Source of the DNA: Prochlorococcus sp. AG-347-E03 | GTDB lineage: Bacteria > Cyanobacteriota > Cyanobacteriia > PCC-6307 > Cyanobiaceae | NCBI GenBank assembly: GCA_003279115.1 | Contig: QCBG01000001.1 | Span: 124,001 to 188,000 of the forward strand | Length of the DNA: 64,000 nt | Direction: 5' to 3' | In this document: positions 1 to 64,000 of the stretch, in pieces | Position numbering within the stretch: position 1 is the stretch's first letter | How the letters are laid out: each line of letters opens with the position of its first letter | Position numbers and translations under genes: made by a program | Notes under the pieces: generated by a model | The model's input: the letters and a program-made list of their open reading frames with translations, nothing else | Database searches by the model: none | What the model was told of the DNA's origin: nothing

Positions 1-166
1 GAAGATATATCTGGCAATCTTCTTATAATAAAAGAGGATTTTAAACATCATAAAATATAAATTTTCTTCTAAATCACATTAGTTTACGCAAATCTGAAAA
101 GAATATAAAAGAATTAGGAATATCTTATTTTCTGTCTTAAAAAATAAAGTTAGATTCTAAAAGTTA

Positions 167-328
167 ATGAGTGGTGACAACTTACATGGCAAGCAGCCTA
201 TTAAATTTTATTCAGAGAAAATAACTCTTACAAAAGTGGAATTATTAGAAAGACAATTAAGTTTAGGAGAAAAGATCTCAAATTTAGATGAAAAACATAA
301 AGAATGGAGCAGAAAACTTTCAAGTTGA
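167..328 (+). CDS. small hypothetical protein (MSGDNLHGKQPIKFYSEKITLTKVELLERQLSL...)
   Basis: ATG to TGA ORF of 53 aa read by eye; no recognised family. Confidence 0.5.
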   Translation: MSGDNLHGKQPIKFYSEKITLTKVELLERQLSLGEKISNLDEKHKEWSRKLSS

Positions 329-374
329 TAAATTAATAAATTAGTCTCCTACAATATATTGATATTAAATTTTC

Positions 375-995
375 TTAGCCAGAAACTTTTTTATAAATTA
401 TTGAAAAATTATTTGCAGGCATCCTAATAATATTTTTTTGACAAAAACTATTTTTTTTAGCTTCTTTACTAACTTCTTCAATATTTCTAATACCCCAAAG
501 ATCATTTTTCGCTCTTATTGAATTATCGAAAAAATAATTACTTTTACTTATATGCTTATTACAAATTTTAAATGGCCCATACAAGATCAGAAATCGTCCC
601 TTTTTGAGTAATTGTCCTGCGCCTTTAAAGAGTTCTACCGTACAATTCCATTTCGCGACATGAATCATATTTATAGAAACTATACATTCCAAAGAATTTA
701 CTAGTTGTTTGGGCAAAAGCCAAGGAACTTTTTCTACATCTAGCTCCAGAGGTGGAGGCATTTCACTACTTAATTCTTCATACTCTATCCAAGAAATTAT
801 ACTTTTTCTATTCAGTAAATCTGGATCACTTGTTTGCCAAATTATTTCAGGAAAACGTTTTTGAAAGAATACTCCATGCTCACCACTTCCACTTCCAATT
901 TCCAATATTGAACCATTTTTTATGATTCTGGATAATACATCTCCAATGCAATCCCTATTTCTTTGGGTAGCAGGAAAAAAAAGTCTATTATCCAA
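375..995 (-). CDS. DUF938-like SAM-dependent methyltransferase
   Basis: RNRDCIGDVL..GSILEIGSGSGEHGVFF and SDPD motifs. Confidence 0.8.
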   Translation of the reverse strand: MDNRLFFPATQRNRDCIGDVLSRIIKNGSILEIGSGSGEHGVFFQKRFPEIIWQTSDPDLLNRKSIISWIEYEELSSEMPPPLELDVEKVPWLLPKQLVNSLECIVSINMIHVAKWNCTVELFKGAGQLLKKGRFLILYGPFKICNKHISKSNYFFDNSIRAKNDLWGIRNIEEVSKEAKKNSFCQKNIIRMPANNFSIIYKKVSG

Positions 996-1574
996 AATTA
1001 AAAGAATAGTGAAATGAATTAGATATAAAATATTCTGGGATCTTCTCTATCTTACTTTTCTCAATTTTGGGGTCTTGAAAAACATTATTTTAAGGCTAAA
1101 GAATAAGATTGAAATCGTCAGTGCAGGCAAAATATAAAGTATCAAATCAGAATTAAATGGAGAAGTTACTAATGCAAAAATTAAATGCATATAATAAGTA
1201 GCAAATGACATTAATTTATTTATATCTAATTCATTAATAGCAATTATTTGAATCTAAAAATTATTTTTTCTCGAAACTAGAAATTCTAATTAAAAGAGTC
1301 AGCCTGTATCCCTACTAGCTGACTCTTAAGTATTATCTTAATTTAAATTACTTCTAAATGAGGGTTTAATCCTGAAAAAAAACCTTCTAGATTATATTTT
1401 CTTTTATAATTTTTTTTATAAAATTCCAGAAAAATGATGCCAATCATAAAGTATTACTTGATACAGATTTGTTGCATATCTGGTATATATCAGGCAAATA
1501 CTGTCAATAATAATATTTTTTCTTTACATATCTAAATATATGTGTTATATTTGTTTACAAATTATCTTAAAAAA

Positions 1575-1682
1575 ATGACTCCTGAAGCAGAACGTTTTAA
1601 TGGCTGGGCAGCAATGTTAGGCTTTGTTGCAGCAGTTGGTGCATATGTAACAACTGGTCAAATTATTCCAGGCTGGTTCTAA
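1575..1682 (+). CDS. hli: high-light-inducible protein (hli)
   Basis: 35 aa MTPEAERFNGWAAMLGFVAAVGAYVTTGQIIPGWF; chlorophyll-binding-like helix and TGQIIPG tail. Confidence 0.9.
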   Translation: MTPEAERFNGWAAMLGFVAAVGAYVTTGQIIPGWF

Positions 1683-1822
1683 TGAAAAATACAGAACCAA
1701 AAATAGTTGAAAAAGAAAAATTAGTCGCTGAAAAACTGAATGGTAGATTTGCCATGTTGGGATTTATAGCGCTTGTAGGTGCTTACCTTACAACAGGACA
1801 AATCATTCCAGGTTTTATCTAA
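1682..1822 (+). CDS. hli: high-light-inducible protein (hli)
   Basis: 46 aa ending EKLNGRFAMLGFIALVGAYLTTGQIIPGFI; start overlaps the preceding stop (TAATG). Confidence 0.92.
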   Translation: MKNTEPKIVEKEKLVAEKLNGRFAMLGFIALVGAYLTTGQIIPGFI

Positions 1823-1839
1823 TATAAAGAAAACCCTTT

Positions 1840-1879
1840 TAGAGAACCTGGTTACAAATAAACTAGGTTCTTTTTTTTT
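1840..1879 (+). terminator. Rho-independent terminator after hli pair
   Basis: AGAACCTGGTT...AACTAGGTTCT stem followed by T-run. Confidence 0.8.
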
Positions 1880-2072
1880 ACCTAATTAAATTAAAATTTT
1901 TACTTTTGGATATTTTCTTATAAGTTAAAAAAAAAAGATATGGATAAAAACTCTATCTCAATAGTTAAAATAGAATTATAGTTTTTTATAATTTAAATTA
2001 AATCAAATGATAATACTAATCTTGAAAAAAAATTTTTTAAAATATACTACCAAATAATATTATCAGAATTTT

Positions 2073-2201
2073 ATGAGAGTAAAACTTGAACCTGATACTG
2101 CATTTATTGGTAAAAAATTCGCATATATATTTCTTGGAGTAATATTTAGTCTTAATGCCATAATTTTTATTTGGTTTTTTTTCTTCTCAAAATTAAACTA
2201 A
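2073..2201 (+). CDS. small single-TM protein
   Basis: 42 aa MRVKLEPDTAFIGKKFAYIFLGVIFSLNAIIFIWFFFFSKLN, located among hli genes. Confidence 0.6.
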   Translation: MRVKLEPDTAFIGKKFAYIFLGVIFSLNAIIFIWFFFFSKLN

Positions 2202-2237
2202 TTCTATATATTTACAATAAGAAATTAGAAAATTACC

Positions 2238-2444
2238 TTAAAAAATACCCGGTATAATTTGTCCTGTAGTTACATACGCTCCCAACAATGCAACAAAACC
2301 GACCATAGCCCATCTTCCATTTACTTTTTCTGCATTTTGAGGGTAACCATCGTAAGACACAGACTCATCAATATATGGTCTTGTTTCTGATGGGAACATA
2401 TTCTGTCTTCCACCTGACTCTGTTGTGACTCCTGAATTTGACAT
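2238..2444 (-). CDS. hli: high-light-inducible protein (hli)
   Basis: NAEKVNGRWAMVGFVALLGAYVTTGQIIPGIF; start re-assigned to MSNSG inside the tracked ORF. Confidence 0.92.
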   Translation of the reverse strand: MSNSGVTTESGGRQNMFPSETRPYIDESVSYDGYPQNAEKVNGRWAMVGFVALLGAYVTTGQIIPGIF

Positions 2445-2729
2445 TAGAAAATTATAATTGTTAATAAAAGTAACACAAATATTAATTTTTGTAAAGCAAA
2501 TATTGGGAAGCATTTTATGGCAAAACTTCTAGTTAAATGAATAGCTTTTTATTTAAAGAAATGAAAATTTTTATAATTTAAAAATTATTTTTTTATTTAA
2601 TGTACACGTAAATTACTAAAATAAGCATTTATACTCACAATAAGTAATTTTACTTAGTAGGATAAAGAAGCATTTAGGAAGTGCTTAGCTGGTTAAAAAC
2701 AGTAAATCTGAATTTAACTAGTTCGTCAT

Positions 2730-2765
2730 GAGCTTGCCTGTGGGATACTTGCAAGCTCTTTTAAT
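2730..2765 (+). terminator. orphan terminator, possible sRNA 3' end
   Basis: GAGCTTGC...GCAAGCTC stem plus TTTT, with no plus-strand CDS just upstream. Confidence 0.6.
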
Positions 2766-2887
2766 TTCAAACCAATAAAAAAACAAATAATCTTTTTAAT
2801 ATAACTACTTAAATTTTAAAATTAATTATTATCAAGCTGTGATCATCTTCTTTTATTGCTAGAAAGAAAATATATTACTTATAGAAC

Positions 2888-2989
2888 ATGTCCTTAGATT
2901 TTATTCTAATTCCTTCTTGTATTTTTGTAATTATTTTTCTTTTCAATAGAGAGAATAAAATATACAAAAGAAATCAAAAAGCCAAGTAA
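2888..2989 (+). CDS. tiny membrane protein
   Basis: 33 aa MSLDFILIPSCIFVIIFLFNRENKIYKRNQKAK. Confidence 0.4.
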   Translation: MSLDFILIPSCIFVIIFLFNRENKIYKRNQKAK

Positions 2990-3408
2990 AAAATCAATTT
3001 TGTAAGAGTAGACAAGGCCAGAGTAAACAACTAAATTTATTAGTCATTAAAAAGTTTGAAAAGGATAACTTTTTTGAATTTATAATTAATTTGAGTAAAT
3101 TTGAAAAACTAGGTATGACTTTTACTTAAAATCAAATTGGTCCAATATGATCGTGAATTATTAATTTGATCTAATTTTTGTTGACAATGTATGCACTTAC
3201 ATTCTTTTAATAAAATTTTGTTTTTCATTAATCTCTTCTTTTTCTTCAAGAAAACAAATTATATCTTCTAATGCAAGTATTAATTAATTATCTCTTTATT
3301 TATCTGAAAAATATAAAAATATTTTTTTACTATTTATCTCATATTGGTTTCTAAATCGTTGATATTTTATAATGGAAGAAAAGGCAGTACAAATTAAATA
3401 AACTTCTT

Positions 3409-4611
3409 TTGAAACTTTCAAAGCAATCACTTATAAAAAAAACCTTTAACAAAATTTTCACTCATTGGTATTCAATTTCATTAATAGATAGATGGTTATT
3501 AGGTCAAATAATACCTCCTATGTTATTTGCCATTTCCGCTTTTACTGTAATTTCTCTCTCAGTAGGGGTAATGTTTGATTTAATACGAAAGATAGTTGAG
3601 TATGGCTTACCTTTGTTAAAAGCTATGCAGGCTTTAATTTATAGCCTTCCAAGCTTTTTGGTTTTATCATTCCCAATGGCTGTATTATTATCAACACTAT
3701 TATCTTATGGAAAACTATCAGGTAATTCTGAATTATTAGCTTTAAAGTCATTAGGAATTACAACCTCTCGAATAATAGCTCCAGCTATTGCAGTTTCAAT
3801 ATTCATGACGGGATTAACTTTTTATTTCAATGATAATTTAGTTCCCAATAGCAATAGGCTTGCTGAAATTACATTAAGGTCAGGAGTAGGAAGTTCTTTT
3901 AATAAAGAAAAAGCTAAGAATAACATTATTTTTTCTAGAAAAGGATCAAGAACAGATACTAATAATAAGCCAACAAAAACAAATACATACCTAACTCATA
4001 TTTTCTACGCTTCTAGGTTTGAAAACAATACTATGAGAGAAGTTACAGTTTTAGACTTTTCTAGAGTGAATATAAAGCAAATTCTTACCGCAAAAAGTGC
4101 TGTCTTTAATAAAGATAATTCTTCTTGGGTATTCACAGATGGAAGTATTGTTTCAACTGACTCAGTTGGTCAAACAACAAGTATTAACTTCAAACAATAT
4201 TTATATCCTTTCGTTGAGGGCCCATTAGATCTTGCAAAAGTCCCAAAAGATGCAAGTGATATGTCCTTAAAAGAAGCTTTGGAAGCTGAAAAGATTTATA
4301 AAAAGATAGGAGATCTTAAGCAGATTAGAAAAATTCAAGTCCGAATTCAAGAGAAATTTACTTTACCTTGTGCATGTTTAGTTTTTGGACTGATAGGTAG
4401 TATTTTGGGATCTCAATCAAATTTAAGATCTTCAAAAAGTCAGGGATTTGGGTTGAGTGTGATTCTTATATTGATTTATTATGTGATGTCATTTGTATGT
4501 AGTTCTTTTGGCGTTAAGGGATTACTCCCTCCAATAATTGCAGCTTGGTTTCCAGTGTTAATTTCTTTAGGGGGTGGATGTTATTTCTTAAGAAAATCAA
4601 ATTCTATATAA
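3409..4611 (+). CDS. LptF/LptG (YjgP/YjgQ) family permease
   Basis: 400 aa; N-terminal TM helices, LVPNSN motif, C-terminal TM helices; likely TTG start. Confidence 0.85.
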   Translation: MKLSKQSLIKKTFNKIFTHWYSISLIDRWLLGQIIPPMLFAISAFTVISLSVGVMFDLIRKIVEYGLPLLKAMQALIYSLPSFLVLSFPMAVLLSTLLSYGKLSGNSELLALKSLGITTSRIIAPAIAVSIFMTGLTFYFNDNLVPNSNRLAEITLRSGVGSSFNKEKAKNNIIFSRKGSRTDTNNKPTKTNTYLTHIFYASRFENNTMREVTVLDFSRVNIKQILTAKSAVFNKDNSSWVFTDGSIVSTDSVGQTTSINFKQYLYPFVEGPLDLAKVPKDASDMSLKEALEAEKIYKKIGDLKQIRKIQVRIQEKFTLPCACLVFGLIGSILGSQSNLRSSKSQGFGLSVILILIYYVMSFVCSSFGVKGLLPPIIAAWFPVLISLGGGCYFLRKSNSI

Positions 4612-4691
4612 CCTTAATTTAGGCAATAGATCTATTTTATTAAGTAAAAAATTTGCGAAAATCATATGAATTAAAAGGTTTATTACAAGTT

Positions 4692-5278
4692 CTAAATCTT
4701 ATCTATTCTTTTATAACCATACCAATCAGGATCATTAGTTTCTTCAATTAAACTAATCTCTTTAGTTAATACTATTTCCCAATTATCTATTGAATGTATG
4801 AGTTTAGAATCATCACATCCAATTAATATTTCTAGAGAGGAAATATCGTCTTTATGCTTTTTTTTAAAGCCCTTAAGCCATCTAGATTTTGCTATATTTT
4901 TTGCCTCTAACTTAGTTGAAGCCGTAACCAATCCAAACTCATGTTTTTCTTGCATAGAAGTTGGACTATAGCCTCCAATATTGACAAACCATAAATATTT
5001 TTTTGCCTTATTTTTTTTTTTTCTAATTGTTTTTTATCTATTTTATCTTTTTCAAAATTTATTAAATTAATCTTATAGCCATCTATATATCTTATTTTTT
5101 TATAGCTATCAATATGCAAACCTTTTGGAGATCCAAACCAATCCTTTCTTAAAGTATCGTATGTATCTTCAATTTTAGATCCAACGACCCATCTAACATC
5201 ATGAAGTTCAATATTAGCTTTTTTTGCTCTTCCCCCAAGCATTACCAAATAAAGAAAAATATTTTCTAATTTTTTCAC
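4692..5278 (-). pseudogene. DUF1543-like protein split by frameshift in a poly-A tract
   Basis: ORF 4907-5278 (VMLGGRAKKANIELHDVRWVVGSKIEDTYDTLRKDWFGSPKGLHIDSY) continues in another frame as ORF 4692-4955 (EKHEFGLVTASTKLEAKNIAKSRWL); junction is a run of 12 A on the coding strand. Confidence 0.75.
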
Positions 5279-5365
5279 TTTTAATAAATAAAGTTTATTA
5301 TTTAATATCTTATTAAAATTATAAAAATTTAGCTTATAAATAATTTTACTAATTCAGAGATTCTG

Positions 5366-5509
5366 TTAATTAAACCAACCTTTTTTCTTTTCTTTAACTT
5401 TTGGTGAAGTCTGAATCTTAGGCTCTTCGTCTACTCTACCTTTGATAATCATTAAGGGAACTATTGCCCATAGAGCTAAAAATAATATCCAAAATAGGTA
5501 AATGTTCAT
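5366..5509 (-). CDS. small single-TM protein
   Basis: 47 aa MNIYLFWILFLALWAIVPLMIIKGRVDEEPKIQTSPKVKEKKKGWFN. Confidence 0.6.
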   Translation of the reverse strand: MNIYLFWILFLALWAIVPLMIIKGRVDEEPKIQTSPKVKEKKKGWFN

Positions 5510-5851
5510 ACAGTTAAAAAAGCAATAAAATCATAATAAAATTAATTAAATATGATTCGTGAGTTTCTTTTTAAAGTTCTAATTTAGATGTATAATAAAA
5601 TATCTATTTTTAATGAAAGCTGTATAAAATGTCTTATAAATTTTATAAAAATGGTGAGATTACCTAAAGAAATTTTAAAAAGTAAAAATTAGAAATTTTT
5701 ATCCGATAATTACAATAATCGCACTCATCAAAACCACTGCTTTGCTTCAGGATTTGTAGAGTGCATATCTATAATGACACGATAAAATTTTATTCGTGAA
5801 TCTTTTAAAACCATACCTTTGCATATCTAAATTAAAAAATTTAATAGATAA

Positions 5852-6007
5852 ATGAAAAAATGTGATTTATGTCATAAGCCAGGTAAAACTCATTACAGAG
5901 TTAAATCTATAATTCATACGAACTGGATTTTTTGTTGTGAAGAATGTTGGAATCTAATTTCTACACATAAAAATTATTCATATGGCGGAACTAGAAAGTC
6001 AAAATAA
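5852..6007 (+). CDS. small Cys-rich (zinc-ribbon-like) protein
   Basis: 51 aa MKKCDLCHKPGKTHYRVKSIIHTNWIFCCEECWNLI; two Cys pairs. Confidence 0.6.
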   Translation: MKKCDLCHKPGKTHYRVKSIIHTNWIFCCEECWNLISTHKNYSYGGTRKSK

Positions 6008-6039
6008 ATTAATTTTATTAGAAAAAAATTTTTAACTTT

Positions 6040-6516
6040 CTAAAAAAAATCATTAATTTCTTTTTTTATAGATTTATATTCTAAATTAATATCTTTAATA
6101 AATTTATCTACTTCTTTTTTAGTATTCTTATATTCATTAATTTTTTGTTTGGTTTTCTCATAGAAAATGGATTCAAATTTTCCTGGACTTACCTCCTCAA
6201 TCCAATAACCTGCTAAACAATAAATTTGATTTGGAACAACAGTTATAATAAATATTTTTTTGGAATTTTTATATTGATCAATTATCTTATTAGCAAAAGT
6301 ACCTTTAGTTTTGTTAGTCCCAAATAGATTAATATTTTTTGCTAAAGACTTAAAATTCTTCGATAGATTCTTACTTTTTTCTAATGTATTTCTAGAAATT
6401 ATTTTTTCTAGAGAATAACAATAATCGAAAAAATTAGTATTTTCTTTTTTTGAAGGATATATAGTTATTAGAGAACTAAAAAGTAAAGCAGAAGTTAAAA
6501 TAAATTTTTTCAACAT
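6040..6516 (-). CDS. hypothetical secreted protein
   Basis: 158 aa ORF with N-terminal hydrophobic signal-like segment. Confidence 0.6.
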   Translation of the reverse strand: MLKKFILTSALLFSSLITIYPSKKENTNFFDYCYSLEKIISRNTLEKSKNLSKNFKSLAKNINLFGTNKTKGTFANKIIDQYKNSKKIFIITVVPNQIYCLAGYWIEEVSPGKFESIFYEKTKQKINEYKNTKKEVDKFIKDINLEYKSIKKEINDFF

Positions 6517-6725
6517 TTTATTTCAATTAAATTTATCATTTCATAAATATAAAAAGACAATTCATAAATTACTATTAATTAGCTTAGAAAGATTCACATT
6601 AATTTTTCATGTATTCCCTTTTCATCAAAGAGCTGTGTTTATGAATCTAGCATTGATAGGCGGATTAATTATTACTGCAATAAGGGAACCAAAATAAATT
6701 ACTCAATAAAAAAACCTAAATATTT

Positions 6726-6920
6726 TTATTTTTTATCTCTTAATTCTGGGAAGCAATTTGCAATATGAATTAATTCATAAACCTCTTTGCTATCGTATTT
6801 TTTATTCGGAATTCCACTTCCCACCTCTATGCCTCTCTCTTTCATCTTTTTTAATATCAGTTCTTGTCTTTGCATACTTGACATAGACTTAAATCTTTTA
6901 GTTCGTTCTTCTTTATTCAC
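6726..6920 (-). CDS. hypothetical protein
   Basis: 64 aa ORF from the track. Confidence 0.5.
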   Translation of the reverse strand: MNKEERTKRFKSMSSMQRQELILKKMKERGIEVGSGIPNKKYDSKEVYELIHIANCFPELRDKK

Positions 6921-7208
6921 TAGATTTTAATTTAGTTAAACTTTATTGTTAAGGTTATATCAATTAGCGATTCATTAAATAAGTAAGAAAGCCAGTAAAT
7001 GTAAGTAATTTAAATCCAATAAAGAAAGGCAAATATTTTTTGACCTTTTTGCCAACGGGCAATAATTTGTTTAATGAATTGATCATGATTTACATTAAAA
7101 ATCTAATTATTTAAAACATCCTAACGAATTTTTTTTAGAATTATTCCATTTCGATTTGTACATTTTAAATAGTAGATCTAAACTAGTAGGGTTATTTCCT
7201 TTTTTTTT

Positions 7209-7595
7209 ATGAATGATAAAGAAACAATAATTTCATTATTAGATGAGTTTGCCAATCCAAAAAAAATGGCCTCATTTTTTGTTGACAATGCGACTCCAGA
7301 TTTTTTATTCATAAGACCAAGTGGTAATCCTATTGATGCTAAAGGGTTCGAACAAATGATTACTGGTGATATAGTCCAAGAAAAGGCAGAAATAACCAAA
7401 ATTCACCGATTCGAATTTTTAAGCGAAAATATAGTAATGTGCATTTTTACACTAGGTTCAAAATTTACTTATAAAGGGACAGCTAATGATGACTTACCAA
7501 CAGTTACGTCAATTTTTAAAAAAGTAAATAATGTTTGGAAAATTCACTGGATGCAAAGATCTACTGGAAATTCCGATTTATCTTTATGGGATTAG
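7209..7595 (+). CDS. SnoaL/NTF2-like protein
   Basis: 128 aa with FIRPSGNPIDAKGFEQMI..FTLGSKFTYKGT..VTSIFKKVNNVWKIHWMQRST pattern. Confidence 0.65.
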   Translation: MNDKETIISLLDEFANPKKMASFFVDNATPDFLFIRPSGNPIDAKGFEQMITGDIVQEKAEITKIHRFEFLSENIVMCIFTLGSKFTYKGTANDDLPTVTSIFKKVNNVWKIHWMQRSTGNSDLSLWD

Positions 7596-8066
7596 CAAAG
7601 TTAATATCTTTTTTAATGGTGCTACTTCTTGTAGGCAGTTCTTTTATTGGTTTAATTTTTTATTTTATAAAATAAATACATCAAAAATATCGCGTTACTA
7701 TTTTTTTTAGAAAACAATTGATTCTTTTATTAAGTAATTTGATTTTCAGGTAAAAATAAAGACTTTAGACAGACTAACGCCTATATCTAAAGCTAATAAA
7801 GCAATTAGTAACTTACTCATTTTTTAGAACTCTCAACTATTTTTTTGTAAAGTTCTTCGGAAATAGGTTGCATAACCTTCTAAAAATCTAATTACAAATT
7901 AGTTATTTTAAAATTAATTTCTCGTTACTAAATATACGAATATATAAATTTTTTAATAGGCAAAAAATATCATCATAATAAGTTTTTCTTATAACGTATT
8001 AATAAATACTGAGTTCAAAAAACTCTATAGATGTCCTAACTTTTTTAAAAAAGAAATTAGGAAATC

Positions 8067-8168
8067 TTATTTCAAGTAAATAGATCCTCTATAAGTAAGC
8101 TTTAAAATCTTTTCTTCTTGTTTTCTACAATATACGAATGATTTTCCATTGAAGTACATGTTTACCAT
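8067..8168 (-). CDS. conserved 33-aa protein MVNMYFNGKSFVYCRKQEEKILKLTYRGSIYLK (copy 1)
   Basis: 33-aa ORF conserved with copy at 21678-21779; AGGAG ribosome-binding site and conserved upstream promoter. Confidence 0.75.
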   Translation of the reverse strand: MVNMYFNGKSFVYCRKQEEKILKLTYRGSIYLK

Positions 8169-8187
8169 GATGCAGCTCCTGAACTTG

Positions 8188-8213
8188 CTCAAGTCCCCGT
8201 CCTATGGCTTGAG
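8188..8213 (-). ncRNA. 5'-leader hairpin (copy 1)
   Basis: CTCAAG-CCATAGGACGGGGA-CTTGAG on minus strand; the copy at 21799-21824 has ATCAAG/CTTGAT with an identical loop. Confidence 0.6.
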
Positions 8214-8272
8214 TCGTACTGCGGTCTATCAGATGGTAGATCGGACGCTTTTGTAGTATTAACTACAATCTA

Positions 8273-8301
8273 GTTATAAAGTATTTATACTTAGATGTCA
8301 A
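8273..8301 (-). promoter_or_regulatory. sigma70-type promoter of leader copy 1
   Basis: minus strand TTGACA-17 bp-TATAAC, same architecture in copy 2. Confidence 0.75.
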
Positions 8302-8741
8302 CAATTAATAGAAGCTTAACTTCAATTTAAAGTTAAATTCTGCTCTCAGAAACTCCCTAAAAAGAATATGGAGCATATAACTACGAGTAACTCCCATAAA
8401 AACTTAAACAAATGTTGGAACTAAACAAATAGGACAATGTAGGAATCCCGTTATTTATTTTCCAATAAAAATTTTAATTCAGCCTCTGCATTGAGAATTT
8501 CAATTTTTCTCTTAAGTAGTTTAAAAAATTTAATTATTTTTTTCAAAATTGACCGTAGTTAGGCACCTACAATAATATTATTCTAAGAATGAATATATCA
8601 ATGAGCAAAAATACTGAATCCATTGATATAACTAAAGTTTTGTAGCATGTATATACAATAAACGGCACCAAGATATGCGCAGATACTCTTGGTCAATATA
8701 CCAATAAGGGCTTATTCAAAATCAATTATAATAATTGGTGA

Positions 8742-8777
8742 TATAAGTACTTTGAAGTACTATTTTTCTTTTGCTTA
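8742..8777 (+). terminator. orphan terminator, possible sRNA 3' end
   Basis: AGTACTTTGAAGTACT hairpin followed by ATTTTTCTTTT. Confidence 0.5.
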
Positions 8778-9224
8778 AAAATTAAGAGGGCTAAAGTCCA
8801 ATACTCCAGTAGGATCTAGTCCGCTGCCTAAGGCATGCGAGTGCAAATTTTTCTTAATTAATATTCAACTAAGCTGTATAAGATAAATATCTTGATTGCT
8901 TAATAAATTTATTTTGTATATTGCTATTACAAAAATGATGAGTTTATTTGAATTAGTTGCTAAATCCTCGTGGAGAAAGCTTTAGTAAATTTCTTTTACT
9001 TATTACTAATAAGATCAGCCGAATCTCATTATGGAGAATCATTTGTATCTTCAGAAGTTCAATCTAATTCAATTAAAAGTTTTTTTTAGGTTTAAATATT
9101 TAAATTCATAGCTTTCTGAACATTGAATCACTAATTTGAATTAAGTTAGTGAATTATCTCTATTGCAAATAAAGATAAGGTTGTTAATCTTGCACTTAAA
9201 GAAGAAACTTAATTTCTTAAAGTT

Positions 9225-9434
9225 ATGCAATTTGACCATTTAAATTTCCACGAAGATGATGGCCTCATGTCAATAGAAGATTTAAGGGCTTTGCGTCTTC
9301 AAAAAAAGAAAATTGAAAGTGATAAGAAAGCAAGGAAGTATATCCTGGATATAAATCAAAGATATAGAAAAATGAGTGACCGCAAAAGTAATAACTTTTT
9401 AAGAAATATGAACCCTTTTAAAAAGGCCGCATAA
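9225..9434 (+). CDS. hypothetical protein
   Basis: 69 aa ORF from the track. Confidence 0.6.
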   Translation: MQFDHLNFHEDDGLMSIEDLRALRLQKKKIESDKKARKYILDINQRYRKMSDRKSNNFLRNMNPFKKAA

Positions 9435-9517
9435 ATTGTTAATCTCTAATTTGTTAATTTTTAAACTTTGCAACTTTCAGAGTAAGATTTTAATGGTGTT
9501 TCTTTGGAAGAGTTTCA

Positions 9518-9552
9518 CCAAGAGGGGTCAATTTTTGGCCCCTTCTTTGCGG
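9518..9552 (+). terminator. terminator-like hairpin
   Basis: GAGGGGTCaatttttGGCCCCTTC. Confidence 0.5.
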
Positions 9553-9768
9553 AGATATTTTTTAATTGAAACTCGTTATAAAATAAAAATAATACTTCTA
9601 TAAGGTAAAAGTGATGTAAATCTTTTGTTTAAAGTTTTTTATTACCACTTTATGAAAACTCTTTATCTTCAATTAATGAATCTCATTACAAAAGAAAAGC
9701 TTTAGCCAATGAACAATGTCATATATCTAAATTTATAAACTTTTTTCAACAATTATAAATTTTTTCAT

Positions 9769-9984
9769 TTGCGATTTTTAATGGGTTCACCTACAAGTTG
9801 GCAATTCTACAAAGAAGTTGAAACTAAAACTCTATGGGTCAATATTTGTAACCAAAATTTAGAAGGAGTAGCTATTTCGATCAATAAATGGTGGAAGACG
9901 AGATTTCCAGCATACAAAATCAGAATAGTTTCTAAAAAAGAATTTGAACAAGTAAAAATGCAAGCTAAGAAAAAGGAGCAATAA
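9769..9984 (+). CDS. hypothetical protein (alternative start codon)
   Basis: 71 aa ORF MRFLMGSPTSWQFYKEVETKTLWVNICNQNLEGVAISINKWW. Confidence 0.6.
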   Translation: MRFLMGSPTSWQFYKEVETKTLWVNICNQNLEGVAISINKWWKTRFPAYKIRIVSKKEFEQVKMQAKKKEQ

Positions 9985-10065
9985 AATTATTCTTTGGTAA
10001 ATATTGATGCTGAATATTTAAATTTTGCAGCTATTATAAGATTAATAAATTAAGGAACAGTTCAA

Positions 10066-10221
10066 ATGAACTCTGCATTTACAAAAGTCTCAAATTTGAA
10101 AGTTAACAGGGCTTCTAAAATAGCTATTACTCTCGCATCATCAACTTTCTTCTTATATGCCTTGGGTCAAGCACCAATTTTTAAAAATATTCTTGCGGGT
10201 GCCTTCTCTTGCTCTAGCTAA
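10066..10221 (+). CDS. small hydrophobic protein
   Basis: 51 aa MNSAFTKVSNLKVNRASKIAITLASSTFFLYALGQAPIFKNILAGAFSCSS. Confidence 0.5.
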   Translation: MNSAFTKVSNLKVNRASKIAITLASSTFFLYALGQAPIFKNILAGAFSCSS

Positions 10222-10267
10222 ATAAATACTGTTTTTTTAGAGAAGCTAAAAAGCTAAAATAGACTGT

Positions 10268-10313
10268 GATTGACAGTCGATCTAAACTTAGAGGGATAAA
10301 CCCCTCTTTTTTT
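10268..10313 (+). repeat. 46-bp repeat containing a terminator hairpin (copy 1)
   Basis: gattgacagtcgatctaaacttagagggataaacccctcttttttt; second copy at 20860-20905 differs at one base. Confidence 0.85.
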
Positions 10314-10373
10314 AATGATTAGTAGATTTATTTATGAAAAGATAATAACTCTTCTTATTTCTCTTTTCAGCTG

Positions 10374-10490
10374 ATGATTATTTCCCCGCACCTATTAATT
10401 GATGCTGTGATATTAAGCGCTGCCCTTACGATAACTTTGGTATTAAGAGCAAAAGGTAATGCTGCCAGAATAGAAAAAGAAAATAAATGA
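10374..10490 (+). CDS. mini membrane protein
   Basis: 38 aa MIISPHLLIDAVILSAALTITLVLRAKGNAARIEKENK. Confidence 0.55.
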   Translation: MIISPHLLIDAVILSAALTITLVLRAKGNAARIEKENK

Positions 10491-10627
10491 TTACTAAAGA
10501 AGAAGAAAAAGAATTTAGAAAACCTAAATTATATAGATTTTTGAACTTTCTTATTTATGGAAGTTCAATAGCTATTGGAGTTACCTTAGTTTATTTATAT
10601 TCTGCTTATGTCTTTATAAATAAATGA
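10487..10627 (+). CDS. mini membrane protein
   Basis: 46 aa; ATGA overlap with previous stop. Confidence 0.55.
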   Translation: MITKEEEKEFRKPKLYRFLNFLIYGSSIAIGVTLVYLYSAYVFINK

Positions 10628-10719
10628 CTTACATGTACGGCATAGCGATTACTTATGGGGCTGTGAGTCTTTTATTGCTTGGTGGGTTTGCATACTTTAC
10701 TTTTAAAATGAAACGCTAA
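10624..10719 (+). CDS. mini membrane protein
   Basis: 31 aa MTYMYGIAITYGAVSLLLLGGFAYFTFKMKR; ATGA overlap with previous stop. Confidence 0.5.
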   Translation: MTYMYGIAITYGAVSLLLLGGFAYFTFKMKR

Positions 10720-10920
10720 TTTTTATTTCCTCTTCAAGTCTTATGCACCTCACTTTCCACAAGGTAGATGAAGTGCTTTTGAGCCCTCAATAATTTCTAC
10801 TCCTATTGAATGGGTAAAGAAAGTCGTGACAACCACAAAGCACTAATACTCGGGTAATAATACTCTATGAATTTCTAATTAAAAGGAAGATAATTAAGGA
10901 GTAGAGATAAAGGAGGTTTC

Positions 10921-11085
10921 ATGAAATTCACTACTCCATTCGCCGCTCTAAGAAATGCAACTGCAGATATGTGGAGAATGCATGATTTCAATTATCAATT
11001 GCCCCAAAAAGAATTAAAAAAATATTGGGATCAAGAATGCACAGCGCATCCTGCGAATAGTCATTGCAAACTTTATTGTGATTAA
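10921..11085 (+). CDS. Cys-tailed microprotein family member
   Basis: 54 aa MKFTTPFAALRN...YWDQECTAHPANSHCKLYCD; AAAGGAGG ribosome-binding site. Confidence 0.7.
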   Translation: MKFTTPFAALRNATADMWRMHDFNYQLPQKELKKYWDQECTAHPANSHCKLYCD

Positions 11086-11173
11086 TATTTGATCTTTTTT
11101 AAGTATTCTTACGCTTGATTTTTATATTCGATCCGTACTAAAGATTAGTTAGTAAAAAAGGAGGAAAAAGTAG

Positions 11174-11275
11174 ATGACTAATTTAAGTTTAGAGATTATT
11201 TTTTGGGCAATCTTAATTTCATATCTTGGATTAAGGTTCAATCAAACTTGGAATGGCTACAAAAAACAATACTAA
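11174..11275 (+). CDS. mini membrane protein
   Basis: 33 aa MTNLSLEIIFWAILISYLGLRFNQTWNGYKKQY; GGAGG upstream. Confidence 0.5.
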   Translation: MTNLSLEIIFWAILISYLGLRFNQTWNGYKKQY

Positions 11276-11287
11276 TAGGAGGGCAAA

Positions 11288-11434
11288 ATGAAACTGCAAA
11301 CCCAATTCACAGTTCCAAAAAAAGATTTGCGAGATATTGATTACTTCATAAAAATGCAAACTTTAGAAAAAACTCGAAAGCAAAGTTGTATAAAATATCC
11401 ATCTGAGGAGGATTGTATAGTTTGTTGCAACTAA
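11288..11434 (+). CDS. Cys-tailed microprotein family member
   Basis: 48 aa MKLQTQFTVPKKD...SCIKYPSEEDCIVCCN; AGGAGG ribosome-binding site. Confidence 0.65.
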   Translation: MKLQTQFTVPKKDLRDIDYFIKMQTLEKTRKQSCIKYPSEEDCIVCCN

Positions 11435-11509
11435 GCATCAATAAATAATTATTTTTTTGCAAATAAATTCGAATCGTATTTGTTAATTCAATAGCAGAGA
11501 GGTTTCATT

Positions 11510-12028
11510 ATGGAATTAAAATTCTGCCCTACAACTATTTTTAGAGAAACTCCCAAAGTAACTTTTTTTGATGCTGGCATAGAGTCAACTAATGGTTGTG
11601 ATGTAGTAATGCATACAGGAGAGGCTATATCCCCTCCAGATGAATTTGAGTATGAGCAGTACTACGTGCACAATCATCAAATCGATCACAATTTAGTTAT
11701 TACTGGTGAGCGGAAATTTATTTTGATAAATCCAACTTGGGACGAACCCCATCATGTGATTTATCTAAAAAGATCTATGGGAGCACTTAAAATTCCTATT
11801 GGGACTTATCACAGGTCAATCTCGGGAAAAGAAGGGAGCATTGTTTTAAATCAACCTATCAGAGATAAATTTTTTGATCCAAAAAAAGAATTTGCTCCTC
11901 AAAAACTAAACAAATTAAGCCTAATTATTGCAAGAAAAAGTCCTCCCGTTTATTGGATTTGGGAAAATGATCAAATCAAAAGATTAATGTTTAATCCCTC
12001 AGTAAAAAAAACTACAACTTCAAATTGA
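11510..12028 (+). CDS. hypothetical protein
   Basis: 172 aa ORF; conserved-looking sequence without a family I can name. Confidence 0.65.
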   Translation: MELKFCPTTIFRETPKVTFFDAGIESTNGCDVVMHTGEAISPPDEFEYEQYYVHNHQIDHNLVITGERKFILINPTWDEPHHVIYLKRSMGALKIPIGTYHRSISGKEGSIVLNQPIRDKFFDPKKEFAPQKLNKLSLIIARKSPPVYWIWENDQIKRLMFNPSVKKTTTSN

Positions 12029-12047
12029 TATAAAACTAAAACTCACT

Positions 12048-12932
12048 ATGAATGACAAATTTAAATGTGATTTCGAACAAGAAAGAAGTAACGAGGTCGA
12101 ATTAGTTGCTAGTAATCTAGAAGCAATTTTAAAATCTAGTACTTATAAACTTGCTCACGAAGATATTGACTTATTGAATACTGATGAGATGCGAGGGGTG
12201 AGAATGCTCCTTGAAATCACAAAGCCAGAACAGGTTATTGAAAAAGAAAATATAATTTCAACTGTTATTGTCTTTGGAGGAGTCCACATATCAGAAGAAA
12301 TTACATCCAAAAGAAGGCTAGATGATGCAGAAAAACTTCTTTCAATTAATCCTAAATCTAAATCTTCAAAGATAAATATTGAGAGACTAAAAAATCTACA
12401 CTCTCTCTCACATTATTATTCTTCAGCAAGAGAATTATCTAAATTAATCTCGCTAGATAGCAAAACAAAAAATCCTCATTCCCATGTAATAGTTACTGGA
12501 GGCGGACCAGGGATTATGGAAGCAGCTAACAGAGGAGCGTTTGATGCTGGATGTAAATCGATTGGATTAAATGTAAGTCTACCCAATGAGCAACACCCTA
12601 ATTCTTTTATCACTCCAGGATTATGTTTTAAATTTAATTATTTTGCCATGAGGAAATTTCATTTTGTCATGAGATCTGCTGCTGCAGTTTTTTTCCCTGG
12701 AGGATTTGGAACTCTTGATGAATTATTTGAATTATTAACATTAAGACAGACAGGGATGAAGAAGAACATTCCAATAATTTTATTTGGCAGAAGCTACTGG
12801 GAAAAGGTAATTAATTTTCAATTCTTATCTGATATGGGTTTGATTGGAGAAAATGATTTGTCTATTTTTCAATACGCTGATACAGCAAAAGAAGCATGGG
12901 AAATCATCAAATCATCAAAAGTCTCAGGTTAA
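12048..12932 (+). CDS. LOG family (lysine decarboxylase-like, TIGR00730) protein
   Basis: VTGGGPGIMEAANRGA and FFPGGFGTLDELFE motifs. Confidence 0.9.
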   Translation: MNDKFKCDFEQERSNEVELVASNLEAILKSSTYKLAHEDIDLLNTDEMRGVRMLLEITKPEQVIEKENIISTVIVFGGVHISEEITSKRRLDDAEKLLSINPKSKSSKINIERLKNLHSLSHYYSSARELSKLISLDSKTKNPHSHVIVTGGGPGIMEAANRGAFDAGCKSIGLNVSLPNEQHPNSFITPGLCFKFNYFAMRKFHFVMRSAAAVFFPGGFGTLDELFELLTLRQTGMKKNIPIILFGRSYWEKVINFQFLSDMGLIGENDLSIFQYADTAKEAWEIIKSSKVSG

Positions 12933-12953
12933 AAGTTCTAAATTTATAATGAC

Positions 12954-13331
12954 CTAATAACAAAGAACGCTATCGGCTTTTATTGACTCATCAACAAGTA
13001 CATCTGGCATTGCAAACTCTGCATTATATCCCGCTAAAAGCGTTTCATCATAACCTCTTGATTTAGCTGAAAGTCCTGACACATATATCCTAACTTTTGA
13101 ATTCCTTAAATTTTCAAGATGTTCGTATAAATCTCCGGTACCTGTACCAACTATTTCACCAGCTTTTTTACAACTTAGTAAATTTACTCCGTCCCCCGCA
13201 AGAAAAAGAGTTACTTTATGATCATTTTTCTCTGCTTCGAGAGCAACTAATAAACCTAAAGTTACTTTATTTTTGGATTCTAAACCGCTATGAATGTAAA
13301 TAAGTACAGTGTTGTCGGTAATAATAGACAT
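12954..13331 (-). CDS. DsrE family protein
   Basis: 125 aa, DsrE/DsrF-like pattern LGLLVALEAEKNDHKVTLFLAGDGVNLL. Confidence 0.75.
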   Translation of the reverse strand: MSIITDNTVLIYIHSGLESKNKVTLGLLVALEAEKNDHKVTLFLAGDGVNLLSCKKAGEIVGTGTGDLYEHLENLRNSKVRIYVSGLSAKSRGYDETLLAGYNAEFAMPDVLVDESIKADSVLCY

Positions 13332-13468
13332 TTAATCCTCCCTAGATTTACTCTATTTAATCCTAAAAAAAGCATATTTTCAGTGGCTATATTTTTTATG
13401 AAATGCTTACTATTTAATCCTAAATTCAAAAATTTTAAAAAGATTAATCATCTTCAAAAAATTTGCAA

Positions 13469-13777
13469 TTAGCTCCTTCTCACCCAATCAGGAGATCCAC
13501 CAAACCAGTCAGCAAGATCATCATTTTGGGGATCAAAATGGTTTTCAGTTTCTAAACCATCAAGCCCAAGATTCTGGATTAATCCATTTATGCCATCTGA
13601 ATTTTGTTTCCCATATCTCCTCAAACTGTTAGCTTTCTTTAGCCATGTCCATATAGTTGAATTATGTTTTGAAAACTTTTCTACATAAATTCTTTCCTCC
13701 AACGAAACAGGTTCATCAATTGAAATTCTCTTAACGATATCCTTGATTTTTAAACGAGTCTTGTTTGTTAGAAACAT
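13469..13777 (-). CDS. hypothetical protein
   Basis: 102 aa ORF with acidic/aromatic C-terminus (DDLADWFGGSPDWVRRS). Confidence 0.65.
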   Translation of the reverse strand: MFLTNKTRLKIKDIVKRISIDEPVSLEERIYVEKFSKHNSTIWTWLKKANSLRRYGKQNSDGINGLIQNLGLDGLETENHFDPQNDDLADWFGGSPDWVRRS

Positions 13778-14095
13778 ATTTCATAAAAGAAGTTAATGTT
13801 TTATAGAAGTTTTTTTTATGAATGTCTTGTCAATCTTTATTTCAAGAAAAAGTATTTTTTAGGTGGTTTTCAAGGACAAAAATATTCATTTAAAAACAGT
13901 CACGTTTAATTGGTAATAACGAATACTTAATTAGATTTGTATAACTTATATAAAAACAACATCTACATAAGTTTCTTTAGTTAATTTAAACTTTATTTAT
14001 AAAAAAGAATTAATAAAATTTAATTTGACAATTGATCTAACATAGACAGATATACTCTTCTTTTCTATTGAGAAAACTTTTTAAATTAAGAACTT

Positions 14096-14812
14096 ATGAA
14101 AGGTCAATGGATAAATATTTATAGTGGCGATTTACCTCTTAGATCATGGTGGGTAAATTCAAGTAATGAATGTGAATATGTATCTATAGTTTTACCAGAA
14201 GTATTTGGAATAAATAATTGGATAAGAAGTTTTTCTAAAAAATTAGCCACAAAAAATGTACCAGTATTAGCATTACCTCTTTATGGGAGAACGGCTCCAA
14301 AATTAGATTTAGGATATGACGAAGAAGACTTAAATTTAGGGAGGCAGCATAAAAATTTGACCACTTCAAAAAATATTATTAAAGATGTTTCTGCAGCTAT
14401 AAATTGGGTTATAGAAAATTACCCAAAAAAGAAAATCTCAATTATTGGATTTTGTTTTGGGGGTTATGCAGCACTTATTGCTTCTTCATTAAAGGGAATA
14501 GAAAGTACATTTTGTTTCTATGGAGCAGGGGTTATAACACCAAAACCCGATAATAATTTTGCACCCATAGATCTTATTGAGAAGGTTTCAGGAAAATTAA
14601 ATTTTATTTGCGGTTCTGCAGATGATTTAATTCCTTTACAAGATAGATTAGAAATAAAAAAAAGATTTAAAAAAGTAGATCCATTAGAGGAGAGATTTAT
14701 TTATATTGAAATTGAGGGAGTTGATCATGGCTTTATGTGCGAGGAAAGAGAATCCTTCGATAAAGATGCATCATTAATTGGTTGGAATTTATTGATGAAA
14801 GAATTCAATTAA
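14096..14812 (+). CDS. dienelactone hydrolase family protein
   Basis: IIGFCFGGYAAL nucleophile elbow, GVDHGFM motif. Confidence 0.85.
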   Translation: MKGQWINIYSGDLPLRSWWVNSSNECEYVSIVLPEVFGINNWIRSFSKKLATKNVPVLALPLYGRTAPKLDLGYDEEDLNLGRQHKNLTTSKNIIKDVSAAINWVIENYPKKKISIIGFCFGGYAALIASSLKGIESTFCFYGAGVITPKPDNNFAPIDLIEKVSGKLNFICGSADDLIPLQDRLEIKKRFKKVDPLEERFIYIEIEGVDHGFMCEERESFDKDASLIGWNLLMKEFN

Positions 14813-14877
14813 AAAATTATTGCGAAGGATTTTTATTAATTTCATCGTTAATAAATTAAACACCTTAAATACTTTTT

Positions 14878-15180
14878 ATGAAAAAGTTTCCATTTTTAAT
14901 TTTGTTACTAACCTTTTTTATTGCATTACCTTCTTATGCAAATCAAGCCAATGAGAAAAACAATTTTGTAAAAATGCGCAAGCGTTTTGAAAAAATTGAT
15001 AAAAATAGTGATGGACTTCTTTCCAAAGAGGAAATGATTGAAGCTCACCGCAATCGTATAGATAAACTATTTCTTAAATTTGATAAAAATGGTGATAAAA
15101 AATTATCAAAAAAAGAATTACGTGCAGTAAAAAAAGAAATGAAAAAAAAGATTGATAAAGTAAGAAATGAAGGGAAGTAG
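14878..15180 (+). CDS. secreted EF-hand protein
   Basis: signal peptide; DKNSDGLLSKEE and DKNGDKKLSKKE calcium-binding loops. Confidence 0.88.
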   Translation: MKKFPFLILLLTFFIALPSYANQANEKNNFVKMRKRFEKIDKNSDGLLSKEEMIEAHRNRIDKLFLKFDKNGDKKLSKKELRAVKKEMKKKIDKVRNEGK

Positions 15181-15183
15181 AGA

Positions 15184-15738
15184 ATGTCTGAGGACCTCAA
15201 TTCTTATATGCTCAAAACAGCAGAAGGTGATAAGGATTCTTTCCGATATATTGCAAATGCATTGGGATACAAAATGCATTCAACAGCGATTAAGATTTTG
15301 GGCTCATCACATTTAGAAGATGCAGATGATATAGTACAAATCTCTTTAATTAAAGCTTGGCAATCAGCTCCTCGCTGGGAAAACAAAGGTAGTGTAGAAG
15401 GATATGTTTACAAAATCGTTTTTTCAACTTGTATGGATTTTATTAGAAAATATAAGCGTGCTGATGAATTTAAAGATAATTATTCCAACTTAGAAATTAC
15501 AAACAACAACTACAGGAACAATGAATTAAGAAAAATGATCTTTAAAAATATTGAAAAACTTCCTAAAGATCAACAAGAAGCAATTCTGCTACATTATTTT
15601 TCTGGATATAAACAGAAAGAAGTTGCTGATCTTATTAAAAAAAGCAACAAGGCAACTGAAAGCCTTATTATTCGTGCTCGCAAAAAGCTAAAAAATATTT
15701 TGCCAAAGGATATTTTGGAGGAATTACTTCATGTCTAA
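15184..15738 (+). CDS. ECF-type sigma-70 family RNA polymerase sigma factor
   Basis: DADDIVQISLIKAWQSAPRWENKGSVEGYVYKI and LPKDQQEAILLHYFSGYKQKEVADLI. Confidence 0.92.
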   Translation: MSEDLNSYMLKTAEGDKDSFRYIANALGYKMHSTAIKILGSSHLEDADDIVQISLIKAWQSAPRWENKGSVEGYVYKIVFSTCMDFIRKYKRADEFKDNYSNLEITNNNYRNNELRKMIFKNIEKLPKDQQEAILLHYFSGYKQKEVADLIKKSNKATESLIIRARKKLKNILPKDILEELLHV

Positions 15739-15991
15739 ATTAAAAGAGGAACGTCTCAATCAAATGATTGAGAATGCACTGTCTTATAAACAAGAGGGAA
15801 GAACTCTTAAACTTAATTCTTTTTTTAGAAGACTTAAAGTCTTCATTTTTAAACCAAAAGTTTATGGATTCACTTTTGCCTCGTTTGTTATTTCTTACGT
15901 TTTTATTCCTCAAATTTTAATATCAAGAAATTTTGTTGATGTTGATGAAATTAATGATTTTGTGACTTATGAGATTATTGAGAATTTGTAG
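15731..15991 (+). CDS. small TM protein, possible anti-sigma partner
   Basis: start overlaps the sigma-factor stop; single TM segment. Confidence 0.55.
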   Translation: MSKLKEERLNQMIENALSYKQEGRTLKLNSFFRRLKVFIFKPKVYGFTFASFVISYVFIPQILISRNFVDVDEINDFVTYEIIENL

Positions 15992-16048
15992 TCTAAGTTT
16001 TATAAGTAAGATTTCTAATGGGATAGCAAAACACTCTTTTTTTTCTTC

Positions 16049-16402
16049 TTATTCTGTTTCTTCTTTAACTTCACTTGCGTTTAAATCTTCCGCTTTTACT
16101 TCCACTTCTTTTACCTTTGGCTTTTCCGTTTTAACTTCAAGTACTTTTAATGCTAAAGATTCAAACTTAGCTTTTATAAAATTTACTATGAAGATTAATA
16201 TTGGAACGTGGGCTAGACCGCCAATTATCACTTTAGTTTCTGAATAATACATTTGTAAGTTTATGAGAATTAAAATATTTAAGCATAAATCTAATTTACA
16301 AATTGCTTTTATTAAGCCAATAAACATTATTAATAATTTCTTGATTCGTAGATCAATAATCTTGCTATTAATTAAGTAGAGACTTTTTTTATCAAATGCC
16401 AT
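16049..16402 (-). CDS. small membrane protein (real start possibly at MYYSETKV)
   Basis: TM segment plus acidic/Lys tail EVKTEKPKVKEVEVKAEDLNASEVKEETE. Confidence 0.5.
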   Translation of the reverse strand: MAFDKKSLYLINSKIIDLRIKKLLIMFIGLIKAICKLDLCLNILILINLQMYYSETKVIIGGLAHVPILIFIVNFIKAKFESLALKVLEVKTEKPKVKEVEVKAEDLNASEVKEETE

Positions 16403-16485
16403 TAGACATATTTCTAATGAACATGTGTGTTGTAGTTATAGCTTTGCTTATCAGAAGAGAAATCAAACTTAAAAAAGCGAGATAG
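16396..16485 (+). CDS. mini membrane protein
   Basis: 29 aa MPLDIFLMNMCVVVIALLIRREIKLKKAR. Confidence 0.4.
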   Translation: MPLDIFLMNMCVVVIALLIRREIKLKKAR

Positions 16486-16488
16486 ATT

Positions 16489-16608
16489 ATGAAGACACAA
16501 ATTTTTAAAGAGCAGTACATTCCAAATTTCCACGCTATTACTCTTTTACTAATACTGCTTCTATGTCTGTGGTTACCTCTAGCACTAAGATTTTTATTAA
16601 TAATTTAA
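16489..16608 (+). CDS. mini membrane protein
   Basis: 39 aa MKTQIFKEQYIPNFHAITLLLILLLCLWLPLALRFLLII. Confidence 0.45.
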   Translation: MKTQIFKEQYIPNFHAITLLLILLLCLWLPLALRFLLII

Positions 16609-16634
16609 TTTTAGTTTCTCTCTAAATCATTGAT

Positions 16635-16706
16635 ATGACTGATATAAATTACTGGCTAATGAAAAGTGAGCCAGTAGACATAGCAATGGATTTGAAAATT
16701 CGTTAA
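16635..16706 (+). pseudogene. EVE-gene 5' fragment with core repeat copy 1 (junction J1)
   Basis: ATG..MTDINYWLMKSEPVDIAMDLKIR; tactggctaatgaaaagtgagcc at 16650-16672 matches EVE gene 28052-28074. Confidence 0.85.
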
Positions 16707-16710
16707 AAAA

Positions 16711-16732
16711 ATGTTCACGATATGTTCACGAT
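16711..16732 (+). repeat. arm-type direct repeat pair, E1 left end
   Basis: ATGTTCACGAT ATGTTCACGAT, exact tandem with 11-bp period. Confidence 0.85.
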
Positions 16733-16769
16733 TTTTACAGCTAAAATTAATTGAAAAGATTTGATAATA

Positions 16770-16916
16770 ATGGCAATTTCACACTATAGAAAGCAAAGGA
16801 TAATGCTATTAGCAAGACTCAATCTTGGTTTAGCTAGTGAAGATAAAGAAGAAATTGATCTTTATAATCACTATCAAAAAAATATTTATTCAGAACAAAA
16901 TCAACAACAGCAATAA
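16770..16916 (+). CDS. small hypothetical protein
   Basis: 48 aa MAISHYRKQRIMLLARLNLGLASEDKEEIDLYNHYQKNIYSEQNQQQQ. Confidence 0.5.
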   Translation: MAISHYRKQRIMLLARLNLGLASEDKEEIDLYNHYQKNIYSEQNQQQQ

Positions 16917-17364
16917 TTAAACCAGTAAACCAAATTCGAAAAGGTAGACAAAAAAATAATTGTAAGGATACCGTCTATTCTATTGAGCTTGTTGGATGAT
17001 ATGGTCCCAGGATTAAAGATTTAATTAATCATGATTAAATCAATATTAAGGATTCATGCAAAATATTCGAGACCGATTACTTTGTGTGTACGACAGTTCT
17101 GGTGATCGACTCGACCAAGGTTGACCAATTAGATCTTCACTAACCAATGGTCTGCAACACCAAGGTAAATTAACTTTACTAACCTTTACGGAAAGTAAGT
17201 TAAATGATCAGAAATTAAACTTTCGGGATTAATTCTGAACTATCTTAAAAATTAAGTCGTTTGTAAAGCATGAAGAAGTGAGTAATCACTTTTACTTCCA
17301 AAACTAATTTCTAAGAAAATTCTTAATCTGATTATCAAATAGATCTCCTTTCTGTCGTCACCAT

Positions 17365-17395
17365 TAAAAAAAGACCTGTAACAGGGTCTTTTTTT
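17365..17395. terminator. bidirectional-looking terminator
   Basis: AAAAAAAGACC TGTAACA GGGTCTTTTTTT. Confidence 0.8.
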
Positions 17396-17446
17396 ATGTC
17401 TTAAATTTTATTGATTTACTGTTAATCCACAAATAACTAAATATTT

Positions 17447-17578
17447 TTATCTCACACTTTCACGATCAGTTAATGCTTTTTCAAAAGTAGAAAAGAAAGT
17501 ACAAATGCTATTCAATGCAACCAACAAAAGAACTACTGATCTTCCATGTTGATTTAATTGAAGTGTTCTTTGAGTCAT
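17447..17578 (-). CDS. small hypothetical protein
   Basis: 43 aa MTQRTLQLNQHGRSVVLLLVALNSICTFFSTFEKALTDRESVR, just downstream of the 17583-17765 ORF. Confidence 0.5.
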   Translation of the reverse strand: MTQRTLQLNQHGRSVVLLLVALNSICTFFSTFEKALTDRESVR

Positions 17579-17582
17579 ACTC

Positions 17583-17765
17583 TTAATAATCTTCGTTGTA
17601 ATCGGATGGACTACCAGTTAAAGAACAAACAACTGATTCCTCTTTTTTCATTTCTTTTATTTCCATTATTGGTCTGCCCATTTTCTTAAGTACATTTATA
17701 TCTTCTTTAGTCTGACAGCGAGCAATTATGTTTCCTTTTTGATCAAAGCAACTGTAGTAAGTCAT
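17583..17765 (-). CDS. small hypothetical protein
   Basis: 60 aa MTYYSCFDQKGNIIARCQTKEDINVLKKMGRPIMEIKEMKKEESVVC. Confidence 0.65.
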   Translation of the reverse strand: MTYYSCFDQKGNIIARCQTKEDINVLKKMGRPIMEIKEMKKEESVVCSLTGSPSDYNEDY

Positions 17766-17784
17766 TTTATTAAATGCAATTTAA

Positions 17785-17932
17785 AGTTTATGGTTGATTT
17801 CAGTTGTAGCAACGCAACCGACTCATGACAACCATATTTCTAATTTAGGTCAGCCATAGATTTAAATGGCTAAAAAAACATACCTCTTTCCGTACCTAAA
17901 TGTTCCTCAAACCGCACACATTAGATACGCAG
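17785..17932 (-). ncRNA. candidate structured RNA leader (copy B1)
   Basis: homologous to 22172-22310 in inverted orientation; conserved nested stems with compensatory changes. Confidence 0.5.
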
Positions 17933-17992
17933 TGGTTTAATCAAATCAATTAGAACAGAGAGGTAGCTAAACAAATATTCAAAGGAGGATTT

Positions 17993-18130
17993 ATGAGTGG
18001 AGATTTTGAGACTCTTGAAATTAATCAACCAAAAATTAAATATTTAAAACCAGAAGAAAATACAGAATGGTTAGACAAATTAATTAATAATATTGAGGAC
18101 ATGAAGAACAAGATATCAAAAGATTCTTAG
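17993..18130 (+). CDS. small hypothetical protein
   Basis: 45 aa MSGDFETLEINQPKIKYLKPEENTEWLDKLINNIEDMKNKISKDS; AGGAGG ribosome-binding site. Confidence 0.6.
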   Translation: MSGDFETLEINQPKIKYLKPEENTEWLDKLINNIEDMKNKISKDS

Positions 18131-18265
18131 AAATTTAAGAAAGAAACTTTTTTATTTGATTTTTAGTTTTAATGAGAAGCAATTCAAAAAAGAATTTAAA
18201 TTTTGTATTTAAGGTAACCGCTTTTTTGTGAGCATTATTCAGAATAAGAGTCCGACTATTTTTTT

Positions 18266-18409
18266 ATGCAAAAAAATTTAGATGAAAATTCTTATGAAAA
18301 AAGAATTGAAAATATAGAAAAAGGAAAATCTTATTTAAAAAGTAATGGATTTTTCAAATCAAAATCTAATCTATTCGAAGACATACAAAGATTTATTTAT
18401 AAAAGGTAA
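18266..18409 (+). CDS. small hypothetical protein
   Basis: 47 aa MQKNLDENSYEKRIENIEKGKSYLKSNGFF. Confidence 0.4.
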   Translation: MQKNLDENSYEKRIENIEKGKSYLKSNGFFKSKSNLFEDIQRFIYKR

Positions 18410-18528
18410 TTTAAAAAATAATTTTTTACTTTTGATTAATTAAATCTCTCCATAAGCAAGCCATCACATAAAAGAAAGAAAGACTTGAAAAGGTTAGGAG
18501 AAAAAAAGAATGGGTCAATTTTCTATAA

Positions 18529-18633
18529 CTAAATTAATCCAAATAATCCTGCAGTAAAACCAACAGCAGCAAAGAATACGAACTCGATTAAATCTCTTGG
18601 AGCAGAGTTCATAAAAAAACTGATTTGAGTCAT
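18529..18633 (-). CDS. mini membrane protein
   Basis: 34 aa MTQISFFMNSAPRDLIEFVFFAAVGFTAGLFGLI. Confidence 0.5.
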   Translation of the reverse strand: MTQISFFMNSAPRDLIEFVFFAAVGFTAGLFGLI

Positions 18634-18637
18634 AATT

Positions 18638-18832
18638 TTATGACTTGAGAGAATTTCTTAAATCAAACTTTTCAGTTTTTTCAATTTGACACTCAGTATC
18701 GTCTTCAGCACATTTGATTTCAGCTTTTTTGTTCATGTGGCTACTACAACCGCCTGCTATAACTGGTAAACCGGTCGTAGCCGTAAAACCAGTTAAAAAT
18801 GCAAATGCTATATAAGGAAAAAGTCTTTTCAT
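18638..18832 (-). CDS. small secreted Cys-containing protein
   Basis: 64 aa with N-terminal hydrophobic segment. Confidence 0.55.
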   Translation of the reverse strand: MKRLFPYIAFAFLTGFTATTGLPVIAGGCSSHMNKKAEIKCAEDDTECQIEKTEKFDLRNSLKS

Positions 18833-19033
18833 TTAATTGTTACTTTATGTAAACTTATTATGTTACATAAAAAGCTCAAGTGTGAGTAGCTGATAATTCG
18901 CGTGCACCCTATACCAATCATCTAGAGTGATTTAGCAAACCTATGAGTTTTATATTTATCTGAGTATTTTTACTTATATGTTGAGTTGAAGACTTTAAAT
19001 AATTAATGTTTGTTTTGGGTTTATATATAAGTC

Positions 19034-19189
19034 ATGGATAAAGAACATTTAATTGATTTAATTTCTAATAGCATTATTTCTGAGATTAATAATCTCGAAA
19101 TTAATGAGGAAAAATTGATTGCAAATAATTATTTAAATAATCTGAATTTAAATCAGCTTAGAATAATTTCTAAAGAATTTATTTTGTAA
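19034..19189 (+). CDS. small hypothetical protein
   Basis: 51 aa MDKEHLIDLISNSIISEINNLEINEEKLIANNYLNNLNLNQLRIISKEFIL. Confidence 0.45.
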   Translation: MDKEHLIDLISNSIISEINNLEINEEKLIANNYLNNLNLNQLRIISKEFIL

Positions 19190-19237
19190 TTTTTATTAAA
19201 TATTTATTTAAATAAATGAGATTTTCATAACTGTCAT

Positions 19238-19453
19238 TTGAATTTTAATAAGTTAATACCTTTTAATATGAATGATTCAGAAGAATTTAAACCTAGCCTT
19301 AAACAAATCAATGAGGATATAAGACCTACATGGGAAGATATCAAAAAACAATCAGAAGTTTTAGTTAACAAACTTGGTTGCCCTAGATCATTTGTTGGAG
19401 GGATGCTTCATGCAATAGCAAGCGACTTCTCTGATATAAAAACTTGGGAATAA
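19238..19453 (+). CDS. hypothetical protein
   Basis: ORF containing MNDSEEFKPSLKQINEDIRPTWEDIKKQSEVLVNKLG. Confidence 0.6.
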   Translation: MNFNKLIPFNMNDSEEFKPSLKQINEDIRPTWEDIKKQSEVLVNKLGCPRSFVGGMLHAIASDFSDIKTWE

Positions 19454-19676
19454 ATGAAAAACTTATTACTTACACCACTTTTCAAACTATTCAAAAAAAG
19501 CACTTTCCTCTTATCACTAAATCAAAACTCGTGCCCTGTTTTAGATGCTGAAGACATAAAAAAGCAAGAACAGAAAGAAGCTATTGAAAGGTTGTACCCG
19601 TAAACTTTTAACAGAAATGTATCAGATCATATATACGATGCAGCACGGTCCTATACACCCCCATGCCACCCATCAC

Positions 19677-19705
19677 TTTCCCAACCAGGAACTTTGATGG
19701 ATAAT
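19677..19705 (+). repeat. orphan copy of junction-upstream block
   Basis: tttcccaaccaggaactttgatggataat matches blocks upstream of J2, J3, J4 and J5 but no core follows within 100 bp. Confidence 0.6.
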
Positions 19706-19712
19706 ATTTATA

Positions 19713-20246
19713 TCAGCAAAACATTTGAGAAGTAGATATATTTTTTATTGTGAGTAGTTTGATCTCCATAATATTTGTTTGGCTATTAAAACAACCAACT
19801 ACTGGCAAACCAGTACTAGCAAAACTTCCTGTGGGAGCTGCCAAAATTTGCGTGCGATATCCATACCCACCCCTAAAAAATATTTGATAAAAACCGCTCG
19901 GAGTAAACCAAGAATTACCTGAGGGAGTATAAGTAGACATGTTTTTACATCTTGATGGATCAGGAACTCTACAAGCATTTACGGAGACATACTCCGAAAT
20001 AGAGTAAGCACCTCTTGGATAAGTTCCAAATTCCATGTAATAAGATTGAACTGCCTTCATATATGAATTAATCAAAACAGCCGCTTCCTTTTGTCTTGCT
20101 TTGACGGAGGCGTTTTGAAAGCTTGGTATAGCTATTCCAGAAAGAATTCCAATTATTACTACAACAACTATTAACTCAACTAATGTAAATGCATCTTCAT
20201 TTCTTCTTATACGAAAATTTCTAATAAGAAAAAGAAATTTATTCAT
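19713..20246 (-). CDS. type IV pilin-like protein
   Basis: prepilin N-methylation motif DAFTLVELIVVVVIIGILSGIAIPSF; likely start at MNKFLFLIRNF. Confidence 0.9.
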   Translation of the reverse strand: MNKFLFLIRNFRIRRNEDAFTLVELIVVVVIIGILSGIAIPSFQNASVKARQKEAAVLINSYMKAVQSYYMEFGTYPRGAYSISEYVSVNACRVPDPSRCKNMSTYTPSGNSWFTPSGFYQIFFRGGYGYRTQILAAPTGSFASTGLPVVGCFNSQTNIMEIKLLTIKNISTSQMFC

Positions 20247-20368
20247 CACAAATAATTCTATTCTTCTTAAAGTAGGTAATCTTAAGAGGAAATTTTTTTT
20301 AGGTCCAAATACCATAACAATTCTATATGACTGGAAATTCCAAACAACTTAAAATACAAAGAACAAGC

Positions 20369-20397
20369 TTTCCTAAATAGGAACTTTGATGGATAAT
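20369..20397 (+). promoter_or_regulatory. junction-upstream block before J2 (promoter-like)
   Basis: TTTCCT-17 bp-GATAAT: tttcctaaataggaactttgatggataat. Confidence 0.5.
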
Positions 20398-20463
20398 AAA
20401 TTCATACAAAAAAGTTTGAGTAGCACCTACTCGAAGCTTTAAAATTCGCTGAGATCCACTGGT

Positions 20464-20508
20464 ATGAATGAAGAAAAGTTTTGGCTAATGAAAAGTGAGC
20501 GCGTCTAG
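20464..20508 (+). pseudogene. EVE-gene 5' fragment with core repeat copy 2 (J2)
   Basis: MNEEKFWLMKSERV*; tggctaatgaaaagtgagc at 20482-20500. Confidence 0.85.
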
Positions 20509-20539
20509 CTATTACTGGGATTTCAGGGAATCGTAATTT

Positions 20540-20561
20540 TTTACTCAAACTTTACTCAAAC
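20540..20561 (+). repeat. arm-type direct repeat pair, E2 left end
   Basis: TTTACTCAAAC TTTACTCAAAC, 11-bp period. Confidence 0.9.
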
Positions 20562-20859
20562 TTTTAAAGACTAAAAAACTAACCGATATTGAGTTCGGTT
20601 CGAAGTAAGAAAACCCTGAAACTATTAATCTCTTTTGATGAATAGTCTTCAAATGACAAAGACACAAAGCACAAAAACTACATTAAGTAGCAAGCTAAGT
20701 GTCTTGGAAGTAATCTGCATTAATTAAAAAGGTTTTTGTACTCGTGTGTAGGAGTGCGGGGTTAACCTTGAAACCGCTAGGCTCAAGTCCTTACGAAAAG
20801 GACAAGTCCTTAGACCACTTATACCTAAGAAACACACTCATCACAAGTAAAAATAACTT

Positions 20860-20905
20860 GATTGACAGTCGATCTAAACTTAGAGGGATAAAACCCTCTT
20901 TTTTT
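20860..20905 (+). repeat. 46-bp repeat containing a terminator hairpin (copy 2)
   Basis: gattgacagtcgatctaaacttagagggataaaaccctcttttttt. Confidence 0.85.
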
Positions 20906-20906
20906 G

Positions 20907-21080
20907 ATGAGAAACAAATTTAAAAGATCAGCTTTTTTTGATATGTCTGATGACCTTTTCTATCGAATATCATTAATAGGATTTTTAGTTGTTTTTAGCT
21001 CAATGGTATTTTTCCTAACGAAATATAGAGAAAAAAAAGTTAATAATATAAGCCAGATTTCCATAACTGAACAAATTTAA
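20907..21080 (+). CDS. small single-TM protein
   Basis: 57 aa MRNKFKRSAFFDMSDDLFYRISLIGFLVVFSSMVFFLTKYREKKVNN. Confidence 0.55.
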   Translation: MRNKFKRSAFFDMSDDLFYRISLIGFLVVFSSMVFFLTKYREKKVNNISQISITEQI

Positions 21081-21094
21081 TTTTTAAAGCAGTA

Positions 21095-21448
21095 ATGCAA
21101 AGATTTATAATTTCCCCGTTATTTGCTTTATCTAGATTTTTTATAAATACTTACGGAATATTTTTAAAGTTTTTTCTCCAATTAAATGGTGGTTATTGGT
21201 CAAGAATTGGTTTAACCGAAAATATTACAGAGGAAAGAATTAAAAAAAGAAGATTATATATCTTACCTTTTTATTTTCTTCTGGCTTTATTGTTTGGATT
21301 ACTATCTGCTCTTTATTGGTATTTGGTGATTCTATATGTACCACTTTTGATAGAAAGATATTTAAGTCCATTGAATAACAGTATTGCTTTAATAATTGCT
21401 TTCGCTACTTTCTTTAGCTGGCTTTATATTCTTTGTAAAACAAAATAA
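21095..21448 (+). CDS. membrane protein
   Basis: 117 aa ORF with several hydrophobic segments. Confidence 0.65.
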   Translation: MQRFIISPLFALSRFFINTYGIFLKFFLQLNGGYWSRIGLTENITEERIKKRRLYILPFYFLLALLFGLLSALYWYLVILYVPLLIERYLSPLNNSIALIIAFATFFSWLYILCKTK

Positions 21449-21484
21449 ACAAAGTATTATCTATCTGCAAAAGCAAAAGATACT

Positions 21485-21619
21485 TTATTTAAAATCTTCT
21501 TTTGTTTGATTATCATTTTCTCTTACCCAATAGTCCTCATATTTTAAATTTCTTTTTTGATAATCTAATGCGTTCATGTTCTTATCGAGTATGGCAAAAG
21601 GAGAATTAGTAAATTTCAT
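21485..21619 (-). CDS. microprotein related to the Cys-tailed family (lacks Cys tail)
   Basis: 44 aa MKFTNSPFAILDKNMNALDYQKRNLKYEDYWVRENDNQTKEDFK; N-terminus similar to the 10921 ORF. Confidence 0.55.
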   Translation of the reverse strand: MKFTNSPFAILDKNMNALDYQKRNLKYEDYWVRENDNQTKEDFK

Positions 21620-21677
21620 GGCATAACACCTCTAAAAAAAATAGTTTATTGAATATTTAATAGATATGAGATTTTAT

Positions 21678-21779
21678 TTATCTCAAGTAACTAGATCCTC
21701 TATAAGTAAGCTTTATTGTTTTCTCTTCTTGGCTCTTGCAATATACGAAAGATTTGCCGTTAAAATACATGTTTACCAT
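21678..21779 (-). CDS. conserved 33-aa protein MVNMYFNGKSFVYCKSQEEKTIKLTYRGSSYLR (copy 2)
   Basis: paralogue of 8067-8168; AGGAG ribosome-binding site. Confidence 0.75.
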   Translation of the reverse strand: MVNMYFNGKSFVYCKSQEEKTIKLTYRGSSYLR

Positions 21780-21798
21780 TATGCAGCTCCTGGTCTTG

Positions 21799-21824
21799 AT
21801 CAAGTCCCCGTCCTATGGCTTGAT
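21799..21824 (-). ncRNA. 5'-leader hairpin (copy 2)
   Basis: ATCAAG-CCATAGGACGGGGA-CTTGAT; compensatory terminal pair relative to copy 1. Confidence 0.6.
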
Positions 21825-21883
21825 TCGTACTGCGGTCTATCTAATAGTAGATCGGACGATTTGGTAGCATTTACTACACTTTA

Positions 21884-21912
21884 TTTATAGAGTATTTATA
21901 CTCAGTTGTCAA
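21884..21912 (-). promoter_or_regulatory. sigma70-type promoter of leader copy 2
   Basis: minus strand TTGACA-17 bp-TATAAA. Confidence 0.75.
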
Positions 21913-21930
21913 CCCTTAAGATTAAAATTC

Positions 21931-22113
21931 TCAGTCGCAATAGACTAAACAATGCTGATTAGTTGGATGTTCTCTACATTCCCTCTTCCAATAGTCTTCA
22001 AATAAATGGTTATCTCTATCAAGATTTCTTGTTATTTCTTCCATTCTGTTTCCAGCATAATTAAATGCTTTTAGGTATCTTGGAAGGATTGTGAATTGAT
22101 TGAATAGTTTCAT
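21931..22113 (-). CDS. Cys-tailed microprotein family member
   Basis: 60 aa ...YWKRECREHPTNQHCLVYCD; AGGAGG ribosome-binding site. Confidence 0.7.
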   Translation of the reverse strand: MKLFNQFTILPRYLKAFNYAGNRMEEITRNLDRDNHLFEDYWKRECREHPTNQHCLVYCD

Positions 22114-22171
22114 TTAGACCTCCTAGATCTATACTTATATTGTCCTCCTATAGCCTTGAAATTTATAGGTC

Positions 22172-22310
22172 GGTTTGAGGAACTATTAGGTACGGGAAGA
22201 GGTATATATTTTGAATCAAAAAATACTAAAGCAGTCCTAAAATTAATACATGGTTGTCATGAGGCAGTTGCAGGGATACAACTGAAGCCAACCATAAATT
22301 ATTAGAGATC
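22172..22310 (+). ncRNA. candidate structured RNA (copy B2)
   Basis: inverted homologue of 17785-17932; shared stems. Confidence 0.45.
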
Positions 22311-22564
22311 AATTCAAGATTTAAAACACACTCATTATTTAAAAAGAAATCTTCTCCACTTTAGATAAAACTAAAATAAATCAGGATTTGAAAACAATGT
22401 AATCATAGATACCAACAGGTATTTAGCTAATTGATTATATATTTAACACACGAGTTAACCCGTTCCAATTTGTTGACTCTGAGGTTTTACCGTTGATTCC
22501 TTATCTTCTGAAAGTTGTTCCTTGCAGCTTTAGATTAAAAAACGGTCTTTATTTAATCTAAACC

Positions 22565-22702
22565 ATGCAAAAGAAAATCGTAAAAAAATATGCTGAATTA
22601 ATGCATCAGGCGCAACAAGCTACTGGAAGAAAAGAAGCAGTTGGACTAATACATAAAGCAGCAAAGTTAAAAACTAAATTTGATAATTACGAGATGATGT
22701 GA
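22565..22702 (+). CDS. small hypothetical protein
   Basis: 45 aa MQKKIVKKYAELMHQAQQATGRKEAVGLIHKAAKLKTKFDNYEMM. Confidence 0.55.
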   Translation: MQKKIVKKYAELMHQAQQATGRKEAVGLIHKAAKLKTKFDNYEMM

Positions 22703-22842
22703 TCATCTACAAAGCAATTTTCCCAAATAAGAATGTCATTCTTAAATAAATTCTCGATTAAAGATTTTTCCTTCAATATTTCCAACAGATAAGCGTAATT
22801 TATAAAGGGGTACCGTCATGATATATAGAGGAAAGGGGTACA

Positions 22843-22871
22843 CTTTCCTAAATAGAAACTTTGATGGATAA
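22843..22871 (+). promoter_or_regulatory. junction-upstream block before J3 (promoter-like)
   Basis: tttcctaaatagaaactttgatggataat. Confidence 0.5.
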
Positions 22872-22891
22872 TAAATTCATATTCAAAGAAG

Positions 22892-22913
22892 TTACCCAAA
22901 CTTTACTCAAACC
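22892..22913 (+). repeat. arm-type direct repeat pair, E2 right end
   Basis: TTACCCAAACT TTACTCAAACC, 11-bp period; same sequence class as the E2 left end. Confidence 0.85.
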
Positions 22914-22934
22914 CTATATATTCGCCGAGATCCT

Positions 22935-23051
22935 ATGGTACAACAGGAACCTAGCTACTGGCTAATGAACCATGTGCCAGTAGTCATAGCAATGGATCTC
23001 AAAAATCAGATAAATTCCGTCCACACGTCGTCCACACTTTTAGTTGATTAA
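22935..23051 (+). pseudogene. EVE-gene 5' fragment with core repeat copy 3 (J3)
   Basis: MVQQEPSYWLMNHVPVVIAMDLKNQ..., N-terminus parallels the real gene MPQQEPSFWLMKSEP. Confidence 0.85.
23018..23039 (+). repeat. arm-type direct repeat pair, E3 left end
   Basis: CGTCCACACGT CGTCCACACTT, 11-bp period. Confidence 0.9.
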
Positions 23052-23150
23052 AACTCCATCAAGAAAATCCTAAAAAGTTAAATCTGGTACTGACAAATAT
23101 TTTAAAAATAAATACTATATACCTAAATAATTATCTAGGAATTTAAATTC

Positions 23151-23579
23151 ATGATTAAGAATTTATTCATAGCAATCGCTTTTGCTTTGATGCTCATCAA
23201 CCCAAATATTTCTATAGCTGCCGAATCGCCTGTAGATGTACAAGAAGTCTTTGTAGGTTCTGAAACTATGGATGGTGATGCTCTTAAATATCCAAAAGGA
23301 AAAGCAGAAATAAGATTACAAAGAGTCGAATTAGCTGAGGGAGGGATAGTCCCGCTTCACTCTCATCCAATTCCATTATTAGGTAATGTTGAGCAAGGTA
23401 CAATTGTTGTCAAAAGACAAGGTATGGAAGATCTTACCTATACAGCGGGGGATACATTTATAGTTGGTCCAAAGACACCAAAACATACAATGGGTAATGC
23501 AAAAACCGATAATGCAATAGTTTGGTTCGCAGCAATTGGAGCAAAAGATGTCCCAATTCTAATTCCTGCAGAAGGATAA
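23151..23579 (+). CDS. secreted cupin-domain protein
   Basis: signal peptide; GGIVPLHSHPIPLLGNVEQGTIVVKR cupin motif. Confidence 0.85.
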   Translation: MIKNLFIAIAFALMLINPNISIAAESPVDVQEVFVGSETMDGDALKYPKGKAEIRLQRVELAEGGIVPLHSHPIPLLGNVEQGTIVVKRQGMEDLTYTAGDTFIVGPKTPKHTMGNAKTDNAIVWFAAIGAKDVPILIPAEG

Positions 23580-23617
23580 TTTTTAACTTTGAGTCGATAA
23601 TTTTTATTTAATTTAAA

Positions 23618-24142
23618 TCAACGGGGACTATTCAAGTCCCCTATTTTTTCTTTTCGCATTACTTCAAACATACTTAAATATTGAAGTGGAAACACAGTAG
23701 CAAGATTCTCTATTCGTTCTTCATCAAGTTCTATTCCTTCTGGTAATTTTTTAATCAATTTTGGGATTGCTAATTTTGTTTCTGCTTTGCAGAAATTAAT
23801 CCGATAAGTTGCTTCTCTTCTAATGTTGGCTTTTATTAATCCATCCTCATTAAAAGCAGAATTAATATCTAACTTGTTGCCCTTAAGGAGTGCAATTAAA
23901 ACTTGATCCGCAATTCTCAAAGCTTTATCTGGTTCTGTGCCCTTTGTTATTCCAAATATCCAAGTACAAGCTCCCACACCAAATGAACGTGCAATACATT
24001 CATCATTACCGATTTCATCGCAGGGTAACCTAAAAGACTTTTCAAGTTTCTCTAAATCATAACCACTTTCACCTTCTGGGAATCCCGCAAAAGTTGTAAC
24101 TGGAAATATCAAAAAAAGGATTAGAGCTATAAATTCTTTCAT
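23618..24142 (-). CDS. hypothetical secreted protein
   Basis: 174 aa ORF with signal-like N-terminus MKEFIALILFLIFPVTTFAG. Confidence 0.65.
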   Translation of the reverse strand: MKEFIALILFLIFPVTTFAGFPEGESGYDLEKLEKSFRLPCDEIGNDECIARSFGVGACTWIFGITKGTEPDKALRIADQVLIALLKGNKLDINSAFNEDGLIKANIRREATYRINFCKAETKLAIPKLIKKLPEGIELDEERIENLATVFPLQYLSMFEVMRKEKIGDLNSPR

Positions 24143-24182
24143 AGATCGACCTCGTCAATCAAAATAAAGGTTGAAGGTTTAT

Positions 24183-24449
24183 TCAAAAGAATACCTCCTC
24201 CTCTTCAGCATCCTCATCATCCTCATTAGGCATATTCTCAGGAAGACTTAATGGGACATTCATTTCTGCACTAAGGAAATGAAGCAGTCTCAATGAAAGC
24301 TCTTGGTCAATCTTTCGGAGTGGATTAATTCGATCGACTGTTGGATTTGTTGAATCCTCAACTCCTTGAAGTTTTCCTCTAACACGAGTTAAATCTTTAA
24401 GAAGTTTAGTACTAGCTTTTGATGCTGGTATGTGTGTTGGTAAATTCAT
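24183..24449 (-). CDS. hypothetical protein with acidic C-terminus
   Basis: 88 aa ORF ending NEDDEDAEEEEVFF. Confidence 0.65.
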   Translation of the reverse strand: MNLPTHIPASKASTKLLKDLTRVRGKLQGVEDSTNPTVDRINPLRKIDQELSLRLLHFLSAEMNVPLSLPENMPNEDDEDAEEEEVFF

Positions 24450-24454
24450 TGAAA

Positions 24455-24667
24455 TTAAAATTCCTTTTGGTGAAATGGTTTAACTTGCATTATTTGTTGG
24501 TTTATTAGTTCCGTTAGAACTCGAAATTGGTACCAATAATGGATTTCGAAAGAAAATCTATTTGAAAAATTTGTATAGTCTCCTGACTTATACATTTGAT
24601 GGAGTCTTTGTAATCGCTCCATTAAGAGCATTATTTCTTCAGTCATTTTCATCATTAGCGTGAGCAC
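24455..24667 (-). CDS. hypothetical protein
   Basis: 70 aa ORF between two same-strand ORFs; exact start uncertain (overlaps upstream ORF). Confidence 0.55.
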   Translation of the reverse strand: MLTLMMKMTEEIMLLMERLQRLHQMYKSGDYTNFSNRFSFEIHYWYQFRVLTELINQQIMQVKPFHQKEF

Positions 24668-25100
24668 AAAGAATTAATGCTCTAACCTTCTCAAACTCAT
24701 CTCTGAGATCTTCGACTTCATCTCTAAGCTTTCTATTTTCAATAAGTTGTATTTCATGTCTCTGAACAGCTCTGTTTTCAGAGTTATTTAGTTTTAAATG
24801 AATTTTCTGAACCTCAATTGCTGTATCTTCAAGGTTTTCTTTAATAACCTCAAAGTCTTGATATTTATAATCAACAGCTCTTAGACCTCTTCCATTTGTT
24901 GGGTCAACCCGAATAATCTTTCCGATTATTTTATTGAGAACATCTAATGGAAAAGTTTCAGAACAAAATAGGATTGTGTGCTCATGTCCGTCATGTTCAC
25001 CTAATCCGACAGCGTATTCACCTTTTTTCCCTTCGCGAGAAGGAATGAGGACGCGAAGAAGTTTCGCAGTCTGAAAGACTGGATAATTTTCGTTTGACAT
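24639..25100 (-). CDS. hypothetical protein with coiled-coil C-terminus
   Basis: 153 aa ORF MSNENYPVFQTAKLLRVLIPSREGKKGEYAVGLGEHDGHEHTILFCSE... Confidence 0.65.
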   Translation of the reverse strand: MSNENYPVFQTAKLLRVLIPSREGKKGEYAVGLGEHDGHEHTILFCSETFPLDVLNKIIGKIIRVDPTNGRGLRAVDYKYQDFEVIKENLEDTAIEVQKIHLKLNNSENRAVQRHEIQLIENRKLRDEVEDLRDEFEKVRALILCAHANDEND

Positions 25101-25105
25101 ATCTA

Positions 25106-25678
25106 CTAAACCCTTTTAACTAAATGTTTTTTTGTTGGCTGTCGTTTTAATTTCAAACTATCTCGGTTGGATCCTTCTCCCTTTGGATTTCCAAATTCTT
25201 GTTTCACCATGAAGGTTGAACTAATCAACAGGAACCCAATTTTCTGATCTTCATTTAAAGTCTTATTTATTTTTTTCTTTTCTAAATCTTCTACAACTTC
25301 ATAAATATTCGTTGGATCTGCCCAGAATTTGTAATCATGCTCCAAAACCTTACTAAATTTTAATCTCCTTTTATTTTCATCCTTAGAAATGTCCTCAGAG
25401 TAGATTCCCTCTTTGAGCATTCTTTTTCTTTTGTCTTTAAAAATGAGACCGAATTTTTTCCTGTAGAACTTTTCTAGCTCCTTTGGAGGTGTAAATTCTT
25501 CAGGAATGTAAATTTCATCGTTAGGAGTTAATCTTGGTAATTCTCCTTTATCAAAAAGAATACGTAACCAGCTCTCTCGTCTTACCCAATAATTTTTAAA
25601 ATTCAAATAATTGGGCTGGGATATTGCATTATCTTTATTATTTTCAGATAAGCAAATCCCACGGTAATAATGTGCCAT
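25106..25678 (-). CDS. hypothetical protein
   Basis: 190 aa ORF MAHYYRGICLSENNKDNAISQPNYLNFKNYWVRRESWLR... Confidence 0.65.
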   Translation of the reverse strand: MAHYYRGICLSENNKDNAISQPNYLNFKNYWVRRESWLRILFDKGELPRLTPNDEIYIPEEFTPPKELEKFYRKKFGLIFKDKRKRMLKEGIYSEDISKDENKRRLKFSKVLEHDYKFWADPTNIYEVVEDLEKKKINKTLNEDQKIGFLLISSTFMVKQEFGNPKGEGSNRDSLKLKRQPTKKHLVKRV

Positions 25679-25992
25679 GAGTTTAAAAATAATTAACTTG
25701 CTTACCCGCCTTGTACTTCAAAAGCGCTTCTAATCACATTGGCTGGTCTATATGTGAGTGAAGTGATCGAATTGAAATCTTTATTGCTTATATTTATAAA
25801 CCAAAAATAAAAAAAAATCTACCCCCAATTTAAAACTTTTTTAAAAATAGCTTTTAAATATACCTGTCTTCCTCCAAACCTCTTCCAACAAATGCTTATA
25901 TTCTTTTCTTGCATCTTCAACAGTTTCTACTCTTATACCTTTAATAACTTATTAACTTGATCTTTTATAAAAGCAACCTTAACTAACCATCA

Positions 25993-26021
25993 CTTTCCTA
26001 AATAGATAATTTGATGGATAA
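25993..26021 (+). promoter_or_regulatory. junction-upstream block before J4 (promoter-like)
   Basis: tttcctaaatagataatttgatggataat. Confidence 0.5.
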
Positions 26022-26051
26022 TAAGTTAAGAAAAGGGTGTAGAAGCTACTT

Positions 26052-26073
26052 TATCCACACCCGGTCCACACTT
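26052..26073 (+). repeat. arm-type direct repeat pair, E3 right end
   Basis: TATCCACACCC GGTCCACACTT, 11-bp period; same class as the E3 left end. Confidence 0.85.
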
Positions 26074-26098
26074 CGCAATATTCTTCAAACCCCTTGAT

Positions 26099-26131
26099 AT
26101 GACTGATATTAACTACTGGCTAATGAAATAG
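26099..26131 (+). pseudogene. EVE-gene 5' fragment with core repeat copy 4 (J4)
   Basis: MTDINYWLMK*; tactggctaatgaaa at 26114-26128. Confidence 0.85.
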
Positions 26132-26185
26132 GAGCAAGATGCATTTTGCTAGTCATAGCAAGGGTTTTATTTTTTACAAAAAATT

Positions 26186-26207
26186 TCATTCGAACCTCAT
26201 TCGAACT
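26186..26207 (+). repeat. arm-type direct repeat pair, E4 left end
   Basis: TCATTCGAACC TCATTCGAACT, 11-bp period. Confidence 0.9.
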
Positions 26208-26309
26208 TTTTAGTGATTGAAAATTATCGAATAACTTAATCAATAGTCATTAATAGTTTGTTGATTGGAATAGAAATAATTACTAATATGCTTCTAATTA
26301 TTGAAAAAC

Positions 26310-27077
26310 ATGGCACTAATTAAATGCTATGAGTGTGGTAAGGAAATTTCTGACAAGGCTCCATCTTGTCCTCATTGTGGAGCGCCACAATTAGTTTCTA
26401 AAAATAAAGAAGTTAAGGCAAAAAAAACTATCAATTTTAGTAAGTATCTAAAACCGATTCCACTCGGATTAGGTCTAATATTAATACCCTTAATCGGAGC
26501 CGCTGCAATTCCTTTATATCAAGCCAATGGCAATTTAAAATCAGTAGTTTGGAGATTCAAAAACGAAGATTTCATTAAATCTAGATGTGCTTTTAGACAT
26601 TTAGAAAAATCATCTTTACCAAAAAATTGCAGATCATTACTTTATAAATTAGGAGAGAAAGCAGAAAAGGTTTCTTTTTTTTCACATAGTGCTTGTATGA
26701 CCAGAAAGAAATATGAAAGTCCTAAAGTTTATAACACTTGCATTGATAAGTGGGACAAAGTATATGCGAGAAGACAAAGAATAAAAAAGAAAGATGTTTT
26801 CTATCACAAGGGTCAAATGTATAGAGCCTCAAAATCCTGTCCTGAAGGTAAACAGTTTATTTGGGATGTAAAAAAGGGATTTTTATCTAAAGATAAAGTT
26901 TATGAAGTAGGTTGCCTATCTGCTTATGAATTGCAAAGCCTGAAGGATGCGAGGAATAAAGGTGGGGGTTCTGGCTGGAAAGTGCCTAATAATCAAGCAC
27001 AACAAAACAGAATGAGAATTCAAACCAATGAATATAAAAGGTACTTAGATAATTATTCAAAAGATATGGGTTGGTAG
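26310..27077 (+). CDS. zinc-ribbon membrane-anchored protein
   Basis: MALIKCYECGKEISDKAPSCPHCGAPQ zinc ribbon followed by TM segment. Confidence 0.8.
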   Translation: MALIKCYECGKEISDKAPSCPHCGAPQLVSKNKEVKAKKTINFSKYLKPIPLGLGLILIPLIGAAAIPLYQANGNLKSVVWRFKNEDFIKSRCAFRHLEKSSLPKNCRSLLYKLGEKAEKVSFFSHSACMTRKKYESPKVYNTCIDKWDKVYARRQRIKKKDVFYHKGQMYRASKSCPEGKQFIWDVKKGFLSKDKVYEVGCLSAYELQSLKDARNKGGGSGWKVPNNQAQQNRMRIQTNEYKRYLDNYSKDMGW

Positions 27078-27533
27078 ATGAAAAGATTATTAATCCCACT
27101 ACTAGCTGCTCTCGCATTACCTACTGCTGTTAATGCTGATCCACTGAGGAATATCCTAAAACATACTCTTAAGGGTGGTACTAAAGAAACTATTAGGAAC
27201 GAATCAAAGAAGAACAAAAAATATGTATCTCCTTCAACTAACTTTTTTGGGAAATACAGATCAAAAGTTGAGGCAGAAGAAGCATGTAATATTTGGATTA
27301 CAAAAGGTGTTGAGTATAGCGTCGAGATTCCTGGTAAGCCACGTGGAAGATATCTTTATTTAACTAGAAATGGTTATGTTATAGAAACGATAAACCGCTA
27401 CTGTAGATTTGAAAGAGATACTAGTCAATACTTAGGTTATGAATATACAGGAGTCAAAAAAAATGAGCATTTCAAAGCCAATGATAGGGATAGGCGTAAA
27501 AAAGCTAACATAAAAAAATATTTTAAATACTAA
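27078..27533 (+). CDS. secreted hypothetical protein
   Basis: signal peptide LLAALALPTAVNAD; directly abuts previous stop (TAGATG). Confidence 0.65.
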   Translation: MKRLLIPLLAALALPTAVNADPLRNILKHTLKGGTKETIRNESKKNKKYVSPSTNFFGKYRSKVEAEEACNIWITKGVEYSVEIPGKPRGRYLYLTRNGYVIETINRYCRFERDTSQYLGYEYTGVKKNEHFKANDRDRRKKANIKKYFKY

Positions 27534-27863
27534 ATGAAAAGCCTTCTACTAACACTACTTGCGGCTATTTCATTACCTACTGCTGTTAATGCTGATTCAC
27601 TTGCAACCCAAAAAGCATATGCAGCATCAATACTTGGAGGAAATTTATGCTTTCTTAGGCAAGGAAGATTAACAAAACAATCCTTTGTTTTAAATGTAGA
27701 AAATTTGATGCTAAAAAAAGGATATGATTTAGATCATTTATATAAAGATGACGTTAGAAAAGCTGGAAAACTAATTGCAAATAAATTAGATAATGATTGC
27801 ACTAGCCAAGATTTTCTTAGAGATAGAGAATTTATGTTGCGAATTGCAGAGACTTTAAGATGA
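27534..27863 (+). CDS. secreted hypothetical protein
   Basis: near-identical signal peptide LLAAISLPTAVNAD; directly abuts previous stop (TAAATG). Confidence 0.65.
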   Translation: MKSLLLTLLAAISLPTAVNADSLATQKAYAASILGGNLCFLRQGRLTKQSFVLNVENLMLKKGYDLDHLYKDDVRKAGKLIANKLDNDCTSQDFLRDREFMLRIAETLR

Positions 27864-27939
27864 AAAAAAAATATTATAAATCTCGCTAAGGGTTTACATT
27901 TACGCACGGCGAAGGAGTTAACCCCATACCGCCCATTAC

Positions 27940-27967
27940 TTTCCTAAATAGGGACTTTGATGGATAA
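27940..27967 (+). promoter_or_regulatory. junction-upstream block before the intact EVE gene (promoter-like)
   Basis: tttcctaaatagggactttgatggataat. Confidence 0.5.
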
Positions 27968-27987
27968 TGAATTTATATCTGAACGAG

Positions 27988-28009
27988 TTATTCTAACTTC
28001 ATTCGAACC
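27988..28009 (+). repeat. arm-type direct repeat pair, E4 right end
   Basis: TTATTCTAACT TCATTCGAACC, 11-bp period; same class as the E4 left end. Confidence 0.85.
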
Positions 28010-28030
28010 TGAAATTTTCGCCGAGATCCC

Positions 28031-28495
28031 ATGCCACAACAGGAACCTAGCTTCTGGCTAATGAAAAGTGAGCCTGATGCTTACAGCATAGATACTTTAA
28101 AAAATGATGGTATCACTTTATGGGATGGAATAAGGAATTATCAAGCTCGAAATTTTATGAGGAAAATGAAAAAAGGAGATAAGGTTTTTTTCTATCATTC
28201 GAACTGTAAACCCCCAGGTATTGTTGGACTTATGGAGGTGATAGATCTAGATATTGTTGATCCTACCCAATTTGATAAAAATTCAAAATATTATGATCCA
28301 AAATCAAAACCTGAAAATCCTAGATGGGATTGTGTAAAAGTAAAATACTTATCTAAGTCAAATAAGATTTTAAGCTTACCGGAATTAAAGATTTTATTTA
28401 GTGAGGATGAGCTAATGGTCGTAAAAAAAGGAAATAGGTTATCCATAGTGCCTATCCGAGATGATACAGCAAAAATATTGCTAGGAAAAATATAA
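28031..28495 (+). CDS. EVE-domain (PUA-like) protein; target gene of the array
   Basis: MPQQEPSFWLMKSEPDAYSIDTL..WDGIRNYQARNFMRKMKKGDKVFFYHSN. Confidence 0.9.
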   Translation: MPQQEPSFWLMKSEPDAYSIDTLKNDGITLWDGIRNYQARNFMRKMKKGDKVFFYHSNCKPPGIVGLMEVIDLDIVDPTQFDKNSKYYDPKSKPENPRWDCVKVKYLSKSNKILSLPELKILFSEDELMVVKKGNRLSIVPIRDDTAKILLGKI

Positions 28496-28502
28496 AAATT
28501 TC

Positions 28503-28754
28503 TTAATCCTTAAAATTCATTGAGAACATATTTCCAATATAGAGTCTAGTTAAATCTCTATTTTGGAAACCTTTTTGCATCAAAAATCCTGCAATTGCAG
28601 CTTGAAGTATCCTGTATTGATCCCAGTTAGGATGTTCCTCAACAAACTCTTTCATAGCATTTTGAAGATTTTCCTGAAGTTCACATTTGAAACTAATTAC
28701 TTCATCTTTTTGATTTAAAACTATTGATTTGTCGGTATGATTTGACTCTTGCAT
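28503..28754 (-). CDS. DUF2811-like protein
   Basis: LQNAMKEFVEEHPNWDQYRILQAAIAGFLMQKG. Confidence 0.7.
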   Translation of the reverse strand: MQESNHTDKSIVLNQKDEVISFKCELQENLQNAMKEFVEEHPNWDQYRILQAAIAGFLMQKGFQNRDLTRLYIGNMFSMNFKD

Positions 28755-29066
28755 ATTGAAAAAATTTGTTTAAATTTAAATCTACAAGATCCAGTTTTCT
28801 TCAAAATTATTCAATCGTCAACAAGTATTATTAAAAGATAATCTCAGGTATTAGATTAATGAGAATCCAGTTATAAAAGGGGGATTCGTGAAAATTTATT
28901 TTAGAAAATAAAATCTTACTAAAATATAAAGAATTATATATGATTATTAGTTTTCCACATGCTTTAGATAATCAGATATTTTTGAAGTTATTGCTGTGGA
29001 AAAGTTGTGAAAAAATTTTTTTTGAACGGGGAAATATATTCTAAAATTTCCAATTTTATTTATCTT

Positions 29067-29438
29067 TTAATCCAATGATTCCCACATCTTTTTTATTTCA
29101 AAAAATAAATTCTGAGCTATTGGTATCGGCCAATACATTTCAAAAGATCTCGTTTGTTCTTGACTTTCAAAAACAAACCTTAAACTCCATTCATTTTTTT
29201 TTCCTTCTAACTTGATATACCAAGGCAGTTGTTCTAATTCTAAAGTGATAGACTCCTCATCCATTAATTCATTGTAAATGTCTAATATTTGTTCGTTAAT
29301 TCTTAAAAGTAAAAGGTATAGTGAATAAAATTCACTTTCCTGCAACTCAATTGACCAATTATCTACACCAATCAAAAAGCAGAATTTGCCTTTTTTATAA
29401 TCCCTTAGTAATCTCCATCTTTTTTGGTCTTTTACCAA
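29067..29438 (-). CDS. DUF1818-like protein
   Basis: WRLLRDYKKGKFCFLIGVDNWSIELQESEF..LMDEESITLELE. Confidence 0.75.
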   Translation of the reverse strand: MVKDQKRWRLLRDYKKGKFCFLIGVDNWSIELQESEFYSLYLLLLRINEQILDIYNELMDEESITLELEQLPWYIKLEGKKNEWSLRFVFESQEQTRSFEMYWPIPIAQNLFFEIKKMWESLD

Positions 29439-29440
29439 AG

Positions 29441-29677
29441 TTAACCAGGAAGTAAATCTGGTTGGTCTTGTTCATCGCTTAGTTCAATAATTGACCTTTG
29501 AACTGGTTTAATAGTTGATTCTTCTAGCAGCCCATCAAAATCGTCAAAACGTCTTTGTTTTGCTCTGAAAGCAATTCTCACTGTGGTTAAGTATCTATTA
29601 GTTGATTTTCTAATTAAGCTTTCACCTCTTTTTGCAAGATCATTAGAATCAATTCCCGTATTATTTGATATGTTCAT
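29441..29677 (-). CDS. rpoZ: RNA polymerase omega subunit
   Basis: cyanobacterial RpoZ pattern [23 protein letters not shown]. Confidence 0.88.
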
Positions 29678-29767
29678 TAAAAATTTTTTATTATATTATG
29701 TATTTTACAGTTTATTGGATCGATTCAAAGCATAAATTACAAAAAACTTAATTGATTATAAATTCAT

Positions 29768-31336
29768 ATGGAAGAAAATTTATCAGGAACTCTTGCTCTT
29801 GATCTAGGAAATACAAATACTGTATTAGCTTTTCAAGATCAAAAAGATATAAAAACTACTTTAGTTGAAATACCGAACATAACATCATCTCCTGGAGTTA
29901 TCCCTACAGCAGTTTGGTACGATGAGCCCTCAAAAATAATAAAAATTGGTGTTAGTGCTTTAAAGATGAAAAATAGCTCAAACTCCGATTTATATTTTCA
30001 TTCGAATTTTAAAAGATTAATTGGAAATCCCATTGAAAAAACTAATCAAAAAAATATTCTAAACCCTAAGGAATGTGGCGAAAAATTTTTTAAATTTTTG
30101 TGGGCAAACATTCCTAAAAAATATGAAATCAAGAGACTTGTTTTAACTGCTCCTATTGATACATACAAGGGTTACAGAGAATGGCTAGTTGACCTTTGCG
30201 GTGAACTATCTGTAGATGAAATAGCTTTAGTTGATGAACCTACTGCTGCAAGTTTAGGAATTAAAATACCATTTGGCTCAAAAATTATGACATTAGATAT
30301 TGGAGGAAGCACAATAGATATGAATATAGTAAAAATAGAGGGAGGGGAAGGTAAATCAGGTCCCATAGCTGAATTATTGAAATTTAAGGGAAATGATGTA
30401 AGCTCAATCTCAAAACAAAAAATAAGGTGTGCTGAAATAATCAGTAAAAGTGGCTCCAAAATTGGTGGTAAAGATATTGATCAATGGATCGTTGATTTTT
30501 TTATACCTGATAATAAATATGCAATTAATCTTTTAAAGGCAGAAGAAATTAAATGTAAATTGAGTTCACCTTCAATTGAATATGAAAAAAAATATCCAAT
30601 ACAATTTTTAACTGAAAGATATCAAGAAAAAGAATTTTTTCTAAGTAAAGAAATATTTGAGAAAATAATTATTGAGAATAATCTTCTGAATCATCTTAAT
30701 TCCTTACTTAAAGATTTATTAAATGGAGCCAGAGGTAAATATTGTACAGTAAATGATTTAAGTGCAATCATTTTAGTTGGAGGAGGGACTCAAATACCAT
30801 TAATTAGAGAATGGATAATAAAAAAGATTCCAGAAATTCAAATAAAGTCTCCACCCCCAATTGAATCAATAGCTTTAGGAGCCTTAGCAATGACTCCAGG
30901 TGTAAAAATCAAAGATATTTTAAATAAAGGATTATCCATAAGGTTGTTAAATAAAAGAGAACAAAAACACTTTTGGCATCCTATTTTTTGCAAAGGTCAA
31001 ACATGGCCAACTGAAAATCCATTTAAATTAATACTTCAAGCAAGTAAAACCAATCAAAAAATATTTGAAATAATTATTGGAGAAACAAAAAAAGTAAGAG
31101 AATATGATGTTATTTTTGAAAATGGATTACCAAAATTAGCAGATGTGCAAAGTGAAGAAGAAATTATTAAGTGGGACAAAACACCTCTCCAAATCGTACT
31201 AAAAAATAATCTTGATATTGGGAAAGACAACTTAATTCTTTTTTTTAAAATAACTAAAAAAGCTGACCTAATAGTTAATTGTTTTGATATTAAAAATGAA
31301 TTTTTAGGAGAATATAATTTAGGAAATATCCACTAA
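29768..31336 (+). CDS. divergent Hsp70 family protein
   Basis: LALDLGNTNTV, VDEPTAASLGI, TLDIGGSTIDMN, VGGGTQIPLI motifs. Confidence 0.85.
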   Translation: MEENLSGTLALDLGNTNTVLAFQDQKDIKTTLVEIPNITSSPGVIPTAVWYDEPSKIIKIGVSALKMKNSSNSDLYFHSNFKRLIGNPIEKTNQKNILNPKECGEKFFKFLWANIPKKYEIKRLVLTAPIDTYKGYREWLVDLCGELSVDEIALVDEPTAASLGIKIPFGSKIMTLDIGGSTIDMNIVKIEGGEGKSGPIAELLKFKGNDVSSISKQKIRCAEIISKSGSKIGGKDIDQWIVDFFIPDNKYAINLLKAEEIKCKLSSPSIEYEKKYPIQFLTERYQEKEFFLSKEIFEKIIIENNLLNHLNSLLKDLLNGARGKYCTVNDLSAIILVGGGTQIPLIREWIIKKIPEIQIKSPPPIESIALGALAMTPGVKIKDILNKGLSIRLLNKREQKHFWHPIFCKGQTWPTENPFKLILQASKTNQKIFEIIIGETKKVREYDVIFENGLPKLADVQSEEEIIKWDKTPLQIVLKNNLDIGKDNLILFFKITKKADLIVNCFDIKNEFLGEYNLGNIH

Positions 31337-31343
31337 ATTATAT

Positions 31344-31880
31344 CTACTCAAGAAAAACTCCTTCTTCATTATCAACATTATTTAAACGTAAACTAATACT
31401 TTCATTTTTACTAGTTGGAACTCTTTTGCCGCAAAAATCGGGCTGAATAGGTAACTCTCTATGGCCTCTATCTATCATTACTAATAACATAACTCTTTTA
31501 GGTCTACCCCATGAATAAAGGGCATCAATTGCAGCTCTAATTGTTCTCCCTGTGTAAATTACGTCATCTACTAAAAGAATTTCTTGTTTCTCAATAGGCG
31601 TTGGAATATCAGTTACTTTGATTAAACGAGTTCCGACTCTATTTTGATCATCTCTATAAAAAGTTGGATCGATTGTTCCTTTTTTTACTTTTATGCCTGT
31701 CTTACAGATTAATTCTTTTTCTAGAACTTCTGCTATATCAATTCCTCTTGTAGGAATACCAACCAAAAGGAGGTTATCCAGATTTTTAACTTTTTCAATA
31801 ATTTCAGAAGTTAAACGAGAAAGGGTTTTTCTAAGCTCAACTTCATTAAGTATTACAATCCTTTTTGTTTTATTGGACAT
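31344..31880 (-). CDS. pyrR: bifunctional PyrR (pyrimidine regulator / UPRTase)
   Basis: ILLVDDVIYTGRTIRAAIDAL PRPP-binding loop. Confidence 0.92.
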   Translation of the reverse strand: MSNKTKRIVILNEVELRKTLSRLTSEIIEKVKNLDNLLLVGIPTRGIDIAEVLEKELICKTGIKVKKGTIDPTFYRDDQNRVGTRLIKVTDIPTPIEKQEILLVDDVIYTGRTIRAAIDALYSWGRPKRVMLLVMIDRGHRELPIQPDFCGKRVPTSKNESISLRLNNVDNEEGVFLE

Positions 31881-32017
31881 GATTTATCAATAAATAAAAT
31901 TTGTTCAATATTTTCATAAATTAGCAAAAGCTAACTATTTTAAATATAAATTGTTAAAGAGTAGCGTTTAAAGCTAGATTGAAGGTTGGATCACATAAAA
32001 ATGAATTTGATCTAAAT

Positions 32018-33640
32018 ATGTCAAAGATAAGCAGCAAAAATATAAATAAATTAAGTGTTCCCCAGAGTCCTGTAGTTCTTGCAATACTAGATGGTTGGGG
32101 ATATCGAGAAGACAAATCAGACAATGCTATAAAAATTGCTAATACACCAATAATGGATTCATTATGGCACGCTTATCCTCACACACTTATAAGCGCCAGT
32201 GGGGCTGATGTAGGTCTCCCCGATGGTCAAATGGGTAACTCTGAAGTTGGGCACCTTACCATTGGTTCTGGAAGAATAATTCAACAAGAACTTGTTAGGA
32301 TTTCAAACGTTGTAAAAAATAATCAGTTATCAATAATTAATGAATTAAATGAATTGGCTGATTCATTAAAGAAAAACAATTCTACTTTGCATATTACGGG
32401 ATTATGTTCTGATGGAGGAGTACATAGTCATATTGATCATTTATTAGGATTAATAAAATGGGCATCTGATAATGACCTCAAAAAAGTAGCAATTCATATT
32501 ATTACTGATGGAAGAGATACTCCTGCAAAAAGTGCATCTAAATACTTAAATCAAATAGAGTCATGCATAAAAGAATTTAATACTGGTGAAATAGCCTCTA
32601 TATGCGGGAGATACTGGATAATGGATAGGAATCAATTATGGGATAGGACAGAAAAAGCATATGCTAATTTAACTGATCCAGATATTGAAGTGGCAAATAT
32701 TTCTCCCCAGGATTATATAAAAAATAGCTACGACAAAAATATAACTGATGAATTTATTGAGCCTATAAGAATGACTGAAAACTATCTTAAAGATGGAGAT
32801 AGTTTAATTTGCTTTAACTTCCGTCCGGACAGGGCAAGACAAATCATTAAATCCATTGTAGAAAAGGAATTCTCAGACTTCAAAAGAAAAGTCTTTCCAA
32901 ACTTAGATTTAGTTACTTTTACCCAATATGATCAAAATTTTCCTGTAAAAGTAGCATTTCCTCCTGAGTCTCTTAATAACTTTATCGGTCAAATAGTTTC
33001 AGAAAATGGCCTTAAACAATACAGAACAGCAGAAACAGAAAAATATCCGCACGTTACTTATTTTTTCAATGGGGGAGTAGAAATTCCTTTACCAGGCGAA
33101 GAGAGGTATTTGATTCCATCTCCGAGAGTTGCGACCTATGATATGAAACCAGAAATGTCTGCGGAAGAATTAACTGTTAGTTGCTCTAAAGCAATAAAAA
33201 GTGGGGACTATGCTTTTGTCGTAATCAATTTTGCTAATCCCGATATGGTGGGTCATACAGGAAATATGGATTCAACAATAAAAGCGATAGAAACAGTAGA
33301 TAAATGTATAGGTCAGATAGTTAATGCTACTGGAGAAATGGGTGGGAGCATTCTCATTACAGCTGATCATGGTAATGCGGAAGTAATGAAAGGTCCAGCT
33401 GGAGAACCATGGACGGCACACACTATAAATAAAGTTCCATTAATATTTGTTGAGGGTGAAAAAAGAAAAATTCCGAATATGGGAAATGAGATTTATTTAA
33501 GAGATAATGCTGGCTTAGCAGATATTGCGCCAACATTACTGCAATTACTAAATCTACCAATTCCAAAAGAAATGACAGGAAAATCCCTAATTAAAGAAAT
33601 TGAATTAAAGGGTTATAATAAAGTCGTACAACACGTTTAA
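32018..33640 (+). CDS. gpmI: 2,3-bisphosphoglycerate-independent phosphoglycerate mutase
   Basis: [30 protein letters not shown] at 32018 preferred over 31979. Confidence 0.93.
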
Positions 33641-33663
33641 AGTTAATACAAGCTTTGTAAGCA

Positions 33664-33891
33664 ATGATTCAAGTTTTAAGTTGGATATGGGTATTTTCTG
33701 GAGTTCTTCTGATCTTTCTAGTTCTACTTCACAGTCCCAAAGGTGATGGAATGGGAGGAATAGCTGCTAGTGGAAGCTCTATGTTCAACAGCGCAAGTAG
33801 TGCAGAGGCCTCTCTTAACAAAATTACTTGGACTTTTTTAGTTATATTTTTGTCACTCGCAATTATTCTTAGCGCTGGCTGGATTGCATAA
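33664..33891 (+). CDS. secG: preprotein translocase subunit SecG
   Basis: two TM segments, LLHSPKGDGMGG. Confidence 0.88.
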   Translation: MIQVLSWIWVFSGVLLIFLVLLHSPKGDGMGGIAASGSSMFNSASSAEASLNKITWTFLVIFLSLAIILSAGWIA

Positions 33892-33962
33892 AAATTGAAT
33901 AAAAAAGAGGAATTATTTTGAATAATCCCTCAATGGAAATTAATTTATTAACTGTTGTTTAG

Positions 33963-35627
<1,665 letters not shown>

Positions 35628-35651
35628 TTAATAATTTTTGAAACAAATATT

Positions 35652-35963
35652 TTAGCCTACTACAGCTAAAATATCCTTTTCTGAGAGCAAGACATATTCA
35701 TCTCCTCCCAATTTAATGTCTGTTCCAGCATATTTGCTGTACAAGACTTTATCGCCAATACTCACTTCTGGAGTTTGTCGAGAACCATCTTCATTAAGTT
35801 TGCCAGGGCCTACCTGAGCAACTTCTCCGACCTGTGGTTTTTCTTTAGCTGAATCAGGCAAAAGGATGCCCCCAGCAGTTTTTTCCTCAGATGCGGAAAC
35901 TTTAATAAATATTCTATCTCCCAGTGGTTTGACTGTAGAGACTGTAAGTGAAACAGCTGCCAT
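35652..35963 (-). CDS. groS: co-chaperonin GroES
   Basis: [26 protein letters not shown]. Confidence 0.97.
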
Positions 35964-36179
35964 AGATTAATGGAGGATCATGATTGGGACGCTTTGCGTC
36001 ATAAAAATGGAAAGAGAAGGTCTCGATCCGTATCATCAACAACATAATCTGCTAAGCGGCAATTAAACCATACTTAAACTGTGCGGGTGGCCGAACCCAT
36101 TTAACGAATCTACCCATTAAGTGGTAGTATTTTCGGATTATATGCTGTTTAAAATCAGCCATTCATCACCAATCAATAA

Positions 36180-37643
<1,464 letters not shown>

Positions 37644-37683
37644 ATATCCAAAAATATATCCTACCCTCCAATAATTTAAATTA

Positions 37684-38088
37684 ATGTCAATTTCTCTTAA
37701 GGTTTTAGCTCCTAACAAAAATGTTTATCAAGGCGAAGCTGAAGAAGTGATTCTTCCTAGCACCACTGGGCAACTAGGAGTGCTTCCAGGACATATTTCT
37801 TTAGTCACAGCTATTGATATTGGTGTTCTAAGGCTAAGAATGAATTCTCAATGGAAATCAATAGCCTTAATGGGAGGCTTTGCTGAAATTGAATCTGATG
37901 AAGTCATAGTTTTAGTAAACAATGCAGAAATTGGATCTGAAATTGATATTCAAAATGCTGAAAAAGATCTTAAAGAAGCCAAACTAGCTATAAGTAAATT
38001 CTCTGAAAATGAAAAGAACTCAGAGAAATTAAAAGCTCTTAAAGAAATTTCAAAAGCTGAGGCAAGAATTCAAGCTGCAAAAAACTAA
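37684..38088 (+). CDS. atpC: ATP synthase subunit epsilon
   Basis: [26 protein letters not shown]. Confidence 0.95.
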
Positions 38089-38091
38089 TTT

Positions 38092-38568
38092 TTATGCGGT
38101 TCCACAAAAAGTTACATCAGGAAACTTTAGCTTGGCTTCTTCTAACTTCTTAGTTTTACCCTCTTCTTGCCAATAATTTATTACTTCTGTCGCTTTATTT
38201 AGTATTTCAACTCTCTCATTGTTTGTAATCCAACCTTTATTCTCTAATTCGCTTTTTAATTTTTCCCAAGCGTCATCTCTTGGCCAAAAATAATAGGCAG
38301 TGAGAGGACTAGGTCCTCCCCCTACTATTTGATCAACAGCTAAAGCGACATTATCAGGTAACCATAATACTTTAATAATAAATCTTCCTTCATCAGGTTT
38401 AGGCGTATAACCAGTAGGTACTCCATCTTCATCAATTGTAGCCGCAGCCATTACAGCTGTAGCGCCCATCATTCCCGAATTAGGAGAGGCATTTTTAGAG
38501 TTTTGGTCATCACTGTTTTTTGCTTTTTTTTCTGTTGAGTTTTGATTTAATTTATCTGATGAGGACAT
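38092..38568 (-). CDS. PSRP-3/Ycf65-like 30S ribosomal protein with N-terminal extension
   Basis: [47 protein letters not shown]. Confidence 0.8.
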
Positions 38569-38674
38569 TCACTTATTTATATTCAATAATTAATTTATCA
38601 GTTTATGGCCACATTTTGATTGATTTATTCAAAATTTCTTGATTTTAGTTATTGATAATTTTTAAAAATAATTT

Positions 38675-38833
38675 TTATCTATCATAAGAGACTTGATAAA
38701 AATCATAAATTGTAGCTTCCAGTGAATCCCAAAGATCTTTAGGGATATCATTTTCTTCTGCAAACATTCCAAGCTGACTGGCTAAACCTCTTGCTTGCGA
38801 GAGTTTCGAATCATATGAATCTGACTTATTCAT
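38675..38833 (-). CDS. small hypothetical protein
   Basis: 52 aa MNKSDSYDSKLSQARGLASQLGMFAEENDIPKDLWDSLEATIYDFYQVSYDR. Confidence 0.65.
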   Translation of the reverse strand: MNKSDSYDSKLSQARGLASQLGMFAEENDIPKDLWDSLEATIYDFYQVSYDR

Positions 38834-38887
38834 TTTTTAATTTTAAGCTTTATAAAAAATAAATCTATTAATCAGATAAGTCAAATT

Positions 38888-40213
38888 TTAAGATTCTAAA
38901 TCAGAAATTTCTTTAAGTGCAGCAATACTTAAAACTTCTGGATTTATATCATTAACAAGGACATCATCTTCGATTCTTATCCCAATGCCTTTCCATTTCG
39001 CATCAATAGAAGGCTGTCCTTCAGGTACTGGGATTCTATCACTTATATAAATACCAGGTTCTACTGTAAGGATCATTCCATTCTGTAAAGGTACTTCATA
39101 GTCTCCCATCCTATATGCTCCAACATCATGAACATCTAAGCCGAGCCAATGACCAGTTCTATGCATGTATAAGTGTTTATATAATTGATTCTCAATTATT
39201 TCTTCTGTACTGCCCGTCAATAATCCAATTTCTTTTAATCCTTCTATTAAAGTTATTAAAGCAACTTTGTGCACTGCACTAGAATTTGATCCAACTACAG
39301 CACTTTTAATTGCATTTTTTTGAGCACTCAGTACAATTTCATAAATAATTTTTTGTTCTACAGAAAATTTTCCGCTTATGGGAATTGTTCTTGTTATATC
39401 TCCATTGTAATAATCGGTTAATGAACATCCAGCATCTACCAACAATAAATCTCCCTTATTTAAGGGTGCATTATTTAAGGTGTAATGCAAAATACATGCA
39501 TTATCTCCTGAAGCAACAATAGAATTATAAGCAGGTCCTCTTGCGCCCTTTTCCAAAAAATATCCTTCTAAAATACCCTGTATTTGTCTTTCATTTTCCT
39601 TAGATGACACAGATTTTCTAACTAATTCATGAGCTTCTGCTGAAATTTGTGTAGCCTCTTTCATTCTTTTAATTTCAAAATCACTTTTAATTAATCTCAT
39701 CTCATTTAAATAAATTTCAGGAGATTTTATAGAATTTGCACCCATGCCCAATCTTGAGCGATTTTCAAGTTGTTGGGAAAATATTTCTAAAATTATTTTT
39801 TCAGTTAATGGATGCTTACCGATTGAAAAAACAAGCTCATCAGCTCCTTTTATATAGCCTGGGAGTAAATCTTTTAGTTCATTTATTGAGTGAGCCTTAT
39901 CAGCACTAAATTCTTTTTCAGCGCCTTCTAATCCCCATCTAAAGCCGTGCCAAACCTCGCTTATAACATCTTTGGGAGCAACAAATAAAATGAATCTCTC
40001 TCCCTTTGGTTTGTGAGATAAGAAAAGAGCTATTGCATCAGGCTCATCAAAACCAGTGAGATACCAAAAATTACTATCTTGTCTAAAAGGATATTCACAA
40101 TCGGCATGATGTTTTACAAGATTAGCACCAGGAATAATAGCAGCTTTTCCACCTAATTTATTTAGGAAAATTTCTCTTCTTTCTTCAAAAACTTTTTTAT
40201 CAGATTTGAACAT
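38888..40213 (-). CDS. pepP: Xaa-Pro aminopeptidase P family
   Basis: LLVDAGCSLTDYYNGDITRTIP, HRTGHWLGLDVHDVG. Confidence 0.92.
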   Translation of the reverse strand: MFKSDKKVFEERREIFLNKLGGKAAIIPGANLVKHHADCEYPFRQDSNFWYLTGFDEPDAIALFLSHKPKGERFILFVAPKDVISEVWHGFRWGLEGAEKEFSADKAHSINELKDLLPGYIKGADELVFSIGKHPLTEKIILEIFSQQLENRSRLGMGANSIKSPEIYLNEMRLIKSDFEIKRMKEATQISAEAHELVRKSVSSKENERQIQGILEGYFLEKGARGPAYNSIVASGDNACILHYTLNNAPLNKGDLLLVDAGCSLTDYYNGDITRTIPISGKFSVEQKIIYEIVLSAQKNAIKSAVVGSNSSAVHKVALITLIEGLKEIGLLTGSTEEIIENQLYKHLYMHRTGHWLGLDVHDVGAYRMGDYEVPLQNGMILTVEPGIYISDRIPVPEGQPSIDAKWKGIGIRIEDDVLVNDINPEVLSIAALKEISDLES

Positions 40214-40286
40214 GAATGTGTATTGGCGTGTTTAAAAAAAAAATGGAAGAATGAATTAAAACAGATTTAATTTCTAATCTACTTTA

Positions 40287-41264
40287 ATGGAACCAAATGT
40301 TTACGGTTTAATCTTACTTATAATTATTATTTTAATAGGGTCAGCATGTTGTTCGGGAGTAGAAGCGGCCTTTTTAGCTGTAAATACAATTAGAATTCTA
40401 GAATTAGCATCAAAACAAAAGCCAAAAAGTTCTGCTAATCAACTCCTTAAACTTAGGAAACATCTTGGTAGGACATTAACTGTAATAACTATTACTAATA
40501 ATGGATTTAACATAATTGGAAGTCTAATTTTAGGCGTGTACGGAGCATTGGTAATTAAAAGCAGTTATGGCTTAACCTTTTTTTCAATTATTTTTTATAT
40601 GCTAGTTGTCTTAGTTGGAGAAGTACTACCCAAAGCTCTTGGCACAAAATTTTCAGTCCAAATAGCATTATTATCAGTTCCGATCCTGAGGATATTAAAT
40701 ACTTTAATGAAGCCATTTTTGATGTTAATAGAGCAAATATTTCCAGTTATTACGGCAGAAAATGAAATTTCAACTGATGAGGAAGAAATTAGACAAATGG
40801 CGAAAATTGGGAGTCAGAAAGGTTTGATAGAAGCTGATGAGGCAGCGATGATATTTAAGGTTTTCCAGTTGAATGATTTAAAAGCTAAAGATTTAATGAC
40901 CCCTAGGGTATCAGCACCCTGTCTTGATGGGTCTTCTAATCTTGATGAAATTTCGAAACTAATAATGTCAGATAACTCTCCTTGGTGGGTTATTTTGGGG
41001 GATAAGGTTGACAAAATACAAGGAGTGGTGGAGCGTGAAAGTATGCTAGCGGAATTAATTAAAGGGGGAAATAAAAAATTATTATCAGAAATCTGCGAAC
41101 CTGTGGACTACATTCCAGAAATGATTAAGGTAGATCAATTATTAACACGATTTGACAAGAACCATAAAGGAGTGAAAGTAGTAGTAGATGAATTAGGTGG
41201 ATTCGTGGGAATTATTGGTGCAGAAGCAGTGTTATCTGTATTAGCTGGTTGGTGGAAAAAATAA
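40287..41264 (+). CDS. CNNM/DUF21-CBS hemolysin-type transporter
   Basis: DUF21 TM domain then LMTPRVSAPCL CBS region. Confidence 0.85.
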   Translation: MEPNVYGLILLIIIILIGSACCSGVEAAFLAVNTIRILELASKQKPKSSANQLLKLRKHLGRTLTVITITNNGFNIIGSLILGVYGALVIKSSYGLTFFSIIFYMLVVLVGEVLPKALGTKFSVQIALLSVPILRILNTLMKPFLMLIEQIFPVITAENEISTDEEEIRQMAKIGSQKGLIEADEAAMIFKVFQLNDLKAKDLMTPRVSAPCLDGSSNLDEISKLIMSDNSPWWVILGDKVDKIQGVVERESMLAELIKGGNKKLLSEICEPVDYIPEMIKVDQLLTRFDKNHKGVKVVVDELGGFVGIIGAEAVLSVLAGWWKK

Positions 41265-41267
41265 ATT

Positions 41268-42509
41268 ATGAAAAAATTGAGACCTAACAAAAATTTTTTA
41301 CTCTTAAAAAATTGGTGGGAGAATATTAACCTTACCAACTATGAAAAAAGTTTTTTTAATAAAGATATAATTTCATTTAATCAACAACTTATAAGGTTCA
41401 AAGAAAAAAAAATAAGAATAAGCGCATATGGTAAATCAGGCGCAGGGAAATCATCCGTCTTAAATTCTCTATTAAAAAAAGATATCTTTAAAACAGATAT
41501 TATCAATGGTTCCACAAGAGAAATACAATCCGAAGAGTTGGCTCTTGAAGATCAAATGCTCAATAGTATAGAGTTTTTAGATTCGCCAGGATTTGATTTC
41601 TGCAATATTAAATTCCCAGAAAAAATTTACTCTTGTATTAAACATTCAGATCTTATTTTATTTATAGTTTCGGGAGATATAAATAGAAATGAATTAAGTG
41701 AAATCAACGCATTAATTAAAGATGGGAAAAAAATTATTGTAATTTTAAATAAAATTGATCTTTTAAAAAAAAATGAACTAAAAGAAGTAATAGAAAATAT
41801 ACAATTTAAGCTCCCAAAAGATTCAAATATTCCAATTATTGTTAATCATAAAAACAATTTAAATCATTACATAACAAAAATAATAAATCGTCATGGAGAG
41901 ATGTTATTAACACTAAATTCTCTTCATTTGGCGGACAAATTGTTTATGCAGATAAAAGAGCAAAGATTAAGAAGAAGGCAAAAATTAGCTCAGTCAACTA
42001 TTGGCAAATTTTCAACCATAAAGGCATCAGCGGTAGCTCTTAATCCCTTTATCTTTTTTGATGTTGCTGGTAGTTTTGCACTAGATACAGCGTTGATTGG
42101 CGAATTAATTAAAATTTATGACTTAAATTTAAAGGGTGAATCCACTAGAAAAATATTCAAAAATATATCTATGAATAATTTATTTTTGGGAGTCACTCAA
42201 GTAGGTGTCCATACATCTTTCAATCTTATTAAGAAAGTAAGTTTATTAACTGCACCTTTCACTAACGGTTTATCATTATTACCCTATGGGCCCATAGCTA
42301 TTATTCAAGCAGCAATAGCAATCCATTCTACAAAAATCCTTGGAAAATTAGCAGCCAAAGAGCTTTTTACAAGAAGCAAAGTTTCATTTATTGAACCTTC
42401 TATTATGATTCAAAATATAACTTTCAAAGAACCAGAGATTTTTAGCCACCTAAATATTTATTTATCAAATAGAAATTTAAATAAAAATTTTGTGAGTTTT
42501 CTGCCTTAA
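41268..42509 (+). CDS. Era-like GTPase with DUF697-type C-terminus
   Basis: GKSGAGKSSVLNSLL G1, DSPGFD G3, NKID G4. Confidence 0.85.
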   Translation: MKKLRPNKNFLLLKNWWENINLTNYEKSFFNKDIISFNQQLIRFKEKKIRISAYGKSGAGKSSVLNSLLKKDIFKTDIINGSTREIQSEELALEDQMLNSIEFLDSPGFDFCNIKFPEKIYSCIKHSDLILFIVSGDINRNELSEINALIKDGKKIIVILNKIDLLKKNELKEVIENIQFKLPKDSNIPIIVNHKNNLNHYITKIINRHGEMLLTLNSLHLADKLFMQIKEQRLRRRQKLAQSTIGKFSTIKASAVALNPFIFFDVAGSFALDTALIGELIKIYDLNLKGESTRKIFKNISMNNLFLGVTQVGVHTSFNLIKKVSLLTAPFTNGLSLLPYGPIAIIQAAIAIHSTKILGKLAAKELFTRSKVSFIEPSIMIQNITFKEPEIFSHLNIYLSNRNLNKNFVSFLP

Positions 42510-42516
42510 AATTAAG

Positions 42517-43095
42517 ATGTTAAAAAGCGTTGCATTATTTGGTACTAGTGCAGATCCACCAACTATTGGTCATAAAAAAATAATTGAAGAATTATCTAAA
42601 ATTTATGATTTTACAATTAGTTATGTAAGCAACAATCCCAATAAAAAGCACAAAGAGGATATCTCAATTCGTAGCCATTTATTAAAAACTTTGATTGAAG
42701 ATTTAGATAATCCAAAAATTTTATTTAATCAAAGGCTTAGTAGTAAATGGGCATTAGAGTCCATCAAAAAGTGTAAAAAAATTTATGAGTTTAATAATTT
42801 AGATTTTGTTATTGGTAGTGATTTAATTAAAGATATTTTCTCCTGGAAAAATTTTGATAAAATTATTAAGGAGGTAAGTTTTTTTATAATTTTAAGGGAG
42901 GGATATCCTGTTAAGTCAAATACTATTAAAATGTTAGAAACTTACAATGTGAAATTTAGGATTTCAAATATAAAAATCCCAAACATTTCAAGTTCAAAGT
43001 TTAGATTAAATTTTAATTATTCTAATTTACCTACATCTTTAATAGATATTGTTAAGAAGAATAATTTGTATGAATCCACTACATCAGTTGAATGA
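42517..43095 (+). CDS. nadD: nicotinate-nucleotide adenylyltransferase-like
   Basis: LFGTSADPPTIGHKKII nucleotidyltransferase motif; next to nadE. Confidence 0.8.
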   Translation: MLKSVALFGTSADPPTIGHKKIIEELSKIYDFTISYVSNNPNKKHKEDISIRSHLLKTLIEDLDNPKILFNQRLSSKWALESIKKCKKIYEFNNLDFVIGSDLIKDIFSWKNFDKIIKEVSFFIILREGYPVKSNTIKMLETYNVKFRISNIKIPNISSSKFRLNFNYSNLPTSLIDIVKKNNLYESTTSVE

Positions 43096-44789
43096 GGTTT
43101 TTACTTTCTCAAATTAATCCAGTTGTTGGCGATTTAGAGGGTAATGCAAAAAAAATACTTAATATTGCCTCAAAAGCTTGCTCAATTTCTGCTGATTTTG
43201 TTCTCACTCCAGAATTATCATTATGGGGATATCCAGCTAATGACTTACTTCTACAAAAAAATTTAATTAGAAATCAATCTCAAATACTGGACCAGTTAGC
43301 CTTAAATATTCATAAAAAATGTGGAAACTTAAGTATCACAGTTGGGATAGCTGAAAGAATAAATGATTCTTTTTTCCCAAATCTTTATAATTCTATTGCA
43401 TTGCTTGAGGGAGGTAAATGGACAATAATTGCTCGTAAAATTATTCTTCCCACTTATGAAGTATTTGATGAAAAAAGATACTTTAGATCAGAAGAAAAAG
43501 TATCTGTATTGATAAAAAAAATTAAAAATAAAACCTGGAGAATTGGTTTTACTATATGTGAGGATCTATGGGTCAACAAAGATATAGAAGGAAGAGGAAT
43601 TCATAGAAAAAATCCTATTGTTGATTTAAAGAAAAAAAAAGTTGATATTTTAGTTAATTTATCAGCCTCCCCATATAGCTTCAAAAAGTTAGAGCTAAGA
43701 TCCAAAGTTTCCAGTTTTGCTGCTCAATATCTAAAAGTCCCCTTAATTTATGTAAACCAGATTGGTGCAAATGATAATTTAATTTTTGATGGAAATAGTT
43801 TTATTCTTGATAAGAATGGATTTAAAATTAAGCAATTAAAATCTTTTTCAGAGGACCACTTTAGTTGGGAAATTGGGGAAACAATACCTGAAAAAAATAA
43901 ATTTGAAGACTCTGAAATATCATCAATTTTTGATGCATTAGTTCTTGGTGTTAGAGATTATGCCAAGAAATGCGGATTTAAAACAGCTTTAATTGGATTA
44001 AGTGGTGGCATCGATTCAGCACTAGTTTCAGCTATAGCTACAGCTGCTCTTGGCAGTAAAAATATTTATTGTGTCTCAATGCCCTCTAAATGGAGCTCAT
44101 CTCATTCAAAAAGTGATGCGAAGGATTTAGCGAGAAGATTAAAAATAAATTTCAAAAGCATACCAATTGAAAACTTGTTGACCTCTTTTGAAGAATCTTT
44201 TGTAAAAACAATAGCTTTAGAGATGGCTGAAATAACAAATCAAAATATTCAATCAAGGATTAGAGGAACGCTTCTAATGGCTTTAGCAAATCAAGAAAAA
44301 CATTTATTACTTTCAACAGGAAATAAATCGGAACTTGCTGTTGGATATTGCACACTTTATGGTGATATGAATGGAGGATTATCTGTAATTGGGGATTTAT
44401 ATAAAACTAATGTTTTCAAATTATGCAAATGGCTTGATAGTGAAGATTCAATTAATCATAGAAAATCATACATGTTAGATACTAATGCAAATATAATTGG
44501 AGAAAATATTCGAACGAAAGCTCCAAGCGCCGAATTAGGTCCTGACCAATTAGATACAGATTCTCTCCCACCTTATTCCACTTTAGATAATATTCTTAAA
44601 GGGATTATTGAAGAGAAAAAAGATTTAAAACAACTCGAAGAAGATGGTCACGAAAAAGAGATGATCTTAAAAATAATCTCACTTATAAAAAAAGCGGAAT
44701 TCAAAAGAAAGCAAGCTCCACCTATCCTTAAACTAAGCAGTCAGTCATTGGGAAGTGACTGGAGAGTTCCAATTGCAATATCTTATTAA
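43092..44789 (+). CDS. nadE: glutamine-dependent NAD+ synthase
   Basis: nitrilase-like N-terminus plus LIGLSGGIDSALVSAIA. Confidence 0.95.
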   Translation: MRFLLSQINPVVGDLEGNAKKILNIASKACSISADFVLTPELSLWGYPANDLLLQKNLIRNQSQILDQLALNIHKKCGNLSITVGIAERINDSFFPNLYNSIALLEGGKWTIIARKIILPTYEVFDEKRYFRSEEKVSVLIKKIKNKTWRIGFTICEDLWVNKDIEGRGIHRKNPIVDLKKKKVDILVNLSASPYSFKKLELRSKVSSFAAQYLKVPLIYVNQIGANDNLIFDGNSFILDKNGFKIKQLKSFSEDHFSWEIGETIPEKNKFEDSEISSIFDALVLGVRDYAKKCGFKTALIGLSGGIDSALVSAIATAALGSKNIYCVSMPSKWSSSHSKSDAKDLARRLKINFKSIPIENLLTSFEESFVKTIALEMAEITNQNIQSRIRGTLLMALANQEKHLLLSTGNKSELAVGYCTLYGDMNGGLSVIGDLYKTNVFKLCKWLDSEDSINHRKSYMLDTNANIIGENIRTKAPSAELGPDQLDTDSLPPYSTLDNILKGIIEEKKDLKQLEEDGHEKEMILKIISLIKKAEFKRKQAPPILKLSSQSLGSDWRVPIAISY

Positions 44790-45844
44790 TCGTTATAAGA
44801 ACATTTTTGAATTTTTTTTAAAGGTCGTTTAATTGAATTAAGATTAATACCTTTCTTTATAGCAATAATTAGACCCGCAGCTTCTAAATAATTATTAACT
44901 TCAAAAAGGTTAGGATACTCATAAAACTCATCAGTAACTTTTAATGTATTTTTATTTTTTACTGAAATAATATTTAAACCATTTTCAATTGCTGCTAACA
45001 CTGCTTCTCCACCGAGCGCCCCATTAGGAACGACAATTGATTCAATTTGATGAGGATGTAATGTGATTAGATCATGTTTATTAGGTAATTCAACAATGTC
45101 AGGCGCATTGCTTAAGCCAATCAATACTGATGGTAAAAAGGTATATCCAATTTCTTCTGCAGCAGCACGAGGATCTAAATTTTCATTTAACTCAATTGGA
45201 TCTAAAGCTGGTGCATGAGCACAAGGAACTTTTAAGAATTTGCTTATTATGTGACTTATTACAGCTTCTACTCCAGAAATAGGGTCAACCCCTTTCCCCT
45301 CTCGATAAATAGTTGTTTCTGGAGAGTCTGAATCATCGGGAAATTTTGCCACAATTGCTATTGCCGTAACTCCTTTTTCTATTAAACATTTACCGGCATC
45401 GATTAAAGTATCAGGGTTTTCAATTATGCCACCGCTCATTTTTGAGGAATCAGGATCAATAACTATCTTTAATGGTTTTTTTGTAACTACATATGAATGA
45501 ACATTGATTCCTAATGTAGAAACACAAGCATCAGCAACTTGCAAATGCCTTACTAATATTTCATTTTCAATTCCTGAATCAAAAATTATTCCAATTTTCT
45601 GTTTCTTTACGCTTCTTAGGGCAATTTCTCCTTTAGCAAATCGGTCTAAAGTATAACCCTCAACATAAAAAATATTTTGATCTTTTTCAGAAAGAGTCCC
45701 ACCATTCATTACATTTGGATGCGTAATTAAACATCCACTTGCTGAAGCCAATAATTTAGCAGTAGGAAGTGCATCCCCAGCAAAACCTCCTATCTCACAA
45801 CCTATACCAGTTGGAATAATGAATATTGTTGGTGAAATTTCCAT
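44786..45844 (-). CDS. DUF3326 family protein
   Basis: conserved cyanobacterial-type sequence IIPTGIGCEIGGFAGDALP. Confidence 0.7.
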   Translation of the reverse strand: MEISPTIFIIPTGIGCEIGGFAGDALPTAKLLASASGCLITHPNVMNGGTLSEKDQNIFYVEGYTLDRFAKGEIALRSVKKQKIGIIFDSGIENEILVRHLQVADACVSTLGINVHSYVVTKKPLKIVIDPDSSKMSGGIIENPDTLIDAGKCLIEKGVTAIAIVAKFPDDSDSPETTIYREGKGVDPISGVEAVISHIISKFLKVPCAHAPALDPIELNENLDPRAAAEEIGYTFLPSVLIGLSNAPDIVELPNKHDLITLHPHQIESIVVPNGALGGEAVLAAIENGLNIISVKNKNTLKVTDEFYEYPNLFEVNNYLEAAGLIIAIKKGINLNSIKRPLKKIQKCSYND

Positions 45845-45874
45845 TAATAAATATTTTTCAATTTATATTCTTTT

Positions 45875-46066
45875 CTAATTAGCTAAGATAGCCTTAATTC
45901 TAAGTGTTTTCGCATTTTTAGAGTCAATAGATTTTTGAATATCAATAATTGACCATCGAACTACATCACCTTTTTTTTCTAAATTTGAAACGATAAATTC
46001 CCTTAAATTTTTTAATTTTATTGAAGCTGGCCAATCCAGATTAAAATCAACTGCACTTAATTTCAT
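45875..46066 (-). CDS. small conserved hypothetical protein
   Basis: 63 aa ORF next to ferredoxin gene. Confidence 0.7.
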   Translation of the reverse strand: MKLSAVDFNLDWPASIKLKNLREFIVSNLEKKGDVVRWSIIDIQKSIDSKNAKTLRIKAILAN

Positions 46067-46389
46067 TTTTGATATTTACCAAATTGATCATTATATAGAT
46101 CATCTTCAACTTGATCACCAATTACAACATGCAAATCTGACCTAGGGTAAGCAACACACAAAAGAGCAAATCCTTTTTCTCTTAAATCATCATTTAATCC
46201 CATAGCATCTTCTTGCTCAACAGATCCTTCCAATATCCTGGATGCACAACTTGTACAAACTCCTGAACAACAACTATTTGGTAAATCTATCCCATTCATA
46301 CTAGCCGCTGAAATAATATCTTGATCATCTTGACAAGAAAAACTAAAAGTTTTCTTCTCAAATTCTACTTTGATATTATATTCGGGCAT
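46063..46389 (-). CDS. 2Fe-2S ferredoxin
   Basis: LPNSCCSGVCTSCASRI..LLCVAYP. Confidence 0.92.
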   Translation of the reverse strand: MPEYNIKVEFEKKTFSFSCQDDQDIISAASMNGIDLPNSCCSGVCTSCASRILEGSVEQEDAMGLNDDLREKGFALLCVAYPRSDLHVVIGDQVEDDLYNDQFGKYQK

Positions 46390-46403
46390 ATTCTCAATTT
46401 TTT

Positions 46404-47354
46404 CTAGACTGCTGAGCCTCCTACAACCTCTAATATTTCTTGCGTAATAGCAGCTTGTCTGGCTTTGTTATAAGTTAGATTTAAGGTACTTGCCAATTCT
46501 TTTGCATTATCACTAGCATTATTCATGGCCGTCATTCTGCATGCTAGTTCTGAAGCTGCTGACTCTTGAAGAGCTCTTAGTACCTGATTCTGTAAATATA
46601 ATGGTAATAAGGAATCTAATAGTTGATCAGGACTTTGTTCAAAAACAATATCTGATGGCAACTTCTCTGAATCACTTTTTTCCATATTTGATTTTTCAAC
46701 AAGTAACTTACTATCTTTTGTAGTTAACCTAAAAATTTCATCGTTTTCCTCAGCAATTCCTTGAGGGTCAAGTGGCAATAGTGTTTGAACGACAGGAGCG
46801 CAGCTTACTAGAGTGATGAATTTCGTATAAATAATTTCCACCCTATCAGAATTTTCTGAGAGAAATTCAGCTAAAATTTCATTTGTTACTCCTTCAGAGT
46901 CCTTGACTGTGGGTACCTGTTCTAATTCTTTGAAAGTACTCTTAATTACATATCTATCCTTTCTATTTTGAAAATATCCAATAGCTTTCTTCCCTACCAA
47001 AATTAAATTTGGCTGATAACCTTGTTTGATCAATTCTGCATATCTTATTTCTACCTTTTTTATTAGGTTTGTATTGTAACCACCGCATAAACCTCTATCC
47101 GCAGTTATGCAAACCAAAGTAATGCTCTTTACTTCTCTCTTAGATAATAGAGGAGAGTCGACAGCCTCAAATTGAACTCTAGATTGGATATTTTCTAAGA
47201 CGCGTGCAAGTTTATCTGCAAAAGGTCTACTCTTAAGAACTTGATCTTGAGCTCTCCTAACTTTTGCAGCTGCAACAAGTCTCATGGCCTCCGTTATTTT
47301 TCTTGTATTTTTAACGGAAACGATTCGATCTCTAATCTCTTTAAGATTTGCCAT
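46404..47354 (-). CDS. atpG: ATP synthase subunit gamma
   Basis: [36 protein letters not shown]. Confidence 0.97.
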
Positions 47355-47373
47355 GATATCTCCTTAAATAAAT

Positions 47374-48903
<1,530 letters not shown>

Positions 48904-48921
48904 TTAAGGTTGATTTAAAAG

Positions 48922-49464
48922 TTACTTGGAAAGGGATAAGCCAAGTTTTCTAATTTGTGAAGCAAGGGAAGCATCAATTACTTTTGATCCTACACTGGCG
49001 ACGAAACCACCGATAAGAGATGGGTCGATTTTAGTTACAAGTTCTAATTTTTCTGTTCCAGCAATATTGATGATCTTTTGAGTAATTAAACCTTTCTGTT
49101 CATCAGTAAGCTCGACAGCAGAAGTAACAGTTGCCAAAGCAATATTACTATTTTCTCGATAAATCTCTAAAAACCTATCAAGAATTGAAGTGAGGATTCC
49201 AATTCTTTGCCTATCGGCCAATAATTTCAAGAAATTCAGTAAAGAAGAATTAACCTTATTTGAAAAAATTTCAATAATGATTTTCTTCTTAGCATCTGTC
49301 TCTAAAATGGGAGAGGATAATGCCTTCTCCAATTCAGGGGAATCATTTATTAATTCCAAAAGTTGTTTAACCTCAGAAACCATCTCCTCAGTTTGCGAAT
49401 TATCATTCACAACTTGAAGTAATGCCTCTGCGTATGGTGTGGTAACTGAATTTAAAAGTGGCAT
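48922..49464 (-). CDS. atpH: ATP synthase subunit delta
   Basis: position in atp operon and sequence. Confidence 0.93.
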   Translation of the reverse strand: MPLLNSVTTPYAEALLQVVNDNSQTEEMVSEVKQLLELINDSPELEKALSSPILETDAKKKIIIEIFSNKVNSSLLNFLKLLADRQRIGILTSILDRFLEIYRENSNIALATVTSAVELTDEQKGLITQKIINIAGTEKLELVTKIDPSLIGGFVASVGSKVIDASLASQIRKLGLSLSK

Positions 49465-49976
49465 TAGTTCACCTCAATATTGTTAATTGATTGAGTTACC
49501 AAATTTTCTTGTGTTGTCTTATCAAGTCGATTTGGGAGAGATTCTAAAGCTTTCTTAATTGCCAGTTCAACAGCTTCTTTTCGTAGTTGAGAAATTGCTC
49601 TGGATGCTTCAGAGCTCTCATCAGAGATTGCACTTTGTTTAATTCGTGCCATCTCCTCTATCGCTTTTTTCTCACTTTCCATTCTGATTGATTCAGATCT
49701 TTTAAGAGAATCTGCTTTTATTTGAGAAGCTTTTTCTTCTGCTGAAGATAAATCATTCTTCGCCTTTTCTAAAGCTTGAGTAGCTTTGAGCAGTCGATCT
49801 TCAGCATCTTTTAATTCAAGAAGGATTCCTTCTCTCCTTTTTTGAAGCATTTTACCTAGGAAACCAGGTAAAAATTTATAAAGACCGAAAACTACTACAG
49901 CCCAATTAAGGATATTAGTTTCAAATAAATTGAAGTTCAATCCAAAACCTTCTGTAGCTAAAAGAGTTAAATTCAT
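49464..49976 (-). CDS. atpF: ATP synthase subunit b
   Basis: N-terminal TM helix then long coiled-coil. Confidence 0.93.
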
Positions 49977-50434
49977 TTTTCTAGAATCAATCTATTAACA
50001 ATAAGTTCGCTTAGATCATCAGCCTGTTTAGAAAGTTGATCACGAGCAGCAGACGTCTGACTTTCAATCTCTAGTCTTGCTTTTTCTTTTGAAGCATTTG
50101 CTTCATTGTTAGCAAGTTCTAGTGCTTCTTTATAGAGCTTGTCAGACTCATTTTCAGCTTCGCTCACAATTCTTTGGGCTTCTGTACGAGCACTTTGAAG
50201 CTGAGTTAATAAATCAGCTTCTAATTTTTTAACCTCAGAAAGTTTATTTTTGGCCTCAATAATATTATCACTTACAAACTTTTCTCTTTTTTCTACAACT
50301 TTGCCAACAGGCTTAAAAAAGAGAGAATTTAATATGTAAGTAAGTGCAACTACTTGTATCGCCATTAGTGGCAAAGTGGCATTTATATCAAATAATCCAC
50401 CTTCTGTAGCACCAAAAAAATTAAAGGCCAACAT
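49973..50434 (-). CDS. atpG2: ATP synthase subunit b'
   Basis: second b-type subunit typical of cyanobacteria. Confidence 0.93.
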
Positions 50435-50502
50435 ATGTTTTAGTTGAAGTTAAAAAATTAATCTAAAATATTGCTAATAAGGATTAAAAGCAATATTAAC
50501 TT

Positions 50503-50766
<264 letters not shown>

Positions 50767-50913
50767 TTAATACTTGTGATAATCTTTGTTGTCATACACG
50801 CTTGGACATCCTTTATTTTAAGAATGGGTCTGATATTTTTCAGACCTACGCGATTAGATATTTTGCCAGATTACAGACCCTTTGTAAAAGCGTCTAAATC
50901 TATTGAAAGACAG

Positions 50914-51639
50914 CTAATGATGTTCTTCAACAGCTTCTCCAATGTAGTAGGCCGCTAGAGTTGCAAAAATCAATGCCTGAATTGCACTAGTAAATAATCC
51001 TAGGAACATAACAGGTATTGGGAGAATTAGCGGAACTAAAAAGACTAGAACACCAACAACAAGTTCATCAGCCAAAATATTTCCAAATAGCCTGAAAGAG
51101 AGTGATAAAGGTTTCGTAAAGTCCTCTAGTATTTTGAAAGGAAGCATAATCGGAGTTGGGTGAACATAATATTCGAAGTATCTCCAACCCTTATTGCTTA
51201 AACCTGCATAGAAATAAGAAAGTGAAACCAATAAAGCCAATGCTATAGTTGTATTGATATCTGCAGTAGGTGCTCCTAATTCTCCACTTGGTAACTTAAT
51301 CAATCTCCAAGGAATTAAAGCTCCTCCCCAATTACTAACAAAGACGAACAAAAATAAAGTACCTATAAATGGCATCCAATCTCTATATACTTTTTCACCT
51401 ATTTGCGTCCTAGCAAGATCTCTTATGTAATCCCAGAGAAACTCAAGCAGGTTTTGAAGGCCTTTAGGATCATTTTCCATTTTTTTAGTTCCTAAAGAAA
51501 TAAAAACTAATAACGCTCCTAATAAAATCCAAGATGTTAAAAATACCTGCCCATGAAGTCTGATATTTCCAATTTGCCAATAAAGATGTTGACCAACTTC
51601 TAATGCTGCAAAATTTGTTAGCAAGGAATTAAAAAACAT
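50914..51639 (-). CDS. atpB: ATP synthase subunit a
   Basis: [21 protein letters not shown]. Confidence 0.96.
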
Positions 51640-51662
51640 TTGTTTTGAATAAAAAAATTTAC

Positions 51663-52139
51663 TTAAGAACGTGAAAAATAAAGAATGAGTGAAGGCTTAT
51701 AAATGAAAAAACCTATCATCGTAGGAAAAATATCCAAAGATCCTAGCTTGCTCGCAAAAATAAAGAGGCAAACTGGAACTAATAGTTGCAATTTTGATAC
51801 ACCTGTTGATTCTTTACCAAGTTTCCCTATACTTTTGGCAAGCAAACGTAGGTAAAAAATGCCGGCAATTGCACCTATAAAAATACTAAAACCAAAAGTA
51901 AAGCCTAGAAAAATTCCAGTTATTGATGCTAATAAAATAGAAACAATAAAAGTAATTCCAAAAATTGTTAACTGCAATTTTGTGTATTCATCATTTTGGG
52001 AAAGCAAATGATCTATTTGATTGGCAATGCCAAATTTACTTTCTTTGATGATCGAATTATTCAAGGATTGAGGAAATTGAACATTCTCTTTAGGAGGATG
52101 CTCAAGTTTTTTTCTATTTGAGTCCACTGATGTGAACAT
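51663..52139 (-). CDS. ATP synthase I-like protein
   Basis: four TM segments, first gene of the atp operon. Confidence 0.75.
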
Positions 52140-52413
52140 AGTTTAAAAACCCCTCTGAATGGTTTTAAGTAAGTATATAAACTCACGGAATCTATCACGG
52201 AGAGGTGCCTTTTAGCTAGTTTTTTTTTATAAAAAATTAATTCTTAAGATTTATGATAAATCTATAGGCCATTTTTTACTTTATTCTTCAAAAATAAAAT
52301 TTATGAAAAGTCATCTTTTTAATTGCTTTAACACTTTAAAACGTTAATAAAAGACTTGGCAAAATCTCAATTAAACGTCTCAATAGGACAAATAGACATA
52401 TTCGGCTAAACAA

Positions 52414-53649
52414 TTGGAGATAAGTCAAGAAAAAATAAAATATAAAAAAATTTGTAGAAGAAAAAAACCCCTATTTTTTGATAACAAAGAGAATCGAAGC
52501 AATTTGTTCGAATTTATATTTCCCTTACCTTGGACGATATGGCCTTATGAAGCAAAAATCCTCCTTGTGCTCATTGGACTTTGGTCAATATTAGGAATAT
52601 GCATTCTGGGTTCATCAAGTTGGTGGGTAGCAAGTAGGGAAATGGGAAATTGGGCTTACTTCTTAAAAAAACAAATTATTTGGACAATTCCAGGAATTAG
52701 CTTATTTTATTTCGTTCTAAATACGAACATTAAAAATCTTTTAAAGTTCTCAAGAATTATTTTTTATATTTTGTTCTTTTTGATTTTCCTTACTAATATT
52801 ACAGGAATTACAGTTAATGGATCTTCGAGATGGCTAGTGCTAGGCAATTTACGTCTGCAGCCATCTGAATTAATTAAACCTTTTCTAATCTTAGAAGCTT
52901 CTAACCTTTTCGCTCATTGGAATCTGATAAAGAGTGATAAAAAATTAATTTCAATAATCTCTTTTGGTTTATTAATTTTATTAATACTAAAACAGCCTAA
53001 TTTAAGCACTGCATCGCTAACTGGAATTCTTTTTTGGGTAATGGGTTTATGTGGAGGTGTAAAACTAAGCTCTCTTACCTCATTTGCTTCAATAGGATTA
53101 ATTACTGGATGTATTAGCATCCTTAATAACGAATATCAAAAACTAAGAGTTACTTCCTTTATTAATCCTTGGAAAGATCAACAGGAAAGTGGATTTCAAC
53201 TAGTACAGAGTTTATTAGCTATTGGTTCAGGTGGTCTATTTGGCCAAGGGTTTGGGCTGTCTGTACAAAAATTACAGTACCTGCCTTTTATGTACACAGA
53301 TTTTATTTTTGCCATCTTCGCGGAAGAGTTTGGTTTGTTGGGGTGTAGTTTATTTTTAGGATTTTTAGTAGTTTTCTCATATATAACCCTGAGAATTAGT
53401 TTTAAGTGCAGGAATAACTACACAAAATTAGTTGCCATAGGATGTGGTGTTTTGTTGGTAGGTCAATCAATTATGCACATTGCTGTAGCAACAGGTTCAA
53501 TGCCTACTACAGGCTTACCGCTACCTTTTATAAGTTATGGTGGCAATTCATTAATCGCATCTTTCTTTATTGCAGGGATGTTACTGAGGTGTTCATTAGA
53601 ATCAACAGGATTCATTGGTATGATTACTACACGAAAGACTCTTAATTAG
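52414..53649 (+). CDS. ftsW: FtsW/RodA/SpoVE family protein
   Basis: NGSSRWLVLGNLRLQPSELIKPFLILEAS; GLPLPFISYGGNSLIA. Confidence 0.92.
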   Translation: MEISQEKIKYKKICRRKKPLFFDNKENRSNLFEFIFPLPWTIWPYEAKILLVLIGLWSILGICILGSSSWWVASREMGNWAYFLKKQIIWTIPGISLFYFVLNTNIKNLLKFSRIIFYILFFLIFLTNITGITVNGSSRWLVLGNLRLQPSELIKPFLILEASNLFAHWNLIKSDKKLISIISFGLLILLILKQPNLSTASLTGILFWVMGLCGGVKLSSLTSFASIGLITGCISILNNEYQKLRVTSFINPWKDQQESGFQLVQSLLAIGSGGLFGQGFGLSVQKLQYLPFMYTDFIFAIFAEEFGLLGCSLFLGFLVVFSYITLRISFKCRNNYTKLVAIGCGVLLVGQSIMHIAVATGSMPTTGLPLPFISYGGNSLIASFFIAGMLLRCSLESTGFIGMITTRKTLN

Positions 53650-53731
53650 TTAGAATTTAAGAGATTTATTTCAAACTATCGAATCATTTAATTTAGTTAT
53701 TTCAGAATTATCTCAAAAAGGTAATCTGCTT

Positions 53732-54388
53732 ATGCAGAATGGTCTTAATAATCCTGGCCCATCTACTATATTTTTGGTTTTCAGCGCAGGACTTTTAACG
53801 AGTCTTGGACCATGTTCATTATCATTACTACCGGTAACAATTGCTTATATAGGAGGAACAGAGAACAATAAATTTAAACTTATAAGTTTTTCAGGAGGAG
53901 TTGTTTTTTCACTTGTTGCACTTGGGGCTGCTAGTGGATTCTTAGGTAAAATATATGGTCAAATTCCAATCTATTACACTTCTATTGTTGCATTGATAGC
54001 AATAATCATGGGTTTAAACTTACTTGGAATTATAAATTTTCAGTTCCCGAATGGTCCTGATTTAAAAATAATTGAGGATAAAATACCATCATTTCTTGCG
54101 CCATTTGCGATAGGGACTACTTTTGGAATAGCATCTTCACCTTGCATTACTCCAGTTTTAGCAACTCTTCTGGCATGGGTATCGCAAGCAAAAAACCCAA
54201 CGATCTCTATTATTTTTTTATTTTTCTTTGGAATAGGCCAAGTAACTCCATTAATCGTTGCAGGATTAACCACAGAAAACTTAAAAAAACTTTTAGAGAT
54301 TAGAAAATTTAGTCAAATAATACCTACTATTAGCGGGCTATTTTTAGTTTCCTTAGGATTGTTAAATTTATTTTCAAATTGGTTTTAA
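53732..54388 (+). CDS. ccdA: cytochrome c biogenesis protein CcdA
   Basis: GLLTSLGPCSLSLLPVTIAYI; SSPCITPVLATLLAW. Confidence 0.93.
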   Translation: MQNGLNNPGPSTIFLVFSAGLLTSLGPCSLSLLPVTIAYIGGTENNKFKLISFSGGVVFSLVALGAASGFLGKIYGQIPIYYTSIVALIAIIMGLNLLGIINFQFPNGPDLKIIEDKIPSFLAPFAIGTTFGIASSPCITPVLATLLAWVSQAKNPTISIIFLFFFGIGQVTPLIVAGLTTENLKKLLEIRKFSQIIPTISGLFLVSLGLLNLFSNWF

Positions 54389-55675
54389 ATGACTATCGTT
54401 AAAGATTTAATTCTCAAAATATCAAGTTTAAGATTTGCTATATCACTCATTATCTTCATAGCCATCTCAAGTGGCATAGGAACTTTTATACCTCAAGGCG
54501 GCAATAACAATTTTTACATTGATATTTTCGATGATGCTCCTATTTTTGGATTTTTAAATGGAGAAAAAGTTTTAAAACTTCAATTGGATCATATATATAC
54601 AAGCTTTTGGTTTTTATTTGCATTAATTCTTCTTTGCATTTCTCTGGCAGCTTGTAGTTTCAGGAGGCAAATCCCTTCCTTAAAAGCTTCATTAAAATGG
54701 ATTGAATATAACAGCGAAAAAAAATTTAGCAAATTGCAATTAACTTCGAGTCATCAAATCAATAAAAATCAAGACCACATATCAAAAGCTGATTTATTAC
54801 TTAAAAAAAGAGGATGGGAAACATACAAATTTAAGAGTCATATTTCTGCAAGAAGGGGTTTAATTGGCAAAATCGGTCCTTTAGTTGTTCACATTGGATT
54901 AATAGTCTTACTTATAGGTTCAGCATATGGAAGTTTTACAAGTCAATCAAAAGAACAATATTTGTTGCCTGGAGAAAGCTTGGATCTTATCAATGAAAGC
55001 ACAAACTCAAAAGCCAATGTGAAATTGGTTGATTTTTCTATAGAACGCGAAAGTGATGGTGTACCAAAGCAATTTATTTCAAAACTTGATTTTTCTTCTG
55101 AAGATTTAGAATTAAATGAAATAAAAACTGCTAAGGTTAATCACCCAATAAGGTTTAAAGGATTAACGATTTATCAAGCTGATTGGGCAATATCGAATGT
55201 TGTTTTAGAAATTGATAATATCCTTTATCAATTACAGTTAAAGGAGATTCCTGAAATCGGAAATCAGGTTTGGGGAGTTTTGATTGAATTAGGATCAGAG
55301 ACAAGAAAAAATTTCCTTCTAACAATAGATAATGAAAATGGTCCACTTAAAATTTCCAATACAGAAAATTTTGCCGGGAAAAATCTCTATATTAATGACA
55401 AGCCTCTAAAAGTTAATTCTTCAAAAGTATCTTTGAAAAAAATAATCCCAAGCAGTGGATTAATAATTAAAAATGATCCGTCTATACCGTTTATTTACTT
55501 TTCTTTTATTTTAATAATTTTTGGAACAATAATAAGTCTTATACCAACAAACCAATTATGGATTCTTGTCAACAAGGAATCACAAAAGCTTTTCATTGGA
55601 GGTCTTAGCAATAAAAATCTAGTTGGTTTTAAAAGGGAATTTTTTAAGTTATCAGAAGAAATAAAAGATTTTTAA
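54389..55675 (+). CDS. ccs1: cytochrome c biogenesis protein Ccs1/ResB
   Basis: ResB-like sequence following ccdA. Confidence 0.92.
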
Positions 55676-56082
55676 TTTTTTTTCAGTCCGCTAAAAATAT
55701 CTAACTGCATAGAAACATTTCCTCTAGGATTAAATGCAGCATTTAAATGTATCCAGTGAGGCGAACCCTCATTCACTAAATCATCCATAATTCTATTAAC
55801 AACTTCCTCATGTGATATCTTTATATCTCTAAAGTTATTTATATAAAGCTTTAAGGACTTCAACTCATAGACTTTCAAATTAGGTTGATAAATAATATTT
55901 AGCTTTGCAAAATCTGGATAACCAGAAAATGGGCACTTACATGTAAATTCTGGTAACTGGATAGAAATTTCATAAATTCTTTTCTTATTTGGATTCTCGA
56001 AACAAATTATTTTTGATTCTTCAATAATTCTTTCACCATAAAGTGGTCTTTGCGTCGAATCATCTAATTTAGCTGTACTCAT
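55672..56082 (-). CDS. queF: NADPH-dependent 7-cyano-7-deazaguanine reductase
   Basis: [23 protein letters not shown]. Confidence 0.95.
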
Positions 56083-56260
56083 TTTTCGTAGAACTTATTT
56101 ACTAAACCTATATAAAAAGATCAAAATCTGCAAAAATCACAATAAGCTTAAGTATTACAATTGAATAAGTCAAAAGCTGTTAAATCTTATTTTTGTATCA
56201 ATAGCAACATTCATGGTGTCGGTTGAAAGGGTTATATGTGTTTAGTTCAATGAAAAATTA

Positions 56261-56506
56261 ATGGACATTTGTTTGATAACTATCGATAACCACCAAAATA
56301 AATCTCTTCAACCAAAAACAGCAATTGGAATGTTATGGCTTCAAACACACTTTGAGAATGATAAGTGGGAAGCCTTGTCAAATAGTACAGTAATAATTTC
56401 TGAAGAAAATTCCCAATTATTAATTGAAGACGCCACTAATGCAGGCCTAAATATTAAATGTTTTTCCGATATTTCAATGTTGGATGTTTTCCCAAAAAAC
56501 AATTAA
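56261..56506 (+). CDS. conserved hypothetical protein upstream of glnB
   Basis: 81 aa ORF. Confidence 0.7.
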   Translation: MDICLITIDNHQNKSLQPKTAIGMLWLQTHFENDKWEALSNSTVIISEENSQLLIEDATNAGLNIKCFSDISMLDVFPKNN

Positions 56507-56869
<363 letters not shown>

Positions 56870-56870
56870 T

Positions 56871-57683
56871 TCAAAGAGTTTCTTTTACTAAATTTTGTAT
56901 ATATTCACTATTAATACCTCTATTTGATTGACTTCCTAATGTCATCCAAGCTAGATATTCATGATTTCCAGCAGGACCTACTAGTGGAGAAGCTATCAAA
57001 TTCTTTATATTCCATTCGAAATTCTTAGCACCATTAATAACAGACTCTATAGCCTCAGTATGGAATTTAGGATTGCGAACAACGCCTCCTTTACTGACTT
57101 TATCTTTTCCCACCTCAAATTGAGGTTTAATTAAAAATATTCCCTCAATACATTCACCCTCTAATAAATTACCAATAGATTTAAAAACTAACTTTAATGA
57201 TATAAAAGACAAATCAGCAACCACAAAATTTGGTAATCCATTACTTCTAGATAAAAGATCATTAGGTTTTAAATTTCGAATATTAGTTCGTTCAAAAAGT
57301 ATGACTTTTGGATTATTTCTAATCTTCCATGCGGTCTGTCCATAACCAACATCAATCCCATAAACTAACCTTGCACCTTGTTGCAATAAACAATCAGTAA
57401 ATCCCCCAGTAGATATTCCTGCGTCAATACATATTTTATCTTTTACTTTAATTTCAAATCTTTTAAATGCCTCCAATAATTTTTCGCCTCCCCTTGAAAC
57501 AAACATAGGTTCGGAATCAATAAAAAATTCTGATCCAATTAATACTTGTTGGCCTGGTTTATCTAATACTTTTCCATTAACATCTCTAACCTTGCCCGCA
57601 AGAATTAAACCTTGGGCTTTTTGACGAGTTTCACATAAACCTTTATTTAGAAGATAAAGATCTAATCTACTTTTTTTAATCAT
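56871..57683 (-). CDS. tlyA: TlyA family rRNA methyltransferase/hemolysin
   Basis: S4-like N-terminus, CIDAGISTGGFTDCLLQQGA. Confidence 0.93.
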   Translation of the reverse strand: MIKKSRLDLYLLNKGLCETRQKAQGLILAGKVRDVNGKVLDKPGQQVLIGSEFFIDSEPMFVSRGGEKLLEAFKRFEIKVKDKICIDAGISTGGFTDCLLQQGARLVYGIDVGYGQTAWKIRNNPKVILFERTNIRNLKPNDLLSRSNGLPNFVVADLSFISLKLVFKSIGNLLEGECIEGIFLIKPQFEVGKDKVSKGGVVRNPKFHTEAIESVINGAKNFEWNIKNLIASPLVGPAGNHEYLAWMTLGSQSNRGINSEYIQNLVKETL

Positions 57684-57964
57684 CTATTCATCAATAAAAA
57701 AAGACTTAATAATGAACTTCTACAAGATTAAGATCCAAATTCTTTAATACCTTTTAATTTTAAATTAGAACTTAAAAATTACCCATAATTAACGAAGGCA
57801 ATAAGTACAAAATTTTAATATAAAAGCTTTCGTTATTAGCCAGAAAAATGTTACATAAGAAAATAATAATCAGGCAAATATGTTCAATGGCAAGTACATC
57901 TTATAGGTATAGGGCAATAATTCGATTTTAGTTATAAAGTTTAAATGGATGATTAATAAAAATT

Positions 57965-59260
57965 GTGATCGAGCGTTACACATTACCCGAAATGGGGAAA
58001 ATCTGGACTGAAAGCGCAAAATTCCAGAGTTGGCTTAAGGTTGAAATAGCTGCATGTGAAGCAAATTTTTCCCTAGGGAAAATTCCTGAGGATGCCATGA
58101 AAGAAATACGTTTAAATGCAAAGTTTGATGAATCTAGAATTACAGAAATTGAGAAAGAAGTTAAACATGATGTCATAGCTTTTCTTACAAGCGTTAATGA
58201 ATTTGTAGGAGACTCTGGAAGATACATACATGTTGGCATGACAAGTAGTGATGTACTTGATACTGGCTTATCTCTTCAGTTAAAAGATTCTTGCGAATTG
58301 TTACTAGAAGAAATTGAGAACCTAGAAAATGAAGTCAGATTATTAGCAAGGAAGCATAAAAATACATTAATGATTGGCAGATCTCATGCAATTCATGGGG
58401 AGCCTATTTCCTTTGGTTTTAAACTTGCTGGATGGTTAGCAGAAATAATAAGGAACAAAAAAAGATTGCTAACACTGAAAGAATCTGTAGCTATTGGACA
58501 AATAAGTGGTGCAATGGGAACTTACGCTAATACGAATCCCAAAGTAGAACAAATAACTTGTGATTTACTCGGCTTAAAACCAGATACAGCAAGTACGCAG
58601 GTTATATCCCGAGACAGACATGCAGAATATGTGCAAACTATTGCACTAGTTGGTGCTTCTTTAGATAGATTCGCTACTGAAATAAGAAATTTACAACGAA
58701 CAGATGTTTTAGAAGTTGAGGAGGGCTTTACAAAAGGGCAAAAAGGAAGTTCTGCCATGCCTCATAAAAGAAATCCTATTAGAAGTGAAAGAGTAAGCGG
58801 TCTAGCAAGAATTTTGAGGAGTTACGTCTTAACAGCACTGGAAAATGTTCCACTCTGGCACGAAAGAGATATAAGCCATAGTTCTAATGAACGTATCATG
58901 TTACCTGACGTATCAATCTGTTTGCATTTTATGCTCAGAGAAATGAAAGATATAGTAAGCAATTTAGGAGTTTATCCAAAAAATATGCTCAAAAATTTAA
59001 ATATATATGGTGGTGTAATCTTTAGTCAGAAAGTTTTACTTTTACTTGTAGAAAAGGGCATGTCTAGAGAAAAAGCTTATAGCTTAGTACAAAAAAATGC
59101 GCATCAGGCCTGGAATACTGAAAATGGGAATTTTAAACAAAATATAGAGAAAGATAATGAAATAATGGATTTTATTGATAAAAGTGACTTGGAAGAATGT
59201 TTTAATCCTTCCATTCATCTCAATAATTTAAGTGTAATATGGGAGAAGTTAGGTATCTAG
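57965..59260 (+). CDS. purB: adenylosuccinate lyase
   Basis: GQKGSSAMPHKRNPIRSE. Confidence 0.96.
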   Translation: MIERYTLPEMGKIWTESAKFQSWLKVEIAACEANFSLGKIPEDAMKEIRLNAKFDESRITEIEKEVKHDVIAFLTSVNEFVGDSGRYIHVGMTSSDVLDTGLSLQLKDSCELLLEEIENLENEVRLLARKHKNTLMIGRSHAIHGEPISFGFKLAGWLAEIIRNKKRLLTLKESVAIGQISGAMGTYANTNPKVEQITCDLLGLKPDTASTQVISRDRHAEYVQTIALVGASLDRFATEIRNLQRTDVLEVEEGFTKGQKGSSAMPHKRNPIRSERVSGLARILRSYVLTALENVPLWHERDISHSSNERIMLPDVSICLHFMLREMKDIVSNLGVYPKNMLKNLNIYGGVIFSQKVLLLLVEKGMSREKAYSLVQKNAHQAWNTENGNFKQNIEKDNEIMDFIDKSDLEECFNPSIHLNNLSVIWEKLGI

Positions 59261-59308
59261 GATTACTGAAAACCTTATCTAAGTTAAACCAGTGTTTTCA
59301 GAAGAATA

Positions 59309-60694
59309 ATGACAAAAAACTTTAGGATTGAAAAAGATAGTATGGGAACAATAGAGGTTCCCATGGAAGCTTTGTGGGGTGCTCAAACACAAAGATCAAT
59401 TATAAATTTTTCTATTGGAGAAGAATTAATTCCAATTGAGTTAATTTATTCACTCACCCTAATAAAAAAAGCTGCTTCAATTGCGAATTTCAATTTAGGC
59501 TTAATAGATGAAAGGAAAAAAGATTTGATCGTTGAAGCATGTACGGAAATACTTGATGGGCTTCACGATTCACATTTTCCTTTAAAGGTTTGGCAAACAG
59601 GTAGTGGCACGCAAACAAATATGAATGTTAATGAGGTAATTTCGAATATTGCAGCTTTAAAAACTAATTCAGAGCTTGGCAGTCATCAACCAATACATCC
59701 GAATGATGATGTAAATAAATCTCAGTCAACTAATGACACTTTTCCTGCTGCTATTCAAATATCTGTTGTTAATGAAATTATCAAAAACTTAGTTCCAACG
59801 ATCAAAGAACTTACTAAGATCCTTGATAAAAAAAGTGAAGAATGGAAAGACCTTATAAAGATAGGAAGAACCCATTTTCAAGATGCAGTGCCCCTTACTC
59901 TTGGGCAAGAAATATCAGGATGGTCAGAGCAACTTAAAGATGCTGAAAATGCGATTATTTTAAGTCTGGATGAATTGTATTTCTTACCTCTTGGAGGTAC
60001 TGCAGTAGGTACAGGTATTAATTGTCCAAATGGATTTTGTGAAGAGTCTATAAAATCAATTTCCGAAGACACTAACCTAATATTCTATAAATCAAAAAAT
60101 AATTTTTCTATTATGGCCTCGCATGATCGTCTAGCTCAAGTAATGAGTCAAATAAAAATATTAGCAGGGGCATTATTTAAAATTTCAAATGATATAAAAA
60201 TTCTATCTTCCGGACCAAGATCAGGAATATATGAATTAATTATCCCTAAAAATGAACCTGGAAGTTCTATTATGCCAGGTAAAGTGAATCCGACTCAATG
60301 CGAAGCCTTATCAATGGTTTGTACTCAGATAATGGGTTTTGAATATGCAGTTTCAATTGCAAATTCTAGCGGCACTTTACAGATGAATGAATATAAGCCT
60401 CTTATTGGATTTAATATTCTTACAAGTTTAAAATTACTTAAAAATGCAATAGACAACTTCAGAATAAAATTAGTTGATGGGATGGAACCTAATCAAAAGA
60501 AAATTAAGTTAAATTTAGAAAGTTCACTAATGTTGGTTACAGCTATAGTGCCAAAAGTTGGTTATGAAAAAGCAGCTGAAATTGCAAACCTTGCTTTCAA
60601 AGAATCATTAAATTTAAAAGAAGCAACACTTAAATTAGGTTATTTAAACGAAGATGAATTTGATGAAGCCATGAATATTAATTCAATGATTTGA
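59309..60694 (+). CDS. fumC: class II fumarate hydratase
   Basis: PGSSIMPGKVNPTQCEAL. Confidence 0.96.
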   Translation: MTKNFRIEKDSMGTIEVPMEALWGAQTQRSIINFSIGEELIPIELIYSLTLIKKAASIANFNLGLIDERKKDLIVEACTEILDGLHDSHFPLKVWQTGSGTQTNMNVNEVISNIAALKTNSELGSHQPIHPNDDVNKSQSTNDTFPAAIQISVVNEIIKNLVPTIKELTKILDKKSEEWKDLIKIGRTHFQDAVPLTLGQEISGWSEQLKDAENAIILSLDELYFLPLGGTAVGTGINCPNGFCEESIKSISEDTNLIFYKSKNNFSIMASHDRLAQVMSQIKILAGALFKISNDIKILSSGPRSGIYELIIPKNEPGSSIMPGKVNPTQCEALSMVCTQIMGFEYAVSIANSSGTLQMNEYKPLIGFNILTSLKLLKNAIDNFRIKLVDGMEPNQKKIKLNLESSLMLVTAIVPKVGYEKAAEIANLAFKESLNLKEATLKLGYLNEDEFDEAMNINSMI

Positions 60695-60703
60695 TTGAAA
60701 AAT

Positions 60704-63430
60704 TTAAGAATTATTGTCAATTCTTTTTGTTGCAGGATTAATATCTTCAGAGACTTTTATAAGATCATTAGATTCAGCAATAGGGAACCGGTTAATAGCT
60801 TTTAAAGCTAGCTTTGCTTTGCTTTTTAATTTATTACTAACACCAATACAGTATTGCACTTGAGAAAGGACATCAATTGATCTTCTAATAATCCTTACTA
60901 CATCTCCTTCGTCTAGTGAAGTATTAAAAACCAAATCTTTCCATTTTTTTCCCCTCGCCCATTCAGAAATAATTCCAGTCAACTCTATTTCTAAATAGAT
61001 AGGAATTTCAAGATGAAACTTATTTTGTTGAAAAGAGACTAATTTTCTTAAGCCATCTAATTCATTAAAAACATCTATTACCTCTAAACAAGGCTTGAAA
61101 TTACACCAAAGATTCGGCCTCCTTACATCAACACATATAGCTTGAATAATTGCAGCTAAGTCAGGAGGATCTAAATCATCTAAATAACCACTGGCTAAAA
61201 CAAGACCAATCCATAATTCATTTTCACCTCTTATTGCACCAACTGTTTGTCCAACTTCCGTCAATTCCAAATCATTTAAACATCCAAAGTGACTCAAAAT
61301 TTTAATCAAATCAGTAAAAGTTCTCCAGTTATGATTTTCTTTATCCTCAAGAAGTTTTTTTCTCGTATTTATTTCTTGTTCAATATCAACAATTCTTTTT
61401 CTATATTTCTTTAATTTCCTGGAGTCTCCAAATCTATGTGCGGGATGATCAGTGACTGTTTCTTCTAAATTATTAATTTGTTGCTGTTGTGCCAAAACTT
61501 CAGTCGTCAGATCATATTGTGGAGTTTGTAAATCATTTTTTTTAGAAGCTTCCAAAATTCTTTCTGCAAAACACTGCGAAATATCATCTCCCCTAACAAC
61601 CTCCCCAGAAAAATGCATCTTTGGGACTACAAGCCCTAAGACTTCAATTGCATCCAAATCATTAAAAATACTAACTATGTATGAGGGTTTTATTAGAATA
61701 AATAAATTATCAATTGTCAAACACAACAAACTCTTTATTTTTTGAGATTCATATATCTTCGTACAAATTAATGCTGGAACAATTTTTCTTTTAATTTGAG
61801 GAGCTTTGATTGAAATTAAGCTTCCATCCTTAATATATGGAAGTGCATTAGTGATCTCATCTGATAATTTTTCTGCCGCTTGTTTTTCTAAAATTTTCAA
61901 GAGTCTTCTCTCTTCTTTTAGACGATTTTTTAACTTTTCGTAGGCATCAAAATCTTTCCATGAAACGTTAGATGTAATTTTTTTTAATTCAATTAAATCC
62001 TTATCTAAATTTTCAAGAATTGAATTTTCATCTGAGGATTCACCTAAATATAAAAAACTACCAAAACTTCTTTTAATTAATTCTCTAGACTTCTCTAAAG
62101 TATAACTTTGTAAAAGATTTAGTACCATTCCATAACTAGGAGTGAATTGACTCTCTAAAGAATTTGGTTTGCTAATAGCCAGTGCACTTGCTTCTTTTGC
62201 ACCTTCGAATCTTGTTTGTAATGTAACAACATATCCTTGTGTATCTTTTCCTCTTCTTCCAGCTCTTCCTGACATTTGCAAAAATTCACTGCTAAATAAC
62301 AATCTATGTCCATCTTCTGTCCTTTTTGATAAAGAAGAAATAACAGTGGTTCTTGCAGGCATATTAATTCCTGCAGCTAGAGTTTCAGTTGCAAAAACAA
62401 CTTTTATCAAACCTTGCTGAAATAATTCCTCAACCAATTCTTTCCATGCAGGCAATAATCCAGCATGATGAGATGCAATACCGCGTTTTAAAGCCTCGCA
62501 TTGAGATTTATCTTTAATTGCTTCTTGATTATTTTTAAGATAAACATCTAATTTTTGGGATATAATTTTTGCTTCTGAATAACTTACTAAAGTTAAATCT
62601 TTTATATTCTCAATAGCCTTGTCACATCCTCTTCTACTAAAAATAAAATAAATAGCTGGCAACATATTTCTTTCTGCTAGTTTCGAGATTACAAAGCTAA
62701 TTGTGGGAGACTTAGGTTGCATTATCCTTCCCACTTTTCCTCTCTTTTTCTGGCCTTTAGGAGCTCTCCAAATCTTACAGTTTGGATGAATCCCATTACC
62801 CTTATTATTCAAAAGTGGATGGAGGCCTTTAAAACTACAAAAAATAAAATCAAGTGGGACTGGTCTCTTATCACTATTAATTAATACTGTAGGTCCATGA
62901 ACTTTTTCTATCCAATTTTGTAGTTGATCTGCATTAGCTATTGTTGCTGATAAAGCTATTATTTGAGTTCTAGTAGGGCAATGGATTATGGTTTCCTCCC
63001 AAACCGTTCCTCTTTGCGGGTCATTCATGTAATGACATTCATCAAGAATCACAGATTCTAAATTTTCTAAGGGATCATCTAATTCATCAAATTCGCCATA
63101 AAGCATGTTCCTAAAAATCTCAGTCGTCATTACTAAGATTGGTGCTTCTCTATTTATACTTATATCGCCAGTTAAAAGACCAACTTTTTTCTCGCCATAT
63201 TGATTAGCAAAATCTCTAAACTTTTGGTTTGATAGGGCCTTTAAAGGTGTTGTATAAAAAACTCTGCTGTCATGAGATAGTCCTCTATAAATAGCAAATT
63301 CACCTATCAATGTTTTACCCGACCCTGTTGGTGCAGTTAAAACAACTGAATTTCCGCTATTAATAGCTCTTATTGCTTCTAATTGGAAATCATCTAGCGG
63401 AAAGGGGAAATATTCCTCTAAATTAAGCAA
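60704..63430 (-). CDS. Ski2/Mtr4-like DEAD/DEAH RNA helicase with DSHCT domain
   Basis: TAPTGSGKTLIGEFAIYRGL, DECHYMND, QMSGRAGRRGKD. Confidence 0.93.
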   Translation of the reverse strand: MLNLEEYFPFPLDDFQLEAIRAINSGNSVVLTAPTGSGKTLIGEFAIYRGLSHDSRVFYTTPLKALSNQKFRDFANQYGEKKVGLLTGDISINREAPILVMTTEIFRNMLYGEFDELDDPLENLESVILDECHYMNDPQRGTVWEETIIHCPTRTQIIALSATIANADQLQNWIEKVHGPTVLINSDKRPVPLDFIFCSFKGLHPLLNNKGNGIHPNCKIWRAPKGQKKRGKVGRIMQPKSPTISFVISKLAERNMLPAIYFIFSRRGCDKAIENIKDLTLVSYSEAKIISQKLDVYLKNNQEAIKDKSQCEALKRGIASHHAGLLPAWKELVEELFQQGLIKVVFATETLAAGINMPARTTVISSLSKRTEDGHRLLFSSEFLQMSGRAGRRGKDTQGYVVTLQTRFEGAKEASALAISKPNSLESQFTPSYGMVLNLLQSYTLEKSRELIKRSFGSFLYLGESSDENSILENLDKDLIELKKITSNVSWKDFDAYEKLKNRLKEERRLLKILEKQAAEKLSDEITNALPYIKDGSLISIKAPQIKRKIVPALICTKIYESQKIKSLLCLTIDNLFILIKPSYIVSIFNDLDAIEVLGLVVPKMHFSGEVVRGDDISQCFAERILEASKKNDLQTPQYDLTTEVLAQQQQINNLEETVTDHPAHRFGDSRKLKKYRKRIVDIEQEINTRKKLLEDKENHNWRTFTDLIKILSHFGCLNDLELTEVGQTVGAIRGENELWIGLVLASGYLDDLDPPDLAAIIQAICVDVRRPNLWCNFKPCLEVIDVFNELDGLRKLVSFQQNKFHLEIPIYLEIELTGIISEWARGKKWKDLVFNTSLDEGDVVRIIRRSIDVLSQVQYCIGVSNKLKSKAKLALKAINRFPIAESNDLIKVSEDINPATKRIDNNS

Positions 63431-63569
63431 TAATTGTGATTGAAGAGAGGATGAGTTAACTTCTTAATATATGATCTATATAGATATTAATAAACAAAAA
63501 ATACCTTGCAAACTTTAATAGTAAATCTAAATCTTTTTAATTAAATCCACTATATTTTATTTTGCCAAA

Positions 63570-64000
63570 ATGAAAAAAGTAAAAATTCCAAAAAATAGAA
63601 TCCGTAAATTAAAAACATTTTCTTTAGGTAAAAAATCATTCGAACTTCTCAGCTTAAATTCGCAAAATAAAAAACTTATAGACTTATGCAGTAATGATTA
63701 TTTTGGATTAAGTAGGGACAAGGATTTAATAAAAGCTGCTTACGAAATAAGCTTGTTAGAAGGTATTGGTTCAGGAAGCTCAAGGTTTATTACAGGTTCG
63801 AGACCAATACATAAATTATTAGAAACAGAACTTGCCAAGTGGCTTGATCAAGATAAAGTATTACTTTTCCCAAGCGGATTTCAAGCAAATATAGCCGCTA
63901 TCCAAGCTTTAGCAAACAGAAATAGTATCGTAATAGCAGATAAATTGATCCATAACTCTTTATTGGTTGGAGTCAAAGCTGCTCAAGCAAAACTGGTTCG
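63570..64000 (+). CDS. bioF: 8-amino-7-oxononanoate synthase-like, truncated at window end
   Basis: LCSNDYFGLSRDKDLIKAAYEISLLEGIGSGSSRFITGSRPIHKLLETELAKW. Confidence 0.85.
   Translation, partial: MKKVKIPKNRIRKLKTFSLGKKSFELLSLNSQNKKLIDLCSNDYFGLSRDKDLIKAAYEISLLEGIGSGSSRFITGSRPIHKLLETELAKWLDQDKVLLFPSGFQANIAAIQALANRNSIVIADKLIHNSLLVGVKAAQAKLV

What the first reader, a model, noticed from the sequence alone, without database searches (positions are those of the whole stretch)
16635..28075. Tandem array of four integrative cassettes in the 5' end of an EVE-domain gene
A core, (TAC)TGGCTAATGAAAAGTGAGC(C), occurs in the same orientation at 16650, 20481, 22956, 26114 and in the intact gene at 28052; the 22956 and 26114 copies are shortened or diverged after TGGCTAATGAA. 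Each upstream copy sits in a short ORF that begins with a start codon and aligns in frame with the EVE protein N-terminus: MTDINYWLMKSEP, MNEEKFWLMKSE, MVQQEPSYWLMN, MTDINYWLMK, real MPQQEPSFWLMKSEP. The intervals (about 3.8, 2.5, 3.2 and 1.9 kb) carry unrelated small accessory genes. The layout fits successive site-specific integrations at one attachment site inside the conserved WLMKSEP codons, each leaving a gene-start fragment behind. As I recall the literature, mobile elements reported in Prochlorococcus (tycheposons) mostly use tRNA genes, so a protein-gene 5' end used by a stacked array would be unusual.
Basis: partly seen in the sequence, partly recalled or inferred. Interest (0 to 1): 0.94.

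Follow-up and report, generated by a model that had tools for sequence, protein, structure and literature searches.

The report
Stacked mobile gene cassettes in Prochlorococcus
Across the ocean cyanobacterium Prochlorococcus, small mobile gene cassettes stack up one after another inside the first codons of one ordinary gene, each bringing that gene a fresh start; most have lost their own insertion enzyme and appear to borrow it from larger relatives at the same spot, which makes the gene a genus-wide landing site for nutrient and anti-virus genes.

Summary
The five core copies share an invariant 11 bp (TGGCTAATGAA). Arrays of 0 to at least 7 cassettes occur at this EVE-gene start across the genus, including a closed chromosome. 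AG-424-P23 shares 97% identical flanks with the window but has a different cassette, breaking exactly at the core; the window's second cassette is 99.7% identical to one in a genome whose flank is only 87% identical; a clean empty site exists. A divergent 528-aa tyrosine recombinase (lambda Int/Cre/Xer fold) lies beside such a core in all seven intact copies found in 267 genomes. Its N-terminal domain differs between lineages with different arms; its catalytic half is conserved. The window's four cassettes lack it and are best read as non-autonomous satellites moved in trans. Excision and expression were not tested. This is a new variant of known tandem-accretion islands.

The parts
16635..16663 (+). 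Leftmost core: 5' gene fragment MTDINYWLMK ending in the 11-bp core TGGCTAATGAA (16653-16663); left junction of the array, probably the gene start that preceded the array
   Evidence: window vs L062 97.4% identical over 6677 nt up to 16671, then divergent
16653..20481 (+). Cassette 1 (3.8 kb), composite; 16996-19728 is 95-96% identical to a cassette body (family C0) shared by at least 9 other genomes
   Evidence: orphan 39-nt motif at 19676 marks the lost internal boundary
16711..16732 (+). Tandem arm pair ATGTTCACGAT x2 at the left end of cassette 1
19676..19714 (+). Orphan copy of the 39-nt right-end motif without a core: relic of a lost boundary inside cassette 1
20368..20406 (+). 39-nt right-end motif (D1) of cassette 1
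20464..20492 (+). Replacement gene start (MNEEKFWLMK) plus core: junction of cassettes 1 and 2
20482..22958 (+). Cassette 2 (2.5 kb); 99.7% identical over 2284 nt to a cassette in L075 whose downstream flank is only 87.4% identical to the window's
20540..20561 (+). Left tandem arms TTTACTCAAAC x2 of cassette 2, the class also next to integrase clade B
22843..22881 (+). 39-nt right-end motif (D1) of cassette 2
22891..22913 (+). Right arms of cassette 2, GTTACCCAAACTTTACTCAAAC, matching its left arms
22935..22969 (+). Replacement gene start (MVQQEPSYWLMN) plus core: junction of cassettes 2 and 3
22959..26116 (+). Cassette 3 (3.2 kb): cupin protein 23151-23579 and four small ORFs on the other strand
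23018..23039 (+). Left tandem arms CGTCCACAC x2 of cassette 3, the class also found beside a split integrase in L203
25993..26031 (+). 39-nt right-end motif (D1) of cassette 3
26052..26073 (+). Right arms of cassette 3, TATCCACACCCGGTCCACACTT, matching its left arms
26099..26127 (+). Replacement gene start (MTDINYWLMK) plus core: junction of cassettes 3 and 4
26117..28054 (+). Cassette 4 (1.9 kb): zinc-ribbon protein 26301-27077 and two small secreted-type ORFs
26187..26208 (+). Left tandem arms CATTCGAACCT/CATTCGAACTT of cassette 4
27939..27977 (+). 39-nt right-end motif (D1) of cassette 4
27997..28011 (+). Right arm of cassette 4 (CTTCATTCGAACCTG), matching its left arms
28031..28495 (+). 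Intact EVE-domain gene; its start codon and first codons up to the core at 28055 come from cassette 4

Best explanation
The region is a tandem array of small integrative elements at one attachment site in the 5' end of the EVE gene. SHOWN by sequence: attB is TGGCTAATGAA within the WLMK codons. Each element carries a tandem 11-bp arm pair at its left end, and at its right end arms plus a replacement start codon. Arrays differ among genomes by whole elements with breaks at the core, and near-identical elements occur in diverged lineages. INFERRED: a tyrosine integrase of the 528-aa family found here binds the arms with its N-terminal domain and the core with its C-terminal half. It recombines circular attP with attB, and the element's right end gives the gene a new start, so the gene stays open and a new core remains for the next arrival. 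Larger elements (5.6-12 kb) carry the integrase. The four here, like most, are integrase-less satellites moved in trans when a compatible integrase enters the cell. The 39-nt motif at the right end of satellites is probably the promoter for the restored gene, or else an accessory recombination or transfer site. Homologous recombination between cassettes also swaps bodies and ends and makes fusions such as cassette 1.
For: Exact junctions: filled L130 vs empty L123 is 95.8% identical over 3582 nt, ends at the last base of the 11-bp core, and resumes at the gene start. Window vs L062: 97.4% up to 16671, 96.7% over 9.9 kb downstream, unrelated cassettes between. Horizontal transfer: cassette 2 vs L075 99.7% over 2284 nt, flank 87.4% over 9958 nt. 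Same cassette family in 9 genomes with different neighbours. Matched arm class at both ends: 36 of 65 elements; permutation mean 13.6, maximum 26 in 10,000. Arm pair TTTACYCAAAC: 61 of 61 hits on EVE contigs lie upstream within 30 kb on the same strand, reversed-pattern control zero. In-frame start codon: 81/88 EVE sites and 54/63 internal cores; off-frame at most 4; random 11%. Integrase: all 7 intact copies in 267 genomes start 85-120 bp right of a core of this type; the five on contigs reaching EVE lie 5.6-12 kb upstream of it. Arm class follows the N-domain (residues 1-180 44-50% identical between clades, last 60 columns 92%). Fold: 17 of 19 family members hit PF00589; the model matches Cre, XerA and lambda Int.
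Against: No excised circle, transfer or expression was observed. The window's genome (88% complete) has no integrase of this family, so this array is presumably static in that cell. 29 of 65 elements have non-matching end classes, and one cassette body occurs with several arm classes, so homologous recombination clearly contributes. No intact integrase was found for the arm classes of cassettes 1 and 4. In the EVE-site integrases the residue aligned with catalytic Arg I is Ser (GMSPEE versus GLRPxEL), so catalysis is not proven. Neither integrase nor cassette was found in phage, plasmid or IMG/VR records, so the vehicle is unknown.
Confidence: 0.87

Rival explanations
1. The array grew mainly by homologous recombination: the conserved gene and shared cassette ends act as homology for swapping whole blocks between strains, and the att sites are relics of ancient integrations.
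For: No integrase in the window's genome; one cassette body with different ends; 29 of 65 end pairs do not match; cassette 1 is a fusion.
Against: Breakpoints fall exactly on the core with near-identical flanks on both sides. Intact integrases sit at the same core in seven genomes. Arm pairs keep near-perfect 11-bp repeats in many copies.
Confidence: 0.1
2. These are tycheposons, the tRNA-targeting Prochlorococcus elements, that shifted to a new target.
For: Same genus, tyrosine recombinase, cargo for nutrients (PhoX) and defence.
Against: No tRNA in any integrase-bearing locus scanned. tRNA-Ser-linked 423-aa recombinases of the genus do not match the EVE-site family model. The cassettes (median 2.8 kb) are mostly below the 4-200 kb cited for tycheposons (PMC10872708). 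No reference tycheposon sequence was available to compare.
Confidence: 0.12
3. An integron-like system in which a chromosomal recombinase (the 389-aa protein near a cobO-like gene in almost every genome) collects cassettes.
For: Small cargo, all boundaries in one orientation, growth next to one gene; a resident tyrosine recombinase is present in most genomes of the genus.
Against: Arm pairs belong with the 528-aa integrases that sit beside them. No attC-like sites were seen. The 389-aa protein barely matches the 528-aa family (E=0.0085 in a permissive search).
Confidence: 0.04
4. Ordinary segmental duplication or pseudogene decay of the EVE gene, or assembly error.
For: Repeated gene-start fragments.
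Against: Similarity stops at the core and at the element ends; the same kind of array appears in a single-contig complete chromosome (G097) and in dozens of independent assemblies.
Confidence: 0.01

Closest known systems
CIMEs and tandem accretion of ICE/IME elements (reviewed in PMC5704250)
   Same: Elements stack at one att site; derivatives without integrase keep attL and attR and depend on a helper.
   Different: Here the integrase-less cassettes are the majority (median 2.8 kb), share their own 39-nt right-end motif absent from the integrase-bearing elements, carry no conjugation gene that was recognised, and use the 5' end of a protein gene.
dusA-specific genomic islands (PMC4482086)
   Same: Integrases that target the 5' end of a protein-coding gene; the island supplies a new 5' end and keeps the gene readable.
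   Different: Different gene, and no arrays of integrase-less cassettes reported in that paper ('tandem' does not occur in its text).
Tycheposons of Prochlorococcus (as cited in PMC10872708)
   Same: Same host genus, tyrosine recombinase, nutrient and defence cargo.
   Different: Protein gene instead of tRNA; recombinase unlike the tRNA-linked ones tested here; cassettes mostly smaller and integrase-less.
Additive flexible genomic islands (Alteromonas, PMC4119200; Methylophilaceae, PMC10872708)
   Same: Variable number of cassettes added at one conserved site with repeated att fragments.
   Different: tRNA gene ends; no arm classes or 39-nt motif described in the passages read.
Phage lambda Int and attP
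   Same: Predicted fold, N-terminal domain that covaries with the arms, short core, tandem arm sites about one helical turn apart.
   Different: Arm pairs with 11-bp period in several sequence classes, all sharing one core; Ser at the Arg I position.

Membership tests
Tyrosine-recombinase integrative element | Recombinase of the Phage_integrase fold encoded by the element | tested here: met
   Met for the autonomous relatives: 17 of 19 family members hit PF00589; model matches Cre, XerA, lambda Int. The window's four cassettes encode none
Tyrosine-recombinase integrative element | Site-specific junctions with a shared core | tested here: met
   11-bp core at every junction; exact empty/filled comparison
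Tyrosine-recombinase integrative element | Intact catalytic residues R-K-(H/K)-R-(H/W)-Y | tested here: inconclusive
   K, second R and Y conserved; Arg I aligned with Ser in EVE-site copies and close relatives
CIME (att-flanked element without integrase) | attL and attR retained, integration and transfer genes absent | tested here: met
   67 integrase-less intervals with both ends
CIME (att-flanked element without integrase) | Derived from a conjugative or mobilizable element | tested here: inconclusive
   Degraded integrase pieces occur in arrays; no relaxase or secretion gene was recognised among the proteins scanned
CIME (att-flanked element without integrase) | Mobilised by a helper | not testable with these tools
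   Needs an experiment
5'-end protein-gene island (dusA type) | Island replaces the gene's 5' end and keeps it open | tested here: met
   In-frame ATG in 81/88 EVE sites
5'-end protein-gene island (dusA type) | Integrase of the dusA-specific family | not tested
   No dusA integrase sequence was compared
Tycheposon | Integration at a tRNA gene | tested here: not met
   No tRNA in L199-L202, L216, L062, L137, L139
Tycheposon | Tycheposon recombinase clade and hallmark genes | not testable with these tools
   Defining paper and sequences not held; tRNA-Ser-linked recombinases of the genus do not match the family model
Integron | intI integrase, attI, attC cassette sites | tested here: not met
   Boundaries are a fixed 11-bp core with tandem arms, and both cassette ends carry arms

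The most novel reading that the evidence does not exclude
A genus-wide cassette-trading system that works like an integron but is built from lambda-type parts: one gene start is the shared port, a large pool of integrase-less satellites with their own conserved 39-nt element circulates, and a small set of integrases with one conserved catalytic half and interchangeable arm-reading domains decides, by an arm code, which satellites move.
Probability: 0.35. Interest if true: 0.88.

Novelty: new variant of a known kind. Interest (0 to 1): 0.74.

Why it matters
Prochlorococcus genomes are small and streamlined yet its shared gene pool is very large, and how genes move between cells is only partly known. 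This site gives a second route beside tRNA-linked elements, with defined ends, likely helpers and cargo such as the alkaline phosphatase PhoX, a type I restriction system and defence-like helicases. In the 78 loci that could be classified, 76 EVE genes have a start that looks element-derived and only 2 look native (the sample is the closest relatives, not random). Since dozens of single-cell genomes and some complete genomes carry it, arm-code specificity and cassette flux can be tested directly.

Tried and rejected
Viral contig match to the core (L142): inside a phage-like coding region without arms, taken as chance. Arm-like repeats in three IMG/VR contigs: no core, 39-nt motif or matching integrase. 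Integrase and cassettes in phage, plasmid and IMG/VR records: none found. First structure model from 7 close sequences: poor (pLDDT 48); replaced by a 19-sequence model (pLDDT 78). Sequence search of PDB with the narrow alignment: nothing useful. hhalign of the narrow alignment with other recombinases of the genus: weak. 39-nt motif as a sigma-70 consensus promoter: no match, so the promoter idea stays a guess. The conserved 80-aa cysteine-rich protein as a marker of the elements: it also has a genus-wide chromosomal paralogue, so it is not specific. A first test of end matching in one orientation only was weaker (20 of 48 against 9 expected) because some right arms are inverted. Assembly artefact and gene duplication: rejected by complete genome G097 and by L062.
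Full report
OBSERVATION. The five core copies are real, in one orientation, and not chance. The part shared by all is TGGCTAATGAA. To its left the sequence varies because each element brings its own gene start; to its right it varies because each element brings its own left end.

ANATOMY. Right of each of the first four cores, after about 40-60 nt, stands a perfect or near-perfect 11-bp tandem pair, and for intervals 2, 3 and 4 the same motif stands left of the next core. About 115 nt upstream of the last four cores lies a 39-nt motif. Across 107 right ends its mean pairwise identity is 83%, against 38-44% on either side, and it was found 123 times on the EVE strand and once on the other. An orphan copy at 19676 suggests that interval 1 is a fusion; its body (16996-19728) is 95-96% identical to a cassette family found in other genomes.

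POPULATION EVIDENCE. The window lies in a draft genome of a genus with 267 held genomes, 224 of which match the EVE protein; named close relatives are Prochlorococcus single-cell genomes and isolates. In 80 named loci array content varies widely. Of 78 loci that could be classified, 46 have the 39-nt type right end before the gene, 30 have arm-type right ends without it, and 2 (L123, L137) look native (the loci are the nearest relatives and not a random sample). Filled L130 and empty L123 are 95.8% identical up to the last base of the core and again from the gene start. L062 (AG-424-P23) has the window's flanks (97.4% and 96.7%) with one different cassette where the window has four. The window's second cassette is 99.7% identical over 2284 nt to one in L075, while the flank is 87.4% identical. 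A single-contig complete chromosome (G097) holds eight cores, the gene's own included, over about 21 kb, that is seven cassettes in a row.

INTEGRASE. One long cassette (L105) encodes a 528-aa protein just right of the core. Relatives or fragments occur in 22 of 267 genomes; the seven intact ones all start 85-120 bp right of such a core, and where the contig reaches that far the EVE gene follows 5.6-12 kb downstream. Two lineages are clear: one with CATACCAGCAA arms, one with TTTACCCAAAC or TTTATCCAAAC arms. Between them residues 1-180 are 44-50% identical, while the last 60 columns are 92% identical. A split copy sits beside CGTCCACAC arms and a fragment beside GTTCACACA arms. Arms of cassettes 2 and 3 thus have partner integrases; those of cassettes 1 and 4 do not yet. 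Pfam alone is sub-threshold for the EVE-site protein (E=0.003), but 17 of 19 family members hit PF00589 and the predicted fold matches Cre, XerA and lambda integrase at E about 1e-8. The catalytic Lys, second Arg and Tyr are conserved, but the first Arg is Ser in this branch. A related integrase with core and arms lies 14.7 kb upstream of the EVE gene in another genus of the family, so the system is not confined to one genus.

TWO CLASSES OF ELEMENT. Integrase-bearing elements (five distinct with both ends, 5.6-12 kb) have matched arms at both ends and no 39-nt motif; 57 of 67 integrase-less intervals (median 2.8 kb; a few loci are the same genome twice) end in the 39-nt motif. Matching of left and right arm class is far above shuffles (36 of 65; mean 13.6). 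Cargo includes PhoX, a type I restriction system, a Hhe-like helicase, a methyltransferase operon, a phosphoesterase and many unknown small proteins.

MECHANISM. Shown: site, ends, variation by whole cassettes, horizontal movement, restored start codon (81/88 and 54/63 against 11% at random positions). Inferred: the 528-aa integrase reads the arms with its N-domain and cuts the core; satellites are moved in trans; the 39-nt motif drives or marks the restored gene. Homologous recombination adds shuffling: the same body is found with different arms.

COMPARISON. The layout works like tandem accretion with CIMEs (PMC5704250) at a dusA-type 5' site (PMC4482086), in the host of tycheposons. It fails the tRNA criterion for tycheposons, and the genus's tRNA-Ser-linked recombinases do not match its integrase model; the defining paper is not held, so membership is not settled. 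I found no paper in the held library that describes an EVE attachment site in Prochlorococcus; most subscription papers are missing from that library, so prior description cannot be excluded.

Noticed in passing
window 21799-21861 (-): Glutamine-II riboswitch (RF01704, 59 bits) inside cassette 2, upstream of a 44-aa ORF at 21485-21619 (-): a riboswitch travelling in a mobile cassette.
   Followed up: no
L216:4463-6046, residues around 298-303: EVE-site integrases and close relatives carry GMSPEE where distant homologues carry GLRPxEL: the catalytic Arg I position is Ser.
   Followed up: partly
window 17787-17914 and 22171-22298: A 128-nt inverted repeat, 77% complementary, shared by cassettes 1 and 2 in opposite orientation.
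   Followed up: no
L001:835-2004: A 389-aa tyrosine recombinase next to a cobO-like gene appears in most genomes of the genus; its role is unknown to me.
   Followed up: no
L277:10244 (-); L202:1576: Arm pairs with only the right half of the core, one of them far from the EVE gene: possible integration at secondary sites.
   Followed up: no
L216:13066-13383 and 13433-13672: Two small proteins (106 and 80 aa, the latter cysteine-rich) at the right end of integrase-bearing elements; candidates for accessory recombination factors. The 80-aa one has a chromosomal paralogue across the genus.
   Followed up: partly
L073:2031-6892; L070:4635-9623: Defence-like cargo in cassettes: an operon with a PDC-M33-like protein and a cytosine methylase, and a 1663-aa Hhe/PDC-S37-like helicase-nuclease.
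   Followed up: partly
L213:6039-7562: A related 507-aa recombinase lies between two flavodiiron-type genes in another genome, next to a ParB/methylase-like gene: another element family not at a tRNA.
   Followed up: no
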